Below, piece by piece: positions 1-64,000 of a DNA stretch of 64,000 nucleotides. This stretch comes from Tepidamorphus gemmatus. GTDB lineage: Bacteria; Pseudomonadota; Alphaproteobacteria; Rhizobiales; Tepidamorphaceae. The translations under genes and the position numbers were made by a program. The notes beneath the pieces were generated by a model. It was not told where the DNA came from. It worked only from the letters and a program-made list of their open reading frames with translations, and searched no databases. The stretch is taken from positions 310,001-374,000 of the forward strand of contig NZ_SMAK01000001.1 of NCBI RefSeq assembly GCF_004346195.1, read 5' to 3'. How positions within the stretch are numbered: position 1 is the stretch's first letter; each line of letters opens with the position of its first letter.

Positions 1-987
1 GCACAGCAGGGTATCGCCGTAGAGCGGCTTGAACTCGTGGAACTCGCTGCCGTCGACGATGCGGGCGACGATCTCACGCTGGTCGAAGGGGCGCGACAGG
101 TCGGCGCCGACGATGCCCGGGATCTCGGCGGGATCATAGAGCGGCGGGCGGGGAGGGCGGATGTCGCCATGGAGGCGCTGCGGGAAGCTTAGCGCACCGA
201 CCATGTCGCGCAGCTTTGCGATCGCCTCGCGCTCGTCGGCGGCATAGTGGTCGGACACGCCGGAAACGGTCGCGTGCATGAAGGCGCCGCCGAGCCGGTC
301 GCGGTCGACGATCTCCTTGATCGCCGCCTTGACGATCTGCGGACCGCCGAGATGGACCGAGGCGTTGCCGGCGACCATGACGAACTCGTCGGCCAGCGCA
401 GGGATGTAGGCGCCGCCGGCGGTGCATTCGCCGAACACCGCGGCAAGCTGCGGCAGGCCCTCGGCGGACATGCGGCACTGGCGGTAGAAGGTGCCGCCGA
501 AATGCTCCTGATCAGGGAAGACGTCCTCGAGGTTCTGCAGGTTGGCGCCGCCGCAATCGACCAGATAGACGACCGGGAGGCGGTTCTCGATGGCAATATC
601 CTGGGCACGGATGTGCTTGCGGACGGTTTCCTTGAAGAACGATCCGCCCTTCACCGTGGCATCGTTGGCGATGATGACGCAGGTGACGCCCCGGATGGTG
701 CCGATGCCGGTGACGATGCCGGCCGACGGCAGCGAGTTGTCATAGAGCCCCCACGCCGCCAGCGGCGACAGTTCGAGGAATGGCGTCATCGGATCGACCA
801 GCAGGTCGATGCGCTCGCGCACCAGGATCTTGCCGCGGGCATGATGGCGGGCGATCATCTTCTCGCCGCCGCCGCCCAGCGCCCATTGGTATTTTGCCTG
901 CAGGTCGGCGATCAGCCCGTCATAGACCCGCCGGTTCTCGCGGAAGGCTGGATCGTTGACGTCACAGCGGCTCTCAAGCACGGCCAT
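1..987 (-). CDS. Acyl-CoA carboxylase, carboxyltransferase (beta) subunit, C-terminus cut by window edge
   Basis: The 329 visible codons run off the left edge; the family is usually about 530 residues, so the C-terminal third is missing. The enzyme transfers CO2 from carboxybiotin to an acyl-CoA and needs a biotin carboxylase/BCCP partner, expected just outside the window. Family marks are the oxyanion-type block VDCGGANLQNLEDVFPDQ, the glycine-rich GECTAGGAYIPALADE, and GGPQIVKAA with the following SGVSDHYA. These blocks are closest to methylcrotonyl/geranyl-CoA carboxylase beta subunits rather than propionyl- or acetyl-CoA types. The start is supported by AAAGGG upstream. It is the last visible gene of the operon, 57 bp after livF. 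The family is clear; the substrate (methylcrotonyl, geranyl or another branched enoyl-CoA) is inferred. Confidence 0.88.
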   Translation of the reverse strand, partial: MAVLESRCDVNDPAFRENRRVYDGLIADLQAKYQWALGGGGEKMIARHHARGKILVRERIDLLVDPMTPFLELSPLAAWGLYDNSLPSAGIVTGIGTIRGVTCVIIANDATVKGGSFFKETVRKHIRAQDIAIENRLPVVYLVDCGGANLQNLEDVFPDQEHFGGTFYRQCRMSAEGLPQLAAVFGECTAGGAYIPALADEFVMVAGNASVHLGGPQIVKAAIKEIVDRDRLGGAFMHATVSGVSDHYAADEREAIAKLRDMVGALSFPQRLHGDIRPPRPPLYDPAEIPGIVGADLSRPFDQREIVARIVDGSEFHEFKPLYGDTLLC

Positions 988-1044
988 CGGGTACCCTTTC
1001 GCTCGACATTGCAGCCGACCATGCGGGGCGGGCAGGCAGGCCCT

Positions 1045-1842
1045 TCATCCCAGCCACCGCTTGCGCCGGCGGTAGTGCTTGACCTCGCGAAAATTCCGGC
1101 GGCGGTCCTCGCCGGAGAAGCCGAGGTAGAATTCCTGGACGTCCTGGTTGGACTCGAGCTGGGCGCGTGGACCGTGCAGCACGATCCGGCCGCCGTCCAT
1201 CACGTAGCCGTAGTCGCACTGGGCGATTGCCGCGCGCGCGTTCTGCTCGACAAGGAGCACGGTCAGACCCTCCTCGCGGCGGATCCGGCCGATGATCTGG
1301 AACAGCTGCTCGACAAGGATCGGCGCCAGCCCCATCGACGGTTCGTCGAGGATCAGGAGCTTCGGCCTGGCCATCAGCGCACGGCCGATCAGCAGCATCT
1401 GCATCTCGCCGCCGGACAGATAGCCGGCGGTCCGCTTCATCAGCGCAGGCAGGCGCGGGAAGTAGTGGAAGACCCGGTCGAGATCGGCCTTCACCGCCTT
1501 CTGGTCGGCGCGGCGATGGGCGCCGACCATCAGGTTCTGCTCGACCGTGAGATGCTCAAGCACCTTGCGACCCTCGAGCACCTGGACGATCCCGCGACCG
1601 AAGATCTCGTAGGGATCGCCATTGGTGATGTCCTCGCCGTCGAAGCTGATCCGCCCGGCGGTCACCTCGCCAAGATCGGCGTGGAGCAGGCCGGAGATCG
1701 CCTTGAGCGTCGTGGTCTTGCCGGCGCCGTTGGAGCCGAGCAGCACCACCATCTGTCCGTCCGGCACCTCCAGATTGGTCGAGCGCAGCACCTGGATGAC
1801 GCCGCCATAGACCACGTCGACATTGCTCAGGGTCAATCCCAT
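1045..1842 (-). CDS. livF: Branched-chain-type ABC transporter ATP-binding protein (LivF-like)
   Basis: 265 residues, normal for LivF. It energises import through the LivH/LivM channel at the inner face of the cytoplasmic membrane. Visible motifs are Walker A (GSNGAGKTTTLK), signature LSGGEMQMLLIGRAL, Walker B KLLILDEPSMGLAP and the H-loop region replaced by the LivF-typical LLVEQNARAA. The C-terminus carries about 25 basic residues beyond the usual end. The start has a GGGAG ribosome site. It follows the binding-protein gene by 27 bp. The transported solute is not revealed by this subunit. Confidence 0.93.
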   Translation of the reverse strand: MGLTLSNVDVVYGGVIQVLRSTNLEVPDGQMVVLLGSNGAGKTTTLKAISGLLHADLGEVTAGRISFDGEDITNGDPYEIFGRGIVQVLEGRKVLEHLTVEQNLMVGAHRRADQKAVKADLDRVFHYFPRLPALMKRTAGYLSGGEMQMLLIGRALMARPKLLILDEPSMGLAPILVEQLFQIIGRIRREEGLTVLLVEQNARAAIAQCDYGYVMDGGRIVLHGPRAQLESNQDVQEFYLGFSGEDRRRNFREVKHYRRRKRWLG

Positions 1843-1869
1843 CGCCTGCTCCCGCTCAGTATCCCGCGC

Positions 1870-3063
1870 TCACCACTTGGTCAGCTCGGGCACGTCCATC
1901 CAGTCCTCGCCGAGCGGCTTGATCTCGCCGCCGACCACGATCTCGGCGGTCGACTTGATCTTGCCGATGGGGAAGGGCGCGGAGGTGTCGAAGTCGACGG
2001 TCGGCAGGGCGCCGAGCAGGTCGGCCTCGGTGAAGGTCCCGTCCAGCAGCGCCTGACGCATCGCCTCGCCGGTGACGTTGTCGGCGCCGACGGTCTCGAT
2101 CGCCTTCTCGAGGACGCGCAGCGCGAGGATCGCCTGGGCCGCGGACTGGGCGGTGATGGTGCCCCATTCGCCATCCTTCTTGTTGGCTTCGAACACGTCG
2201 CGGATCGGCAACTCGGCCTTTCCGGGCGCGGCGAACGAGAACGCCGACATCGAGCCCTCGAGCTCCGACAGGCTGATTCCCTTCGACACTTCGGCAAGAC
2301 CGTTGTGGGTCGACATGACGATCGGGATGTCGAGGCCCAGCTCCTGCAGCGCCTTGGCGACCGCGATCACCTGGGCTGTCGTGCCGCCGACCAGCAGCAC
2401 GTCGGGCTCCTTCTCGGCCAGGGCGCGGACATTGCTCGTCACCGAAACGGGGGAGGCTTCGACCCACTGGGTATCGACCAGCTCGAAGCGGTCCGGATAG
2501 GTCTCGGCGAGATGCTTGATGCCGTTCACCTGATCGACGAAGCCGGCCAGCGTCTGGGTCGAGACGGCACCGATCCTGAGCTTGTCGCCCTTCCTTTCCT
2601 GGAGATGGGCGAACAGGCCGGCGAACTCGTGGCTGTAGGTCGGTCGGATCGAGTAGTGCCAGCCGTCGGGCGTCCACACGAGGCCGACCATCGCCGTGCC
2701 GATCAGCATCGGCACCTTGTCGTCGGGAAGACGCTTCATCAGCGTGGTGAGGTCGGGCGATCCGAAACCGAGATGCAGGATCGGCTTGTCGGAGGCCAGG
2801 ATCGACGGCCAGGTGCGCGCGATCACCGCCGGATCGTAGCGCATGTCATAGATCTTGACGTTCACCTTGACGCCGAGGCCTTCGCCGACCTCCCTGTTCC
2901 ACCAGTCGACGATGGTGTTGATGCCCGACATGGCGTTCGGCATCACATCGGCGAAGGGGCCGGAATAGTCGGCGCTGGCGCTCATCACGTATTCGGCGGA
3001 TGCCGCCGGCAGGGCGGTGGCGGCAAGGAAGGCCGCCGCGAGTGCCGTTCGTCTCAGGGTCAT
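1870..3063 (-). CDS. Periplasmic ABC substrate-binding protein, LivK/type 1 fold
   Basis: 397 residues with a Sec signal peptide (basic MTLRR, a hydrophobic Ala-rich core, cleavage near PAASA-EY). The remainder fits a peripla_BP_6 (Leu/Ile/Val-type) binding protein: a two-lobed protein that captures solute in the periplasm and delivers it to LivHM. The start is backed by a GGGAGGA ribosome site. It lies between livM and livF in a tight operon with acyl-CoA ligase and acyl-CoA dehydrogenase, so the ligand is more likely a carboxylic acid (branched-chain, terpenoid or aromatic) than an amino acid. That is inference from context. Confidence 0.9.
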   Translation of the reverse strand: MTLRRTALAAAFLAATALPAASAEYVMSASADYSGPFADVMPNAMSGINTIVDWWNREVGEGLGVKVNVKIYDMRYDPAVIARTWPSILASDKPILHLGFGSPDLTTLMKRLPDDKVPMLIGTAMVGLVWTPDGWHYSIRPTYSHEFAGLFAHLQERKGDKLRIGAVSTQTLAGFVDQVNGIKHLAETYPDRFELVDTQWVEASPVSVTSNVRALAEKEPDVLLVGGTTAQVIAVAKALQELGLDIPIVMSTHNGLAEVSKGISLSELEGSMSAFSFAAPGKAELPIRDVFEANKKDGEWGTITAQSAAQAILALRVLEKAIETVGADNVTGEAMRQALLDGTFTEADLLGALPTVDFDTSAPFPIGKIKSTAEIVVGGEIKPLGEDWMDVPELTKW

Positions 3064-3120
3064 TGCAGTCCTCCCGGGTGATGGGCCTTTGCGGCCCGAT
3101 TGAGCTCCGGCCCCCCGCCG

Positions 3121-4173
3121 TCAGTTGCGGGGGAACGGCCAGAGCTGGAACGCGGCCCGCAGCACCGCCCATCGGTGTGCGAGGCCGCGCGGCTCGAAGA
3201 TCAGGGCGATGAGGATGGCGGCGCCGAGCGCCACCGAGGTCAGCGCGAACAGCATGCCGCCGCTGGCGGCACCGCCGGCGTGCAGGATCGCGGTCGCGCC
3301 CCAGTGCAGGCCCTCCTGCACAGCCGTGATGAAGACGACACCGAGGATGGCACCGACCGGGCTGTGGATGCCGCCGACGATCAGCATGCCGAGGTACCAG
3401 ACCGAGTCGAACAGGGTGAAGCTGTCCACCGTCACGAACTGGAGGAAATACGCGGTGCAGGCACCCGCGACACCGGCGAACAGCGATCCGGCGAAGAAGG
3501 CGAGGATCTTCATCTTCAGCACCGGGATGCCCATCACCTCGGCGACGATGTCGTTGTCGCGCACCGCCATCAGCGCGCGGCCGAAGCGCGAGCGCGGCAG
3601 GTTGAAGGCGGCAACCGTGAGGATGGCGACGAGGATCAGCGCGAAATAGTAGAGCTGCGTCGGGCTCGACAGCCGGATCCCGGCGATGCGCAGCGGCTCG
3701 ACCGGCATGCCGACGAGTCCGCCGAGCCAGCTCGACGGCAGCGCCAGGATGATGATCGGGAACATCACCTGGGCGGCAAGCGTGGTCAGAGCCAGGTAGA
3801 AGCCCTTCACCCGCGCGGCCGGCAGCGCGAACAGGATCGAGACGAGCCCGGTGATGACGGCGGCGAGCGGCACCACCACGAAGACCGGGAGCCCGTAGCC
3901 GGACAGCTTGGCGGCGGCAAAGGCGCCGATGCCGACGAAGGCCGACTGCGCGATGTTGATCTGGCCGGCCATGCCGACGGTGGCGAACAGCCCGTAGACC
4001 GCCATCAGCGTGATGAACATGTGGGTGAACACGCCGAGCAGGTAGTTGCCGGCGAACTGCGGCATGACCAGCAGCAGCACGACGAGGGCTGCCGCCCAGA
4101 TCTGCGCGCGGCGGGTCTTCAGAATGCGCGCCTCTGCGGCGTAGCGCTCGAAATGGATTCCGGTCGGCAGCAT
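3121..4173 (-). CDS. livM: Branched-chain-type ABC transporter permease (LivM-like)
   Basis: 350 residues with about ten hydrophobic segments and the LivM permease core, including the GQINIAQSAFVGIGAF segment and the loop VRDNDIVAEVMGIPV, where the ATPase couples. It forms half of the transmembrane pore. The start sits 3 bp after the livH stop with GAGG upstream, so the two permeases are probably translationally coupled. The C-terminal tail ends in a basic and aromatic stretch. Family assignment is secure; ligand unknown. Confidence 0.93.
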   Translation of the reverse strand: MLPTGIHFERYAAEARILKTRRAQIWAAALVVLLLVMPQFAGNYLLGVFTHMFITLMAVYGLFATVGMAGQINIAQSAFVGIGAFAAAKLSGYGLPVFVVVPLAAVITGLVSILFALPAARVKGFYLALTTLAAQVMFPIIILALPSSWLGGLVGMPVEPLRIAGIRLSSPTQLYYFALILVAILTVAAFNLPRSRFGRALMAVRDNDIVAEVMGIPVLKMKILAFFAGSLFAGVAGACTAYFLQFVTVDSFTLFDSVWYLGMLIVGGIHSPVGAILGVVFITAVQEGLHWGATAILHAGGAASGGMLFALTSVALGAAILIALIFEPRGLAHRWAVLRAAFQLWPFPRN

Positions 4174-4176
4174 TGC

Positions 4177-5076
4177 TCAGAGCCTCTCGATCTTCTTCCA
4201 GCCGAACAGGCCCTGCGGACGGATCAGCACGACGGCGACCATGACCAGGTAGGGCAGGATGCCGGAGGCCGCGCCGTTGGTGTGGGGGTCGAGATAGGTC
4301 ATGGCGAGCGCCTCGCCGACGCCGATGATGATGCCGGCCAGCGGTGCGCCGCGGATCGACTCGAGCCCGCCCAGCAGGGCGACGGGCAGGGCCTTGAAGC
4401 CGATATGGGCGACCTCCAGCGAGACGATGCGGCCGGACAGCAGCACCACCGCGCCGCAGGTCGCGACGATCGCGCCGAGGATCCAGGCGATGGCGATCGC
4501 CGCGCGCACCGAGATGCCGAGCGACAGCGCGGTGTTGTGGTCCTCGGCGACCGCCGCGAGCCGGAGGCCGCGTCTGGAACGGGTGAAGAACAGATGCAGG
4601 GCCATGGTCAGCGCGACGGTGAACAGGCCGCCGATCATGAGCCGCGTGTTGATCAGGAACGGGCCAAGATTGAAGGCGCCCTCGGGCAGGATGACCGGGA
4701 AGGAGCGGGTCTCGGCGGTCCAGATCAGCTGTGCGGTGCCGCGCAGCAGGATCAGCAATGCGATCGAGGCCATGAAGATCGCGAAGGCCGGCTGGCCGAT
4801 CAGCGGGCGGAAGACGAAGCGCTCGAGTCCGACGCCGAAGGCCACGCAGGCGCCGATGGTCAGGGCGATGGCAACCAGCAGCGGCATCTCGTAGCCGATG
4901 GACCTGAGCCCGAGCGTGAAGGTCCACAGGAACAGCGCGCCGAACACCAGCACCTCGCCCTGGGCCAGGTTGATGATGCGGGAGGCGCGGTAGATGACGA
5001 CGAAGGAGATCGCGACGAGCCCGTAGACCAGGCCGACGAGCGCACCTTCGATGAGGATCTGGATCAGCTTGATCAT
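4177..5076 (-). CDS. livH: Branched-chain-type ABC transporter permease (LivH-like)
   Basis: 299 residues, an inner-membrane permease with eight or so transmembrane segments. It has the LivH N-terminal signature (LVYGLVAISFVVIYRASRII followed by NLAQGE) and the coupling loop AVAEDHNTALSLGISV. The start codon overlaps the stop of the upstream acyl-CoA ligase gene by 4 bp (ATGA), tying translation of the transporter to that of the activating enzyme. It partners with LivM to form the import channel. Confidence 0.93.
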   Translation of the reverse strand: MIKLIQILIEGALVGLVYGLVAISFVVIYRASRIINLAQGEVLVFGALFLWTFTLGLRSIGYEMPLLVAIALTIGACVAFGVGLERFVFRPLIGQPAFAIFMASIALLILLRGTAQLIWTAETRSFPVILPEGAFNLGPFLINTRLMIGGLFTVALTMALHLFFTRSRRGLRLAAVAEDHNTALSLGISVRAAIAIAWILGAIVATCGAVVLLSGRIVSLEVAHIGFKALPVALLGGLESIRGAPLAGIIIGVGEALAMTYLDPHTNGAASGILPYLVMVAVVLIRPQGLFGWKKIERL

Positions 5077-7025
5077 TGTCCTGCCTCGATGCGGTTGAGC
5101 GCCACCTCGGCCTTCAGCAGGCTCGTCGAGCCGTCCTGGTACTTGACCTCAATCTCGGTGGTCAGCGTGTCGTCGCCCCGGTACAGGGCCTCGATCATCG
5201 CCGCGTAGCGGGCATGGATGTGCTCGCGGCGCAGCTTGCGGGAACGGGTCAGCTCGGCCTCGTCGGCGTCGAGCTCCTTGGGCAGGTTGGCGAAGGCGGT
5301 GACGCGGGCGCCGGGATCGACCAGCGCGTTGACCCGCTCGATCACCCTGGCGACCTCGGCGCGGATGGCCGGCAGCTGGCTCAGCTCGGGGAACGTGCCG
5401 AAGGCGAGCCCCTGCATCTCGGCGAAGCGGCCGGCAATCTGGGCGTCGATGTTGACGAGCGCCACGACCCTGTCGCGGGTCTCGTCGCCGATGACGATGG
5501 CATCGCGGATCATCGAGGCAGCGCGCAGATGGTTCTCGATGAACTGCGGCGGATAGGTCTGTCCGCCCTTGAGCCGGCGCAGGTCCTTCAGCCGGTCGAG
5601 GAAGATCAGTTCGCCAGTCTCGTCGACGCGCACCGCATCGCCCGTCTCGTAGCCCTCCTCCGCCCGGCCCATCGCGCGCGTCGCATCGGCATCGTCGAGA
5701 TAGCCGGAGAAGGCGAGAACCTTGAGGCGCAGCTGGCCCTTCTCGTCGACCCAGCCCTGCATCGGGCCGGTGATGGTCGGGTCGGAGGGCATGAACGAGC
5801 CCATTGTGCCCGGGTTGTTGCTGCCGGGCCTGTGGGTCGAGATCAGGCCGAGTTCGGAGGATCCGTAGAGGTTGCCGAGCGGTACGCCGAAGGCGCGGAA
5901 GCGCTCGAACAGTTCGGCCGACAGACCCGATCCGCCCGACAGCACGGCGCGCGCCCGGGTCAGCCCGAGCAGGTCGCGGATGCCCTTGAGCACCAGCTGA
6001 TCCGCCAGCGGCCAGACGACAAGACGATGGATCGCGCCGCCCTCGCCGCGCATCCGTGCCAGACCCTGGCGGAGACCCCAGTGGTAGAGGCGTCGGCGCC
6101 AGGGACCGGCGTCCATCATCCGCGCCTCGACGTCGGAGGCCTGCATCTCCCACTGGCGCGGCGTGAACATGAGGAACTGCGGCCCGATCTCGCGCAGGTC
6201 GCGCTGGATCGTCTCGGGCTTCTCGGCAAAGTGGACGACCATGGGTGCGAGCAGCGGCAGGGCAATGCCGAAGAACTGTTCGGCTGCCCAGGCCGGCGAG
6301 ATATACGAGAGGTAGTTGCCGCCGGGCCGGACATCGAGCGCGCCCATCAGACGGTAGGCGTTGTCGAGCACGAAGGCGTGCGACAGCATTGCCGCCTTGG
6401 GTCGCCCGGTGGTGCCCGAGGTGTAGCAGTAGACGGCGACGTCGTCCTGGCGGCCTCGGGCGATCTCGGCATCCACCCAGGCGTCGGACTCATGTTCCGT
6501 CCCGGCCTTGCGCAGGTCGCGGTCGGCGATCAGCCGGGGCTCGGCGTAGTCCCAGAGGCCGCGCCCGTCCACGAAGACGATGCGACGGATCGCGGGCGTC
6601 GCAGGCAGGCACGCGAGGATCTTGTCGACCTGCTCCTGATCCTCGCCGAGCACCATTGCCGCGCGCGAATGGGCAAGCGCATAGCCGAGCTCGTCCACAG
6701 TCGCGTCCGGATAGACCGAGACGGTGATGGCGCCGATCGACTGGGCGGCGAGCTCGTAGATGAACTGCTCCTCGATGTTCTCGGAGATGAAGGCAAGCAC
6801 CTCGCCGCGCTTCAGGCCGCAGGCGGCAAGGCCGCGCGCGACACCGCGCACCTCGTCATGAACCTGGCGCCAGGTCTTCGAGCGCCAGATACCGGCCCGC
6901 TTCGACTTGAGCGCCGCCCGTTCGGGAAAGTCTCGGGCATTGTCGGCGAGAAGCTGCGGCAGGGTGCGGCCCTGCGAGGTGCGGGCGGTCTCGACCGGCT
7001 CGGCGCGGATGACATGGAAGCTCAT
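5073..7025 (-). CDS. AMP-forming acyl-CoA ligase (long-chain/aromatic acid type) embedded in the Liv operon
   Basis: 650 residues, typical of long-chain acyl-CoA synthetases. It activates a carboxylic acid with ATP and CoA. The P-loop YCYTSGTTGRPKAA, the adenylate motif YGSSELG and the YETGDAV and LDRLKDLRRLKGG hinge and gate motifs are all present. It overlaps livG (4 bp) and livH (4 bp), so importer and ligase are made together. This gene order, with a ligase between livG and livH, is known from aromatic- and phenylacetate-type catabolic clusters; function there is capture of the imported acid as a CoA thioester. The exact acid is not determined. Confidence 0.9.
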   Translation of the reverse strand: MSFHVIRAEPVETARTSQGRTLPQLLADNARDFPERAALKSKRAGIWRSKTWRQVHDEVRGVARGLAACGLKRGEVLAFISENIEEQFIYELAAQSIGAITVSVYPDATVDELGYALAHSRAAMVLGEDQEQVDKILACLPATPAIRRIVFVDGRGLWDYAEPRLIADRDLRKAGTEHESDAWVDAEIARGRQDDVAVYCYTSGTTGRPKAAMLSHAFVLDNAYRLMGALDVRPGGNYLSYISPAWAAEQFFGIALPLLAPMVVHFAEKPETIQRDLREIGPQFLMFTPRQWEMQASDVEARMMDAGPWRRRLYHWGLRQGLARMRGEGGAIHRLVVWPLADQLVLKGIRDLLGLTRARAVLSGGSGLSAELFERFRAFGVPLGNLYGSSELGLISTHRPGSNNPGTMGSFMPSDPTITGPMQGWVDEKGQLRLKVLAFSGYLDDADATRAMGRAEEGYETGDAVRVDETGELIFLDRLKDLRRLKGGQTYPPQFIENHLRAASMIRDAIVIGDETRDRVVALVNIDAQIAGRFAEMQGLAFGTFPELSQLPAIRAEVARVIERVNALVDPGARVTAFANLPKELDADEAELTRSRKLRREHIHARYAAMIEALYRGDDTLTTEIEVKYQDGSTSLLKAEVALNRIEAGQ

Positions 7026-7813
7026 GCGGAGCCTCCGCCGAGATAGGCGGCGATCACGCGCTCATCGGCGCGGATCTCGGCGGGCGTGCCGCAGGCGATA
7101 ACCTGGCCGAAGTCGATGACGGTGATCCGGTCGGAGATGTCCATCACGACTTCCATGTCGTGCTCGACGAGGACCACCGGGATGCCGAGGCCGTCGCGGA
7201 TGTCGAGGATGTAGCGGGCCAGATCACCCTTTTCCTCGGCGCTCATGCCGGCCATCGGCTCATCCATGATCAGGATCTTCGGATCGAGCGCCAGCGCCCG
7301 GCCGAGATCGACGCGCTTGCGCATCCCGTAGGCCATGTCGCCGACGAGGGCGTGGCGCAGCTCCTCGAGTTCCAGGAACTCGATGATGCGCTCGGCCTTC
7401 GCCGCGAAGGCCTCCTCCTCGGCGCGGACCCGGCCCCAGTAGAGAAGGGCGGAAAACAGACCAGTCCGCATGCGTGCGTCATAACCGGTGAGGATGTTCT
7501 GGCGCGCGGTCATCGAGGGATAGGTCTGGATGCCCTGGAAGGTGCGCGAGATGCCAAGCGCGGCGCGCTTGTGAGGGACGAGCGCGGATATGTCTTGGCC
7601 ACAGAAGCGCACCGCGCCGGACTGGGGCCGGTAGAATCCCGACAGGCAGTTGAGCAGGCTCGACTTGCCGGCCCCGTTCGGGCCGATGACAGCGTGGATC
7701 TGGCGCGGGGCGACCCTCAGCGAGACGGACTTCAAGGCTTCCACCGCGCCAAAGCGCAGGCAGAGCGCATCCGCCTCCAAGACTGCCGCCGCAGGCTCGT
7801 CGCCTGATTGCAT
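7022..7813 (-). CDS. livG: Branched-chain-type ABC transporter ATP-binding protein (LivG-like)
   Basis: 263 residues from the chosen start; an upstream in-frame ATG at 7831 lacks a ribosome site, while this one follows GGGGGAAG. Motifs are Walker A GPNGAGKSSLLN, a LivG-style degenerate signature (YGMRKRVDLGRAL) and Walker B ILIMDEPMAGMS, with the switch His in VVLVEHDMEVV. It pairs with LivF to drive import. The stop overlaps the start of the ligase gene. Confidence 0.92.
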   Translation of the reverse strand: MQSGDEPAAAVLEADALCLRFGAVEALKSVSLRVAPRQIHAVIGPNGAGKSSLLNCLSGFYRPQSGAVRFCGQDISALVPHKRAALGISRTFQGIQTYPSMTARQNILTGYDARMRTGLFSALLYWGRVRAEEEAFAAKAERIIEFLELEELRHALVGDMAYGMRKRVDLGRALALDPKILIMDEPMAGMSAEEKGDLARYILDIRDGLGIPVVLVEHDMEVVMDISDRITVIDFGQVIACGTPAEIRADERVIAAYLGGGSA

Positions 7814-7881
7814 GGGCACACTTCCCCCCATACGGCGCGCCCGTGCGGCGCGCCGTCAAAGCCTCTTGTTGTCGTGGGCGG

Positions 7882-9045
7882 CTACTGGAACGTGACGTCC
7901 AGTCCGCATTCGCGCGCGATCAGCAGCGTCTGGATCTGCGAGCTGCCATCGCCGATCGTGCAGATGCGGTTGTCGCGCAGGTATCGCGATACTGGGCAGT
8001 CATCCATGAAGCCCCAGCCGCCATGCACCTGGATCGCCAGGTTGGCGACTTCGGAACCGGTCTCGGTGGCATGCAGCTTGGCCATTGACAGCGCCATCAG
8101 GTCGTCGCGACCCTGATCGACCAGCCAGGCGGCGCGATAGGTGACGAGCCGGGCGCTCTCCGTCTTGAGCGCCATCCTGGCGATCATGTCCTGGACGAGC
8201 TGCAGCCGGCCGATGCTGCCGCCGAAGGCCTGACGTTCCTTTGCATATGCAATGGAATGATCGAGACTGGCCTGGGCGAGGCCGAGCGAGCAGGCTGCGA
8301 GAAACAGCCGGGCGGCCTGGTAGCCCTTGTGCAGCACCCAGCGGCCGCCATGTTTCTGGCCGACGATGTCCGCGTCGGTGAGGCGCACATCGTCAAGGAA
8401 CAGCGGCCGGGTATCGGAGGACTTCCAGCCCATCTTCCGGTACTTCTCGCCGCGCGTGTAGCCGGGAGCGTCGTTGGGGACGAGGAACAGCGTGTACTGC
8501 TTGCGCGCCTCCTCCTTCGGGCTCGAGACGCATAGCACGAGGGTGAAGGAGGAGATGTCGGTGCCGGGATTGGTGATGTAGGCCTTCTCGCCCGAGATCG
8601 ACCACTGGCCCTCGGCGACCTCGGTGGCGCGCGTCTTGAAGCCGGCGGTCCAGCTTCCCGCGTCGGGCTCGGTGCCGGCAATCGAGCAGATCTTCCTGCC
8701 CGCGACAATGTCCGGCAGCCATCTGCGCTTCTGCGCCTCGGTTCCGAAGCGGGCGACGGTCAGGCCGGTGGCCATCGACACCATGGCCGAGACCGCAAGC
8801 GACTGGTCGGCACGGGCGACCTCCTCGAGGGCGAGCACGGCCTCGAAGACCCCGAGGCCCATGCCGCCCAGCTCCTCGGGGAACGGGATCGACATGACTC
8901 CGAGCTCGCCCAGACGCTGGAACAGGTCGGTCGGAAACACACCGTCCCGATCGAGCTGTTCGGCCCTCGGCGCGATCTCGCTCTGGGCGAAATCGCGCAC
9001 ATTGGCCTGCAGCGCCTTCTGGTCGGGGGTCAGGTCGAAATCCAT
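7882..9045 (-). CDS. Acyl-CoA dehydrogenase with Asp at the usual catalytic Glu position
   Basis: 387 residues, an FAD flavoenzyme that introduces a 2,3-double bond in an acyl-CoA. The start was placed at MDFDLTPDQ, after GGAGG, rather than 97 codons upstream. The three ACAD regions are visible: N-terminal helical domain, beta domain (SISGEKAYITNPGTD) and C-terminal helices (AKERQAFG). The motif that usually reads YEGT reads IGDGSSQIQ, so residue 366 is Asp where medium-chain enzymes have their catalytic Glu. The alternative Glu of isovaleryl-CoA dehydrogenase (helix G, ...ERLVLA) is Ala here. It lies directly downstream of the TetR gene and probably acts on the thioester made by the ligase. 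Confidence 0.9.
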   Translation of the reverse strand: MDFDLTPDQKALQANVRDFAQSEIAPRAEQLDRDGVFPTDLFQRLGELGVMSIPFPEELGGMGLGVFEAVLALEEVARADQSLAVSAMVSMATGLTVARFGTEAQKRRWLPDIVAGRKICSIAGTEPDAGSWTAGFKTRATEVAEGQWSISGEKAYITNPGTDISSFTLVLCVSSPKEEARKQYTLFLVPNDAPGYTRGEKYRKMGWKSSDTRPLFLDDVRLTDADIVGQKHGGRWVLHKGYQAARLFLAACSLGLAQASLDHSIAYAKERQAFGGSIGRLQLVQDMIARMALKTESARLVTYRAAWLVDQGRDDLMALSMAKLHATETGSEVANLAIQVHGGWGFMDDCPVSRYLRDNRICTIGDGSSQIQTLLIARECGLDVTFQ

Positions 9046-9061
9046 GGACGTCCTCCGGTCG

Positions 9062-9733
9062 TCAGTCTTTCGGATGCTCGAACGGCACCGTGGTCTTGTG
9101 GATCGCGCCGCTGAGCGCGGCGACGGGCTTGGCGGCGAGACCGCGTGTCGCCATCTCGATGAGCGCGTCGGCGACGTCGTCGGCGGTCCAGGGGCCGTCG
9201 GGGTGGTACCACTTGGTGACCCAGTGAACGGCGCCAAGCAGCATGAACATCGCCAGCTTCGGATTGACGGGCAGGATGCTGCCGTCGCGGATACCTTCCT
9301 CGACGAGGCGACGCATGCGCTTCTCGAAGGCATCACGCAGCGCGATGATGCGCTTGGCGTCGTCGCCAGTCAGCGCGTTCTCCTCGAGGATGAGGACGGG
9401 TACGCCCATCGCGCCGATCATCTCGCGCAGGTAGCCCTTCATCCCGATCTGGATCTTCTCGAGGCCCGTCCGGCCTTCCGCCTCGCCGCGGTCCATGCAC
9501 TCGCGGGCGATCTCCATCGCCTCCTCGTGACAGGCGTAGAGCAGCTCGTTCTTGTTGCGGACGTAGCGGTAGAGGGCGGTCTTGGTAACGCCGAGCCGCT
9601 CGGCGACATCGTCGAGCGTCGTGCCGTGGCTGCCGCGCCGGTTGAAGACCCTGGCGGCCTCGCGAATGATCGCCTTGCGCTTGATCTCGAGCTGCTGCTC
9701 GCGATCGGGAACGGCGTTCGCCCAACGTGACAT
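9062..9733 (-). CDS. TetR-family regulator, first gene of the acid-uptake operon
   Basis: 223 residues from the MSRWANAVP start, which has a GGAGAGGGG ribosome site; a longer in-frame extension to 9817 would run through the promoter. The N-terminal helix-turn-helix (TTLDDVAERLGVTKTALYRY) is standard. The variable C-terminal ligand domain is of the FadR/AcuR-like type that senses acyl-CoA or acids. It is 16 bp upstream of the acyl-CoA dehydrogenase and almost certainly controls the whole nine-gene unit, including itself, through the inverted repeat at 9818-9845. The CoA-ester inducer is inferred. Confidence 0.88.
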   Translation of the reverse strand: MSRWANAVPDREQQLEIKRKAIIREAARVFNRRGSHGTTLDDVAERLGVTKTALYRYVRNKNELLYACHEEAMEIARECMDRGEAEGRTGLEKIQIGMKGYLREMIGAMGVPVLILEENALTGDDAKRIIALRDAFEKRMRRLVEEGIRDGSILPVNPKLAMFMLLGAVHWVTKWYHPDGPWTADDVADALIEMATRGLAAKPVAALSGAIHKTTVPFEHPKD

Positions 9734-10083
9734 TGCTGCCCCTCTCCGGTTCCGTGTCGACTTCGGCTGCCCGAAGGCGACGAACGGCGAACCGTTGTCA
9801 ATCTTATAGCTAGACACTCACAAAAATGTCCAGTCGTTTTTGTGAATGATGAGTAACTTTCGATAATGAGGATTCGGAAATGCCGCGCGTGCCATACCGG
9901 CCAGGCCTGTCCGGGGAGCAGGGGCTGGCGTCGCAGCGGATCGGCCGGCTCGATGCGGGCCGAGCCAGCACCTTCGGCACCGACAAGGGCGGCGATCGCA
10001 AGCCGCCCCGCGCCAGAACTGCATGGTTCGCGATCGCGTCGGTCGTGCCGCGGGCGGGCAGGTCACGATGGTCATTCGGACCG
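9734..10083. other. Intergenic region between cyclase and TetR genes
   Basis: 350 bp without a supportable gene. The first 110 bp are AT-rich and hold the promoter/operator described at 9803-9845. The rest is GC-rich, follows the cyclase stop, and shows no clear rho-independent terminator; the open frames through it lack ribosome sites and family resemblance. Confidence 0.6.
9803..9845 (-). promoter_or_regulatory. Promoter and inverted-repeat operator in front of the TetR-led operon
   Basis: Read on the minus strand, GGACAT (9826-9831) and TATAAG (9803-9808) are separated by 17 bp, a plausible sigma-70 promoter about 70 bp before the TetR start. A perfect 9-bp inverted repeat, TCACAAAAA/TTTTTGTGA with a 10-bp spacer (9818-9845), covers the -35 element and spacer, where a repressor would block transcription. 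The match to a TetR operator is by position; no consensus was tested. Confidence 0.5.
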
Positions 10084-11997
10084 TCAGGCGTTGCCGGACA
10101 GCTCCCTGCCGCCCTGCCAGAGCCAGATGCCAATCGAGCGGTCACGGCCGCGCAGCCGCGTACGGGGCGCCTTGCGGAATCCAGCCCGGGCGCGCTCGCC
10201 GGCGGCTGCGACGCCCGCCTCGATGAGCTGGTCCGAGACGATCGCCGTCGTATCGTGCTTGCGGGTCAGGGCCTGCAAGCGGCTCGCCACATTGACCGTA
10301 TCGCCGGCAACGTCGACCTCCCGCCGCGATCCGGCCGCGATCAGACCGAACGACACCGGGCCGCAATGGGCGCCGAAGCGAATGTCGAGCGACTCGCCGG
10401 CAGCGGGCGAGCGCGCGGTCGCCAGCGTCTCTCGAACGAAGTCCAGGGCCCGCGCCGGGGCGGCCACGTCCCTGCCGGGCGCGCCGAACAGCAGCATTCC
10501 GCCGTCGCCGAGCGACTTGACGAGAATGCCGCCATGGCGCTCCGCTGCCTCGGCGAGGAGGGCGAGCGTACGGCTCATCAGGGCGTGCACGGCCTCGGGC
10601 GCGGCGGATTGCGCGACCTCGGTGAACCCCTTGAGGTCGGCAAACACGACCGTGCAGATGATTGTCTTTGGACCGGCATGCTGGTCGAGTTCGGCGGCGA
10701 GCGCGCTGAGGACCGGTGCAAAGGCGGCCGTCTCGCGAATGCTCGACAATTCCTGCTGGCGCCGACGGCCGGTCGAAGCCATCGACCAGGTGGCAGCGAG
10801 CGCCACTGATGGCGCGACGGCGAGGGGCGGGATAGGCAGCGACAGCAGGACGCCGCTGCCGGTGAACAGGGCCTGCACGATGACCAGCCAGCCAGCGGTT
10901 GCGATCAGGGCGAGGGCGATGCCGGCGACGAGACCGCTCGCCAGCACGAGCCAGGACGACAGCCATGCGAGCAGAAAGGCGGCTGCAAACGAGGCGGCGA
11001 CCGACCAGGCCGGTTGATACAGAACCCGTCCGCTGAGAATGTTGTCTGTAACCGTCGCGAGCAGGTCGGTGCCCGGCAGGGCAACGTCGAATGGACTGCG
11101 GAACTGATCCCCAACGCCTGCCGCCGTCACGCTGATGAAGGCGATGCTGTCGCGCAGGATGTTGGTCTGCGACGAACCGTCGAGCAGATCGCGGGCCGCG
11201 ATGCGCGCAAAGGTGTCGGCTGGCCCGTAATGATTGACGACGAGGCGATCCAGGTCGTCGAGTGGCAGGCGCGTCTCGCCGATGTCGAGGAACGCGCCGA
11301 GCCAGAGCACCATGTCCGATCGACGGACGCCGAGAGCCCGCGCCGCGACGACGGCCGGCAGGAAGGGGAAGTAGTGTTCCCCGAACCGGACGGCCATCTC
11401 GGCGTGGCTGACGCCGCCGGTCTCGGAGCGGACGACGTTGACATGACCGTATCCCGCCGCATCCAGGAACGGCGCATCGGGCAGGACCACGCCGGAGGGA
11501 TGTGGTACGCCCGTCCGCAAGCCCCGCCCCTGCCGGACCACGGCGAATGCCGATGCGATGACGGGTGCGGGAAGCTCCGGCGGCGGCGTCGTACCCTCCT
11601 GAAACAGAAAGGCGACCGGCAGAAGCACATTGCCTGCTTCGGAGATCGCCCGCGACAGGCTGGCGTCGGCGGCGGGGCTGGTCAGCCGCGAGGCCGGCAG
11701 CAGGATGTCAGGCACGATCAGCCGGGCGCCGGCGGCTTTGGCCGACCGGATGATCTCGGCGAGGACGGTCCGGTCGAGGGGAAAGCCCCCCATGGATTCA
11801 AGAGTCTTGTCGTCGATGTCGATGAGCACGATCGGCGCGGCGGGCCGCAGCGGTCCGCGAAGCCGAAACTGTGCATCGAGTGCTGTGTCCTCCAGAACGG
11901 CGAGAGGGGCATTGGCCGGGACGGTCGCCAGGACCGCGGCCAGCGCCGCCGCGATCGCGAGCGCGGCGGAGGCGAGGCCGGCCCGTATCGGGGTCAA
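10084..11997 (-). CDS. CHASE2-domain class III adenylate/guanylate cyclase
   Basis: 637 residues from a TTG start with AAGG upstream, 10 bp after the fecR-like gene. Order: one N-terminal membrane helix, a periplasmic CHASE2 sensor (about residues 35-320, opening with VLIDIDDKTLESMGGFPLDR), three membrane helices (about 335-415), then a class III nucleotide cyclase domain (about 445-630). Metal-binding Asp residues (FADLKGFT and KSLGDGG) and the transition-state Asn/Arg (TVNVASR) are present, so it should be active and make cAMP, less likely cGMP. A periplasmic signal, possibly passed by the FecR-domain neighbour, would set cytoplasmic cAMP. Confidence 0.9.
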   Translation of the reverse strand: MTPIRAGLASAALAIAAALAAVLATVPANAPLAVLEDTALDAQFRLRGPLRPAAPIVLIDIDDKTLESMGGFPLDRTVLAEIIRSAKAAGARLIVPDILLPASRLTSPAADASLSRAISEAGNVLLPVAFLFQEGTTPPPELPAPVIASAFAVVRQGRGLRTGVPHPSGVVLPDAPFLDAAGYGHVNVVRSETGGVSHAEMAVRFGEHYFPFLPAVVAARALGVRRSDMVLWLGAFLDIGETRLPLDDLDRLVVNHYGPADTFARIAARDLLDGSSQTNILRDSIAFISVTAAGVGDQFRSPFDVALPGTDLLATVTDNILSGRVLYQPAWSVAASFAAAFLLAWLSSWLVLASGLVAGIALALIATAGWLVIVQALFTGSGVLLSLPIPPLAVAPSVALAATWSMASTGRRRQQELSSIRETAAFAPVLSALAAELDQHAGPKTIICTVVFADLKGFTEVAQSAAPEAVHALMSRTLALLAEAAERHGGILVKSLGDGGMLLFGAPGRDVAAPARALDFVRETLATARSPAAGESLDIRFGAHCGPVSFGLIAAGSRREVDVAGDTVNVASRLQALTRKHDTTAIVSDQLIEAGVAAAGERARAGFRKAPRTRLRGRDRSIGIWLWQGGRELSGNA

Positions 11998-12007
11998 TGC
12001 CGCGCCT

Positions 12008-12649
12008 TCATTGCATGTTCGTGCGTTCGTCTATCGAGGCGATGCGGGGCGCACTCCATTTCGTCGGCGCGTCCGGCATGATCAGTACAGCGGAATTGCC
12101 GGGTGACGGCTTGATGTCGATGCCTTCGCCTTCGGTGAGTTCGACCGTCATCGCAGCGGATGCCGGCGAGACCGCGACGCGCCCGGCCCAGACGAACACC
12201 GCCATCCCGGCCGGGGAGGCCTCGACGAAGAACCGGGTCGAACGCACGGCAGCGACTCCCATGCCGGTGCGGACCTCGAGTCGGCGCGCCTCGGGGCTGG
12301 GCGCGGCCAGAACCCGCACGGCACCGCTGACCAGGTCTATGATCCCGGACAGGAAACCGTCCGGGCTTGCCGGAACGAGCTCCGCCATCGACACCGCGGT
12401 GTCGGCGGCGAGTGTCACCGTCGAGCCGTCGACGAGCTCGACCAGCACCTTGCCGTCGGCACCGGACCGGATGTTCGCCGCACTGTCAACGGCCTGGCCG
12501 ACGAACGCGGGCGCGATCGTTCCGGCCTGCACGATCTCCACCTCGCCCTGGACCCGCACGATCGTTCCGACCGTCACCGCAGCCGCAGACGCGCACGATC
12601 CCGCCATAAGGCCGGCAGCGACCAGCGATGTTGCGATGGGACGTCGCAT
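12008..12649 (-). CDS. Exported FecR-domain protein paired with the CHASE2 cyclase
   Basis: 213 residues with a Sec signal peptide ending near ASAAA-VT. The body is a FecR beta-domain: GTIVRVQGEVEIV, then GADGKVLVELVDGSTVTLAAD and VRTGMGVAAVRSTRFFVEA. Unlike the FecR of iron uptake it has no membrane helix after the signal and no cytoplasmic anti-sigma part, so it should be a free or tethered periplasmic protein. A GGAGAT ribosome site supports the start. Its stop is 10 bp before the cyclase start. FecR/CHASE2-cyclase neighbours are a recurrent pairing; a role as ligand or partner of the CHASE2 sensor is inferred. Confidence 0.82.
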   Translation of the reverse strand: MRRPIATSLVAAGLMAGSCASAAAVTVGTIVRVQGEVEIVQAGTIAPAFVGQAVDSAANIRSGADGKVLVELVDGSTVTLAADTAVSMAELVPASPDGFLSGIIDLVSGAVRVLAAPSPEARRLEVRTGMGVAAVRSTRFFVEASPAGMAVFVWAGRVAVSPASAAMTVELTEGEGIDIKPSPGNSAVLIMPDAPTKWSAPRIASIDERTNMQ

Positions 12650-12777
12650 CTTCGATCTCCTAGACGTTCCGGCACCAGGGGCCGTCCGAGCCGGTCGCAG
12701 CGCAGGCCGCGGCTACGCAGCCGGACAACCACACGCATCATAGGCGCTCCGGATTTCCGTAGCGAGACCGTGCTGTT

Positions 12778-13662
12778 TCAGTTGCGTTTGCCTGCGTCGC
12801 CGCTCAGAACCTCAATCAGCGCGGCGATGTCCGAGTCCGCCAGTCCATAGCGTGCGGTCGCACGATACAGTTCGGCTGCCAGCGAGGACATCGGCAGCAC
12901 GGCATCGACCTTGCGGCCAGCCTCCAGGACGGCATCGAGATCCTTCAGCATCAGTCGCGAGGAGCCGATCGGTCGCGAGTAGTCGCGGGCCGCCATGCGG
13001 GGCGCGAACAGGCGGAACGGTGCGGAATCGGCGAACCCGCCGGCCAGCGCCTCGGTCAGGCAGGTCGCATCGATGCCGGCGGCCTCGGCGAAGGCGATTG
13101 CTTCAGCGACGACCGCGATGGTGCAGCCGGAAATGATCTGATTGACGAGCTTGGTCACCTGGCCGGCGCCGACCGGTCCCATATGGGTGAAACGGGCACA
13201 AAGCGGCGCCACCAGCGGGCGAACGGCCTCCACATCTGCCGCAACGCCGCCTGCCATGATCGTCAGGGTTCCCTGCTCGGCTCCGGGGACACCACCGGAA
13301 ACAGGGGCGTCGATCCAGGCTGCGCGGGTGGCCTCGGCGATGCGGGCGGCGATGATCCGGGTCCGGTCCGGCGAGATCGTGGAGAAATCGACGATCCGCT
13401 TCAGCTGTCCGGCCTCCGCCAGGCCCGCCGGACCCAGCACGACGGCCTCCACTGCGTCCGCGTCCGTCAGGCAGAGAAACACCGCATCGGTCTCGCGGGC
13501 GGCTGCCATCGGGGTTTCCGCGATCCGGGCGATGTTGCGGAACGGTACCGTCTTCTCGCGGCTGCGGTTCCAGACCACGAGGTCCGTTCCGGCCTCGGCC
13601 AGCCGCCGCGCCATCGGCGCACCCATCAGGCCCAGTCCGAGGAAGGCGATCCGGGGTCTCAT
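12778..13662 (-). CDS. 3-hydroxyisobutyrate dehydrogenase family NAD(P)-dependent reductase
   Basis: 294 residues from the MRPRIAFLG start, which overlaps the upstream ilvD-like stop by 4 bp (ATGA) and has a GAGGAG site; eight further codons upstream would extend it into that gene. The N-terminal Rossmann motif [13 protein letters not shown] binds NAD(P). The substrate loop [19 protein letters not shown] and catalytic Lys in [12 protein letters not shown] fit the beta-hydroxyacid dehydrogenase family (3-hydroxyisobutyrate, tartronate semialdehyde and relatives). Coupling to a dehydratase suggests the two act in sequence on a hydroxy or sugar acid. The substrate is not known. Confidence 0.86.
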
Positions 13663-15386
13663 GCCTCGGGCTCCTCGATCGGCCATTCTGCGGCACCGTC
13701 ATGGGTGACCGCGCCGAGATGCGCGGAGCCGACCTGGGCGGCATATTTCTGCAGGACGCCACTCAGCTTCACCCTGCGTGGCCTCGGCGACCAGGCGGCG
13801 CGTCGGCGCGCGATCTCGGCGTCGTCGACCAGCAGGTCGATGCGGCGCGCCAGCGCATCGATGCGTATGCGGTCGCCGGCCTCGACCAGTGCGAGCACCC
13901 CACCGGCCGCGGCCTCGGGACTGACATAGCCGATGCACATGCCGCGCGTCGCGCCCGAGAAGCGTCCATCGGTGACCAGCGCCACCTTCTCGCCCATGCC
14001 CTGGCCGTAGATGACGGCGGTCGGACCGAGCATTTCGCGCATGCCGGGACCGCCCTTCGGACCCTCGTTGCGGATGATGATGACATCCCCTTCCGCGTAG
14101 GCCCGCCTGCGGATGGCGGCCATGCACTCCTCCTCGCTCTCGAAGACCCGGGCCGGTCCTTCGTGGACAAGGGTCTTCAGACCCGCGACCTTTATCAGCG
14201 CACCGTCCGGAGCGAGGTTGCCGCGCAGCACGATCACGCCGCCATTCGGCGAAATCGGGTTGTCGACGGACCGGATCACCTCGCCATCGGGGGGCGGCGC
14301 GCCCGCCACCTCCTCGGCCAGCGTGCGGCCGGTGACCGTCATCGCCGTTCCGTCGATCGCGCCGGCGCGGATCAGTTCCTTGACGATGACGGCGACACCG
14401 CCGACCGCATGGACGTGCTGGGCGTAGTAGCGGCCGCCCGGCTGCAGGTTGCCGATCAGCGGCGTGCGCTCGAAGACGGCCGCGGCATCGGCCAAGGTGA
14501 AACGGATACCGGCTTCATTGGCGATCGCCGGAATGTGCATCGCGGCGTTGGTGGAGCCTCCCGTCGCCGCGACGATCGCGCAGGCATTCTCGAGGCTCGC
14601 GCGGGTGATCATGTCGCGCGGCAGCGGGCCGCCATTGGTCAGGATTTCCATTACCAGCCGGCCGGCGCGGCGGTTCAGGCCCCGGCGCGCGGCATCGACG
14701 GCGGGCAGCATGGCAGAGCCCATCGGTGCAAGGCCCAGCACCTCGGCGACCATTGCCATGGTGTTGGCGGTGAACTGGCCGGGGCAAGCGCCGACCGTCG
14801 GCAATGCCGCGCGCTCCAGCCGGTCGACCTCGTCGCGACCGATCGTCCCGGTCATGGCGCTGCCCACCGCCTCGTAAGCGGTCAGGATCGAGACGTCCTT
14901 GCCGTCCAGCGCACCGACCAGTGCGGCGCCGCCGTAGACGAACACCGACGGCACGTTGAGGCGGACCATCGCCATCATCATTGCGGGCAGGTTCTTGTCG
15001 CAGCCGCCAAACGCCACGAGCCCGTCATAGGCATGGGCCCGCATGACCAGCTCGACCGAGTCGGCGATCAGTTCGCGCGATACCAGCGAGCATTTCATGC
15101 CCTGGTGGTTCATGCTGATGCCGTCGGAAACGGATATGGTCGTGAACGAGCGCGGCGTACCGCCGGCCTCCGAAACACCGGCATGGGCGTCGGCCGCCTG
15201 GATGTCCAAATTGCCGACACACGGGGTCGTCTCGCCGAAGGTGGAGACGATGCCGATGAAGGGCCGGGCGATGTCCGCGTCGGAAAGACCCATGCCCCGC
15301 ATGAAGGCCCGGTGCGGCGCCCTGTCGAGGCCGTCGGTGGTGATGCGCGAGCGCAGTCGGCGCCCGGCTGGCCGGTCTGACGTCAT
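13659..15386 (-). CDS. ilvD: IlvD/Edd-family dihydroxy-acid dehydratase
   Basis: 575 residues, the normal length for dihydroxy-acid dehydratase, an iron-sulfur enzyme that makes 2-keto acids from 2,3-dihydroxy acids. The cluster-binding Cys motifs are visible: [20 protein letters not shown] and [11 protein letters not shown]. The substrate/Mg region [14 protein letters not shown] departs from the usual GTEGM of biosynthetic IlvD. GGAG lies upstream of the start. It could be the biosynthetic ilvD, but coupling to a HIBADH-type reductase and the adjacent ArsR regulator are more like a catabolic sugar-acid dehydratase. The symbol reflects family, not proven role. Confidence 0.85.
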
Positions 15387-15473
15387 CGCAATCTCCGCTG
15401 GCGGACGAGGCGCGATCCGGTGCAGGCGACAGCGCCGAGCATGGCTTCGAAACGGCGGCCCTGCGTCTGCATG

Positions 15474-15896
15474 TCAGCGACGATCGAGGGCAGGGGAGCA
15501 GAACAGTTCGTGCAGGGCGGTGATGATCTTGGCGACCTCCGCGTCGGCAATCCGGTAAAATATCATCCGGCCGTTCCGGCGGGTCGTCACCAGATTGTCG
15601 GCGCGCAGGCGTGCGAGCTGCTGGGAGACGGCCGCCTGCGGGAGTGTCAGCATCCGCTCGAGGTCGGAAACGGACCGTTCGCCATCCGCAAGCAGGCACA
15701 GGATCAGCAGTCGGGTCTCGTGCGACAGCGCCTTGAGCAACTCGCTCGCCTTGCGCGCCTGGACCGCAAACGCCTGCACTTCCTCAGGCGTCGACGGAAG
15801 CCTGATCTCGTCGCCGGTCGCGGCCGCGGGAGTCGATCTGGATACCGGCATGGGCGACTCGGCCAACCTGATGCTATGTCCTGCTCGCGGCTGCAA
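15474..15896 (-). CDS. ArsR-family winged-helix regulator
   Basis: 140 residues (an alternative start at 15851, MPVSRS, gives 125). The winged helix runs from KALSHETRLLILCLL through LTLPQAAVSQQLARLRADNL to the wing RRNGRMIFYRI. There is no CVC-type metal site, so it probably senses something other than arsenic, for example redox state or a metabolite. It lies between the divergent 3-hydroxyacyl-CoA dehydrogenase and the IlvD/HIBADH pair, so it may control either. A repeat cluster in its promoter (15925-15965) is the candidate operator. Confidence 0.85.
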   Translation of the reverse strand: MQPRAGHSIRLAESPMPVSRSTPAAATGDEIRLPSTPEEVQAFAVQARKASELLKALSHETRLLILCLLADGERSVSDLERMLTLPQAAVSQQLARLRADNLVTTRRNGRMIFYRIADAEVAKIITALHELFCSPALDRR

Positions 15897-15924
15897 ATTA
15901 TCCGATCCGGACCTGCGCGCAAGC

Positions 15925-15965
15925 CACGCCTTCTCATATGCTTAGCGCAACATATGCTTGGCGTG
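15925..15965. promoter_or_regulatory. Repeat cluster between ArsR and 3-hydroxyacyl-CoA dehydrogenase genes
   Basis: Two near-identical 13-bp direct repeats, CATATGCTTAGCG (15935-15947) and CATATGCTTGGCG (15951-15963), are spaced 16 bp apart, about 1.5 helical turns. They are flanked by an inverted pair CACGCC (15925-15930) and GGCGTG (15960-15965). AT-containing dyads of this kind in front of an arsR-family gene are typical operator material. The assignment rests on position and repetition only. Confidence 0.4.
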
Positions 15966-16089
15966 ACGTGGCGACGACCGGAACTTGGGCGACGGTGCGC
16001 CCGGCGCGCCGGCGGCAAACGCGGCAATTGAGCGGGGCGATCGCGGCCGAATTGCGTCGGGGCGGGAGCGGTTGATCGGGAGAGCCGGC

Positions 16090-17019
16090 ATGGCGGTCGA
16101 CATTGCAGTGGTCGGTGCGGGGCTCATGGGGCACGGCATCGCCTATCTGTTCGCGCGGGCGGGCCACCGGGTGAGGGTCCACGACAGCTCACCGGCCGTG
16201 CTGGCCTCGCTGCCGCACCGTCTCGCCGGCATCGCCGATCTCTTCGGCGATGATGCTGCGGTCTGCGCGCGGATCAGCCCAGGATCCGATCTTGCGGCGA
16301 CGGTCGCCGGTGCCGGGTTCGTGTTCGAGGCGGTTCCCGAGATCGTCACGCTCAAGCAGGAGCTGTTCGCCGACCTCGAACGCCTGACGGACCGGGACTG
16401 CATCCTGTGCTCGAACTCGTCGGCCATTCCGACGGGTACCATCGCGGCGAAGGTGCACGACCGGAGCCGGGTGGTGGGCACGCACTTCTGGAATCCGCCG
16501 CATCTCGTGCCCCTCGTCGAAGTCGTGCAATCCGGGCCGGAGACGCTGGCGGCCGTCGAGACGGTCATCGCGCTGCTGAAAGCCGCCGGCAGACATCCGG
16601 TGCACGTGCGCCGCGATATTCCCGGCTTCATCGGCAACCGCCTGCAACATGCGCTGAAGCGTGAGGCGATCGCGCTCGTAGCCGCCGGGGTCTGCGACGC
16701 CGAGACCCTCGATGATGTCGTCAAGTACGGCTTCGGCAGCCGGCTCGGTGTGCTCGGCCCGATGGAGCAGTCGGATCTGGTCGGGCTCGACCTGACCCGC
16801 AACATCCACGAGACGCTGATGCCCGATCTCGACCGCACCGACCGGCCGCACCCCTATCTCATCGAGCAGGTGGAGGCGGGCCGGCTCGGCATGAAGACCG
16901 GCGAGGGCTTCCGCAAGTGGACGCCCGAAAGCGCCGAGGCCGTGCACCGACGGCTGCGCGAGGCGCTGATCGCGGGTCTGCGCAAGACGTCGCCGGCGCA
17001 CGACGACCCCGATCGCTGA
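16090..17019 (+). CDS. 3-hydroxyacyl-CoA dehydrogenase (NAD-dependent, monofunctional)
   Basis: 309 residues from MAVDIAVVG, preceded by GGGAG; the frame is open 35 codons upstream without a ribosome site. It oxidises (S)-3-hydroxyacyl-CoA to 3-ketoacyl-CoA. The Rossmann motif VVGAGLMGHGIAYLF, the catalytic His/Glu pair in GTHFWNPPHLVPLVEVV, and the C-terminal helical domain (DIPGFIGNRLQHAL, MKTGEGFRKW) are all present. It is transcribed alone and divergent from the ArsR gene. Beta-oxidation or a short hydroxyacid path are both possible. Confidence 0.88.
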   Translation: MAVDIAVVGAGLMGHGIAYLFARAGHRVRVHDSSPAVLASLPHRLAGIADLFGDDAAVCARISPGSDLAATVAGAGFVFEAVPEIVTLKQELFADLERLTDRDCILCSNSSAIPTGTIAAKVHDRSRVVGTHFWNPPHLVPLVEVVQSGPETLAAVETVIALLKAAGRHPVHVRRDIPGFIGNRLQHALKREAIALVAAGVCDAETLDDVVKYGFGSRLGVLGPMEQSDLVGLDLTRNIHETLMPDLDRTDRPHPYLIEQVEAGRLGMKTGEGFRKWTPESAEAVHRRLREALIAGLRKTSPAHDDPDR

Positions 17020-17458
17020 TGCCGTTTGCCAGGCCGGAAGCCCTTGCTTAGGGCGAGCCCGAGGCTCCGGTTCCGGGCAGATCGCCGTCGCATGACGGGA
17101 AGCAGTCCATCCTCAAGGCAGACCCACGTCACTGATCGACTCGTGGGCAGATCGCGCTGCGCGCCGTGCCGTCATGATGCTGATCCGCGTTGGAAGGCCA
17201 CGGACTCTCCGGAGTTGCACGGCTTGGCACGCGCCTCGCCTCTCCGCTGGTCAACGCTTCTCCGGGCGAGAGAGGGCAGGGATGAGCGGCGCGGCACCCG
17301 AGGGTTTCATGCGCCGCTCGGTCTGCAGGGCCGGGTCACCGGCTCGCATCTCACCTCGATGCAGTCGATGGACAGCTTCTGCGCCGCGCACCGTGACCGC
17401 TCCCTGTCGCTTCGGAAGGGGGGCACCGTGCCGCACCGGCCATGCACGCATCGGACGA
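17020..17458. other. Long convergent intergenic region with repeat-like sequence
   Basis: About 440 bp between converging genes, much longer than its neighbours. Frames through it have no convincing product. Around 17235-17280 an imperfect inverted repeat (GCCTCTCC opposite GAGAGGGC) followed by GGGATGAG resembles the GC-rich palindromic units common between genes in Hyphomicrobiales. The whole stretch may be decayed repeat or gene remnant. Confidence 0.45.
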
Positions 17459-17932
17459 CTACTCGATCAACTCCGCATCGTAGGCGGCGAGCGTGAAGCT
17501 CATGTCGACGGCGACGGACTTGAGCAGCGCCATCCGCGAATGGCGCGCGGCGCGGAGGCGACCTGCCTCGCAGTCTCTGAGTGCCTCGATGAACAGCGTC
17601 AGCAGCCGCATGTAGGAGAGGACGAAATCCGACGGCGAGACGTGATGCTGACGGTGGCGCAGACCGATCAAACGCGCCACCTGCTCGGGGTTGTCCGCCT
17701 GCGCGCCACCAAAGACCCGGCTCCAGTGGCGCTTCTGGCTTTCGATGAGGCGGGCGACCTGGGCGTCGGACAGCCTGGGCATGAAGCCGGTCCGGCGGAT
17801 GTCGGCGTAGAACGTGGCAAGGATCGTGTCCAGCGACGGTTCGATGACCTTCCAGGCGCGGGCCGCCTCCCGGCGATCGGCGTCGCTGATATCGAGAAAG
17901 GCCTCCACATCTGGCCGCGATGGCATGTCCAT
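17459..17932 (-). CDS. Stand-alone sensor globin (globin-coupled-sensor type)
   Basis: 157 residues, all in one globin domain of the protoglobin/globin-coupled sensor type, with no output domain. The proximal haem ligand is probably His93 in LIGLRHRQHHVSP, which aligns with His103 of the adjacent chemoreceptor. The pre-A region (MDMPSRPDVEAFLDIS) and the E/F helices (ESQKRHWSRVFGG) fit. It starts 44 bp after the chemoreceptor stop, in the same direction, so the two are probably co-transcribed. It may buffer O2 or NO, or compete with or dimerise with the receptor globin; this is inference. No second domain was lost by frameshift as far as I can see. Confidence 0.78.
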   Translation of the reverse strand: MDMPSRPDVEAFLDISDADRREAARAWKVIEPSLDTILATFYADIRRTGFMPRLSDAQVARLIESQKRHWSRVFGGAQADNPEQVARLIGLRHRQHHVSPSDFVLSYMRLLTLFIEALRDCEAGRLRAARHSRMALLKSVAVDMSFTLAAYDAELIE

Positions 17933-17976
17933 GTCGGTTCGATCCCAGTGCTGTCCGTCGGAGCCGTGACTTCCCG

Positions 17977-19338
17977 TCAGGCCGCGCGCACGTCCTGAAA
18001 GAAGGCTGCCATATGCAGCCCGATCTCGTCGGCGCGCGCGGCGAGGTCGCCAGCAGCCGCATGTGCCGCCGCCGCGCCCTCGCTTCCCTCGCGCGCGGTG
18101 TGCGACACACCGGTTATGCCCTCCGACACCTCGTTGGTGCCGGTGGCCGCATCGTGCATGCTGCGCACGATCTCGGCCACGGCACTGCCCTGCTGTTCCA
18201 TCACGGCGGCGATTGCGGCGGTGATTTCGTCGATGCCGCCGATCGCCCCTGCGATCGAGTCGGTCAGACTCGCGGCCTCATCGGTCGACTGCTGGATGCC
18301 GGAGACATGTGCGGCGATCTCCTCGGTCGCGCGAGCGGTCTGCCCGGCAAGCGACTTGACCTCGGCGGCGACGACGGCAAAGCCCCGGCCCGCCTCTCCC
18401 GCCCGCGCCGCTTCGATGGTCGCATTGAGGGCGAGCAGATTGGTCTGGGCGGCGATCTGGTTGATGAGGACGACGACGTCGCCGATGCGCTGCGCCGCCT
18501 CCTGCAGCCCGCGCATCTGCCGCGAGCCGCGTTCGGCATCGGCGCGGGTCGCGGCGGTGGTGGCGCGCGAGTCAGCCACCCGGCGCGAGATTTCGGCAAT
18601 CGACGCGGATATCTGCTCCGCTGCAGCGGCAACGGTGCGGACGTTGGTGTTGGCCTCCTCGGCGGCGGCAGACACCGAGCGGGCGAGGCCTGCCGTCCGG
18701 TCGCAGCCGGTCTCGATCTGACGGGCAGTCTGCTGCATGCGCTCGGCCGCGTCGCGCATCGCCGCGATCGCCGACTGCATCTTCGTCTCGAAGGACGCAA
18801 TCGCCGTATCCACGCGCGTCTGCCGCGCCGCCCGTTCGGCCAGCACGGCATCCTGGTAGACCGATATGGCGAAGTCCATGTCGAGCATGACGGCGGTGAC
18901 GATCGCGCGCGGCAGGTCGGCACGTCGCGCCGGGCGCAGCCAGCTGGTCCGCAGTGCGAGATCGAGCAGGGCGACGAGGACGAAGCAGTAGCCGCCGATG
19001 TACCAGCGTGGTTCGAGGCCGATGCGCTGGTGTGCCTGACCGATCGCGCGCACACCGGCGACATAGGTCTCGTCGAACTTTCCCGAGAACAAGCGTTGCC
19101 AATGCTCGATCTGCGCCCGCTTCAGGCGGTTCTTCTGCGCCCCTATGAGGGTTGCAATTTCCGGAAAACGGGCAAGGTGGGCGTAGAAATCATCGAGAAT
19201 GCTCGGCAGCGCCGGTTCGACAACCGGCCAGAATTTCTGCAGGGCGGATCGCACATCATCGTCGAGTCGCAGGAATGCGATGCGACAGGGATCTTCGTGA
19301 TCTCGCATCGGTCTAGGCTGATTTGAGTCTCGTTGCAT
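17977..19338 (-). CDS. Globin-coupled soluble methyl-accepting chemotaxis protein (HemAT-like)
   Basis: 453 residues, cytoplasmic, without membrane helices. Residues 20-175 are a sensor globin with proximal His103 ([15 protein letters not shown]). Residues about 190-453 are a coiled-coil MCP signalling domain with the tip [20 protein letters not shown] and the Ala/Glu-rich adaptation helices on either side. It should bind haem, sense O2 and control CheA. A GGAGG site precedes the start. It is the first gene of a pair with the stand-alone globin. No che genes are nearby, so it must work with a remote chemotaxis system. Confidence 0.9.
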
Positions 19339-19827
19339 TGTGTGCCTCCATCGACAGGATCGAGGCCTCCCCCGCTTGCTTCACGGATATCGAACTTGTT
19401 TCGCACCTTTCACGCGAACGAATCGGCGCTTTGGAACTTATAAGTGTAGATTTCCATTATTCGATATCATGCCGAGAATTTTGACGGCAGAGTATTAAAC
19501 TTTGGATGTGCCATTCGCATCTGCATTGTTAATCCAGATTAACCATAATCAGCCGTGACGCCGATTGCAGCATTCATCGCATTCGGCAAATATGTCGCCA
19601 GACACCGTGCGACGGCCAAATGCCTTCGGGGCGTGGGTGAGGCGCGCATGGACAGAGCCCGATCCGGCTCGACTGACACGAGAAACCAGGGAAAGGTGAG
19701 GGAAGGCCGAGGCCGTTACCCGGGGGAATTCGTTCCAGCCTGCAGAATCCGAGTGGACCATGCCGACGCGGCACGCCGCGCTGGCTGTCCGTCTGCGGCG
19801 TGGTGCCGGGCTTGGAGATCAGCTGAA
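19339..19827. other. AT-rich divergent promoter region between chemoreceptor and Crp/Fnr genes
   Basis: 489 bp with a markedly AT-rich centre (about 19420-19555), unlike the rest of the window, as expected for promoters on both strands. It holds a CtrA-like element: TTAA (19529-19532), 6 bp, then TTAACCAT (19539-19546), which equals the known 8-bp CtrA half-site; the usual spacing between halves is 7, so this is one base short. A frame opens at 19555 upstream of the Crp gene but its translation has no family resemblance. No terminator was seen. Confidence 0.5.
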
Positions 19828-20562
19828 ATGTCGGGGTCCGGAGACGTATCGCCATTGCCACCCTGCAATGCCTGTCCCCTGAGCGAGGTCGGGACGTGCA
19901 GGGCACTCCGGGACATCCTGATGGACCGCCGGCGCAGCGGGCCGGGAGCGGTGCCCAAGTCTTACCATCAGGCGCGGGCCAAGCGGATTGTCCTCAGCGC
20001 GCGCGAGACCGCGCATGACGTGTATGTGCTGTGCGCGGGCTGGGCGAGCCAGTTCGTCCGACTGGCGGACGGCCGGAGACAGATCGTCGGACTGCTGGCG
20101 CCGGGAGACGTGTTTGCCGACAGTGCCGTGTTCGGCATCGTGATCGGCCATGCCATCCAGGCGCTGACCGACGTCGCCTACACCCGCCTCGACGCGCGCG
20201 CGCTCAGGCAACGAGTGTCCGAGGAGCCGGAGCTGCTGGCCGTGTTCGCCCGTGCCTGCCTCAAAGAAAAGCAGGAGCGCGAGGCCCTGGTCGTCGATCT
20301 CGGCCGCCGCTCGGCAGAGGAGCGGATCGCCCATCTGGTGCTGCGGATCATCGCCCGGCTGGCGTCGCTATCGGTGATCCGCGACGAACGCTATCCCTGG
20401 CCGCTGCGCCAGCAGGACGTCGCCGATGCGACCGGACTCACGCCGGTCCATGTCAGCCGGACGCTGGCCGAGCTGCGCAAGGCGGGCATCATCGACATCG
20501 CACGTTCGACGCTGACCGTGATCGACCGAGAGAAGCTCGAGAGCATCGGGCGGCTCCGCTGA
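19828..20562 (+). CDS. Crp/Fnr-family transcription factor with N-terminal Cys cluster
   Basis: 244 residues from MSGSGDVSP, after GGAG; upstream codons in frame are unconserved. A cyclic-nucleotide-fold sensor (about residues 45-160) is followed by a Crp winged helix with recognition helix ATGLTPVHVSRTLAELRKAG. Cys13, Cys16 and Cys24 (C-x2-C-x7-C) resemble the Fnr iron-sulfur site (C-x2-C-x5-C), and Cys69 could be a fourth ligand. It may therefore sense O2 or NO through a 4Fe-4S cluster, which would suit its position beside the globin sensors. A cluster is not proven, since the spacing differs from Fnr. Confidence 0.85.
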   Translation: MSGSGDVSPLPPCNACPLSEVGTCRALRDILMDRRRSGPGAVPKSYHQARAKRIVLSARETAHDVYVLCAGWASQFVRLADGRRQIVGLLAPGDVFADSAVFGIVIGHAIQALTDVAYTRLDARALRQRVSEEPELLAVFARACLKEKQEREALVVDLGRRSAEERIAHLVLRIIARLASLSVIRDERYPWPLRQQDVADATGLTPVHVSRTLAELRKAGIIDIARSTLTVIDREKLESIGRLR

Positions 20563-20626
20563 GGCGCCGCCCCACCTGCCCGGCGTGCCGCAACTCGAGA
20601 CGTTGCTGCGGCGTCCGTGCGCCCGG

Positions 20627-21112
20627 CTATTCGCCCGCCGCTTTGCGACGGCTGCGTCCGGTGCCGGTTGCCTTCGACGCGCGGCCGCGACCGGTCTTCG
20701 GCGCGGCGGCGGCGTCGCGCTTCTGGCCGAGCCCGATGCTCTTGGCGAGCTGGGAACGGGCTTCGGCATAGGCCGGCGCGACCATCGGATAGTCAGCCGG
20801 CAGACCCCACTTCTCGCGATACTGCTGCGGGGTGAGGCCATAGTGGATTGCCAGATGACGCTTCAGCGTCTTGAACTTCTTTCCATCCTCGAGACAGATG
20901 ATGTAGTCGTTGGTCACCGATTTCTTGATCGGTACGGCGGGAACCAGTGGCTCCGGCGCCGCGACGGGCTTACCGAGGCCGGACAACGCCATGTGCACGT
21001 CGCGGATAAGATTTCCGAGATCCGCAGCGGCCACGGTATTGTTGCTCACATAGGCAGCGACGATCTCTGCTGTCCGCTCGACCGCGTCGAGCTTGTCGTT
21101 CGTGTCATTCAT
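20627..21112 (-). CDS. mucR: MucR/Ros-family zinc-finger transcriptional regulator
   Basis: 161 residues from MNDTNDKLD with AGGAG upstream. The Ros/MucR C2H2-type finger is plain: [20 protein letters not shown] followed by [13 protein letters not shown]. The C-terminal tail ([19 protein letters not shown]) is strongly basic. MucR proteins are H-NS-like silencers in Hyphomicrobiales that control motility, exopolysaccharide and cell-cycle genes. It converges on the Crp gene and has its own 216-bp AT-containing promoter region. This gene is a main reason for assigning the window to Hyphomicrobiales. Confidence 0.92.
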
Positions 21113-21328
21113 CCCAAGTACTCCTGCCGGATGGCGCGCGGCCATTCGCCGCCTGTCTAGACCAAAGCGATTGGAAAAATCTACACAACTTCTGCTGAAG
21201 TTGCGATTTCGATGATCGTTCAGGCTGCAATAGCGGCAAAAATATGGCTAGACTTGCAGGCGCGCAAAAGTCAGCCAGCAAGCGATGCTCTGACCCGAAG
21301 GAAAGCATTCGGCCTGAAGATGCGGGCA

Positions 21329-22018
21329 TCAACCGATCGAAATCTCGATACGGCCAACCCCTTCGATCTCGCCAGTGACCCGGTCGCCCCGCTCGATCGG
21401 GCCAACCCCTGCCGGCGTGCCTGTGAAGATGAGATCACCGGGACACAGGGCCATGGCTTGCGAGGCAAGGGAAACGATTTCGGCAACACCCCAGATCATT
21501 TCCGACAGATCGGCATCCTGCCGCACCTCGTCCCCGACCGCCAGAGTGATCCTGCCGCGGGAGGGATGGCCGGCTCGTGCGACCGGCCGGATCGGTCCGC
21601 AGGGCGCCGACTGGTCGAAACCCTTGCTCCAGTCCCAGGGACGCCTCAGCCTCTTGGCCTCCTCCTGGAGGTCACGACGCGTCAAATCGATTCCCGCGGC
21701 GTAGCCGTAGACATGCTCGTGTGCGAGGCCTGCGGGGATGTCGGAGCCGCCGCGGCCGATAGCGACGACAAGCTCGATCTCGTGATGAAGATTCGTCGTC
21801 AGGCCGGGATAGGGCACGGTCGCGCCGCTGTCGACGACGCAGTCGGCCGGCTTGAGGAAGAAGAAGGGAGGTTCGCGGTCGGGATCGTTGCCGAGCTCGC
21901 GGGCGTGGGCAGCGTAGTTGCGGCCGACGCAGAGGATCCGGCGCACCGGGAACCGTTCACGTGTCCCCTCGACGGCGACGCTCGGGGGGGCGGGGGGCGG
22001 AAACACGAAGTCTGTCAT
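21329..22018 (-). CDS. Fumarylacetoacetate hydrolase family protein (fumarylpyruvate hydrolase type)
   Basis: 229 residues from MTDFVFPPP; earlier in-frame ATGs at 22081, 22057 and 22039 are possible, none with a strong ribosome site. The FAH fold motif RRILCVGRNYAAHARELG, the metal-binding block HHEIELVVAIG and the D of AAGIDLTRRDLQ, plus GDLIFTGTPAGVGP, fit the short FAH-family C-C hydrolases and isomerases. It cleaves or isomerises a beta-diketo acid. It follows a putative permease gene and is divergent from hmgA and fahA, so it could process a related aromatic ring-cleavage product such as fumarylpyruvate from gentisate. Confidence 0.83.
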   Translation of the reverse strand: MTDFVFPPPAPPSVAVEGTRERFPVRRILCVGRNYAAHARELGNDPDREPPFFFLKPADCVVDSGATVPYPGLTTNLHHEIELVVAIGRGGSDIPAGLAHEHVYGYAAGIDLTRRDLQEEAKRLRRPWDWSKGFDQSAPCGPIRPVARAGHPSRGRITLAVGDEVRQDADLSEMIWGVAEIVSLASQAMALCPGDLIFTGTPAGVGPIERGDRVTGEIEGVGRIEISIG

Positions 22019-22099
22019 CGCTCGGTCATCCAGCGTCATGGCGGGCGGCCCCGACATAGCGGCTCCGGCGGCCCGCGTCACCAGGGCGAGGCACGGTGA

Positions 22100-23602
22100 T
22101 CATCCGGGCAGAAGTCCTACCAGCAGCGCCGTCATGATGATCATCACCGTGGCGGCGAATGCGCCGTTCCAGCGTACCCCGACCTCGAAGCTGGAGCGGC
22201 CGATCATGGAGGCGGTCATGACGAGGCTCGTGTTCATCGGCGAGGTCAGCACCGTGCAGGCCCAGCCGGTGGCAATGGCAAAGAGGATCGCCTCGCTGGG
22301 CAAGCCGGGGATGTGGATGTTCGCCGCGGCGCCAGCCAGGATCGCGGATGTGACCAGCGGATCGAGACCGAGGAACGCCAGCCCGACGACGATCAGCGAC
22401 AGGAGGCTCGCGAAGACGCCCGGAGGCAGCGCCAGTGTCGCCAGTACGGCCTGCGTCGCCTCGCGCGGCACCAGCGCGACCATCGACACGCCGAGAAAGC
22501 CAGAGGCGGCGAAGACGGCGAGTTCGTTGGCATAGTCGGGATAGCGGGCGATGCCTTCGCGACGGATCACCGACGCGCTTGCCGTGACCGGTGCCGGATG
22601 CTTCTGCGCCAGATGGGAGCCGATCGCCCAGAGGACCGAATAGACCGGCACGATGACGAGCAGGACGGTCTGGAACGGCCGACCCGTGGCCAGTTCGGCC
22701 GCCCAGGTGATCGCTGCCAGCAGCACGACATGCCCGACCACGATGGCGAGCGCGCGCCAGCCGCCGGGTTCCCGCGGTCGCGTGGTCGGCCGCGGCGCGG
22801 GCGGGCGCTGCAGCTGGTCGAACAGCCAGCCGAGCGCGATGAACCCGACCGCGCAGGCAAGTCCGATCGGCAGGATGTCCGCCCAGCGGACGTCTGGGAG
22901 CAGGGTCAGCAGCAGGTTAAGTGAGATGCCGAGCGGCGACCAGAAGATCACCGCGGCGAAACCGCGCAGCACGGCGGACGTCATGCGCCGCTCGCGCCAG
23001 TGCACGATGCGGGCATCGCCGCCAGCAGCTTCGAGCGTGTTGGCGCGCTTGGTCATGTCGATCAGCAGCGCCAGACCGCCGATGTTGAACAGCACGCCGA
23101 AGGCGTTGCCGCCGAAGGAGAGCGCCACATAACGTCGGCTGGGCGGCTGATTGACCAGATGCCGGCCGGCGATGGCGATGCTCTGCGACGCCGATGCCGC
23201 CGCCCGCAGCAGGCTCAGCATGGCGATCAGTGCCGGCAGGTAGGCGGTTCGGCTGGCCGCGCCCGAATAGATCTCCCAGGCTCTGTCCGCGATCCAGGCC
23301 CATGTCGCGACGGCGAGGCAGATGCCGAACAGGACCTTGGCATTCACCATCAGCCGGGGCCAGCACAGCGCGAAGTAGACGCACAGAACCGGGACCGCGG
23401 CGAGGGCGGCGACAGGCAGGCCGCCGATCACGTCGGCCAGCACCAGCAGGGTTGCGACGGTCAGGCAGATGGCGGCGGCGCGATCGGCGCGCGGGCGTGG
23501 CGTCGGCGCGGCCAGTGGAGCATGTTCGGCGTCCTCCACCTTCAGCGGCGGCACGTCGTTCGGATCCCGGAAAGCTCGCGGCGGGTTCGCCACCGCACCC
23601 AC
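22100..23602 (-). CDS. Polytopic membrane protein, putative ion-coupled carboxylate permease; family not recognised
   Basis: 500 residues, about twelve hydrophobic segments after a polar 40-residue N-terminus. The internal pattern, with a loop such as SFGGNAFGVLFNIGGLALL in the first half and AATIHIPGL-like GAAANIHIPGLPSEAI and TSPMNTSLVMTASMIG in the second, resembles anion transporters of the IT/ArsB-NhaD superfamily in style. No named family was identified. The FAA-hydrolase gene follows by 81 bp on the same strand, and the divergent neighbour is hmgA. Import of an aromatic or dicarboxylic acid is inferred. Confidence 0.7.
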   Translation of the reverse strand: MGAVANPPRAFRDPNDVPPLKVEDAEHAPLAAPTPRPRADRAAAICLTVATLLVLADVIGGLPVAALAAVPVLCVYFALCWPRLMVNAKVLFGICLAVATWAWIADRAWEIYSGAASRTAYLPALIAMLSLLRAAASASQSIAIAGRHLVNQPPSRRYVALSFGGNAFGVLFNIGGLALLIDMTKRANTLEAAGGDARIVHWRERRMTSAVLRGFAAVIFWSPLGISLNLLLTLLPDVRWADILPIGLACAVGFIALGWLFDQLQRPPAPRPTTRPREPGGWRALAIVVGHVVLLAAITWAAELATGRPFQTVLLVIVPVYSVLWAIGSHLAQKHPAPVTASASVIRREGIARYPDYANELAVFAASGFLGVSMVALVPREATQAVLATLALPPGVFASLLSLIVVGLAFLGLDPLVTSAILAGAAANIHIPGLPSEAILFAIATGWACTVLTSPMNTSLVMTASMIGRSSFEVGVRWNGAFAATVMIIMTALLVGLLPG

Positions 23603-24092
23603 AGTCTCCCCCGATGCTTAGCATCACGATGACGTCGTGACATCCGGAACCCCGGCAGGGCTGCCATGCAGGCGCGGCATTGCCGTCAGGGGAGAGAAAG
23701 TCGACGCCGAGCAGATCGGCGGTGGCATCGCTCGCATGCTGAACGGGCGCTGCCTCATCGGCGCTGTCCGTTGCCCGAAGCGATCCGGCTCGCCCGGCCG
23801 CGCGGCGCGATGGATGCGTCCGGGATCGCTTCCGTCGACGGTGCGGGACCGGCCGGCGACCGCGCGCCCGCACGCCTTCATCTGCGCTTGCACGCGCGGT
23901 CCTGTCGCGATCCCGCGACGAAGATCCAGCCATGATGGCCGCGTCGTTGACAATTGTTGCAAATGAAACAGAATCCTCCCGGCACGGCAGAGTTGAACAG
24001 GTACCCCGGCCGGCGGCCGCGGCCGCCCGATCATGCCGCCCCGATCGAGCGGTTCCGCTTGTGCCGCCCGAGAGAGCCGCAGGGAGAACGCC
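23603..24092. other. Divergent promoter region of the homogentisate locus
   Basis: 490 bp between the permease gene and hmgA. Most is GC-rich with no gene. A candidate hmgA promoter is TTGACA (23947-23952), 16 bp, then CAGAAT (23969-23974), leaving a leader of about 110 nt. The palindrome ACAATTGT (23950-23957) overlaps the -35 and is a possible operator half. On the left, GATGACGTCGTGACATC near 23630-23645 is also dyad-like. No regulator gene lies next to it. Confidence 0.45.
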
Positions 24093-25400
24093 ATGACGCT
24101 TCACTACATGCCCGGCTTCGGCAACGACTTCGAAACCGAGGCGCTGCCGGGCGCGCTGCCGCAGGGCCAGAACTCGCCGCAGCGCTGCGCCTACGGGCTC
24201 TATGCCGAGCAGCTGTCCGGCTCGCCGTTCACCGCCCCGCGCGAATCGAACGAGCGCTCCTGGCTGTATCGGATCCGGCCCTCTGTCAAGCACACCGGGC
24301 GGTTCGCGCGGATCGACCTGCCATACTGGAAGACGGCGCCGCACATCGTCGATCATGGGCTGCCGCTCGGCCAGCTGCGCTGGGATCCGGTGCCGATCCC
24401 CGACGAGCCGCTCACCTTCCTGACCGGAATGCGGACGATCACCACGGCCGGCGACGTCTACACCCAGGTCGGCATGGCGGCACACGTCTACCTGGTCACG
24501 GCGCCGATGGTGGACGAGGTGTTCTACAGCGCAGATGGCGAGCTGATGATCGTACCACAGACCGGCCGCCTGTCGCTCTTCACCGAACTCGGTCTGATGG
24601 AGATCGGCCCAGGCGATATCGCGGTGGTGCCGCGCGGCATGAAGGTCAAGGTCGCGCCGCTCGGCGGCCCGTCACGGGGCTATGTCTGCGAGAACTACGG
24701 CGCCAAGTTCACACTGCCGGGGCGCGGCCCGATCGGCGCCAACTGCCTCGCCAACCCGCGCGACTTCAAGACACCGGTCGCCGCCTTCGAGGATCGTGAC
24801 ACGCCTCATCGGCTGGTGGTGAAGTGGTGCGGGGGCTTCCATGCGACCGAGATCGGCCACTCGCCCCTCGACGTGGTTGCCTGGCACGGCAACTATGCTC
24901 CCTACAAGTACGATCTGAGAACATTCTCTCCGGTCGGGGCGATCCTGTTCGACCACCCCGATCCGTCGATCTTCACGGTGCTGACCGCCCCCTCCGGCGA
25001 GGAGGGAACGGCGAATGTCGACTTCGTGATCTTTCCCGAGCGGTGGATGGTGGCCGAGCATTCGTTCCGGCCGCCATGGTATCACCTGAACATCATGTCG
25101 GAGTTCATGGGTCTGATCTACGGACAGTACGACGCCAAGGAGCGCGGTTTCGTGCCGGGTGGCATGAGCCTGCACAACTGCATGCTGCCGCACGGGCCGG
25201 ACGCCGACGCCTTCGAGAAGGCGAGCACGGCGGAACTCAAGCCGGTGAAGCTGACCAACACGCTGGCCTTCATGTTCGAGACGCGCTTTCCCCAGCAGCT
25301 CACCGAATTTGCCGCGTCGCTGCCGACGCTGCAGGACGATTACCTGGACTGCTGGAAGGGGATCGCGAAGAAGTTCGATGGCACGCCGGGGGTGAAGTAG
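24093..25400 (+). CDS. hmgA: Homogentisate 1,2-dioxygenase
   Basis: 435 residues, the normal length. It opens homogentisate to 4-maleylacetoacetate in tyrosine and phenylalanine breakdown. The start [20 protein letters not shown] (first 20 residues) is diagnostic, with GGGAG upstream. Iron ligands by spacing are His331, Glu337 ([15 protein letters not shown]) and His367 (CMLPHGPD), matching the 335/341/371 pattern of the human enzyme. It is first in a run with fahA and an MBL-fold gene. A maleylacetoacetate isomerase gene (maiA) is not seen in the cluster. Confidence 0.96.
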
Positions 25401-25539
25401 GGTCTCGGGGGCAGGATCCCCGTCATCGGGGCCGAGCAGGGTGCGCGCCGGGATCGGGATGGCACGACCCTCGTTGTGTCCCGATCCCGGGCCGGCCGCT
25501 GGCCCGACGGTATGGCGGAAGGAGAGGAAGCCATCGAGA

Positions 25540-26811
25540 ATGCGAAGCTGGGTCGAGAGCGCCAACGATCCGCAGGGCGATTTCCCGCTTGCGAACCTTC
25601 CCTACGGCGTGTTCAGCCGCGAGGCGGACGAGCCGCGCTGCGGGGCGGCGATCGGCGACATGATCGTCGATCTGGCGGTGCTGGAGGGGGTCGGGCTCCT
25701 GGCGGCCGGGGCAGGAGCCCCGGTGTTCGCGAGCGGGCGGCTGAACCCATTCATGGCGCGCGGGCCAGCGGTGTGGAACAGCGTCCGCGGCCGACTGACC
25801 GAGCTGCTTGCCGAGGGCGGCGACCGGGCGGTGCGCGACAACCGCGATCTGCGCGCCCGGGCACTATCGCCGATGACGGCATGCCGGATGCACCTGCCGT
25901 TCGAGGTCAGCGGCTTCACGGACTTCTATTCGAGCCGTCACCACGCCTTCAATGTCGGCTCGATGTTCCGCGGGCCGGAGAATGCGCTGCCGCCCAACTG
26001 GCTGTCGATTCCGATCGCCTACAATGGTCGCGCGTCGACCGTGGTGGTGAGCGGTACCGGCATCCATCGTCCGCTCGGCCAGATGAAGCCGCACGGGAGC
26101 GACGAGCCGGTGTTCGGTCCGTCGCGCCGGCTCGATTTCGAGCTGGAACTCGGCGCGGTCGTTGGTGTGCCGAACCGGATGGGCCAGCCGGTGACAGTGG
26201 CTGAGGCCGATTCCATGATCTTCGGCTACGTGCTGCTCAACGACTGGTCGGCGCGTGACATCCAAGCCTGGGAGTATCAGCCGCTCGGACCCTTCCAGGC
26301 CAAGGCCTTCGCCACCTCGATCGGCCCGTGGGTGGTCACCAAGGCAGCGCTCGAGCCGTTCCGGGTTCCGACCCCGCCGCGCGAGCGGCCGCTCCTGCCC
26401 TATCTGCGCGAACCGGGGCCGATGCTCTACGACATCAGGCTCGAGGTGCTGCTGCAGCCGGCAGGCGCGCCGGCGGCGACCACGATCAGCCGGACGAATT
26501 ACCGCGAGATGTACTTTTCGGCCGCCCAGCAGCTGTGCCATCACGCGGTCGGCGGCTGCCTGATGCGCACCGGCGATCTGCTCGGATCGGGCACGATCTC
26601 GGGTCCGACACGCGACAGCCGCGGCTCGCTCCTCGAACTTTCCTGGGGAGGCCGGGAGCCGCTGAGGCTCGACACCGGCGAAACGCGCAGCTTCCTCGAG
26701 GACGGCGACACGGTGACGCTCGTCGGTCGTGCGCAGGCAGATGGCTGCCGGATAGGCTTCGGTGAATGCACGGGCACGATCCTGCCGGCGGTCGTGGAGC
26801 CGGACTGGTAG
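25540..26811 (+). CDS. fahA: Fumarylacetoacetase
   Basis: 423 residues from MRSWVESAND. It cleaves fumarylacetoacetate to fumarate and acetoacetate, the last step of the homogentisate path. The catalytic Asp-x6-His pair is in DFYSSRHHAFNVGSMFRG, and the metal block LDFELELGAVVG and NDWSARDIQAWEYQPLGPF are as in eukaryotic FAH. The gap from hmgA (139 bp) carries a diverged copy of the dispersed repeat (25480-25516). The AGGAGAGG site is 15 bp from the ATG, a little far, so a slightly different start is possible. Confidence 0.94.
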   Translation: MRSWVESANDPQGDFPLANLPYGVFSREADEPRCGAAIGDMIVDLAVLEGVGLLAAGAGAPVFASGRLNPFMARGPAVWNSVRGRLTELLAEGGDRAVRDNRDLRARALSPMTACRMHLPFEVSGFTDFYSSRHHAFNVGSMFRGPENALPPNWLSIPIAYNGRASTVVVSGTGIHRPLGQMKPHGSDEPVFGPSRRLDFELELGAVVGVPNRMGQPVTVAEADSMIFGYVLLNDWSARDIQAWEYQPLGPFQAKAFATSIGPWVVTKAALEPFRVPTPPRERPLLPYLREPGPMLYDIRLEVLLQPAGAPAATTISRTNYREMYFSAAQQLCHHAVGGCLMRTGDLLGSGTISGPTRDSRGSLLELSWGGREPLRLDTGETRSFLEDGDTVTLVGRAQADGCRIGFGECTGTILPAVVEPDW

Positions 26812-26850
26812 GACGAACATCGCCCGCAACATCAACCGCGGAGAACCCTT

Positions 26851-27801
26851 ATGGCCAAGACCTTTGCCTCGGTCGGCGATCTCGCCGAGAAGACGATCTC
26901 CTTTACCGAACTCGGCCCCGGCCTGCATGCCTTCACCGCCGAGGGCGATCCGAACACCGGCGTCATCGTCGGTGACGATGCGGTGATGATCGTCGACGCA
27001 CAGGCGACACCGGTGATGGCGCAGAAGGTGATCGAGCGGGTGCGCTCGGTAACCGACAAGCCGATCAAGTACGTGGTGCTGAGTCACTACCACGCGGTGC
27101 GGGTGCTCGGTGCCTCGGCTTACGGCGCAAGCGAGATCATCGCATCGGAGAAATGCCGGGCCATGATCCACGAGCGCGGCCAGGAGGATTGGGAGTCCGA
27201 GTACGGCCGGTTTCCCCGGCTGTTCGAGGCCGCCGACTCGATCCCGGGGCTGACCTGGCCGACCATGACCTTCGAGCGCAGGATGACCGTCTATCTCGGC
27301 AGCCGGCGGGTGGATCTGATGCATCTCGGCCGGGCACACACCGCCGGCGACATCGTTGCCTGGGTGCCGGACGCCGGCGTCATGTTCTCCGGCGACATCG
27401 TCGAGTATCGCTCGGCCTGCTATTGCGGCGATGCCCATTTCGGCGACTGGCCGGCTACCCTCGATGCGATCGCCGCGCTGAGGCCGAAGGCACTGTCGCC
27501 CGGTCGCGGCGACGCGCTGATCGGGGAGGCAAAGGTGGCCGAGGCGATCGCGCTGACCCGCGACTTCCTCACCTCGACCTACGCGCCGGTGGCGGCTGTG
27601 GCCGCGCGCGGCGGCTCGCTCAAGGAGGCCTGGGAGGCCTGCCGCGCCGCCTGCGATCCGAAGTTCGCGGACTATGCGATCTACGAGCACTGCCTGCCCT
27701 TCAACGTGGCGCGCGCCTATGACGAGGCGCTCGGCATCGACACGCCGCGCATCTGGACGGCAGCGCGCGACCGCGAGATGTGGGCGGCGCTGCAGGGCTG
27801 A
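26851..27801 (+). CDS. MBL-fold protein with half of the metal site missing, in the homogentisate cluster
   Basis: 316 residues in a metallo-beta-lactamase fold. The usual HxHxDH motif reads HYHAVRV: His79 and His81 are kept, but the Asp and third His are Val83 and Arg84. His163 (GRAHTAGD) and Asp182 (SGDIVEY) are present, while the last ligand, normally PGHG, is PGRG (Arg219). Thus the site-1 ligands remain and site 2 is reduced, so a one-metal or redox role is possible. It follows fahA by 39 bp. The place is where maiA is often found, but the fold is unrelated to MaiA. Function unknown. Confidence 0.82.
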   Translation: MAKTFASVGDLAEKTISFTELGPGLHAFTAEGDPNTGVIVGDDAVMIVDAQATPVMAQKVIERVRSVTDKPIKYVVLSHYHAVRVLGASAYGASEIIASEKCRAMIHERGQEDWESEYGRFPRLFEAADSIPGLTWPTMTFERRMTVYLGSRRVDLMHLGRAHTAGDIVAWVPDAGVMFSGDIVEYRSACYCGDAHFGDWPATLDAIAALRPKALSPGRGDALIGEAKVAEAIALTRDFLTSTYAPVAAVAARGGSLKEAWEACRAACDPKFADYAIYEHCLPFNVARAYDEALGIDTPRIWTAARDREMWAALQG

Positions 27802-27942
27802 CCTCCGCAGGCTTGTCCGCGGCAGGGCGCGCGCAGGCCAGCCGCCTCGATCGGGTGAGGCGCCATCGGGTCCGCGCCGCAGGGGGCGTCCGAGCGGACG
27901 CGCCCCTTGCCCGCTTGCCGAAAGGGGAGCATTCTCACTGGT

Positions 27943-28668
27943 ATGACGACCAGGGATGCGCCCAGGCGACGGCGGAAGCTGTCCGACCAGGTGCAGGAGC
28001 GACTGCTGGAGCTCATTCAGTCGAGCGCCATGGCGCCCGGCGACGAACTGCCGTCGGAGCGCGAACTGATGCAGGCGTTCAACGTCGGGCGGCCGGCGGT
28101 GCGCGAGGCGATGCAGAGCCTGCAGAGCCGCGGGCTGCTGGAGATCCGTCACGGTGGCCGGGCGCGGATTGCCGAACCGTCGATCGGGCGCATGGTCGAG
28201 CAGATGGGCGAGACGATGCGCCATCTGCTCACCCATTCGCCGGCGACGCTGGAGCATCTCAAGGAGGCCCGCGCAACCTTCGAGCTGGAAATGGTCAGGC
28301 TCGCCGCCCGGCGCCGGTCGGAGGGCGATCTTGCCCGGCTCGCCCGCATTCTCGAGGCCGCCGACTCGGTCCGCTCCGACCCGCCGCGCTTCATCGAGTA
28401 TGACGGGCAGTTCCATCGCGAGATCGCCGCGATCAGCGGCAATCCGATCTTCGCGGCGCTGTCGGAGGCGCTGTTCGGCTGGCTGTCGCACTTCCATGTC
28501 GACATGGTGCGCGTGCCAGGCGCCGAGCAGCTGACCCTCGGCGAACACCGTCTGATCGTCGAGGCGATCGCCGCGCGCGACCCCGACCAGGCGGCGCGCG
28601 CCATGCTCGACCACCTCAATCGTGCCAACAGCCTGTACCAGCGGGCCTTTCCGGAGGTTCGGGCGTAA
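27943..28668 (+). CDS. GntR-family (FCD) transcriptional regulator, NanR-like
   Basis: 241 residues from MTTRDAPRR; an in-frame start at 27907 would add 12. The GntR winged helix (LSDQVQERLLELIQ, PSERELMQAFNVGRPAVREA) is followed by an FCD ligand domain with the metal-type residues in EYDGQFHREIAAISGNPIF. Long stretches match the NanR pattern (AFNVGRPAVREAMQSLQSRG and RARIAEPS). NanR proteins respond to sialic or sugar acids and bind GGTATA-type repeats; a GGTATA occurs 45 bp downstream of this gene (28712-28717). It probably controls the aldolase and following genes. Confidence 0.85.
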   Translation: MTTRDAPRRRRKLSDQVQERLLELIQSSAMAPGDELPSERELMQAFNVGRPAVREAMQSLQSRGLLEIRHGGRARIAEPSIGRMVEQMGETMRHLLTHSPATLEHLKEARATFELEMVRLAARRRSEGDLARLARILEAADSVRSDPPRFIEYDGQFHREIAAISGNPIFAALSEALFGWLSHFHVDMVRVPGAEQLTLGEHRLIVEAIAARDPDQAARAMLDHLNRANSLYQRAFPEVRA

Positions 28669-28697
28669 TGGCGCGCCAGGCAGTGGCTGTCCTTGCG

Positions 28698-28726
28698 GCA
28701 GCTTCGTGAGTGGTATAATCTGATCA
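28698..28726 (+). promoter_or_regulatory. Promoter with GGTATA and TGATCA elements before the aldolase gene
   Basis: A consensus -10, TATAAT (28714-28719), lies in GGTATAAT, so it overlaps a GGTATA motif of the kind NanR-type regulators bind. The palindrome TGATCA (28721-28726) follows. A -35 is weak: CTTGCG or TTGCGG 15-16 bp upstream. The translation start is about 65 bp downstream. Regulation by the adjacent NanR-like protein is inferred from the motif. Confidence 0.45.
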
Positions 28727-28784
28727 CAACAAAGAAATGCGCGCCGCGGCCCGAACCGGGGCGATGTCGAGGGAGACGCCAGGG

Positions 28785-29720
28785 ATGCCATTCGAGTCGA
28801 TGCGGGAGATGGCCCGCACGCGGTCGCTGAAGGTCGGTCACTTCGTCGTCGAGTTCGCGACGCCAGGGATCGGCTATGTGCTGAGGAATGCCGGCTGCGA
28901 CTTCGTGCTGTTCGATACCGAGCATTCCGGCTTCCACACCGAGACGATCAAGACGGCGCTGCGCTTCTTCGAGGCGGCGCGGGTGCCGGCGATCGTACGG
29001 GTGCCCTCGAAGGAGTATCACCACATCGCCCGGGCGCTCGATATGGGTGCGGAGGGGCTGATGGTGCCGATGGTCAACGATGCCGCCGAGTGTCGTGCCA
29101 TCCTCGACTGCATGAAGTACACGCCGAAGGGCAGGCGCGGCGTCGCCCTGTCGGTCGCGCACGACCACTATTCCGGCGGGGCCGTGATGGAGAAGCTCGC
29201 CGCTGCCAACGAGCGCACCGTGCTGTTCGCGCAGATCGAGACGGCGGCCGGCGTCGAGAATGTCGAGGAGATCGCCGCCACCGAAGGGGTGGACTGCGTG
29301 TGGGTCGGTCATTTCGACCTGTCCTGCTCGCTCGGCATTCCTGGCCAGTTCGACCATCCGAAATTCAAGGACGCGATCGCCAGGACGATCGCCGCGGGGC
29401 GCAAGCACGGGAAGGCCGTCGGCCGCCTGGTACCGGACACGGCGACCGGCATCGCGCTGTTCAAGGAGGGTTTCGATTTCGTCTGCTATTCGGGCGATGT
29501 CTGGGTGTTGCAGCAGGCACTGACGTCGGCGGTGAACGAGATCCGGGCCGGTTGCGGCAAGGGCGCGGCGGGTAGCGTTGCGAAGGCAGCGACAAAGGCG
29601 ACGAAGACCGCGAAGCCGAAGGCGGCGGCCAAGGCCACGCCTGCCGCCAGGCGTGCGAAGGCGCGAGCGTCTGCCGGGCGCAAGGGCGTCGCCAAGGCCG
29701 GTACCGGGAAGCGCGGGTGA
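28785..29720 (+). CDS. HpcH/HpaI-family aldolase with histone H1-like C-terminal tail
   Basis: 311 residues from MPFESMREM, after GGGAGA; earlier in-frame ATGs at 28737 and 28764 are less well placed. Residues 1-255 form the HpcH/HpaI (class II pyruvate aldolase) barrel: DTEHSGF, metal ligands Glu in QIETAAGVENVEEI and Asp in WVGHFDLSCSLG. These enzymes split 2-keto-hydroxy acids to pyruvate or a relative plus an aldehyde. The last 56 residues (256-311) are a low-complexity Ala/Lys/Arg tail with 11 Lys, 5 Arg and no acidic residue, which is not part of the family. The 2-hydroxyacid dehydrogenase gene follows by 10 bp. Confidence 0.87.
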   Translation: MPFESMREMARTRSLKVGHFVVEFATPGIGYVLRNAGCDFVLFDTEHSGFHTETIKTALRFFEAARVPAIVRVPSKEYHHIARALDMGAEGLMVPMVNDAAECRAILDCMKYTPKGRRGVALSVAHDHYSGGAVMEKLAAANERTVLFAQIETAAGVENVEEIAATEGVDCVWVGHFDLSCSLGIPGQFDHPKFKDAIARTIAAGRKHGKAVGRLVPDTATGIALFKEGFDFVCYSGDVWVLQQALTSAVNEIRAGCGKGAAGSVAKAATKATKTAKPKAAAKATPAARRAKARASAGRKGVAKAGTGKRG

Positions 29721-29730
29721 GGATCGCGCG

Positions 29731-30777
29731 ATGGAGCGTTTCCGGGTCGCTCTCTCGGGGGACTTCCGCAGGGCGGACGGCAGTCCGACCTATCCGAGTT
29801 TCGATCTGACGCCGCTGACCTCCGATCCGCGGATCGAGACGGTCTGGGTGGATCCGGTCGATGGCGTGATCCCCGCCGCGGGTCTCGAAGGCTGCCATGC
29901 CCTGATCCTGCTGATGCCGCGCTTCGCACGTCAGTCGGTCCCCTCGGGAAATACGCTCGCCATCGTTGCCCGCTTTGGCGTCGGTTACGACAATGTCGAT
30001 CTCGCCGCCTGCGACGAGCATGGAATCGCCGCGGTGATCACGCCGGACGGCGTGCGTCGGCCGGTGGCGGTGTCGGTCATCACCTACATACTCGCCCTGT
30101 CGCAGAAGCTGCTGGTGAAGGATCGCCTCTGCCGCGCAGGGCCGGAGGGCTGGGCGAAGCGGTCCGATCACATGGGCGAGGGCCTGGTCGGCAAGACGCT
30201 CGGCCAGCTCGGCCTCGGCAATATCGGGGCGGAAGTGTGTCGGCTGGCGAAGCCGTTCGACCTGAAGCTGATCGCCTATGATCCCTACGCGAACGTCGCG
30301 CTGGCGCGGGAGCTCGGCGTCGAGCTCGTCTCCGAGGAGGAGGTGTTCCGCCGCTCGGATTACCTGTCGGTGTCGATTCCGCTGTCCGAGGCGACGCGCG
30401 GCTTCGTCAATGCGGCGCGGCTGAAGCTGATGAAGCCGACCGCCTATCTTATCAACACCGCGCGCGGGCCGGTCGTCGATCAGAAGGCGCTGTATCGGGC
30501 GCTGACCGATGGGACGATCGCCGGCGCCGGGCTCGACGTGTTCGAGATCGAGCCGGCTCCGGCCGACGAGCCGCTCCTCAAGCTCGATAACGTCATCGTC
30601 ACGCCGCACTCGCTGTGCTGGACCGATGAATGCTTTGCCGGCAATGGCGCCGCCGACATCGCCGCCGTGCTGGCGGTGATGAAGGGCGAGACGCCGCGCG
30701 GCATCGTCAATCGCGGCGTCGTCGACTCCCCTGCCTGGAAGCAGCGTCTGGCCGAGTTCGGGAGGCGCTTCGCCTAG
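29731..30777 (+). CDS. D-isomer 2-hydroxyacid dehydrogenase
   Basis: 348 residues, beginning MERFRVALSG. It is a typical NAD(P)-dependent 2-hydroxyacid dehydrogenase: Rossmann motif LGLGNIGAEVCRL, active-site Arg in NTARGPVVDQ, Glu in FEIEP and His in VTPHSLCWTDE. It interconverts a 2-keto acid and a D-2-hydroxy acid. Ten bp separate it from the aldolase and 69 bp from the sugar transporter, so the enzymes and importer look like one catabolic unit. The substrate is not known; glyoxylate, hydroxypyruvate or a longer sugar acid all fit. Confidence 0.88.
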   Translation: MERFRVALSGDFRRADGSPTYPSFDLTPLTSDPRIETVWVDPVDGVIPAAGLEGCHALILLMPRFARQSVPSGNTLAIVARFGVGYDNVDLAACDEHGIAAVITPDGVRRPVAVSVITYILALSQKLLVKDRLCRAGPEGWAKRSDHMGEGLVGKTLGQLGLGNIGAEVCRLAKPFDLKLIAYDPYANVALARELGVELVSEEEVFRRSDYLSVSIPLSEATRGFVNAARLKLMKPTAYLINTARGPVVDQKALYRALTDGTIAGAGLDVFEIEPAPADEPLLKLDNVIVTPHSLCWTDECFAGNGAADIAAVLAVMKGETPRGIVNRGVVDSPAWKQRLAEFGRRFA

Positions 30778-30846
30778 TCACGGGTCTTGCAGTCTCGAGA
30801 ACGACCGGACCGCGATGCACGGCCGGAACCACGGGAGGACCAACCT

Positions 30847-32292
30847 ATGGATAGACGCAGATTCCTCGTATCGGCCTCGGCGCTGGCCGGCGTATCGGCA
30901 TTCGGTCTGCCACGGATCGCCAATGCCGAGGCGGCCAAGACGGCGGTCGAGGCCGCCAAGCAGTATGCCGGGACCGAGATCAGCATCGTCTGGGAGGCGG
31001 GGCTGCAGTCGCTCGACCCGCTCAACTTCTCCGGACCGCTGTGGGAGAAGGAGACCGGCATCAAGGTCAAGGTCATCGAGGTGCCGGTGGCCGAGATGTT
31101 CACGAAGATCCTGCAGGAGCACCGGGCCGGCACGGGCGCCTATGACGCGCTGAACGTGATCCCGTCGTGGATGCCCGATCTCGTGCGTGCCGGTGCGCTC
31201 GAGGATCTCGATCCGTATGTGGACAAGTACGGCTATCGGGAGGAACTGAAGACGATCGCGCCGGTCTACCGCGACAATCAGATGATGGTGGATGGCAAGA
31301 TCTACGGCCTGCCGGACGACGGCGACGTGTTCGTGCTCTACTACCGCAAGGACATTCTCGGCGATCCGAAGATCCAGGCCGCCTACAAGGAGAAGTACGG
31401 CACCGACCTGCCGGTGCCGCCGAAGACCTGGCAGGAATTCGATCAGGTCGGCTCGCTGATCACCGAGGTGACCGGCGGCAAGCCGTACGGGGCGGCGTTC
31501 TTCCGCGAATCCGCCTACGGCAATTTCATGTTCCAGGAGCGCTTCCGTGCCGAGGGCGGCAGGTTCTTCGACGAAGAGACGATGAAGGCGACCATCAACT
31601 CGCCTGCTGGCGTCAAGGTTCTCACCGACTGGGTGGCGGAGAACAAGTGGATGCCGCCCGGCGTGGAGACGTGGGGGTTCGTCGAGAACCTCGCGGCCTT
31701 CCTCCAGGGCGACACGGCGATGACGATCTCCTGGCCGCCCTACGGCCGCTGGGCGGCAGGCTACGGCACCGACGAGCAGGCGCTGTCCTGGGTTCCGAAG
31801 TCGCAGATCGCCGGGAAGGTCGGCTATGCACTTACCCCCGGCGGACATCCGCAGCTCGCCGCCGGTTTCGCGCTCGCCGTCTCCTCGTCGTCGCGCAAGA
31901 AGGACCCGGCCTATCTGTTCATCCAGTGGCTGAACTCTGCCGAGATCAGCCTGGAACGCGTGAAGCTGCCCTACGCGTTGCGCGATCCGTTCCGCGAGAA
32001 CCATTTCGCCTCGGAGGATTACAAGAAGCTCTGGCCGGACGCGGCCGAATATCTCGCCGCGCTCGAGGCGGGCGCCGTCAGCGGCCTGCTCGACCTCTCG
32101 GTGATCCAGACCGACCGCTACGAGGAAGGTCTCCGGCAGGCGATCTCGCGGCTGTGGGCGGGTGAGGATCCGCAGAAGATCCTCGACGACACGGCGGCCG
32201 CCTGGGACCAGATCACCGAACGGATCGGCGTGGACAAGCAGCGCGAGGCCTACAAGGCCTGGGCTTCGAAGCCGAACGCATACCCCTCGTGA
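30847..32292 (+). CDS. Extracellular solute-binding protein of a CUT1 sugar ABC importer, Tat-type signal
   Basis: 481 residues from MDRRRFLVSA with a GGGAGG site. The N-terminus is a Tat-type signal (RRRFLV, a hydrophobic core and cleavage near IANA-EA), so it is probably exported folded. The body is a family 1 extracellular binding protein (MalE/UgpB fold), rich in Trp and Tyr for sugar stacking. It captures a sugar or sugar acid and hands it to the two permeases that follow. The ligand is not determined, but context with an apionate-lactonase-like gene suggests a branched or acidic pentose. Confidence 0.9.
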   Translation: MDRRRFLVSASALAGVSAFGLPRIANAEAAKTAVEAAKQYAGTEISIVWEAGLQSLDPLNFSGPLWEKETGIKVKVIEVPVAEMFTKILQEHRAGTGAYDALNVIPSWMPDLVRAGALEDLDPYVDKYGYREELKTIAPVYRDNQMMVDGKIYGLPDDGDVFVLYYRKDILGDPKIQAAYKEKYGTDLPVPPKTWQEFDQVGSLITEVTGGKPYGAAFFRESAYGNFMFQERFRAEGGRFFDEETMKATINSPAGVKVLTDWVAENKWMPPGVETWGFVENLAAFLQGDTAMTISWPPYGRWAAGYGTDEQALSWVPKSQIAGKVGYALTPGGHPQLAAGFALAVSSSSRKKDPAYLFIQWLNSAEISLERVKLPYALRDPFRENHFASEDYKKLWPDAAEYLAALEAGAVSGLLDLSVIQTDRYEEGLRQAISRLWAGEDPQKILDDTAAAWDQITERIGVDKQREAYKAWASKPNAYPS

Positions 32293-32387
32293 CCTCGGCG
32301 CACCTCGTCGGCCGCTTGCCCGATGCAGGCGGCCGACCGCCCTTGTTGCGAGGCGGGCAGGCAGGCAGGTGAGCGGATGACGACGCA

Positions 32388-33299
32388 ATGAGCGCCTCGG
32401 CAGTCGACAGCGCCGTGGGCGTGCGGACCAGCGGGTTCGCCGACCGCAACTTCAAGTATCTGATGATCGCGCCGGCGGTCATGGTGATCCTGCTGATCGG
32501 ACTGTTCCCGGTCGTCTACACGCTGATCATCAGTGTCCAGAACCTGACGATGATGGACGAGGACACCTCGTTCCACGGCCTCGTCCATTATCGCGCCGTC
32601 CTGACCGACCTCAGGTTCTGGGAGGCGCTGGCCCATACCATGATCTTCGTGGCGATCGCCCTGCCGCTGGAACTGATCCTCGGCCTCGCGCTCGCTTACC
32701 TGTTCCTGGAACGGATGCCCGGACGGCAGATCTTCGTGGCGCTGCTCGTGCTGCCGGTCGTCACCTCGCCGATCATCGCCGGGGCGACCTGGCGGCTGTT
32801 GTTCGACAACCGCTTCGGTCCGATAAACCAGGTGCTCGGCTGGATTGCCGGCGAGCCGGTGACGATCCTGTGGACGGTCGATCCGAACTTCGTCTATCCG
32901 GCGATCCTCATCGCCGAGGTCTGGCAGTGGACGCCGTTCATGTTCCTGCTGCTGTTCGCGGCGCTGTCGAACGTCGACCAGAGCCAGCTCGAGGCAGCCG
33001 AACTCGACGGTGCCGGCTTCTGGCGGCAGTTCCGGCTGATCGTGCTGCCGGCGATCTGGCCAGTGATGGCTATCGCGGTGCTGATCCGCGGTCTCGACCT
33101 GTTCCGGCTGTTCGACGTGGTCTGGGCGCTGACCCGGGGCGGGCCGGGGACGCGCACCGAGACGATCTCGATCTATGCCTATGTCAAGGGTTTCCAGCAG
33201 TTCGAGACGAGCTTCACGGCGGCGATGGCCTTCATGGTCATCGCCATCCTCGCGATCTCCGTGACGCTGATCCTGCGACGCATGGAGATCGACCGATGA
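32388..33299 (+). CDS. CUT1 sugar ABC transporter permease (MalF/UgpA type)
   Basis: 303 residues, six transmembrane segments. The coupling loop is EAAELDGAGFWRQFRLIVLPAIWP, the EAA motif that docks onto the ATPase. It forms the channel with the next permease, whose ATG overlaps this stop by 4 bp. The start is 95 bp after the binding-protein gene. Family and role are clear. Confidence 0.92.
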   Translation: MSASAVDSAVGVRTSGFADRNFKYLMIAPAVMVILLIGLFPVVYTLIISVQNLTMMDEDTSFHGLVHYRAVLTDLRFWEALAHTMIFVAIALPLELILGLALAYLFLERMPGRQIFVALLVLPVVTSPIIAGATWRLLFDNRFGPINQVLGWIAGEPVTILWTVDPNFVYPAILIAEVWQWTPFMFLLLFAALSNVDQSQLEAAELDGAGFWRQFRLIVLPAIWPVMAIAVLIRGLDLFRLFDVVWALTRGGPGTRTETISIYAYVKGFQQFETSFTAAMAFMVIAILAISVTLILRRMEIDR

Positions 33300-34123
33300 T
33301 CCGGGCCGACCGCGGCGGCGGACTGGCGCTGCGCTATGTGGTGGCGACCGCGGTGACGGTCGTCTTCCTGTTCCCGATCTACTGGCTGGCGATAATCTCG
33401 TTCAAGACGCCCGACGAGATCTTCGCCTATCCACCGGTCTGGTGGCCCGAATCGATCCAGTGGGCGAACTATGCGGTGCTGTTCATGGACGGCGACGCGG
33501 TGACCGTCTGGAACAGCCTGGTCATCGCCTCGGTCTCGACCGTCTGCGCGATGATCCTCGGCACCATGTGCGCCTATTCGATCGCCCGCTTCCGGACCGG
33601 CGGCAACCTGTTCTCGGACTGGGTGCTGTCGAACCGGATGATCCCGCCGATCGTCATCGTGTTCCCGGTGTTCCTGCTCTACGTGCGGCTCGGCTGGGTC
33701 GACACATATGTCGGGCTGATCGTGCTCTACACGGCCTTCAACCTGCCCTATGTGATCTGGATGATGCGCGGCTACATCCAGGACATTCCGCTGGAGCTCG
33801 AGGAATCGGCGCTGGTCGATGGCTGCACCCGCTGGCAGGTGTTCCGCAAGGTGGTGTGGCCGATGGCGCGCGGCGGGCTGTTCGCGACCGCCGTCTTCAC
33901 CTTCGTGTTTGCCTGGAACGAGTTCATCTTCGCGCTGGTGCTGACGCGCTCGAACGTGACGACCTTTCCGGTGCAGGTCACCCACTATTTCGGCGGGCAG
34001 TCGAACTTCTGGGCGAAGATCGCGGCGATGAGCATGCTTGGCACGATCCCGATCTTCATTGCGGTCGCACTTCTGCAACGCTTCCTGGTGCGGGGCATCT
34101 CGCTCGGCGCGGTCAAGGGGTGA
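33296..34123 (+). CDS. CUT1 sugar ABC transporter permease (MalG/UgpE type)
   Basis: 275 residues from ATGATCCGG, which overlaps the stop of the first permease (ATGA). The EAA loop is EESALVDGCTRWQVFRKVVWP, and six membrane segments and the C-terminal FLVRGISLGAVKG are standard for MalG-type permeases. The 176-bp gap to the ATPase gene holds the best copy of the dispersed repeat. Confidence 0.92.
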   Translation: MIRADRGGGLALRYVVATAVTVVFLFPIYWLAIISFKTPDEIFAYPPVWWPESIQWANYAVLFMDGDAVTVWNSLVIASVSTVCAMILGTMCAYSIARFRTGGNLFSDWVLSNRMIPPIVIVFPVFLLYVRLGWVDTYVGLIVLYTAFNLPYVIWMMRGYIQDIPLELEESALVDGCTRWQVFRKVVWPMARGGLFATAVFTFVFAWNEFIFALVLTRSNVTTFPVQVTHYFGGQSNFWAKIAAMSMLGTIPIFIAVALLQRFLVRGISLGAVKG

Positions 34124-34223
34124 ACATGGTGCACTGGCATCCCGCCGCACTCCACCCTCATCCCGGCCGCAGCGGATCGGAGAGCCCGGCCCGGGAGCCG
34201 AAAACCGGTCGAGGCTCTGCCCG

Positions 34224-34262
34224 CCCGATCCCGGCACGGCCTTTGCGGCCGTCCGGAATGAC
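34224..34262. repeat. Dispersed GC-rich repeat, copy at 34.2 kb
   Basis: Anchor pattern CCCGATCC (34224-34231), 22 bp, CGGAATGAC (34254-34262). The same two anchors with the same 22-bp spacing are found inside the 5-oxoprolinase gene at 58129-58167. The whole 34124-34299 gap is repeat-like. The internal CGGCC...GGCCG pairs suggest a folded RNA or DNA hairpin. Confidence 0.55.
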
Positions 34263-34299
34263 GGGGTGCGGATGCTGGTCAATGGATCGCGAGGCATAG

Positions 34300-35409
34300 A
34301 TGGCGCGTCTGGAAATCCGTGGCCTGAGGAAGAACTACGGCAAGGTCGAGGCGCTGAAGGGCATCGACCTCGACATCGCCGAGGGCGAGTTCTGCGTGTT
34401 CGTCGGCCCCTCCGGATGCGGCAAGTCCACGCTGCTGAGAACCATCGCCGGACTGGAGGACATCAGCGCCGGTACCATCCGCATCGACGGGGAGGTGGTC
34501 AACTCCCTCAGACCACGCGACCGCAACATCGCGATGGTGTTCCAGAACTACGCGCTCTACCCCTATCTCAATGTCTTCGAGAACATCGCCTTCGGGCTCA
34601 GGGCGCGCAAGGTACCGGACGCCGAGGTCCGCCTGCGCGTCGGCAAGGCGGCGGAGATGCTGGGCATCACGGCGCTGCTCGACCGAACGCCGCGCCAGCT
34701 GTCCGGCGGCCAGCGCCAGCGCGTTGCGATCGGCCGGGCGGTCGTGCGCGATGCCCGGCTGTTCCTGTTCGACGAGCCGCTGTCGAATCTCGACGCCCAG
34801 CTGCGCGACGGGATGCGCGCGGAGATCAAGCGGCTGCATCAGGAGATCGGCAAGACGACGATCTACGTCACCCACGACCAGATCGAGGCGATGACGCTGG
34901 CCGACCGGATCGTGCTGCTGCGCGACGGGGTGATCGAGCAGCAGGGCGCGCCGCTCGATCTGTTCGAGCGGCCGGTGAGCCGGTTCGTGGCGGGCTTTCT
35001 CGGATCACCGCAGATGAATTTCGTGCCGGCGAAGCTGGAAGCCCGGGATGGCAGGCTGTCGCTTGCCTTCGACGAGGACCGGTGGCTTCCGCTCGACCGA
35101 GCCCGCGCCGCCGCCTACGATGCCTGGCGGGGCCGCGACGTCATCTTCGGCGTCCGCCCGGAGCATATCAGCCGCGGCGGCAATGGTGCTTCGGAAACAG
35201 CGTCGCAGCCGCGGATTCCTGTTCTCATCGACCTCGTTCAGCCGACCGGTACGCGCACCTATGCCCAGTTCCGCCTGAACGGTGTCGAGGTCACGGCGGA
35301 ATTGCCCTCGCACTGGGTAGAAAGCGCCGGAACCCGGGTCGAGCTGGCCGTGGACATGTCGCGCATCGTGCTGATCGACCCCGGGACGCAGAAGGTGATC
35401 GCGGGATGA
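34300..35409 (+). CDS. CUT1 sugar ABC transporter ATP-binding protein (UgpC/MalK type)
   Basis: 369 residues. Walker [13 protein letters not shown], signature [16 protein letters not shown], Walker [17 protein letters not shown] and the switch His in [10 protein letters not shown] are present. After residue 235 a TOBE/OB-type regulatory domain follows, ending [10 protein letters not shown]. It powers the importer formed by the three preceding genes. The repeat-containing gap upstream may give it a separate expression level. Confidence 0.92.
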
Positions 35410-35506
35410 GGATGGTGGCCGTCGCAGACTTGCCGGACCACACTTGCCGGGTCATCGCGGCCGGGCGGAGCAAGACCTTGGATTGGAACGCAGTAGCCGT
35501 CGTCTT

Positions 35507-35550
35507 CGCCCGATCCCGGATCGGCCTGTCAGCCGTCCGGGGCGACGCGG
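35507..35550. repeat. Dispersed GC-rich repeat, copy at 35.5 kb
   Basis: Carries CCCGATCC with a near-palindrome CCGATCCCGGATCGG (35510-35524), then 21 bp to CGGGGCGAC, which corresponds to CGGAATGAC of the 34.2-kb copy. It lies in the 175-bp gap between the ATPase gene and the apionate-lactonase-like gene. Its core recurs in the opposite orientation at 37645-37657. Confidence 0.5.
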
Positions 35551-35584
35551 ACTGGGACGAGCGCAACATCTCGGACGGATGCCC

Positions 35585-37564
35585 ATGACACCTTCCCGAT
35601 CCATCAAGCTGTTCGGCACCGAGCAGCCCGTCGGCGCGACGACCGTGCTGAGCGCGGGCGCGCTGCGTGCGACCCTTGAAGCGGGCAACCTGCGCTACAT
35701 CACCGTCGCCGGGAAGGAGGCGCTGCGCGCCATCGCCTTCCTGGTGCGCGACCGCAACTGGGGCACCTACAATGCGGACATCAGCAATCTGTCGATCGCC
35801 CAGGATCAGGACGGGTTCGAGGTGACCTATGACGCGGTCTGCAAGGACGCATCGCAGGCGCTCGCCTATTCGGCGCGGATCGTCGGCCGGCCGGATGGCA
35901 CCCTGACCTTCGCGGCGAAGGGCGAGGCGCTCACGGATTTCGTGACCAACCGGACAGGTTTCGTCGTCCTGCATCCGCTCGATGGTGTCGTCGGCCACCC
36001 CGTCAGGGTCGAACATACCGATGGCCGGATCGTCGACAGCCGCTTTCCCGAACAGGTCGACCCGGCCTGCCCGTTCCAGGACATCCGTGCGCTCAGCCAC
36101 GAGATCATGCCGGGCGTGACGGTGACCTGCCGGATGGAGGGCGACGCCTTCGAGATGGAGGATCACCGCAACTGGATGGATGCCTCCTACAAGACCTATG
36201 TGCGGCCGCTGGCGCTGCCGTGGCCCTACACGATCGCAAGGGGCGAGCCGATCGACCAGAAGGTCACGCTGAAGCTGGAGGGACGACCCGCGGCGGCCGC
36301 CGGAGGCGCTGCGGCGTCGGGCGAACAGGCGACGGTGACCGTCGGCGGACGCAGCGGCACGGCGATGCCGGCCATCGGGCTTGCCGTTCCGGCCGAGCAC
36401 GCGGCGGCCGCGTTGGAGAAGGCCGACATGATCCGCCGGCTCGGACCGGCCTTTCTCGTCTGCCATTTCGATCCCCGCAAGGGCCATGGCCGCGCGGAGA
36501 TGGCGACGTTCGCCAGGCTCGGGGAGGCGACCGGGGCGGAGCTGGTGCTTGAAGCCGTCGTCCCCTGCCTCGACGCCGAAGGCAGGCCGACCGCCGATCC
36601 GGCCGTGCTGAGGCGCGACATCGCCGCGATCCGCGATGCCGCGGCGGGAGTGGCGTTCGCGCGGGTCGCAGTATCGCCCGCGTGCGATCTCAAATGCACG
36701 CTGCCGGGCTCGACATTCCCGCCGGCGCCGGGCTGGGCGGAGCTCATCGAGGCAGCGCGCGACGCCTTTCCCGGCACCAGTGTCGGCGGCGGCATGTTCA
36801 GCTACTTCACCGAGCTCAACCGCAAGCGGCCTCCCGCCGGACTGCTCGACTTCATCTGCCATACCGGCTCGCCGATCGTGCATGCCGGCGACGACGTGTC
36901 GGTGACCGAGACGCTGGAGTCGCTGCCGTCGATCTTCGGCTCGGTCAGGGCCTTCGGCGGCGGCAAGCCGTACTGGGTGTTCCCGACCGCGATCTCGATG
37001 CGCGACAACCCGTATGGTGCAGCGCCGGCCGAAAACCCGGGCAACATCCGCCAGGCGATGAATCGAGTCGATCCGCGCGAGCGCGGCCTCCTTGGCGCGG
37101 CCTGGTATGCCGGGTTTCTGGCCCATGCGGCGCGGGCGGGCGTCGATGCGGTGACGCTCGGGGCGGTCGCCGGACCGGCCGGTGTCGTCTATGTACGGCA
37201 GGACCACGCCCAGCCCTGGTTCGACGAGGCGCGCCCACCGGCGATGCCGACCTACTTCGTGGTGGCCGGGCATGCCGCGATGCGGGGCAGCGCGGTGCTC
37301 GACACCATGTCGAGCCGGCCGCGCGACATCCAGGCGCTGGCGGTCATCCACGACAACGCAACGACGCTATGGCTCGCCAACCTCACCGGACAGGACAGGC
37401 GCGTCACGGTCGAGGGGGTGTCAGGACAGGCGACGGCACGCATCCTCGACGAATCGACCTTCGAGGCCGCCTGCCGCGATCCGGCGACGCTGCCCGAGAT
37501 CGGGGTCGATCCCAGGGCGATCGGCCTCGCCCCCTATGCGGTCGCGCAAATCCGATTCGGCTGA
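35585..37564 (+). CDS. D-apionate lactonase-like protein
   Basis: 659 residues from MTPSRS; ATG at 35579 is equally possible, and neither has a strong ribosome site. The first half looks like a beta-sandwich (LVRDRNWGTYNADISNLSI and DHRNWMDASYKTYVRPLALP), the second like a TIM barrel with a C-terminal beta domain, an architecture like a glycoside hydrolase. The pattern fits proteins named D-apionate lactonase (ApnL), which opens D-apionolactone in apiose degradation. I recognised this by pattern only. Position directly after a complete sugar importer supports sugar or sugar-acid breakdown. No ApnO-type oxidoreductase is visible beside it. Confidence 0.6.
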   Translation: MTPSRSIKLFGTEQPVGATTVLSAGALRATLEAGNLRYITVAGKEALRAIAFLVRDRNWGTYNADISNLSIAQDQDGFEVTYDAVCKDASQALAYSARIVGRPDGTLTFAAKGEALTDFVTNRTGFVVLHPLDGVVGHPVRVEHTDGRIVDSRFPEQVDPACPFQDIRALSHEIMPGVTVTCRMEGDAFEMEDHRNWMDASYKTYVRPLALPWPYTIARGEPIDQKVTLKLEGRPAAAAGGAAASGEQATVTVGGRSGTAMPAIGLAVPAEHAAAALEKADMIRRLGPAFLVCHFDPRKGHGRAEMATFARLGEATGAELVLEAVVPCLDAEGRPTADPAVLRRDIAAIRDAAAGVAFARVAVSPACDLKCTLPGSTFPPAPGWAELIEAARDAFPGTSVGGGMFSYFTELNRKRPPAGLLDFICHTGSPIVHAGDDVSVTETLESLPSIFGSVRAFGGGKPYWVFPTAISMRDNPYGAAPAENPGNIRQAMNRVDPRERGLLGAAWYAGFLAHAARAGVDAVTLGAVAGPAGVVYVRQDHAQPWFDEARPPAMPTYFVVAGHAAMRGSAVLDTMSSRPRDIQALAVIHDNATTLWLANLTGQDRRVTVEGVSGQATARILDESTFEAACRDPATLPEIGVDPRAIGLAPYAVAQIRFG

Positions 37565-37644
37565 ACGGGCGGCGCTGCGACCGCGCCAATCATGACGGTC
37601 TCGCGCCCCCATCCCCGCGTCAGCCACGACGTCGCGGTCGCGGC

Positions 37645-37657
37645 GATCCGGGATCGG
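37645..37657. repeat. Dispersed repeat core, inverted copy
   Basis: GATCCGGGATCGG is the exact reverse complement of the 13-bp core CCGATCCCGGATC at 35510-35522. It sits in the 183-bp convergent gap between the lactonase-like gene and a GntR gene, with more GC-rich repeat-like sequence on each side (37592-37735). Confidence 0.45.
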
Positions 37658-37747
37658 CAGGGCAGGGCGGCCGTTTGGAGGCAACTCCATCCTGGCTCTA
37701 CGTGCTTGCCGGGCTCCGGTCGGGATGACACGAGTTCTTCGGACAGT

Positions 37748-38431
37748 TCATTGCAGCAGCTTCCGGATCACGCCGCAGCCGATGTCGATGTCGCGGACGA
37801 GGCTGTCGCGCACGCCGGCGACGTCGCCGGCTTCCAGCGCGCGCATCAGCGCCTCGTGCTCGGTGTTGGTAACCGGCATGGCACCCGCCTTGCCAAGCAG
37901 GTTGAAGTAGGGGCTGATCTGGAGCCAAAGCGACTCGATGATGCGATCCAGCGTCGGCGATCCGGCAACCGAATAGATGCCGAAGTGGAAGGCACGGTTT
38001 GCCCTCAGGAACGTCTTGGCGTCACCTTCTGCGACCGCGCGCGTCATCTCGGCGAGGTGGCCGCGCAGACCCGCAAGGCGTGACGCATCCATCCCCGCGA
38101 CCGCCCACCCGGCAGCGAGCGGCTCGATCTCGCGGCGCACGCGATGCAGGTCGTCGAGGCGGGCGGCGGAAAGCGGCGGTATGCCGATCGACCGACCGGA
38201 GACGACGGTCAGCACATTTGCGGCAGCCAGTCGCTTCAGCGCCTCGCGCACGGGCATCGCGCTGGTGCCGAACGTGTCGGCCAGTCCCTGGATGGTGACG
38301 AGCTGGCCCGGCGCGATCGCCCCGTCGAGGATGAGATCGATCAAGCGGCGGTAGACCTCGTCTTGCAAGGTCTCGCGGGAGATCGGGCTCGCGTCCGGCA
38401 GATCGAAGCGACGTACTGTTGTGCCGGCCAT
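37748..38431 (-). CDS. GntR-family (FCD) transcriptional regulator
   Basis: 227 residues. The N-terminal winged helix (LQDEVYRRLIDLILDG, LADTFGTSAMPVREALKRLAA) and an FCD ligand-binding domain (LHRVRREIEPLAAGWAV, FLRANRAFHFGIYSVAGSPTL) are typical. AGAGAGG precedes the start. It converges on the sugar-acid module and may control it, though the target could also be elsewhere. FCD regulators usually respond to organic or sugar acids. Confidence 0.85.
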   Translation of the reverse strand: MAGTTVRRFDLPDASPISRETLQDEVYRRLIDLILDGAIAPGQLVTIQGLADTFGTSAMPVREALKRLAAANVLTVVSGRSIGIPPLSAARLDDLHRVRREIEPLAAGWAVAGMDASRLAGLRGHLAEMTRAVAEGDAKTFLRANRAFHFGIYSVAGSPTLDRIIESLWLQISPYFNLLGKAGAMPVTNTEHEALMRALEAGDVAGVRDSLVRDIDIGCGVIRKLLQ

Positions 38432-38576
38432 CCGGACCTCTCTCTGGATGTGTCACGCCTCATCCATACGCCTCCGCGCGCGGCCTGAACAGGCCGCAGC
38501 ATCTTGCAGCAGGTGGTCGGCGGCGGCGGGAATCCGCTAGGCTCGGCGCGCTGTGCCCGCACGCCAGGCGATTGTC

Positions 38577-39794
38577 ATGCCGTATAGCCCTGCTGCTCGC
38601 GACCGCATCTCGCCGAAGACAGCGCGCCGCATCGCGCTGGCTGCGCAAGGCTTCGCCGAACGGCGGCCGGCAGCGCGCGTTGCGTCCAACCATCTGGCAA
38701 AGGCGATCGACCGGATCGGGCTGATCCAGATCGATTCGGTCAACGTGCTGGTGCGCTCGCATTACCTGCCGCCCTTCTCGCGGCTCGGCGCCTACGACCG
38801 CGACCTGCTCGACCGGCACGCCTACCGCCGGCGACGGCTGTTCGAATACTGGGGCCATGAGGCGTCGCTGCTGCCGGTCGCGCTCCACCCCCTGATGCGC
38901 TGGCGCATGGCGCGGGCGCGCGCCGGCGAGGGGATCTACAAGGGACTCGCCCGGTTCGCCGCGGAGCGGCGCGACTTCATTGATGCCGTGCTTGCCGAGA
39001 TTGGCGAACGGGGACCCCTCGGCGCTGGCGAGATCAGCATTGCGGGCCGGTCGAGCGGGGGCTGGTGGGGCTGGAGCGACGGCAAGCTGGCGCTCGAATG
39101 GCTGTTTTGGGCAGGTCTGGTGACGACGGCGAGGCGGCGCAATTTCGAACGGCTGTACGACCTGCCGGAGCGCGTCCTGCCTGGCGACATCCTGGCGGCG
39201 CCGACGCCCGACGAGGCGGATGCCCGGCGCGAGCTGATCCGCATTGCTGCCCGCTCGCTCGGGATCGCCACCGAGCGCGACCTGCGCGACTACTTCCGGC
39301 TGCCGGTGGACGGCACCGCCGAGCGGATCGGCGAACTGGTCGAGGCCGGCGCGCTCGTGCCGGTCACCGTTGCTGGCTGGAAGCAGTCGGCATTCCTCGA
39401 TCCGACCGCGAGGTTTCCACGCAAGGTCGAGGCGCGGGCGCTGTTGTCGCCGTTCGATTCACTGGTATGGGAACGTGACCGGGCCGAGCGGCTGTTCGGC
39501 TTCCGCTACCGCATCGAGATCTACACGCCAGCCGAGAAGCGGGTGCACGGCTACTACGTGTTGCCGTTCCTGCTGGGCGAGACCCTGGTTGCCCGCGTCT
39601 GCCTCAAGGCCGACAGGGCGACGGGTGTCCTGCGGGTCAACGCCGCCCATTGCGAGGCCCATGCGGTGCCGGAGGTGGTCGCCGGACCGCTCGCCGACGA
39701 ACTTCGCGGGATGGCCGCCTGGCTTGGTCTAGCGGACGTCGCGGCGGAGACCACCGGGGATCTTGCTCCCGCGCTGAGGTCGGCGCTTCGCTGA
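38577..39794 (+). CDS. YcaQ/AlkX-like winged-helix DNA glycosylase (interstrand-crosslink type)
   Basis: 405 residues from ATG; a GTG at 38553 would add eight. It matches the HTH_42/YcaQ family (COG3214): N-terminal LAKAIDRIGLIQIDSVNVLV with the catalytic-type Gln-x-Asp motif QID (Q51, D53 in this numbering), then RSHYLPPFSRLG and FEYWGHEASLLP. AlkZ/YcaQ proteins remove bulky or crosslinked adenine/guanine adducts; the QxD form is the AlkX (E. coli YcaQ) branch. It is divergent from the GntR gene and apparently monocistronic. Activity is inferred from the family. Confidence 0.82.
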   Translation: MPYSPAARDRISPKTARRIALAAQGFAERRPAARVASNHLAKAIDRIGLIQIDSVNVLVRSHYLPPFSRLGAYDRDLLDRHAYRRRRLFEYWGHEASLLPVALHPLMRWRMARARAGEGIYKGLARFAAERRDFIDAVLAEIGERGPLGAGEISIAGRSSGGWWGWSDGKLALEWLFWAGLVTTARRRNFERLYDLPERVLPGDILAAPTPDEADARRELIRIAARSLGIATERDLRDYFRLPVDGTAERIGELVEAGALVPVTVAGWKQSAFLDPTARFPRKVEARALLSPFDSLVWERDRAERLFGFRYRIEIYTPAEKRVHGYYVLPFLLGETLVARVCLKADRATGVLRVNAAHCEAHAVPEVVAGPLADELRGMAAWLGLADVAAETTGDLAPALRSALR

Positions 39795-39955
39795 GTGCTC
39801 GGCCTCAATGTGCGGACGGCTGCGAGTCCGCGTCGCGCCGCGCGGCCGGTCGGTCGGGGTTGCTCAGCGCACGAATGTTTGATCCGCCGCGACCGCAACG
39901 TGGCAAGCCGGGCGGCCGTGGCTTTCGTAATGTCTCCCGAGATCGGAGGCGAGCG

Positions 39956-40429
39956 TTGATCAGCAGGCGACATTTCTGTGCCACCGGGTTCGGCGGGCTC
40001 GTCATGCTCGCCCTTGCGGTGCGGCCGGCCGCGGCATTTGCGGTAACGAAAAGCGATGCCGAGTGGCGCCGCGTCCTGACGCCGGAGCAGTACCGTGTCC
40101 TGCGACAGGCGGGCACCGAGCGAGCCTGGTCGAGCCCGCTCGGCAAGGAGAGGCGCGCCGGCACCTATCATTGCGCTGGCTGCGACCAGGCGCTGTTCCC
40201 CTCGCAAACCAAGTATGACAGCGGCACGGGCTGGCCGAGCTTCTATGCGCCGATTGCCGGTGCCGTCAGGACGAAACCCGACCCCGGCATCTTCGGCACG
40301 CGCACGGAAGTCCATTGCAGTCGCTGCGGCGGGCATCTTGGGCATGTCTTCGACGACGGCCCGCCGCCGACGGGCAAGCGCTACTGCATGAACGGCGTCG
40401 CCATGCTGTTCCGACCGGCCGGGGCCTGA
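39956..40429 (+). CDS. msrB: Exported methionine-R-sulfoxide reductase (MsrB), TTG start
   Basis: 157 residues. The chosen TTG start follows a perfect GGAGG at 8 bp; no ATG fits and the upstream frame is not conserved. The first residues (ISRRHFCATGFGGLVMLALA) are a Tat-like signal. The mature part has the zinc Cys pairs (CAGC and CSRC), the GWPSFY block and the catalytic Cys in GKRYCMNGVAM. It repairs oxidised methionine in the periplasm. Five bp separate it from the msrA start, so the two are an operon. Confidence 0.86.
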   Translation: MISRRHFCATGFGGLVMLALAVRPAAAFAVTKSDAEWRRVLTPEQYRVLRQAGTERAWSSPLGKERRAGTYHCAGCDQALFPSQTKYDSGTGWPSFYAPIAGAVRTKPDPGIFGTRTEVHCSRCGGHLGHVFDDGPPPTGKRYCMNGVAMLFRPAGA

Positions 40430-40434
40430 TTGTC

Positions 40435-41022
40435 ATGCAACTGCCGCGCTGGCTTCTCTCCGGTCTCGCGGGCCTGATCCTCCTGGCGCTGCTTGCGCTC
40501 CCTCCCGCCGCGCGGGCGGCGGAAGCGGTGTTCGCCGGCGGCTGCTTCTGGTGCATGGAGGAGCCTTTCGACCGTATCCCCGGCGTCGTCTCGACCACCG
40601 CCGGCTATATCGGCGGCCATCTCGCCAACCCGACCTATCAGCAGGTGACGACTGGTACGACGGGCCATGTCGAGGCGGTACGGGTCGTCTATGACCCGGC
40701 CCGCGTCTCCTACGAGACGTTGCTCGACGTGTGCTGGCGCAATGTCGATCCGTTCGACGCCGGAGGCCAGTTCTGCGACCGGGGCAGCCAGTACGCCAGC
40801 GCCATCTTCGTGCGCGACGCCGATCAGCGGCGCGCCGCCGAAGCGTCCAGGCAGGGCATTGCCAAGCGGTTCGGCAAGCCGGTCGCGACGACGATCCGCC
40901 CTGCGGCAACGTTCTATCCGGCCGAGGACTATCATCAGGATTACTACCGGACCAACCCGCTCAAGTACAAGTTCTACCGCAGCCGCTGCGGCCGCGACGC
41001 GCGCCTCAGGGCGCTCTGGTAA
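40435..41022 (+). CDS. msrA: Exported methionine-S-sulfoxide reductase (MsrA)
   Basis: 195 residues, with a Sec signal peptide (MQLPRWLLSGLAGLILLALL, first 20 residues, then a PPAARA-A cleavage site). The active motif is FAGGCFWCMEEPFDR, with catalytic Cys in GCFW; YHQDYYRTNP is the substrate and C-terminal part. The partner msrB is also exported. Exported MsrA/MsrB pairs protect envelope proteins from oxidants. A hairpin (41024-41053) directly after the stop probably ends the operon. Confidence 0.9.
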   Translation: MQLPRWLLSGLAGLILLALLALPPAARAAEAVFAGGCFWCMEEPFDRIPGVVSTTAGYIGGHLANPTYQQVTTGTTGHVEAVRVVYDPARVSYETLLDVCWRNVDPFDAGGQFCDRGSQYASAIFVRDADQRRAAEASRQGIAKRFGKPVATTIRPAATFYPAEDYHQDYYRTNPLKYKFYRSRCGRDARLRALW

Positions 41023-41023
41023 T

Positions 41024-41053
41024 CGAGGCGAGATTCGCAGGCCCCTCGCCTCG
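41024..41053 (+). terminator. GC-rich hairpin after msrA
   Basis: A perfect 9-bp stem (CGAGGCGAG/CTCGCCTCG) with a 12-nt loop begins two bases after the msrA stop. There is no U-run after it, so it may be a weak or Rho-assisted terminator or an RNA-stabilising hairpin. Confidence 0.5.
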
Positions 41054-41181
41054 CCGGCCCTGCGCGATGACGCCGCCCGCACCCTGCCTGTCCTCGGGGC
41101 GGACGAGGACGATCGCACGCGGCTTGATCATCCTCCGGCACTTGCGCAATAGATCGGGCTCCAACCGGGCCCGTACCGCTG

Positions 41182-42183
41182 ATGACCTTTGCATCGCCGC
41201 AGGAGTGGCGTTTCTGCGTCGCCCCGATGATCGACTGGACCGACCGTCACTGCCGGTTCTTCCACCGGCTGCTGACGCGGCGTGCCCGGCTTTACACCGA
41301 GATGGTGACGGCGCCAGCGATCCGGCACGGCGATCCCCGGCGCCTGCTTGCCTTCAGCGGCGCGGAGCAGCCGGTCGCCGTGCAGCTTGGCGGCTCCGAT
41401 CCGGCCGAACTCGCCGAGGCGGCTCGGATTGCCGAGGGGTTCGGCTATGTCGAGGTCAACCTCAATGTCGGCTGCCCGTCCGACCGGGTCCAGTCCGGGC
41501 GGTTCGGCGCCTGCCTGATGGCCGAGCCCCTGCTCGTGGCGCGCTGCGTGGCCGCGATGAAGGCGGCGGTTTCGGTTCCGGTGACGGTGAAGTGCCGGCT
41601 CGGCATCGACGATCAGGACATCGAGGCGTCGCTCGATGCGTTCGTCGCCGCCGTCCGCGATGCCGGGGCCGATCTGGTCATCGTGCATGCGCGCAAGGCA
41701 TGGCTGCATGGGCTCAGCCCGAAGGAGAACCGCGAGATCCCACCGCTCGATTACGGGCGTGTGCATCGCCTGAAGCAGGCATTTCCCCGTCTGCCTATCG
41801 TCATCAATGGTGGCATCGGTTCGCTCGACGAGGCGCTCGTTCAGCTTGCCCATGTCGATGGTGTCATGCTCGGGCGGGCCGCCTATCAGCGTCCCGGCCT
41901 GCTCGCGGAGGTCGATGGCCGCCTGTTCGGCGAGGCAGATCCGCAGAGCGATCCGGTCACCGCGGTCGAGGCCTATGCCGAATACGCCGCCGCGATGCAT
42001 GCCGGCGGCGTGCCGCTGCACCATCTCACCCGGCCACTGCTCGGCCTGTTTCACGGTGCGCCCGGCGCGCGCCTGTGGCGCCGGATGCTAAGCGTCGACG
42101 CGCAGCGACCCGGAGCCTCCACCCGTCTCCTCCACGAGGCGCTGTCGATGGTGACGGCCGCCGCGCGGTCGGACGCCGCCTGA
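41182..42183 (+). CDS. dusA: tRNA dihydrouridine synthase A
   Basis: 333 residues. It reduces uridines in tRNA (position 20/20a type) using FMN and NADPH. The N-terminus APMIDWTDRHCRFFHRLL is diagnostic, the catalytic Cys is in NVGCPSDRVQSGRFGACLM, and the RNA-binding C-terminus MHAGGVPLHHLTRPLLGLFH fits DusA specifically. The start has no strong ribosome site; the gap of 159 bp from msrA holds no other gene. Confidence 0.93.
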   Translation: MTFASPQEWRFCVAPMIDWTDRHCRFFHRLLTRRARLYTEMVTAPAIRHGDPRRLLAFSGAEQPVAVQLGGSDPAELAEAARIAEGFGYVEVNLNVGCPSDRVQSGRFGACLMAEPLLVARCVAAMKAAVSVPVTVKCRLGIDDQDIEASLDAFVAAVRDAGADLVIVHARKAWLHGLSPKENREIPPLDYGRVHRLKQAFPRLPIVINGGIGSLDEALVQLAHVDGVMLGRAAYQRPGLLAEVDGRLFGEADPQSDPVTAVEAYAEYAAAMHAGGVPLHHLTRPLLGLFHGAPGARLWRRMLSVDAQRPGASTRLLHEALSMVTAAARSDAA

Positions 42184-42208
42184 TTGCACGCCTCGGAGGA
42201 ACAGCGAC

Positions 42209-43036
42209 ATGCAGATCGTCGCGTCGAATGGCGAGTTGCTCGCACTCGCCCTGGCCCTGATCGCCTCCGGCGCCATTGCCGGGGTTCTCGCCGGCATGTT
42301 CGGCATCGGCGGCGGCGCGGTGATCGTGCCGGTGCTCTACCAGTTCCTGCTGATGCTCGGCATCGAGTCCGGCATCTGCATGCATGTCGCCATCGGCACC
42401 TCGCTCGGCATCATCCTGCCGACGTCGATCCGCTCCTACCTTGCCCACAAGGCGAGGGGCGCGGTCGACATGGAGCTGCTGCGAAGCTGGGTCGTGCCGG
42501 TCGTCATCGGCGTCGTGATCGGCTCGCTGGTCGCCAACTACGTCTCAAGCGCGGCGCTGCAGGGGATCTTTGCCGCCATCGCAGTGGTGATCGGTCTCAG
42601 ACTGATCGTCGGCATCGGCAGCATGCGACTGGGACCCGACATCCCGGGCCAGCCCTGGCGCAGTGTCATCGGCGTTGTGATCGGCGTGCTGTCGACGCTG
42701 ATGGGCGTTGGTGGCGGCGTGCTCAACAATACGGTGATGACGCTCTACGGGCGAACCATCCACCAGGCGGTGGCGACGTCCTCGGGGCTGGGCGTGATCA
42801 TCGCCATCCCCGGCACGATCGGTTTCGCCTGGGCCGGATGGGGCAATCCGGGTCTGCCGCCGTTTTCGGCAGGCTATGTCAACGTGCTTGGCGTGCTGCT
42901 GGTCATGCCGGTCACGTTGATCGTCGCGCCGATCGGGGTGCGCATTGCCCACGCCCTGGACAAGCGCAAGCTCGAGGCCGGATTCGGCATATTCCTGCTG
43001 ATCGTCGCCGCGCGGTTCATCTGGGACCTGATCTGA
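42209..43036 (+). CDS. TauE/SafE-family sulfite/anion exporter
   Basis: 275 residues with about eight membrane segments and the two repeated halves of the TauE/SafE family (AGVLAGMFGIGGGAVIVPVL and LSTLMGVGGGVLNNTVM). GGAGG precedes the start by 9 bp. These exporters move sulfite, sulfoacetate or similar organic anions across the inner membrane. It lies 25 bp after dusA, and the strong terminator at 43050-43073 follows. Substrate unknown. Confidence 0.9.
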   Translation: MQIVASNGELLALALALIASGAIAGVLAGMFGIGGGAVIVPVLYQFLLMLGIESGICMHVAIGTSLGIILPTSIRSYLAHKARGAVDMELLRSWVVPVVIGVVIGSLVANYVSSAALQGIFAAIAVVIGLRLIVGIGSMRLGPDIPGQPWRSVIGVVIGVLSTLMGVGGGVLNNTVMTLYGRTIHQAVATSSGLGVIIAIPGTIGFAWAGWGNPGLPPFSAGYVNVLGVLLVMPVTLIVAPIGVRIAHALDKRKLEAGFGIFLLIVAARFIWDLI

Positions 43037-43049
43037 TCGCCTCGACGCA

Positions 43050-43073
43050 ATCGCCCGCCGGACGGCGGGCGAT
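43050..43073. terminator. Bidirectional GC-rich terminator hairpin
   Basis: Perfect 10-bp stem ATCGCCCGCC/GGCGGGCGAT with a 4-nt loop (GGAC) between the converging TauE/SafE and MerR genes. It could act on either strand. No clear U-run on either side. Confidence 0.65.
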
Positions 43074-43110
43074 GCGCAGGCCACGGACGACCGGTTGCCG
43101 ACGGCCGGTC

Positions 43111-43509
43111 TCAGGCAGCGCGGCCGAGCTTCGCCTTCAGATCGGCGATCAGGAGCAGTGCTTCCTGGGTGTAGTCGTGGATGCGCGCCTTCTCTTCGGT
43201 CAGCGCGTCGAGACGAGTCAGCATCTTGTCGAGCATGCGTTCGGAGCGGGCCGGATCATTCGCCACATCGTTGCCGACGCCCAGGATGTCGCGGATGTCG
43301 TCGAGCGGCATGCCGACCTTCTTGCACTTGGCGATGATCTCGAGGCGCTGGCGATCGGCGGCCGAGTAGAGGCGGCGGTTGCCGGTGCGGCGCGGCCGGA
43401 TGAGACCCTTTTCCTCGTAGAAGCGCAGCGCCCGCAACGTGAAGCCGAATTCGCGCGCGATCTCGCCGATGGTGAAGTGCGTACGCACGGTTGTCGGTGC
43501 GGAGCCCAT
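43111..43509 (-). CDS. MerR-family transcriptional regulator
   Basis: 132 residues from MGSAPTTVRTH, after AAGG. The MerR helix-turn-helix FTIGEIAREFGFTLRALRFYEEKGLIRP is visible, then a wing and a dimerisation coiled coil (about residues 80-120). No Cys of metal-sensing types is found apart from one in AKCKKVGMP, so the effector is probably a small organic molecule or a CoA ester. It converges on the TauE/SafE gene. A frame running further upstream to 43872 is not conserved. Confidence 0.85.
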   Translation of the reverse strand: MGSAPTTVRTHFTIGEIAREFGFTLRALRFYEEKGLIRPRRTGNRRLYSAADRQRLEIIAKCKKVGMPLDDIRDILGVGNDVANDPARSERMLDKMLTRLDALTEEKARIHDYTQEALLLIADLKAKLGRAA

Positions 43510-43868
43510 GTCGGTGGCGCCTTGAAGTCTGACCGCGCCGCCGCGGTTACCGTAGTCTTCAGTCAATTCGAGCCTCCAAAGCCAAGGATCCAGCTGGCGA
43601 CGCAGTCGCCTGGATCGTGAGATCCGCCTTCCCCCGCTGAGCGAATGTGATGAGTCCGCCGCCGCCCGCGACGACATGTGGGCGCCGTCCAACGCCGAAC
43701 GGCCCGAACATGCCGACATTCCGTTCCCCAACCGAGAATGTCGTGCATGCGCAAGCGGCTGTGTCATCGTCCTTTTGTCACATGAACCAAACGCGGACCT
43801 TATCCCGGTGCGCCATTCTTTTATCCGGGAGCTCCGCGGCTGCAAGGCCGGAACCGACTGACCACGAT
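43510..43868. other. Intergenic region between AraC and MerR genes, with inverted repeat
   Basis: 359 bp. An 8-bp perfect inverted repeat CGACATTC (43714-43721)/GAATGTCG (43736-43743), with a further GTT...AAC pair inside the loop, is the main structure; it may be an operator or the end of the AraC transcript. The MerR promoter should lie near 43520-43570, where TTGACT (minus strand) occurs. No gene could be supported. Confidence 0.45.
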
Positions 43869-44915
43869 TCAATCGTCGTCGCGCCGGTCCGTCGTCAGCT
43901 TGCGTCGCACCTCCGCCGGGTTCTTGCCGAACCAGCGGTAGGAGGCTCGCGTGAAGGCGCTGGGAGCCGAGAATCCCAGCCTGTAGGCGATTTCGGAGAG
44001 TCGCAGGTTGCGGTCCTCGAGGTAGCGCCTGGCCAGCATCCTGCGGGTGTCGTCGACCAGCTCCTGGAAGCTGGTACCGGCGTCGGCCAGTTTGCGTTGC
44101 AAGGTGCGGGTGCTGACGCCGAGACGTCGGGCCAGTCGATCGATCTGGATGCCTTCCTCGCTGGGCAGCGACCAGACGATCTCCTCGCGTGCGCAGGTGA
44201 TCAGATCGGTGGCTTCTCCCCGCTCGGCGAGCTGTCGGTCGAGCAGCTGCCGGGCGATCTTGTGTACGACCGGATCGGCGCCTTCAATCGGCAGCGACAG
44301 CAGATCCGCCGGGAACGCGATCGAATTGCCCTGCTGGACGAAGGCGATCCGTCGGCCGAACAGACGGCGGTGCGCATCCTGGCTGCGCGGCGGCGGACGC
44401 TCGATGGTCGCACTGGTCGGCCGCCAGTTCGGACCGACGATCCATCCGACATAGCGAACGAGCAGGACCGCGGAGAAGTCGCAGAGCTGGGCGCGATGGA
44501 CGATCAGCGGCGAGAAGGTCCATTCGACCGTCGCCTGGTTATCCTCGACGGTGAGCTGAAAGCCGGTCACGTCGATGCGGGTGCGGATGTAACGGATCAG
44601 CGTGAGCAGCGCATCGCGCAGCGTCGGCGCGTTGCGCATGGCATAGGTGAGGGCACCGCTCAGCTCGCCGGAAACGCGATCCGCGAGGCGCAGCCCGAAG
44701 CAGTCGTCGTCGGTCGCCACCGCGGCCAGTTCCAGCAATCGGGCGAATTCGGCGAGGCCGACGAAGGCGTCCTCGCTGACCGCGGCGACCGGATCGAGGC
44801 CGGCGGCCCGGGCGATCTGGGCAAAGTCGAGCCCCTTTTCCGCCAGCACGGGCGGAAGCCCTGCCAGGAGGCCCGTCGCCACCCGCAGTCGCTCCGTGAG
44901 CGGTCCGCTCATCAT
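43869..44915 (-). CDS. AraC-family transcriptional regulator (Arabinose_bd type N-domain)
   Basis: 348 residues. The C-terminal AraC double helix-turn-helix is plain (IDRLARRLGVSTRTLQRKLA and LSEIAYRLGFSAPSAFTRA). The N-terminal 200 residues match the OruR/ArgR-like sensor domain of AraC proteins that control amino-acid or short-chain substrate use. It is divergent from the PAS gene. A second ATG one codon later is also possible as start. Target unknown. Confidence 0.87.
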   Translation of the reverse strand: MMSGPLTERLRVATGLLAGLPPVLAEKGLDFAQIARAAGLDPVAAVSEDAFVGLAEFARLLELAAVATDDDCFGLRLADRVSGELSGALTYAMRNAPTLRDALLTLIRYIRTRIDVTGFQLTVEDNQATVEWTFSPLIVHRAQLCDFSAVLLVRYVGWIVGPNWRPTSATIERPPPRSQDAHRRLFGRRIAFVQQGNSIAFPADLLSLPIEGADPVVHKIARQLLDRQLAERGEATDLITCAREEIVWSLPSEEGIQIDRLARRLGVSTRTLQRKLADAGTSFQELVDDTRRMLARRYLEDRNLRLSEIAYRLGFSAPSAFTRASYRWFGKNPAEVRRKLTTDRRDDD

Positions 44916-45050
44916 TTCGATCCTGCCGCTACGGAAAACAATTTGGCGCCAAAAGCGAAGTGGGGCAATGCTGCGCGCGCGTCAGAACGGATATTGTGAG
45001 CGCCGGAGCGATCGTTCCGGCACCAAGAGACCGACACAGCGCTGGGGGCA

Positions 45051-45554
45051 ATGCGCATGCGACCGGAATTCAAGGCCACAGTGCTGCCGGACTCCGCGGA
45101 CGATTCGCTGGTCATCGCCTATCGCCGCTGGTGCGACCTCGTGTCTTCGGGGCGTTTGCCAAGCCTGTCGGACATGCTTGCGCACGAAACGCTCCGCGAT
45201 CATCCGGGCCTTGCCATTATCGAGGTGGAGTGGCGCGACGTCGGCAAGCCGCGTTTCCGCTTCGGGCGGACGGCGGTGCTGGCGGAGGCGTTCGACCGGG
45301 ACGGCGAGGGCTATGCCCTCGACGAGATGGTGACGCCCGACAGCTATCCGGGCATCGAGCGCACCTACCGAATCGCGCTGGACGAACGGCGGGGCCACTA
45401 CTGGATCCGCACCATCGTCACCCGGCAGGGCGACATGCGCAGTTTCGAGCGCCTGCTGCTGCCGCTGTCCGAGGACGGGCACACGGTGGAGCGCCTTCTC
45501 GGCCTGTTCGTCCGGCTGAAGGAGGGCGACAGCGACGTGGCGGAGGCGATCTGA
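45051..45554 (+). CDS. PAS-domain protein (PAS_5 type)
   Basis: 167 residues. It fits the PAS_5 family common in alphaproteobacteria (FKATVLPDSADDSLVIAYRR W, then LDEMVTPDSYPGIERTYRIA). It has no output domain. Such proteins are thought to act as small sensors or adaptors in envelope or stress control; the role is not known. Its stop is 19 bp from the converging phosphomannomutase stop, and the 7-bp inverted repeat GATCTGA (45548-45554)/TCAGATC (45574-45580) spans both ends. Confidence 0.75.
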   Translation: MRMRPEFKATVLPDSADDSLVIAYRRWCDLVSSGRLPSLSDMLAHETLRDHPGLAIIEVEWRDVGKPRFRFGRTAVLAEAFDRDGEGYALDEMVTPDSYPGIERTYRIALDERRGHYWIRTIVTRQGDMRSFERLLLPLSEDGHTVERLLGLFVRLKEGDSDVAEAI

Positions 45555-45573
45555 ACGCGCCCCTCCGGGCCGG

Positions 45574-47073
45574 TCAGATCTTCTGATTGTACGCCCCGAC
45601 CTCGGCCTGGGCCGACAGATACTCGTCGATCTCCGCGAAGATCGCCCGCATGTTGGCCTCGGAGGTGGGGCTCTCGACCACCACGACGAGCTCGGGCTTG
45701 TTGGAGGAGGCGCGCAGAAGGCCCCAGGTTCCGTCTTCCAGGACGATGCGGATTCCGTTCACCGTGACCAGGTCGCGCACGGCCTGACCGGCGATCGGTT
45801 CGCCCGATCTCGCGCGGGCGGTGAAATGTGCGACGGCGCGCTCGACCACCTCGTACTTCACCTCGTCGGCGCAGTGCGGGCTCATGGTCGGTGACTGCCA
45901 GGTGCGGGGCAGCGATCTGCGCAGGTCGGACAGCCGTTTGCCGGGATTGCGGTCGAGCATCTCGCATACCGCGATGGCCGCCACCAGGCCGTCGTCGTAG
46001 CCGCGCCCGACGGGAGCGTTGAAGAAGAAGTGTCCCGACTTCTCGAAACCGGCCCGCGCGCCGAGTTCGTGCACCCTGCGCTTGATGTAGGAGTGTCCGG
46101 TCTTCCAGTAGTCGACCTTGACGCCATTCTGCCGAAGCACCGGGTCGGTCATGAACAGGCCGGTGGACTTCACGTCGACCACGAAGGTCGAGCCGGGGTG
46201 GAGGCTCGACAGGTCCCGGGCGAGCAGCACGCCGACCTTGTCGGCGAAGATCTCCTCGCCGGTGTCATCGACGACGCCGCACCGGTCACCGTCGCCGTCG
46301 AAGCCGAGCCCCACGGCCGCGCCGCTCTGTCTGACCGCGTCGGCGATGGCGTGCAGCATCGCCATGTCCTCGGGATTGGGGTTGTAGCGCGGGAAGGTGT
46401 AGTCGAGCGTGCAGTCGAGCTCGACCACCTCGCAGCCGATCGCCCGAAGCACCTGCGGCGCGAACAGGGCGGCAGTGCCGTTGCCGCAGGCGGTGACCAC
46501 CTTGAGCGGGTGATCGAGCTTCCTCGTCCCGATCAGGTCGGCGATGTAACGCTCGCCGAAGTTCTCGACAAAGACGTAGCCGCCGCCGTCGCGGGTGACG
46601 CCGGAGCCGGACAGGACGATCTCCTTCAGCCTCCCGATCTCGTCCGGGCCGAAGGTGAGCGGCCGCTCGGCGCCCATCTTGACGCCGGTCCAGCCATTGT
46701 CGTTGTGGCTAGCCGTCACCATCGCGACCGCCGGCACGTCGAGGGCGAACTGGGCGAAATAGGCCATCGGCGATACCGCCAGACCGATATCGTGGACGCG
46801 GCAGCCCGCCGCCATCAGCCCGTTGGCCAGCGCCAGCTTGATCGACTGCGAGTAGGACCGGTAGTCGTGACCGACCACGATCTCCGGCTTGACGCCGCGC
46901 TCGTGCAGATAGGTGCCGATGCCAAGACCCAAGGCCTGGGCACCCATCAGGTTGAGCTCGGTGCCGAACAGCCAGCGGGCATCGTACTCGCGGAAGCCGG
47001 TCGGCTTGACCAGGGGGGTCTGTTCGAACTCGGGGGTATTCGCGGTGGCGGTCGCGATCGGCTTCGGGAACAT
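45574..47073 (-). CDS. Phosphomannomutase/phosphoglucomutase
   Basis: 499 residues from MFPKPIATA; the frame is open 42 codons upstream without conservation. It interconverts sugar 1- and 6-phosphates for lipopolysaccharide, exopolysaccharide and GDP-mannose synthesis. The phosphoserine loop TASHNDNGWTGVK, the metal loop GFDGDGDRCGVVDD and the sugar-binding EKSGHFFFN are present. Four-domain length is normal for the AlgC/ManB family. Confidence 0.93.
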   Translation of the reverse strand: MFPKPIATATANTPEFEQTPLVKPTGFREYDARWLFGTELNLMGAQALGLGIGTYLHERGVKPEIVVGHDYRSYSQSIKLALANGLMAAGCRVHDIGLAVSPMAYFAQFALDVPAVAMVTASHNDNGWTGVKMGAERPLTFGPDEIGRLKEIVLSGSGVTRDGGGYVFVENFGERYIADLIGTRKLDHPLKVVTACGNGTAALFAPQVLRAIGCEVVELDCTLDYTFPRYNPNPEDMAMLHAIADAVRQSGAAVGLGFDGDGDRCGVVDDTGEEIFADKVGVLLARDLSSLHPGSTFVVDVKSTGLFMTDPVLRQNGVKVDYWKTGHSYIKRRVHELGARAGFEKSGHFFFNAPVGRGYDDGLVAAIAVCEMLDRNPGKRLSDLRRSLPRTWQSPTMSPHCADEVKYEVVERAVAHFTARARSGEPIAGQAVRDLVTVNGIRIVLEDGTWGLLRASSNKPELVVVVESPTSEANMRAIFAEIDEYLSAQAEVGAYNQKI

Positions 47074-47206
47074 GATCGATCCGTTCGATTGGGACAGGGA
47101 ATGCCGCCGTTCTAGCCGGGAGAGGCCGGTCATCCAAGTGCGGAGCCCGCCGACGAAGCCGGACGGCCTGACCCGTTCAGGGCGTCCGCCGGCCGGCATC
47201 GGCGTG

Positions 47207-47923
47207 TCAGCCGCCGATACGCAAGGTCATCTCGTCGCCGCGCACCTCGTAGGAGCCGAACCGGTCGAGGACATTGACGCCGAGCAGATTGTCGTCGAGC
47301 GTGCCGGGCGGCGCGACATAGGCCCGCAGGTTGCGCAACTCCACCGGACCGATCTGCAGACGTGCGATGGTCACCGGCGCCATGAAGGCCTGGCCGTTGG
47401 CGGTCATCACCGGCGCAGTGTAGCGCAGCGCGGCCGGATCGAAGCCCGCCGCGCGGGCGGTCTGCGCCGACAGGGTCAGCACGCTCGCGCCGGTGTCGAT
47501 CAGGAAGGTCGCGGCGGCTCCGTCGACCGTGCCGCGCACCGCGAAATGCCCGTTGGAAGCGCGGCGCAGGGTGATGACCTGGCGGCCGAGCGGGTCGGTC
47601 GATGTGACGGGGTAAGCGGGAATCAGCTCTCCGACGACACGTCCTGCGATGCCGGCGAATTCCATCCGGTAGCTGTAGAGGAGAACCAGACCGAGCAGCA
47701 GCGCGATCCAGATGCTGGCCTGCCGCAGCGCGGTGCCGGCGTCAAAGGCGCGGCTGGTGACGACGCCGGCACCGACGATCAGCAGCAACGCTGCCAGATA
47801 GGCCAGACGGCCGAACTCGTCGGTTGTCAGGCTGCCGACGGAACCGGCCGAATGCCGCACGATCAGAATGACCGCCGCAACGCCGAGGAGAATGAGGCCG
47901 AGCCAGCCATAGCGGCGTCGCAT
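47207..47923 (-). CDS. Membrane-anchored retropepsin-like aspartic protease (TIGR02281 type)
   Basis: 238 residues: three N-terminal membrane segments (about residues 8-24, 40-56 and 70-85), then a single aspartic protease domain with the catalytic motif FLIDTGASVLTLS. The second conserved stretch is DDNLLGVNVLDRFGSYEV. The family acts as a homodimer like retroviral protease and is common in alphaproteobacteria, but its substrates are poorly known. It is 133 bp downstream of nothing on its own strand except the histidine kinase gene, 71 bp ahead of it, which may be co-transcribed. Confidence 0.85.
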   Translation of the reverse strand: MRRRYGWLGLILLGVAAVILIVRHSAGSVGSLTTDEFGRLAYLAALLLIVGAGVVTSRAFDAGTALRQASIWIALLLGLVLLYSYRMEFAGIAGRVVGELIPAYPVTSTDPLGRQVITLRRASNGHFAVRGTVDGAAATFLIDTGASVLTLSAQTARAAGFDPAALRYTAPVMTANGQAFMAPVTIARLQIGPVELRNLRAYVAPPGTLDDNLLGVNVLDRFGSYEVRGDEMTLRIGG

Positions 47924-47994
47924 GCCGGGCGCGTCTCCATGTGGATTTCGGGAGCGAAGCGTAGCATCCGCCGGGGCGCCGCTTCAAACCGGCA

Positions 47995-49524
47995 TCAGGC
48001 AGCGGCGCGGCCCTTCGCGGCTTCGCGCGTCTCGCCGTCCGCAATCGGCGGCAGCGGCTTCATGACCCGGTGACGCGGGAAGGTGACGATGACCTCGGTG
48101 CCCTCGCGCAGGCGCGAGCGGATATCGAAGCGCCCCCCATGCAGTTCGACCAGCTTCATGACGATCGGCAGGCCGAGGCCCGATCCCTCCTCGGCATTCT
48201 TGCTGGCCAGCGATCCTCGGCCGAAGGTCTGCAGCACGGTCGGGATTTCCTCCTCTGGAATGCCCGGACCGGTGTCCCGGACGCTGAGATATTGCCCGCC
48301 GCCGGCCGTCCAGCCGACCGTGAGCACGACCCTGCCGCCATTCGGCGTGAACTTGATGGCATTGGTGAGAAGGTTGAGCACGATCTGCCGCACCGCGCGC
48401 TCGTCGGCCCAGATCTTCGGCAGGTCGCGTTCGAAGTTCTCCTCGATGGTGACGCCGCGCTGGTCGGCCCTGAGCTTGAGCAGGTGATGGCAGTCGGCGA
48501 CCGTGCCGGGCAGCGACACCGCCTCTTCCGACAGTTCGTAGCGGCCGGCCTCGATGCGCGACAAATCGAGGATCTCGTTGATCAGGTTGAGCAGATGTTC
48601 GCCGCTGCGGTGGATGTCGCCGGAATATTCCTTGTAGGCGGCGACCTGATGTGGCCCGAGGATCTCGTCCTTGAGCACTTCGGAGAAGCCGAGAATGGCG
48701 TTGAGCGGGGTGCGCAGCTCGTGGCTCATGGTGGCGAGGAAGCGCGACTTGGCGAGGTTGGCTTCCTCGGCGCGCCGGCGCGCCTCGTCCGACAGGGCGC
48801 GGGCATGCTCGAGCTCGGCGATCAGCGCGTCCTTCTCGGCCCGCAGGCCGAGCATGGCGAGTTCGGTGGTATGGAACTGGCGGGCGAGAATGATGAAGAA
48901 CACCTGGGCGCCGACCGCCAGGCCCGCCATCGCCATGTAGTGAACCTCGCCCAGCAGCGCAAAGCGCAGCACGATGGCGCCGGTGATCGGCAGGGTTCCG
49001 ACGATGGAGGCGAGCGGCAGGTTGCTGGCCGTCACCGTGCGCATCGCCAGGATGACGATCAGCACCGCAAACATGAAGATCAGCGGGGCCGTGTCTCCGG
49101 GCGGCGTCGACAGGAAGGCAATCGTGCCCCACAGCACGCCGTTGAGGAATTCGGCTGCGTAGAACCGACGCTGCCACATATGGGCGCGGACCTTGCGGCT
49201 GTCGGTGCCTTCGTACCGGCGGCACAGATAGGTGAGGATGCCGTTGCCGATCAGCACGCCGGACAGCCACAACGCGCCCTGTGACCATGGAATCCATAGC
49301 GTCGTCATGCCGGCGATGATGATCGCCACGAGCGGCACGACGAGCGCGATGCCGGTCTGATTGCGCGCATAGGCGAGCAACAGTTCGTGATCGAAGGCGG
49401 GATGGATGCCGGTCTGAGAGGTCAGCTGGTCGCGCGCCCGCCGGATCCGCGCGGAGACGCCCCGCCGGCGCTCGCGGAGCTCATCGGACTCCGGTCCGGT
49501 CCTCGGCTCTCCGGTCGGTGACAT
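47995..49524 (-). CDS. Membrane sensor histidine kinase (PdhS/PleC-like)
   Basis: 509 residues from MSPTGEPRT, after AAGGG; a GTG five codons earlier is possible. The order is a polar N-terminus, about six membrane segments (about residues 58-215), a short coiled coil, a HisKA domain with the phospho-acceptor in FLATMSHELRTPLNAILGFS, and an HATPase_c domain (LLTNAIKFTP, DTGPGIPEEE, GSGLGLPI). The HisKA-ATPase part is of the PdhS/PleC/DivJ kind that phosphorylates DivK in Hyphomicrobiales. The partner is inferred. It is divergent from the nuclease gene. Confidence 0.88.
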   Translation of the reverse strand: MSPTGEPRTGPESDELRERRRGVSARIRRARDQLTSQTGIHPAFDHELLLAYARNQTGIALVVPLVAIIIAGMTTLWIPWSQGALWLSGVLIGNGILTYLCRRYEGTDSRKVRAHMWQRRFYAAEFLNGVLWGTIAFLSTPPGDTAPLIFMFAVLIVILAMRTVTASNLPLASIVGTLPITGAIVLRFALLGEVHYMAMAGLAVGAQVFFIILARQFHTTELAMLGLRAEKDALIAELEHARALSDEARRRAEEANLAKSRFLATMSHELRTPLNAILGFSEVLKDEILGPHQVAAYKEYSGDIHRSGEHLLNLINEILDLSRIEAGRYELSEEAVSLPGTVADCHHLLKLRADQRGVTIEENFERDLPKIWADERAVRQIVLNLLTNAIKFTPNGGRVVLTVGWTAGGGQYLSVRDTGPGIPEEEIPTVLQTFGRGSLASKNAEEGSGLGLPIVMKLVELHGGRFDIRSRLREGTEVIVTFPRHRVMKPLPPIADGETREAAKGRAAA

Positions 49525-49650
49525 CGCAACCCTTGGCACACTGCACGCATCCGCCGCAGGGAAAGTGGCGGCGAGACCTGACCGTTCTGGGACAAAATCC
49601 TTAAGATCATGCTTCCGGCGAGAGAGCGTTAACCGTGGGAGGTCGATTCG

Positions 49651-50166
49651 GTGCGACGCCGCAGGACAAGCCGCCTGACGAAGATCGACGAGCTGATGAC
49701 GGCGGCGGTGATCGTCTCGCTGCTGCTGATTGTTGTCGTCTACGTTCCGTCGGATCGGCCGCGCAGCTACTATGGGCAGGCCCGGGTCCTCGACGGCGAC
49801 AGCCTCGTGGTGGGCGTCGTGGAGACCCGGCTGCGGGGCATCGACGCGCCGGAGCGCGACCAGACCTGCGTCCGCGACCGCGAGCGCTGGGCGTGTGGCG
49901 AGGCGGCGACGCTGGTGCTGCGCGAGCTCATCGCCGGCCGGCAGGTAGCGTGCGAGGGCGCGGGCCGCGACGACTACGACCGGGTGCTGGCGGTCTGCCG
50001 GGTCGGCGACCGTGAACTCAACCGCGAGATGGTCGCGCGCGGATTTGCCGTCAGCAACGGCGACTATGCCATTGAGGAGGCGGCGGCGCGGGAGGAGGGT
50101 GCCGGTCTGTGGGCGGGCGAGTTCGACCGGCCGGCGGCGTGGCGGCGGCAGCGCGCCGACCCATGA
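49651..50166 (+). CDS. Thermonuclease-family (SNase) protein, membrane-anchored or exported
   Basis: 171 residues from a GTG start with GGGAGG at 9 bp. A basic N-terminus and one hydrophobic segment (MTAAVIVSLLLIVVVYVPS) anchor or export it. The staphylococcal-nuclease domain follows: RVLDGDSLVVG, ETRLRGIDAPERDQ (Arg/Asp motif), and the C-terminal RDDYDRVLAVCRV and NREMVARGFAV. It should cut nucleic acid outside the cytoplasm. Next comes a GST gene after 59 bp. Confidence 0.85.
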   Translation: MRRRRTSRLTKIDELMTAAVIVSLLLIVVVYVPSDRPRSYYGQARVLDGDSLVVGVVETRLRGIDAPERDQTCVRDRERWACGEAATLVLRELIAGRQVACEGAGRDDYDRVLAVCRVGDRELNREMVARGFAVSNGDYAIEEAAAREEGAGLWAGEFDRPAAWRRQRADP

Positions 50167-50225
50167 CGGCAGGCGCGGATGCCGGTATGTAGCCTGAGGG
50201 CAGCGGCTTTAGGGACAGCGATGAG

Positions 50226-50837
50226 ATGAAGCTCTATACCTGCAGTCGGGCGCCGAACCCGCGCCGCGTCAACATCTTCATGGCCGAGAAGGGGATCGAC
50301 ATTCCCCGCATCGAGCTCGACATCATGGCGCTCGAGCACAAGACGCCCGAATTTGCGGCGATCAACCCGATCCAGCGCCTGCCGGTGCTCGAACTCGACG
50401 ATGGAACCCACATATCCGAATCCGTCGCGATCTGCCGATTTCTCGATGAACTGCATCCCGAACCGCCGCTATTCGGGACGACAGCGCTGGAACGGGCGCT
50501 GGTCGACATGTGGCAGCGCCGGCTCGACCTCAATTTCCTGGCGGCGATCGCCCACGCCTTCCGGCATGTCCATCCGGCGATGGCGCCGCTCGAGCAACCC
50601 CAGATCCGGGAATGGGGCGAGGCGAACAGGCCGAAGGTGCTCGAATTTCTCGGGCTGATGGACAGGGAAGTTGCGGAACGCGAATTTGTCGCGGGCGACC
50701 GGTTCACCATCGCCGACATCTCGATGCTTGTTGCCGTCGACTTCATGAAGGTCGCGCGCCTCGCTGTCCCGACCGACTGCGCGCATGTCAGACGCTGGCA
50801 TGGCACGGTCTCCGCCCGTCCGAGTGCGGCTGCATGA
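50226..50837 (+). CDS. Glutathione S-transferase family protein
   Basis: 203 residues. The N-terminal thioredoxin-like domain (MKLYTCSRAPNPRRVNIFMA, INPIQRLPVLELDDGTHISE SVAI) and the all-helical C-domain (GDRFTIADISMLVAVDF) are typical of soluble GSTs. It lacks the SSCSWRVR motif of maleylacetoacetate isomerase, so it is not the missing maiA. The stop overlaps the MBL gene start by 4 bp (ATGA). Confidence 0.88.
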   Translation: MKLYTCSRAPNPRRVNIFMAEKGIDIPRIELDIMALEHKTPEFAAINPIQRLPVLELDDGTHISESVAICRFLDELHPEPPLFGTTALERALVDMWQRRLDLNFLAAIAHAFRHVHPAMAPLEQPQIREWGEANRPKVLEFLGLMDREVAEREFVAGDRFTIADISMLVAVDFMKVARLAVPTDCAHVRRWHGTVSARPSAAA

Positions 50838-51580
50838 GCATGACCCTCACGGTGGTCGGTTGCGGCGACGCCTTCGGCTCGGGAGGCAGGCTGCACACCT
50901 GCTTCCATCTCGATTCGGGTTCCTCTCGCGTGTTCGTCGATTTCGGCGCGACCTCGCTGTATGGCCTCAATCGGCTCGGGTTCGACACGTGCGCCGTCGA
51001 TGCGGTCGTGCTGTCGCATCTGCATGGCGACCATTTCGGCGGTCTGCCGTTCCTGCTGCTGCACAGCCAGTTCGTCGCCTGCCGGGATCGGCCGCTCGTC
51101 ATCGCCGGGCCGCCGGGGGTCGAGGCGCGGGTGCGCGCCGCCCAGGAGGTGATGTATCCGGGTTCCTCGCGCAACGAGCTCGGCTTCGATCTGATCTTCC
51201 GCGATCTGCCGGTCGGCGGCCGGACGGAAGTGGCCGGCTTCGGCGTCGAGACCTTCGAGGTCAGCCATCCCTCCGGAGCGCCGGCGCTCGCCCTCAGGCT
51301 TTCCGGCGGTGGGCGCACCTTCGCCTATTCGGGCGACACGGGGTGGACTGAAACCCTGATCGACGTGGCGCGTGGCACCGATCTGTTCGTTTGCGAAAGT
51401 TACGCCTTCGAGAAGCCGATCCCGAATCACGTCGAATATGTCGACATCCGGGCCGCGCTCGGGCGGATCGCGAGCGGACGCATCATGCTGACCCATCTGG
51501 GACCGGAGGCGCTTGCACGGCGCGGCGAATTCGAACCGTCGATCCTCGTTGCCGAGGACGGCATGGTGATCGAGGTGTGA
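50834..51580 (+). CDS. MBL-fold metallo-hydrolase (RNase Z/AtsA-like)
   Basis: 248 residues from MSMTLTVVGCGD, overlapping the GST stop. The full two-metal motif SHLHGDHFGG, then VSHPSGAPALALRL, the Asp in AYSGDTGWTE and His in THLGPEAL are present. The N-terminus GCGDAFGSGGRLHTCF is as in phosphodiesterase/RNase BN-like and arylsulfatase-like MBL proteins. It may be a nuclease or phosphodiesterase. Translational coupling to the GST gene is likely. Confidence 0.86.
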   Translation: MSMTLTVVGCGDAFGSGGRLHTCFHLDSGSSRVFVDFGATSLYGLNRLGFDTCAVDAVVLSHLHGDHFGGLPFLLLHSQFVACRDRPLVIAGPPGVEARVRAAQEVMYPGSSRNELGFDLIFRDLPVGGRTEVAGFGVETFEVSHPSGAPALALRLSGGGRTFAYSGDTGWTETLIDVARGTDLFVCESYAFEKPIPNHVEYVDIRAALGRIASGRIMLTHLGPEALARRGEFEPSILVAEDGMVIEV

Positions 51581-51589
51581 GATCGGCGC

Positions 51590-52210
51590 GTGCCAACGGA
51601 CGGCGAGCTCGAACAACTCGTCGCGAGGATCCGCGCCTGCCGGATCTGTGTCGAGGCGCCGGCGGGGCCGCCGCTGCCGCATGAACCGAGGCCGGTCGTC
51701 CGGCTGTCGTCCTCAGCGCGGCTTGCTGTCTGCGGGCAGGCACCCGGAACGCGGGTCCACGCGACGGGCATTCCGTTCAACGATCCATCGGGCGAACGGC
51801 TGCGCGACTGGATGGGGATCGGCCGGGACGTCTTCTACGACATCTCCCGCGTCGCGGTGGTGCCGATGGGCTTCTGCTTCCCCGGACAGGACAGCCGCGG
51901 CGCCGACCTGCCGCCCCGCGCGGAATGCCGGGCAGCCTGGCACGACCGGGTGTTCGCGGCGATGCCGCAGCTCGAGCTGGTGCTGGCCATCGGCCAGTAC
52001 GCCCAGGCCTATCATCTCGGCTGCGGTCGCGCGTCGCTGACCGAGACCGTCCGGAACTGGCGGGCGATCTGGGACAGCGGGCGCCGGCCGCGCGTCCTGC
52101 CGCTGCCGCATCCCTCCTGGCGCAACACCGGCTGGCTCAAACGCCATCCCTGGTTTGCCGCAGAGGTGCTGCCGGTGCTGAAGGCGGAGGTTGTCCGGCT
52201 GACGGCGTGA
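51590..52210 (+). CDS. Uracil-DNA glycosylase superfamily protein with four cluster-type Cys
   Basis: 206 residues from a GTG, 9 bp after the MBL stop. The UDG-like motif A is CGQAPGTRVHATGIPFND and motif B is LPLPHPSWRNTGW. Four Cys (C17, C20, C96, C113) fall at the positions of the 4Fe-4S ligands of family 4/5 UDGs (C-x2-C and C-x16-C). The active-site acid of family 4 (GEAPG) is absent, so substrate use may be shifted as in family 5 or related groups. Repair of deaminated bases is inferred. Confidence 0.8.
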   Translation: MPTDGELEQLVARIRACRICVEAPAGPPLPHEPRPVVRLSSSARLAVCGQAPGTRVHATGIPFNDPSGERLRDWMGIGRDVFYDISRVAVVPMGFCFPGQDSRGADLPPRAECRAAWHDRVFAAMPQLELVLAIGQYAQAYHLGCGRASLTETVRNWRAIWDSGRRPRVLPLPHPSWRNTGWLKRHPWFAAEVLPVLKAEVVRLTA

Positions 52211-52560
52211 GCGGCTGGGCGACCGCTGGGTCCGCCGCTCAGCCAAGGGCGGCGGGACCGAGCCGACGCGCGGACAGGAGCGCAATCGCGCCGAGGCGTT
52301 GCACGAGTCGCGTCAGCAGGCTCGACGGACGGTTGCGGCTGGGTCGGTCCTTCGCCTGTCGTGGCATGTCGCGCCTCCGTGCCAATTGCCGGCGCAGACG
52401 CCGGCCGCCGGACGGAATATGGGTCTCAGGCGGCAGGCCCGGCAAGGCGCCAGGCTGGACATTCTGGAAAAAAAATCTATGCTTTCGGCCATTCGGGATT
52501 CTGGATCCAAATGATCCTCGAAAATTTCATCCGAATGGAAACCCATTCTGAAGGCGCCCC
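52211..52560. other. Intergenic region upstream of the Lrp gene, with operator-like repeats
   Basis: 350 bp. The left half carries the possible 42-codon gene. The right 110 bp are AT-rich and hold ATTCTGG at 52461 and 52498, ATTCTGA at 52545, and an inverted pair CATTCGGGA (52490-52498)/ATCCGAATG (52529-52537). Lrp/AsnC proteins often bind several spaced sites before their own gene, which fits. Confidence 0.45.
52239..52367 (-). CDS. Possible small basic protein, 42 residues
   Basis: The frame MPRQAKDRPSRNRPSSLL... starts with ATG at 52365-52367, preceded by a perfect GGAGG at 9 bp. It ends with TGA at 52239. It is rich in Arg, with a short hydrophobic stretch (IALLSARRLG) near the end. I know no family for it. 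It lies in the gap between the UDG-like gene and the Lrp gene, on the strand opposite to both. A shadow frame cannot be ruled out. Confidence 0.3.
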   Translation of the reverse strand: MPRQAKDRPSRNRPSSLLTRLVQRLGAIALLSARRLGPAALG

Positions 52561-53031
52561 ATGCTCGACCGCATCGACCGCAAGATCCTGGCGATCCTGC
52601 AGGAGGACTGCACCATGCCCGTCGCCGAGATCGGCAAGCGTGTCGGGCTGTCGACGACGCCATGCTGGCGGCGCATCCAGAAGCTCGAGGAAGAGGGGGT
52701 GATCCAGCGTCGGGTCGCGCTGCTCGATCCGAAGAAGGTGCGCGCCGGCGTAACCGTGTTCGTGGCGATCCGCACCAACCAGCACGCCGAGGACTGGCTG
52801 GCAAAGTTCGCTGCGGCGGTCAACGACTTGCCGGAGGTGGTCGAGTTCTACCGGATGAGCGGCGAAGTGGATTATCTGCTGCGCGTCGTCGTCCCCGATA
52901 TCGAACGCTATGACGCCTTCTACAAGAAGCTGATCAGCCGGGTAGCCCTGAGCGACGTGTCGTCGAGCTTCGCGATGGAGCAGATCAAGTTCACGACTGC
53001 CCTGCCGCTGGAATTCGCGGCGGAAGCGTAG
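52561..53031 (+). CDS. Lrp/AsnC-family transcriptional regulator
   Basis: 156 residues. The HTH (LDRIDRKILAILQEDCTMPV and VGLSTTPCWRRIQKLEEEGV) is followed by a RAM/AsnC ligand domain (GVTVFVAIRTNQHAEDWL, GEVDYLLRVVVPDIERYDAF). It senses an amino acid or relative as an octamer. The nearest downstream genes are convergent, so it may act on itself or on remote targets. Repeat elements before it are described separately. Confidence 0.92.
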   Translation: MLDRIDRKILAILQEDCTMPVAEIGKRVGLSTTPCWRRIQKLEEEGVIQRRVALLDPKKVRAGVTVFVAIRTNQHAEDWLAKFAAAVNDLPEVVEFYRMSGEVDYLLRVVVPDIERYDAFYKKLISRVALSDVSSSFAMEQIKFTTALPLEFAAEA

Positions 53032-53269
53032 CGCCGGGCTCGGGGAGGCGGCCTCGAGCGTGCCTGATCCGAGGCTGCCGACTGCCCCATTCGTCCCTGT
53101 GGTTGCAGGGGCCCGATCCCACGGCTGCCCCCATGCAGGCCCGTCGTCCCGGATGGCCGTCGCGACGCCCGGGTCGCGGCCGGGCACGACGGCAAGAGGC
53201 TCGTGCGTCCCCGGCGCCGGGGGCGCTGGCAACCGCCATGTCGCGCCGCGGCGGGCGCGACGGAGCCGC

Positions 53270-54139
53270 CTACCTCTGCAGCCGCGCGATCAGGCTCGAC
53301 GTGTCCCAGCGGTTGCCGCCCATGCTCTGGATGTCGGAGTAGAACTGGTCGACCAGCGCGGTCACGGGCAGGTGCGCGCCGTTGGAGCGGGCCTCGTCGA
53401 GGCAGATCGATAGGTCCTTGCGCATCCAGTCGACCGCGAAGCCGAAGTCGAACTTGCCCTCGCTCATCGTCTTCCAGCGGTTTTCCATCTGCCAGGACTG
53501 CGCCGCACCCTTGGAGATGACGCCGATCACCTTCTCGACGTCGAGACCCGCCTTCATCGCCATGTGGATGCCTTCGGAGAGGCCCTGGAGGAGTCCGGCG
53601 ATGCAGATCTGGTTGACCATCTTGGTGAGCTGGCCGGCGCCAGAGGGGCCCATCAGCCCGACCATCTTTGCGTAGGCCTTGATAACCGGTTCGGCCCTGG
53701 CGTAGGTTTCGGGATCACCGCCGACCATCACCGTCAGCGCGCCGTTCTCGGCGCCGGCCTGGCCGCCCGAGACGGGCGCATCGAGGAAGCCGATACCGAG
53801 TTTGTCGGCGGCCGCCTTCAGTTCACGTGCGACATTGGCCGAGGCTGTGGTGTTGTCGATGAAGATCGCGCCCTTCTTCATGCCGTGGAAGGCGCCGTCC
53901 GGGCCGGTCGTCACCGCACGCAGGTCGTCGTCGTTACCGACGCAGGCGAACACGAAATCGCATCCCGCCGCCGCCGCCTTCGGGGTCGGTGCGGCCGTGC
54001 CGCCGTGCTGCTTCACCCACTGTTCGGCCTTCGCGGCGGTGCGGTTGTAGACGGTCAGCTCGTGTCCGCCGCGCGCCTTCAGGTGTCCCGCCATCGGATA
54101 GCCCATCACGCCGAGTCCGATGAATGCGACCTTCGCCAT
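53270..54139 (-). CDS. HIBADH/GarR-type NAD(P)-dependent reductase
   Basis: 289 residues. Rossmann motif FIGLGVMGYPMAGHLK, substrate loop DAPVSGGQAGAENGALTVM, catalytic Lys in SGAGQLTKMVNQI. This family includes 3-hydroxyisobutyrate dehydrogenase and tartronate semialdehyde reductase; ALTVMVGG and the DFGFAVDWMRKDL stretch favour the short-chain hydroxyacid branch. GAGG precedes the start. It is divergent from a TetR gene, with the 220-bp gap holding repeat-like GGCAAACCGGCGGCCCCG (54220-54237), which recurs within the 5-oxoprolinase gene. Confidence 0.87.
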   Translation of the reverse strand: MAKVAFIGLGVMGYPMAGHLKARGGHELTVYNRTAAKAEQWVKQHGGTAAPTPKAAAAGCDFVFACVGNDDDLRAVTTGPDGAFHGMKKGAIFIDNTTASANVARELKAAADKLGIGFLDAPVSGGQAGAENGALTVMVGGDPETYARAEPVIKAYAKMVGLMGPSGAGQLTKMVNQICIAGLLQGLSEGIHMAMKAGLDVEKVIGVISKGAAQSWQMENRWKTMSEGKFDFGFAVDWMRKDLSICLDEARSNGAHLPVTALVDQFYSDIQSMGGNRWDTSSLIARLQR

Positions 54140-54359
54140 GTCCTCAAGCTCCCTCTCGCGTCCACATGCGGGTGTCAGGGGTTTCAGGGTATCGGCGTTT
54201 TAGCGTATCGGGCCGGGTCGGCAAACCGGCGGCCCCGGAACAACTGCTTGCCGGCGGGCAGGCCTGCCGATCGCGGCATTCCGTTACGGTGCGGCGGCCC
54301 GCCGACGTCCCGGGGGAGAGGTGCTTCCGGTCTGCGTCAAGCTCTGTCAGGATGAGCAC

Positions 54360-55055
54360 ATGCGACACGGACCTACACCGGGCGCCGCTCCGGGCAGCGA
54401 GGGGCAGGGCGGCAGCCCGTGGCTTGCGCGTCGTCGCGGCTATCACCACGGCAATCTCGCCGAGGCTCTGATCGAGGCGGCGCGCCGGCTGATCGCCGAG
54501 CATGGGCCGGCCGGGTTCTCCCTGAAGGATGCCGCGAAGCTCGCCGGCGTCAGCCCGGCGGCGCCCTACCGCCACTTCAAGGACCGAGCGGCGCTGATCG
54601 CCGCCGTGTCCGATCGGGGCTTCGATCTGTTCGCCGAGCGCCTGCGGACAGCAGCGGCATCGGCAGCCGATCCGGCGACCGCGTTCAACCGGCTGGGCGA
54701 GGCCTATCTTGCCTTCGCCGCCGAGGAGCCCGGCTACTACGCTGCCATGTTCGATGCGGGTGGAGCCGTGCGGGCTGACAATGACGCCGGTGCAGGTGCC
54801 TTCCGCATCCTCGTTGATGGTCTCGTCCGGGCATATGGCGCCGATGCCTTCGGCGGCACCGATCCGCGGCTGGTGGCGCTGCAGGTGTGGGCGCTGTCGC
54901 ATGGCGTCGCCACGCTGGCGGCCGCCGGGCGCCTGCCGCACGGGCCGGGTGTTCCGACCGCGGCCGAGGTACTGTCGCGCGGTGTCGAGGCGCTGGTACG
55001 GGGCGCCTGCACCCCGGCGCCGGCCGGGAGCGAGCGCGACGGCCCTGCGGCCTGA
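54360..55055 (+). CDS. TetR-family transcriptional regulator
   Basis: 231 residues from MRHGPTPGA. The helix-turn-helix is FSLKDAAKLAGVSPAAPYRHFKDR; the TetR C-terminal domain (WHG-like, LALQVWALSHGVATLAAAG) is a ligand-binding all-helical part. It is divergent from the HIBADH-type gene and likely controls it or the downstream DUF2852 gene. The frame opens 13 codons upstream without conservation. Confidence 0.86.
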   Translation: MRHGPTPGAAPGSEGQGGSPWLARRRGYHHGNLAEALIEAARRLIAEHGPAGFSLKDAAKLAGVSPAAPYRHFKDRAALIAAVSDRGFDLFAERLRTAAASAADPATAFNRLGEAYLAFAAEEPGYYAAMFDAGGAVRADNDAGAGAFRILVDGLVRAYGADAFGGTDPRLVALQVWALSHGVATLAAAGRLPHGPGVPTAAEVLSRGVEALVRGACTPAPAGSERDGPAA

Positions 55056-55160
55056 CCCGGCCCGGACCGGCGACCGCAGGTTGTCTGACGCTTGCCCCTT
55101 GAACGGCGCCTTGCGCCCGACTATGTAAATTTTGTTCACATTCCAGACGGAGGTGCCGCC

Positions 55161-55676
55161 ATGGCGAGTGGTGCGAGTTGGGCTGACGCGTGGGGACCGG
55201 GTGTGACCGCCGGGCCGCCGCGTGCAACCGCGGGCAAGGGTCTCGTGCGGGATCCGGACGGCCGGCGCTGGAAGGGCTGGGAGATCGCCGCGGTCATCCT
55301 CGGCTTTCTGATCTTCTGGCCGATCGGCCTGGCGTTCCTGGTGTTCAAGCTGTGGGGAGGGCGTGCGATGGCGTGGAAGCGCGAGCACGGACACGAATTC
55401 TCATGGGCCTGTGGCCGCCGCCATCGTTCAACCCGTGACGGACTGCGGGCCTCGACCGGCAATTCCGCCTTCGAGGAGTACAAGGCCGCCGAGCTCGAGC
55501 GGTTGGAGAGGGAACGCCAGCGGCTCGCCGACGAGCAGCGCGCCTTCGGCGAATTCCTCGAGGAACTGAAGCGCTCCAAGGACCGGGAAGAATTCGACCG
55601 CTTCATGGCGCGCCGGCGCGAAGCCCGTTCCGATGGCCCGCGCCCCGACGAGACCGGCGGTCCCGCCACCGCCTGA
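55161..55676 (+). CDS. DUF2852-family membrane protein
   Basis: 171 residues from MASGASWAD with GGAGGTG upstream. One membrane segment (AAVILGFLIFWPIGLAFLVF) after KGWEI and a C-terminal charged coiled coil rich in Glu, Arg and Lys (FEEYKAAELERLERERQRLA) identify the DUF2852 family, frequent in Hyphomicrobiales and of unknown role. An AT-rich patch (TATGTAAATTTTGTT, 55124-55138) just upstream probably carries its promoter. Confidence 0.85.
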   Translation: MASGASWADAWGPGVTAGPPRATAGKGLVRDPDGRRWKGWEIAAVILGFLIFWPIGLAFLVFKLWGGRAMAWKREHGHEFSWACGRRHRSTRDGLRASTGNSAFEEYKAAELERLERERQRLADEQRAFGEFLEELKRSKDREEFDRFMARRREARSDGPRPDETGGPATA

Positions 55677-55838
55677 CGTCTCCGATGGCCGTGGCGGCCG
55701 TCAGGCCGCCGCGTCTTCCGACCTCCGACTTCGGGCCGTGCATCCCGCGATGCGCGGCCCGGCCTGCATCCGCGCCCAGTCGAACCCGCCGACACGTCGT
55801 CGTCGTCGAGCCGCTGAACCGGAGTTGGCTTCACCTGA

Positions 55839-58800
55839 TCACGTCTGGGCCCGACCGTAACCCCCGCCGCTGGGGGTCTGGATGATGATCGCATCGCCGG
55901 CCGCGCAGACCGTCTGGTCGCAGCCCTGGAGCGGCTCTACGATGCCGTCCCTGCGGCGGACCCAGTTGGCACCGCATTCGCCGGGCGAGCCGCCGTCGAG
56001 CCCGAAGGGCGGCACCCGGCGGTGACCGGTGAGCAGCGAGACGTCCATCTCCTCGAGGAACCGGATGGTGCGCACCGTGCCGTCGCCACCGTTCCACCTT
56101 CCCCTGCCGCCCGATCCGCGGCGGATGTGGAAATCCTCCAGAATGACGGGATAGCGGGTCTCCAGCACCTCGGGGTCGGTCAGGCGAGTGTTGGTCATGT
56201 GGGTATGGACGGCGGACGTGCCGTCGAAGCCGGGACCTGCCCCTGAGCCGCCGCAGATCGTCTCGTAATACTGATAGGTGGCGTTGCCGAAGTTGAGGTT
56301 GTTCATGGTCCCCTGCGCAGCCGCCATTGCGCCAAGCGCGCCGAACAGCGTATCGGTCACCGCCTGGCTCACCTCGACGTTGCCCGCGACCACGGCAGCC
56401 GGGAACTTCGGTGCGAGCATGCAATCCTCGGGTATGATGATCTCGATCGGCTTGAGGCAGCCCGCATTCATCGGGATGTCGTCGTCGACCATGCAGCGGA
56501 ACACGTAGAGCACCGCCGCCCGCGTCACCGGCTGCGGCGCGTTGAAATTGGACGGCTGCTGTGGAGAGGTTCCGGTAAAGTCGACCGTCGCCGAGCGGGC
56601 CGCCTTGTCGACGGTGATGGCGACACGGATCACCGTGCCCTGATCCATCTCGTACGCGAACGAACAGTCGTGCAGCGCGTCGATGAAGCGGCGGACGCTC
56701 TCCTCGGCATTGTCCTGCACATGGCGCATGTAGGCCTGCACCACGTCGAGGCCGAAATGTGCGACCATCCGGCGCATCTCCTGCACGCCCTTCTCGTTGG
56801 CGGCGATCTGGGCGCGCAGATCCGCAATGTTCTGGTCGGGGTTGCGGCAGGGCCAGGGACCGGAGGTGAGGAGCTCGCGCAGCGCCTCCTCCTGGAACAC
56901 GCCACGCTCGACGAGGCGGAAATTGTCGATGACGACGCCCTCCTCCTCGATCGAGGTGGCGCGCGGCGTCATCGACCCCGGCGCCTTGCCGCCGACATCG
57001 GCGTGATGTCCACGCGAGGCCACCCAGAACAGGATGTCGCCCGCCGCCATCCCCTCCCTTTCCTCCTCCGCGTCGGCCGCGTCGCCATTCCGGCTTGCCG
57101 CTTCACCCGCGCCGGGAGGACGGTTCGTGCGGGAGTCGGCGAATACCGGCGTCACGACGGTGATGTCGGGCAGATGCGTGCCGCCGTTGTAGGGGGCGTT
57201 CAGCACGAAGACGTCGCCGGGCCGGATCACCGGGTTCTGCTCGATGACCGCCATCACGCTCCGGTCCATCGAACCCAGATGCACCGGCATGTGCGGGGCG
57301 TTGGCGATCAGCGCGCCGTCCGGGGCGAAGACCGCGCAGGAAAAGTCGAGGCGTTCCTTGATGTTCACCGAGTAGGCGGTCTTCTGCAGGGTGACGCCCA
57401 TCTGTTCGGCAATCGACATGAACAGGTTGTTGAATACCTCCAGCATCACCGGATCGGCATCGGTGCCGATCGCGACGCGCTTCGGCAGGGCGACGACGCG
57501 GCGCATCACGAGGTGCAGCTTGGGTGTGATCTCTGCCCGCCAGCCTGGCTCCACGACGATGGTGTTGTGCGCCTCGACGATCAGCGCCGGGCCGTCCACC
57601 GACTGGCCGGCCTGAAGCCTTGCCCGACCATAGACGTGCGCGTCGTGCCAGGCGCCGCCCGAGAAGAACCGCGTCGCGGCAACCGGCTCGGCCGGGGCAG
57701 AGCTGACCGGATGGTCAGGTTCCTCGCGCCGAGCCCCGCCGCCGGCACTCTCCACCTCGACCGCCTCGATCACGATCGCCTTGCCGGGGGTCACGAAGCC
57801 GAACTGCTGGCGGTGGGCGGCCTCGAAGGCGGCGGTCATCGTCGCCGGGTCGGCGAGATCGACGACCAGCGGCGTGTCGGTGCCGGCATAACGCAGATGC
57901 GCCCGGGCCACGGTCGTGGCCTGGTCGGCGGCGATGCCCTGGGAGGCGAGTTCGGCAAGCGTGTCGGCGGTCAGCCGGGCGGCGACGGCCTCCACTTCGG
58001 CCATGACGCTGCCCGTCGGATGTCCGTCCCCGTCATCCTGGGCGGCCTCCTCCGTCTCTTGCGCGGCATCGCGGACGGCCGCGGGCCGTTCCGGCATCGG
58101 GAGGTGTCCGTGGTCATCCTCGCGATCTCCCGATCCAGCCCCTTCGCTGCACCGTGGGCGGAATGACTCGGTGGAGGGGACGCGCGATGGCAGTTCCCGC
58201 CCGATCGCCTGGGTGCGGTTGGCGCGGATATCGGCCAACCCCATGCCATAGGCGGACAGGATGCCGGCGAGCGGATGGATCAGCACCGTCTTCATGCCGA
58301 GCGTGTCGGCGATCAGACAGGCATGCTGGCCGCCGGCGCCACCGAAGCAGGCCAGCGCATAGTCGGTGACGTCATAGCCGCGTTCGACCGAGATCTTCTT
58401 GATCGCATTCGCCATGTTTTCGACGGCGATCTTCAGGAAGCCTTCGGCGACCTGCTCGGGCGAGCGGCCGTCGCCGATCTCGGCAGCCAGCGTCGCGAAG
58501 GCCGCACGCACCGCCTCGAGGTCGAGCGGCTGGTCGCGGCCGGGTCCGAAGATCCTCGGAAAGAAGTCGGGGCTGATCTTGCCGAGCATCACGTTGGCGT
58601 CGGTCACCGCGAGCGGTCCGCCGCGCCGGTAGCATTTCGGTCCGGGGTTGGCGCCGGCAGACTCCGGCCCCACGCGGAAGCGCGCGCCGTCGAAGTGCAG
58701 GATCGAGCCACCGCCGGCCGCGACGGTGTGGATGTGCATCATCGGCGCCCGCATCCTGACCCCGGCGACCTCGGTCTCGAAGCTGCGCTCGAATTCGCCG

Positions 58801-59756
58801 TCAAAGTGCGACACGTCGGTCGAGGTGCCACCCATGTCGAAGCCGATGATCCTGTCGAACCCGGCCATCCGGCTGGTCTCGACCGCACCGACGACGCCGC
58901 CGGCCGGGCCGGACAGGATCGCATCCTTGCCCTGGAACAGGTCGGCCGCCGTCAGTCCGCCATGCGACTGCATGAACATCAGGCGGGGCGAGGCATCTTC
59001 CCCCTCAGCAGGGAGTTTGCCGGCAAGACCGGCGGCCCGACCTGTCGTCCGTTCGCCCGCTCCGAGCTCGGCCGCCACCTGGTCGACATAGCGCCGCAGG
59101 ATCGGCGAGAGGTAGGCGTCGACGACAGTCGTGTCGCCGCGGCTGACCAGCTTGATGAGCGGCGCCACCTCGTGGGAGACCGAGACCTGTGTGAAGCCGA
59201 TCGCGCGGGCGAGCGCGGCAAGCTCGCGTTCGTGATCGGGATAGCGGTAGCCATGCATCAGCACGATCGCGCAGGCGCGGATGCCGTCGGCGAAGGCCGC
59301 CTCCAGTTCCACCCGTGCGGCGTCGGCATCGAGCGGTACCAGAACCTCGCCGTCCGCCTTCAGCCGCTCGTTCACCTCGACGACACGCTCGTAGAGCAGT
59401 TCCGGCTTTATGATGTGACGATCGAACAGGCGTGGGCGGGCCTGGTAGCCGATCTCGAGCGCGTCACGGAAGCCGCGGGTGATGACCAGCAGCGTCCGGT
59501 CGCCCTTGCGCTCCAGCAGGGCGTTGGTGGCAACCGTCGTGCCCATCTTGACCGTGGCGATCCTGCCGGAGGGAATCGGCTCGCCGTCGGCAAGGCCGAG
59601 CAGGTCGCGGATGCCCTGGATCGCGGCGTCGCGATAGGCCTCGGGATTCTCGGACAGCAGCTTGTGGGCGAGGATCTGGCCGTCCGGGCGGCGCGCCACG
59701 ATATCGGTGAAGGTGCCGCCACGGTCGATCCAGAAATCCCACTTCGCCGCCGTCAC
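55839..59756 (-). CDS. oplAH: 5-Oxoprolinase (ATP-hydrolysing), full length HyuA-HyuB fusion with three extra in-frame segments
   Basis: 1305 residues from a GTG with GGGGAG at 8 bp. It hydrolyses 5-oxoproline to glutamate with ATP, or acts on hydantoins. The N-terminal HyuA part starts [20 protein letters not shown], with the [14 protein letters not shown] ATPase motif; the HyuB part starts near residue 765 ([15 protein letters not shown]) and holds [14 protein letters not shown]. Three segments interrupt conserved blocks: about residues 229-259, 519-579 and 873-903. They are Gly/Glu/Arg-rich and their DNA resembles the dispersed repeats. The usual length is about 1210-1290. It is divergent from the MarR gene. 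Confidence 0.9.
58129..58167. repeat. Dispersed repeat inside the 5-oxoprolinase gene
   Basis: CCCGATCC (58129-58136), 22 bp, CGGAATGAC (58159-58167): both anchors and spacing match the intergenic copy at 34224-34262 exactly. It falls in the second extra segment of the coding region. CGTCATCCTGGGCGG at about 58030 looks like the other end of such a unit. The frame stays open through the repeat. Confidence 0.5.
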
Positions 59757-59792
59757 CCCGATCTCCCCCGGATCACCTGCCACGTTGCAAAC

Positions 59793-59809
59793 ATCGACGA
59801 ATCGTCGAT
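59793..59809. promoter_or_regulatory. Perfect 17-bp palindrome between 5-oxoprolinase and MarR genes
   Basis: ATCGACGA-A-TCGTCGAT is an exact inverted repeat with 8-bp arms around one central base, in the 91-bp divergent gap, 37 bp from the oplAH start and 38 bp from the marR start. MarR-family dimers bind such short palindromes, so this is the likely operator for both genes. The AT-rich AAAATGTCAATG adjoining it may be a -10 region. Confidence 0.65.
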
Positions 59810-59847
59810 AAAATGTCAATGTAGATTCCGACCGACAGGATCCGACG

Positions 59848-60387
59848 ATGCCGGAGATGCCGCCGCACGACACCGCCGCCGGTGGTCTCGGACCGATCGT
59901 TTCCTCCGCGCATCTGGCTGCCGGTGCCATGCCGTCGCTGTCGGAATTCGAGTTCGGGCTGATCCTCGCCTCGCATGCCTTCCATCGCTGGATGGTTCGC
60001 TGCATGCAGGCGGCGGGCGTCGAGGGCCTGTCCGCCTTCGACGTGCTGGTGCTGCATTCCGTCGCTCACCGCGATCGCCCGAAGAAGCTTGCCGACATAT
60101 GTCTGGTCCTGAATGTCGAGGACACCCACCTCGTTACCTACGCGGTGCGCAAGCTGGAGGCGCAGGGCCTCGTTGTCAGCGGCCGGGCAGGCAAGGAGAA
60201 GACCGTCGAGATCACCGAGCGTGGCGCTGCCGCCTGCCGGCGCTACCGCGAGATCCGCGAGGGACTGCTGGTGCGTGCGGTGGGCAGCGTCGGCTTCGAC
60301 GAGACGGCGCTGAGCAACATCGCGGCGCAGCTTCGCGCGCTGTCCGGTCACTATGATCAGGCGGCCCGCTCGGCGGCGTCGCTGTAA
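59848..60387 (+). CDS. MarR-type winged-helix regulator, divergent from 5-oxoprolinase
   Basis: 179 residues. A winged helix ([40 protein letters not shown]) lies in a helical dimer frame. The N-terminal 30 residues are variable. AGGA precedes the start. The palindrome at 59793-59809 lies between it and oplAH, so it most probably represses that gene and itself. It would respond to an oxoproline, hydantoin or similar ligand by inference. The stop is 9 bp before the converging chaA stop. Confidence 0.82.
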
Positions 60388-60396
60388 GGGCTGGCG

Positions 60397-61530
60397 CTAC
60401 GGATCGAACAGCAGCAGGACGTAGACCGCGAACAGGACGAGGTGCACCGCGCCCTGCAGCACATTGGTGCGCCCGCCGCCGAAGGTCAGCATGCAGGTGA
60501 TCAGCGTCAGGATCAGAAGCATCGTCTCCTCGCCCGGCAGGCCGAGCGTGACATGGATGCCGAGATACAGGCTCGCCGCGAGCACGGACGGGATGGTGAG
60601 CCCGATCGTCGCCAGCGCCGAGCCGAGCGCGATGTTGACCGAGCGCTGCAGCCTGTTGGCGACGGCCGCCTTGAGGGCACCCATCGATTCCGGCGACAGC
60701 ACCAGGATCGCCACCACCACGCCGCCCAGCGCCATCGGCGCTCCGGCAGCCCGGATCCCGTCCTGCACGATGTGCGCGAGCTGTTCGGTCAGCACGATCA
60801 CCGGCAGGATGGCGAGCAGCAGCAGCAGCACGTGATAGCCGGTCGAGCGTGCCGCGGCCGCCCGGGTCTCGTGCTCGGCGAATTCCGGCTCCTCGTCGAA
60901 TTCCGCATCCCCGCCGGGTTCGTTGGCTGCAGGATCGCGGAAGAAGCCCGCGTGGCGGATCGTCTGGATGCCGAGGAACACGATATAGAGCAGCAGGATC
61001 AGCACCGCGAACACGCCCGCCTGCAGGGACGACAGCGTCGGCCCTGCGGTCGAGGTGGTGAAGTTCGGCAAGACGAGCGCGATCATCGACACCGGCATGA
61101 TGACCGCCAGGAACGCCCGCGCGCCTTCGAGGTTGTAGACCTGCTGGCTGTGTCGCAGGCCACCGAGCAGGATGCACAGGCCGGCAACGCCGTTCAGCGT
61201 GATCATCAGCACGGCGAAGACGGTATCGCGGGCGAGGGTGTTCTTGTCCGGCCCGTCCAGCATGACGACGATGATGAAGGAGACCTCGATCACCGTCACA
61301 GCCATGGTGAGTACCAGAGTTCCGTAGGGCTCACCGAGACGGTGGGCGATCTCCTCGGCGTGGCGGACGACGGTGAAGGCTCCCCACAGGATGATCGGGA
61401 ACAGGATGGCGAACAGGACGAATTCCAGTATCGGCCCCGCAGCAACGATACGCTCGCCGAGCAGAAGCAGCAGCCCGACGCTGATCCAGCCGACCGGAAC
61501 CTGCAGTTCGCGCCGCAGCGTCGCCAGCAT
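60397..61530 (-). CDS. chaA: ChaA-type Ca2+(Na+)/H+ antiporter
   Basis: 377 residues from MLATLRRELQ with GGAG upstream; an in-frame ATG 19 codons earlier lacks one. Eleven or so membrane helices are visible. The conserved alpha repeats are HRLGEPYGTLVLTMAVTVIE (acidic Glu in the ion path) and LVLSPESMGALKAAVANRL with GGRTNVLQGAVHL. An acidic cytoplasmic loop (PGGDAEFDEEPEFAEHE) lies in the middle. It extrudes cations in exchange for protons. It converges on the MarR gene and is transcribed alone. Confidence 0.92.
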   Translation of the reverse strand: MLATLRRELQVPVGWISVGLLLLLGERIVAAGPILEFVLFAILFPIILWGAFTVVRHAEEIAHRLGEPYGTLVLTMAVTVIEVSFIIVVMLDGPDKNTLARDTVFAVLMITLNGVAGLCILLGGLRHSQQVYNLEGARAFLAVIMPVSMIALVLPNFTTSTAGPTLSSLQAGVFAVLILLLYIVFLGIQTIRHAGFFRDPAANEPGGDAEFDEEPEFAEHETRAAAARSTGYHVLLLLLAILPVIVLTEQLAHIVQDGIRAAGAPMALGGVVVAILVLSPESMGALKAAVANRLQRSVNIALGSALATIGLTIPSVLAASLYLGIHVTLGLPGEETMLLILTLITCMLTFGGGRTNVLQGAVHLVLFAVYVLLLFDP

Positions 61531-61662
61531 CCGCTCCGTCCTTCCGCCGAATCCCGCCTCCGGATCTCGCCCAGCTATGGCATGCACGCAGCGCGGGGCT
61601 CAAGCCGCAGGGTGCGCAAGGGCGGGATCGCCAGTCCGTTCCGACTCCCATAAAGTCGCGCC

Positions 61663-62376
61663 ATGAGCATCTGGGGAAAGATCGGGGGCGCGGCGGCCGG
61701 GCTTGCCATCGGCGGGCCGCTTGGTGCGCTGCTCGGCGCCATCGCCGGACACATGTTCTTCGACCGCAACCGCCAGCCGGTACCTGGCCAGCTGCAGGTC
61801 GCCTTCACCATCGGGGTCATCGCGCTGGCGGCGAAGATGGCCAAGGCCGACGGGATCGTCACCGAGGACGAGGTACGAGCCTTCCGCAAGGTATTCCAGG
61901 TTCCCGACAGCGAGGCGGCGAACGTTGCCCGCGTCTTCGACATCGCCAAGGGTTCGACCGAGGGCTACGAAGCCTATGCCCGCCAGCTCGCCGAACTGTT
62001 CAGGGCCGAACCGGACATCCTCGAGGACATCATCGACGGACTGTTCCACATCGCCAAGGCAGACGGGGCGGTGCACGCGCGCGAGCTCGACTTCCTCGAG
62101 GCCGTCGCCACGACCTTCGGGTTCGATGCCGCCGCCTTCGCGCGGATCCGGGCCCGGCACATCCTGCCGGACAAGGAGGACCCGTATCTGATCCTCGGCG
62201 TCTCGCGGGAGGATTCGAGCGAAGAGATCCGCCGCGTCTACCGCAAGCTGGTCGCAGACAATCATCCCGACCGGGCGGTGGCGCGCGGCCTGCCTGAAGA
62301 GTTCGTGCGGATCGCCACAGACAAGCTCGCCCGTATCAACGACGCCTACGAGCAGATCGAGCGGGAGCGGCGGTGA
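61663..62376 (+). CDS. TerB-DnaJ (DjlA-like) co-chaperone
   Basis: 237 residues: an N-terminal Gly/Ala-rich membrane-like segment (AAGLAIGGPLGALLGAIAGH), a TerB domain (about residues 45-165, AAKMAKADGIVTEDEVRAF and IAKADGAVHARELDFLEAV) and a C-terminal J-domain with the HPD motif (NHPDRA). DjlA-type proteins recruit DnaK to the membrane. The GTG of the next gene overlaps its stop. Its pairing with an exporter and an amidase is common in Hyphomicrobiales. Confidence 0.88.
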   Translation: MSIWGKIGGAAAGLAIGGPLGALLGAIAGHMFFDRNRQPVPGQLQVAFTIGVIALAAKMAKADGIVTEDEVRAFRKVFQVPDSEAANVARVFDIAKGSTEGYEAYARQLAELFRAEPDILEDIIDGLFHIAKADGAVHARELDFLEAVATTFGFDAAAFARIRARHILPDKEDPYLILGVSREDSSEEIRRVYRKLVADNHPDRAVARGLPEEFVRIATDKLARINDAYEQIERERR

Positions 62377-63302
62377 CGGGGACACCAGCGCCGCGCCCGG
62401 AGCGCGTGCATGACCGGCTCGGCGCGCGCGACATCCTGCTGCTCCTCCTGATGCAGACAGTTTGGGGCGGCAGCTTCGTGCTGACCAAGCTCGGCATGGA
62501 GGAAATACCGCCGATCCTGTTCGTCGCCCTCCGATTCCTGATCGTCTCGGTGCTGCTGCTGCCGTTCCTGCGCTGGCACCCCGGCCAGATGGGGAACGTC
62601 GCCGCGATCTCGTTCTTCACCGGCTCGGTGCATTTCGGGCTGATGAACACCGGCCTCGCGCTGGCCGACGACGTCGCGCCGGTGGCGATCGTCATCCAGC
62701 TCGGCGTGCCGTTCTCGACGCTGCTGTCGGTGATCGTCCTGCACGAACGGCTCGGCATCTGGCGGATCAGCGCGCTGCTGATCGCCTTTGGCGGTGTGCT
62801 GATCGTCGGTTTCGACCCGGCGGTGTTCCGCTATCGCGATGCGCTCATCATGGTGGCACTCGCCGCGCTGATGATGGCGATCGGCACGATCTTCATGCGG
62901 CGCGTGCGCGGCGTGCCGGTCTACGACATGCAGGCCTGGATCGCGATCTTCGCATGGCCGCCGCTGCTGGTCGCGACACTGGTGCTCGAGGGCAATCCCG
63001 GGCCCTACCTGGTGGCGGCAGGCGTCAAGGGCTGGTCGGGCATCGCCTGGGTGGTGATCGGCACCAGCCTGATCGGACACGCTGCCTATTTCTGGATCAT
63101 GCAGCGGCACGAGGTGGGGCGGACGGCGCCGTTCATGCTGCTTGCCCCGATCCTCGGGGCAGCCGGCGGAGTCGTGTTCCTCGGTGATGACATCACCTGG
63201 CGCATGGTGCTCGGCGGGGCGCTGACGCTCACCGGGGTGCTGGTCATCACCTTGCGGGAAGGTCGCGCGAACCGGCCGCCGAAGCTCGGCGGACCGGCCT
63301 GA
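62373..63302 (+). CDS. EamA/DMT-family exporter
   Basis: 309 residues from a GTG that overlaps the TerB-DnaJ stop (GTGA). Ten membrane segments in two EamA repeats (MQTVWGGSFVLTKLG in the first, TSLIGHAAYFWIMQRHEVGR in the second). DMT-family proteins export amino acids, metabolites or drugs; the substrate is not known. It ends 14 bp before the amidase gene. Confidence 0.88.
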   Translation: MTGTPAPRPERVHDRLGARDILLLLLMQTVWGGSFVLTKLGMEEIPPILFVALRFLIVSVLLLPFLRWHPGQMGNVAAISFFTGSVHFGLMNTGLALADDVAPVAIVIQLGVPFSTLLSVIVLHERLGIWRISALLIAFGGVLIVGFDPAVFRYRDALIMVALAALMMAIGTIFMRRVRGVPVYDMQAWIAIFAWPPLLVATLVLEGNPGPYLVAAGVKGWSGIAWVVIGTSLIGHAAYFWIMQRHEVGRTAPFMLLAPILGAAGGVVFLGDDITWRMVLGGALTLTGVLVITLREGRANRPPKLGGPA

Positions 63303-63316
63303 GGGAGGGCGAGGCG

Positions 63317-64000
63317 GTGCAGGTCGAGATCCGCGAGAGCCCCAATCACGACGCCCGGCCGACGGATCTTCCCGTGGACATCCTGCTGCTGCACTACACC
63401 GGCATGGTCTCGGCCGAGGCGGCGATCGCGCGGCTGTGCGATCCGTCGGCGAAGGTGAGCTGCCACTGGCTCGTCGACGAGGACGGCCGGATCGTGCGGC
63501 TGGTCGGCGAGGAGCACCGCGCCTGGCATGCCGGCGTGTCATGCTGGGCCGGCGCGACCGACATCAACGCCCGCTCGGTGGGCATCGAGATCGTCAATCC
63601 GGGCCACGAGTTGGGCTACCGCGACTTTCCCGACGCCCAGATCGGCGCGGTCATCGCGCTTGCGCGCGAGATTCTCGCCCGACATCCGATTCCGCCGGAA
63701 CGGGTGCTGGCCCATTCCGACGTGGCGCCCGCGCGCAAGATCGATCCGGGCGAGCGGTTCCCCTGGGAGCGGCTGCACCGGGCCGGCATCGGTCACTGGG
63801 TCGTGCCGGAACCGATCACCGACGGGCCGGTTCTGAGGCCGGGCGATCGCGGCGCGGCGGTGGCCGCCCTGCGGCGCGACCTTGCGGGCTACGGCTATTG
63901 CTTGGCCGCCGGCGAACTCTACGACGCGGCGACCGAGATGGTGGTCGCTGCCTTCCAGCGGCATTTCCGCCCGGCGCGGGTCGACGGACAGGCCGACGCC
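63317..64000 (+). CDS. N-acetylmuramoyl-L-alanine amidase (AmiD/AmpD type), 3' end cut by window edge
   Basis: The 228 visible codons start with GTG after GGGAGG. The amidase_2 zinc ligands are His26 (LLLHYTGM), His133 (VLAHSDVAP) and Asp143 (KIDPG), with the AmiD spacing of ten between the last two, and Glu in SVGIEIVNPG. A peptidoglycan-binding domain begins near residue 175 (LRPGDRGAAVAALRRDL) and runs off the edge. There is no signal peptide, so it probably trims recycled muropeptides inside the cell, or is exported by another way. It ends a run with TerB-DnaJ and EamA. Confidence 0.88.
   Translation, partial: MQVEIRESPNHDARPTDLPVDILLLHYTGMVSAEAAIARLCDPSAKVSCHWLVDEDGRIVRLVGEEHRAWHAGVSCWAGATDINARSVGIEIVNPGHELGYRDFPDAQIGAVIALAREILARHPIPPERVLAHSDVAPARKIDPGERFPWERLHRAGIGHWVVPEPITDGPVLRPGDRGAAVAALRRDLAGYGYCLAAGELYDAATEMVVAAFQRHFRPARVDGQADA

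Follow-up and report, generated by a model that had tools for sequence, protein, structure and literature searches.

A 58-codon in-frame insert in the 5-oxoprolinase gene of Tepidamorphus gemmatus carries a copy of a dispersed palindromic repeat

The 5-oxoprolinase gene (oplAH) of Tepidamorphus gemmatus encodes a block of residues between two conserved parts of the enzyme, and the question that we address here is where this block comes from. A sequence-only reading of the locus had proposed that the coding region took up a dispersed intergenic repeat that kept the frame open, in the manner of the Rickettsia palindromic elements (RPEs), because a pair of short anchors with a 22-bp spacing was seen both in the gene and between genes. 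The window, i.e. the whole stretch of DNA analysed (64,000 nucleotides; G000:C1:310001-374000), is part of a source genome (G000) of 3,775,092 bases in 32 contigs, and positions are given in window coordinates throughout unless a contig or locus is named.

Results

OplAH has a linker insert that its homologues lack

The gene and the insert occupy the following positions.

55839 to 60005, minus strand: oplAH open reading frame, 5-oxoprolinase/hydantoinase, a HyuA-HyuB fusion of 1388 amino acids (Pfam and homologue matches).
58011 to 58184, minus strand: in-frame insert at site 1 of OplAH, 58 codons, residues 608-665 (alignments with homologues).

The translated frame contains the Pfam domains Hydant_A_N (residues 91-269), Hydantoinase_A (289-596), Hydant_A_C (673-825), and Hydantoinase_B (851-1385), and the matches of most homologues begin at about residue 85, which places the probable true start near 59750. 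The nearest homologues at named loci come mostly from Hyphomicrobiales, with best segments that are mostly 58-67% identical, and the homologue in genome G004 is 84% identical on both sides of the insert. As determined by alignment, residues 608-665 (174 bp) have a counterpart in none of 20 relatives, and, in a 102-sequence alignment, site 1 holds 58 residues in the window OplAH compared with six or fewer in all 99 of the other homologues that cover it (a count that leaves out the window OplAH, L197, which is in the wrong frame, and L026, which stops short of site 1). The segment is thus missing from near relatives and from distant 5-oxoprolinases alike, as expected if the sequence-only reading was correct. 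Because the homologue set (101 genomes) holds none of the window organism's own genus, the empty site is known from other genera.

Site 1 is the linker between Hydantoinase_A, which extends to residue 596, and Hydant_A_C, which starts at residue 673. In an AlphaFold2 model of the HyuA half (27 sequences; mean pLDDT 73.9), residues 609-664 had pLDDT values below 50 and were flanked by a confident strand and a confident helix; seven further segments of the model, one of them at the loop referred to below as site 0, also had values below 50. By this model, the site-1 linker is probably floppy and the inserted segment, which is charged, is probably disordered. Of the earlier proposal that the extra residues probably form a surface loop, the loop itself agrees with the linker position and the pLDDT below 50, and the position at the surface is inferred.

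The insert contains a copy of a dispersed element of about 105 bp

The element copies and related stretches in the window are as follows.

58064 to 58168, plus strand: element copy in oplAH, two arms in inverted repeat with tag ends outward (covariance model R1 and nhmmer).
58129 to 58167, plus strand: right arm of the element, the anchor pair CCCGATCC-22-CGGAATGAC of the sequence-only reading (pattern search).
58030 to 58045, plus strand: stretch in the insert and outside the modelled copy that is like the outer end of the element, CCGTCATCCTGGGCGG (direct reading).
34156 to 34263, plus strand: element copy outside genes, used for comparison in the sequence-only reading; R1 61.4 bits, no frame coding on both sides.
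35450 to 35547, minus strand: element copy; R1 37.1 bits, no frame coding on both sides.
25421 to 25517, minus strand: element copy; R1 41 bits, no frame coding on both sides.
37604 to 37730, plus strand: probable element copy; nhmmer 28.7 bits, absent from the R1 list.

Both anchor pairs were located where the sequence-only reading had seen them, at 58129-58167 and 34224-34262, and the 3,775,092-base genome contains no other exact match. When up to two mismatches were allowed, the genome contained 23 matches, compared with none for a reversed control pattern, which argues against the pair occurring by chance throughout the genome. Within the window, four matches with up to three mismatches were found against 0.68 expected, and one of 100 shuffles reached four. 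The sites of the 23 genome matches reveal a larger unit, mostly of 98-108 bp and in one case of 123 bp, with the layout CGTCATCCCGG...CCGGGATCGGG - spacer - CCCGATCCCGG...CCGGGATGACG. The repeat in the gene is therefore real but larger than first described: the copy at 58064-58168 measures about 105 bp, beyond the 39 bp that the anchor pair covers, and lies within the insert at 58011-58184 (residues 608-665).

For a profile, we used 16 of the 23 places. The other seven were the in-gene copy, the overlapping duplicates L010 and L015, and four places that in our judgement did not represent the unit (L007, L009, L011, and L023), of which L007 later matched the profile at 23.3 bits. With this profile, the oplAH copy scored 34.9 bits (nhmmer, E 1e-9, at 58062-58167), compared with a best score of 18.3 bits in 60 dinucleotide-shuffled windows (3.84 Mb). 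The left half of the element, which is without anchors, on its own gave 13.7 bits at 58066-58106 against a shuffle best of 13.2 bits (60 windows), a match that looks weak by itself, yet correctly placed. The covariance model R1, made from the same 16 places and so again without this copy, scored the oplAH copy at 49.1 bits (E 1.9e-5 genome-wide). We note that this copy is diverged and ends in CGGC and AGTC, not in CGTC. Greater hairpin decay in the oplAH copy than in intergenic copies was considered and rejected, as the fold z-scores are -1.5 for the former and -1.4 for the intergenic copy at 34156-34263. The element is open in 3.9 of the six frames vs 3.4 of six for mononucleotide shuffles, a slight excess. 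A search of Rfam with seven sources produced a single match at E <= 1, which was far under the gathering score.

About 69 of the 174 bases of the site-1 insert fall outside the modelled element. The stretch at 58030-58045, judging by its likeness to the element's outer end, could be part of a nested or tandem half-copy, and no internal repeats were found at 57950-58260.

Copies within genes are rare

Using R1, we detected the element in at least 69 distinct places of G000 at E <= 0.01; these were merged by hand from 113 matches, both strands counted, after scoring of 150 among 13,102 candidates. The claim that a dispersed repeat lies in a coding region with the frame left open is borne out by this distribution together with the absence of the segment from the 20 relatives and the 99 homologues. 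Location within genes was judged by an open frame across the copy and coding character of both flanks under a codon model trained on 113 long frames. By this test, two of the 69 copies are within genes, namely those in oplAH (codon-model scores of 0.68 and 0.68 beside the copy) and in a cobN-like gene (0.50 and 0.64); the number refers to clear cases, with borderline places such as L085 and L082 outside it. Further, R1 matches were found in at least eight of 41 genomes at E <= 1e-4, and 57 copies were picked in other genomes (22 in G007, 20 in G006, 12 in G040, and three in G004), two of which are within genes, in the OplAH gene of G007 and the ileS gene of G040. In-gene copies of the element are rare, since none of the 20 picked from G006 is within a gene.

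The same element is in frame in other genes

The second in-gene copy of G000, at G000:C1:467068-467169 (L123 2001-2102), adds about 49 residues to the product of a gene that we name cobN-like from its sequence, and the insert is absent in all 14 usable relatives (16 loci were compared; L244 had no usable protein and L241 was in the wrong frame). In G007, which belongs to the same family as the source organism, a well-kept in-frame copy (78.9 bits; L026 467-568, G007:C440) is present in OplAH, at a different loop, site 2. The short OplAH site-2 piece of G004, a congener of G007, starts like the element of G007 on direct reading. The copies at OplAH site 1, in cobN, and in the OplAH of G007 share one frame of the element; a common reading frame for every in-gene copy was rejected, because the ileS copies are in another frame.

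The ileS copy is from a genome of another bacterial family: G040 has the element in frame in its isoleucyl-tRNA synthetase gene (L294 1001-1108), in the loop before the IWTTTPWT strand. We compared this loop in 13 genomes of one genus (L294 and L305-L317), of which G110 and G112 were left out of the alignment as the gene is split over contigs. The loop is empty in five species (G113, G081, G107, G106, and G109). Three species have this element there (G040 by R1, G108 and G105 by direct reading), and two have another palindromic repeat (G111 and G114, direct reading); in G104 the loop has a 28-residue segment matched to neither repeat. PDB structures of isoleucyl-tRNA synthetase align with both flanks and have a gap at the insert. 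The ratio pN/pS was 1.08 in the insert vs 0.18 in the flanks for the three genes with the element, and 0.90 vs 0.25 for the two genes that hold the second repeat, on small counts (synonymous differences of 15.5 and 11.3, with pairs pooled). These ratios indicate that the ileS inserts evolve near neutrality, i.e. that the frame is held and the inserted residues drift, to the extent that such counts allow. Inspection by eye revealed no convincing target-site duplication at the ileS and cobN sites.

Other loops of OplAH also take up inserts

The window OplAH has a second insert.

57039 to 57131, minus strand: insert at site 2 of OplAH, about residues 959-989 (alignments with homologues).

This insert is acidic and of about 31 residues, at a site that is a 5-residue turn in 75 of the 87 rows matching the pattern (100 rows, of which 13 had no pattern match and were left out). 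Positions 57076-57125 are weakly like the left half of the element (nhmmer 10.5 bits, E 0.015), a score equalled or exceeded by eight matches in 60 shuffled windows, and a fold test of the site-2 stretch gave no stable fold. The likeness is suggestive only, and the insert may be a half of the element that has decayed.

Across 101 OplAH sequences (L197, in the wrong frame, is excluded from these counts), at least eight extra residues are present at site 2 in 11 (the window included) and at site 0 (window residues 314-334) in 24, about seven of the latter repeat-like by eye, and near residue 722 in four. In other Alphaproteobacteria, some of the loop inserts belong to different families of dispersed repeats. 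Two loops of the Mesorhizobium prunaredense OplAH (L169 4706-4840 and 6545-6700) carry a similar dispersed repeat in frame, the second with 73 matches in the M. prunaredense genome and 81 in that of M. helmanticense; L159 has two in-frame inserts of another palindromic repeat (2393-2494 and 3503-3607), the second with 45 matches in its own genome; and the site-2 insert of G002 has 16, itself counted. All of these match counts include both strands per place and partial matches. The repeat of the L159 insert also matches the site-0 insert of G004. As a separate observation, the OplAH inserts of L147, L153, L181, G021, G068, and L162 are palindromic or tandem in appearance, and site 2 of L059, L070, and L162 contains tandem ARSAEGATGK-like repeats of varying length (G021, G068, and a Bauldia MAG).

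The element resembles CGTC-tagged REP dimers

CGTC-tagged REPs are described as occurring mostly in Alphaproteobacteria, mostly as HH dimers with the tags outside, and as having no known dedicated transposase (Di Nocera, De Gregorio and Rocco 2013, PMC3733652). The same paper describes them inside genes, tRNA synthetases among them, and suggests that in-gene units may occupy flexible linkers or loops; it reports different REPs at about one site of recB in two Xanthomonas species and differing sites in other genes, and it counts two RPEs of Rickettsia conorii, RPE-4 and RPE-6, among the CGTC repeats. Its main text mentions none of oxoprolinase, hydantoinase, cobaltochelatase, CobN, and isoleucyl. 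Our element is like these dimers in several respects. Its tags point outward, with a consensus that starts CGTCATCCCGG and finishes CCGGGATGACG, as in the HH arrangement; an accepted tag is present at 90 of 138 ends (CGTC 72, CCTC 10, and TGTC 8); AT follows the tag at 100 of 138 ends, and the median stem is 8 bp by a crude arm search, compared with REP stems of 8-9 bp that start with AT. Counted by copy, 32 of 69 have an accepted tag at both ends and 58 of 69 at one end or more, and the oplAH copy has one at neither. The element differs in its median loop of 14 nt vs 4-5 nt (the crude loop search gave a meaningless negative value for 17 of the 138 ends), although other loop lengths are allowed in some Bradyrhizobium CGTC-1 and a few CGTC-3 repeats (PMC3733652), and in the 3-nt tail, which is mostly CCA in the REPs and is CGG at 62 of 138 ends of the element, where CCA is outside the eight commonest. 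By these features, we describe the element as a CGTC-REP-like dimer of a new or variant family and do not assign it to any of CGTC-1 to CGTC-4.

The RPEs (Ogata et al. 2000 and 2002) are described as palindromic repeats of 105-150 bp that lie in frame in conserved genes and are translated (PMC2229807, PMC10969869), with nearly half of those of R. conorii within genes (PMC10969869). The likeness to RPEs drawn by the sequence-only reading stands, by description, in that the palindromic insertions in oplAH, cobN, and ileS are in frame and absent in relatives; unlike RPEs, the element is rarely in genes (2 of 69 copies in G000). In Caulobacter and Brucella, CIR elements (Chen and Shapiro 2003) are reported to carry GANTC and to be about 110 bp long, and they are said to be outside genes and to have stops in all frames; they and in-gene elements including RPEs have been reviewed by Delihas (PMC2229807). 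The element is like CIR in its length of about 110 bp, its two arms with a linker, and its dispersal in Alphaproteobacteria, but membership in CIR was rejected, as GANTC is found in one of 16 element copies.

The element likewise shares its build, two inverted REPs with a spacer, with the REPINs of the REPIN/RAYT system. Mobilisation of this kind was rejected, because none of eight carrier genomes (G000, G004, G006, G007, G040, G011, G105, and G108, with G006 and G007 about 85% complete) had a match to the Y1 transposase (PF01797); the single match among all 14 genomes searched was in a non-carrier, G008, and controls matched in five of the 14. Among the literature matches listed, no title links isoleucyl-tRNA synthetase, oxoprolinase, hydantoinase, or cobaltochelatase with repeats, and we make no claim of priority.

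Discussion

Overall, we conclude, with a probability of about 0.88, that a dispersed element of about 105 bp was inserted in frame into a linker of oplAH and is translated and tolerated there while drifting neutrally. In the mechanism that we propose, an element with two inverted palindromic arms and outward CGTC-like tags would have entered oplAH, presumably as a unit, at the linker that joins Hydantoinase_A to the C-terminal domain in the HyuA half. As the insertion would have left the frame intact, translation of the element would yield a segment that is charged and probably disordered. Selection on the remaining enzyme, which is presumably still functional, would hold the frame open, and the insert itself would be neutral and drift. 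The element would thus be a selfish, non-autonomous palindromic repeat, and the linker would be a place that tolerates it.

An alternative source of the extra residues would be a linker of ordinary variability, lengthened by slippage or small duplications, whose likeness to the repeat is due to chance in a GC-rich genome. The extended site 0 of 24 of 101 sequences, as well as the portion of the insert that is not element, would suit such an origin. We regard it as very unlikely, given a score of 34.9 bits against 18.3 for the best shuffle, an E value of 1.9e-5 genome-wide, the sole exact anchor pair apart from the intergenic one, the short linker in 99 of 99 other homologues, and the occurrence of the element in frame in further genes; the lack of internal repeats at 57950-58260 is, moreover, contrary to slippage. 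Less likely still, in our judgement, is co-option of the insert, either as a contact loop of OplAH or as an RNA hairpin acting on the mRNA. The insert does persist in frame and is charged, and intergenic REPs are thought to work as RNA elements (PMC3733652), but it is predicted to be without structure, is missing from all homologues covering site 1, and folds little better than shuffles (z -1.5); comparable inserts in ileS have pN/pS near 1, and that loop holds different repeats by species. The least probable account is that oplAH is a pseudogene or dispensable paralogue in which an insertion would be without consequence. Nine match pieces to OplAH in G000 mean that paralogues may exist, but an account of this kind sits badly with a frame of 1388 codons without a stop, four intact Pfam domains, 84% identity to G004 flanking the insert, and coding scores of 0.68 on both sides.

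Insertion of the dispersed element into oplAH may be one case of a wider pattern, for which we consider the odds to be even: a few loops of conserved enzymes (sites 0 and 2 of OplAH and the isoleucyl-tRNA synthetase loop before IWTTTPWT) would be recurrent landing pads for unrelated palindromic repeats in different Alphaproteobacteria, with insertion in frame, neutral drift, and loss or replacement on the time scale of a genus. If this is true, in-gene repeats would amount to a natural insertion scan of the most permissive points of proteins and would provide a steady supply of disordered protein segments in Alphaproteobacteria outside Rickettsia. In-gene palindromic repeats were known from Rickettsia, and REPs in genes were known from other bacteria (PMC3733652); what is added here is a series of empty and filled sites within one genus and one loop that holds different repeats by species. 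Such a series offers a measure of how frequently selfish repeats turn into protein, for how long they persist, and at which sites proteins tolerate them, and, in annotation, inserts of this kind account for odd charged segments in conserved enzymes.
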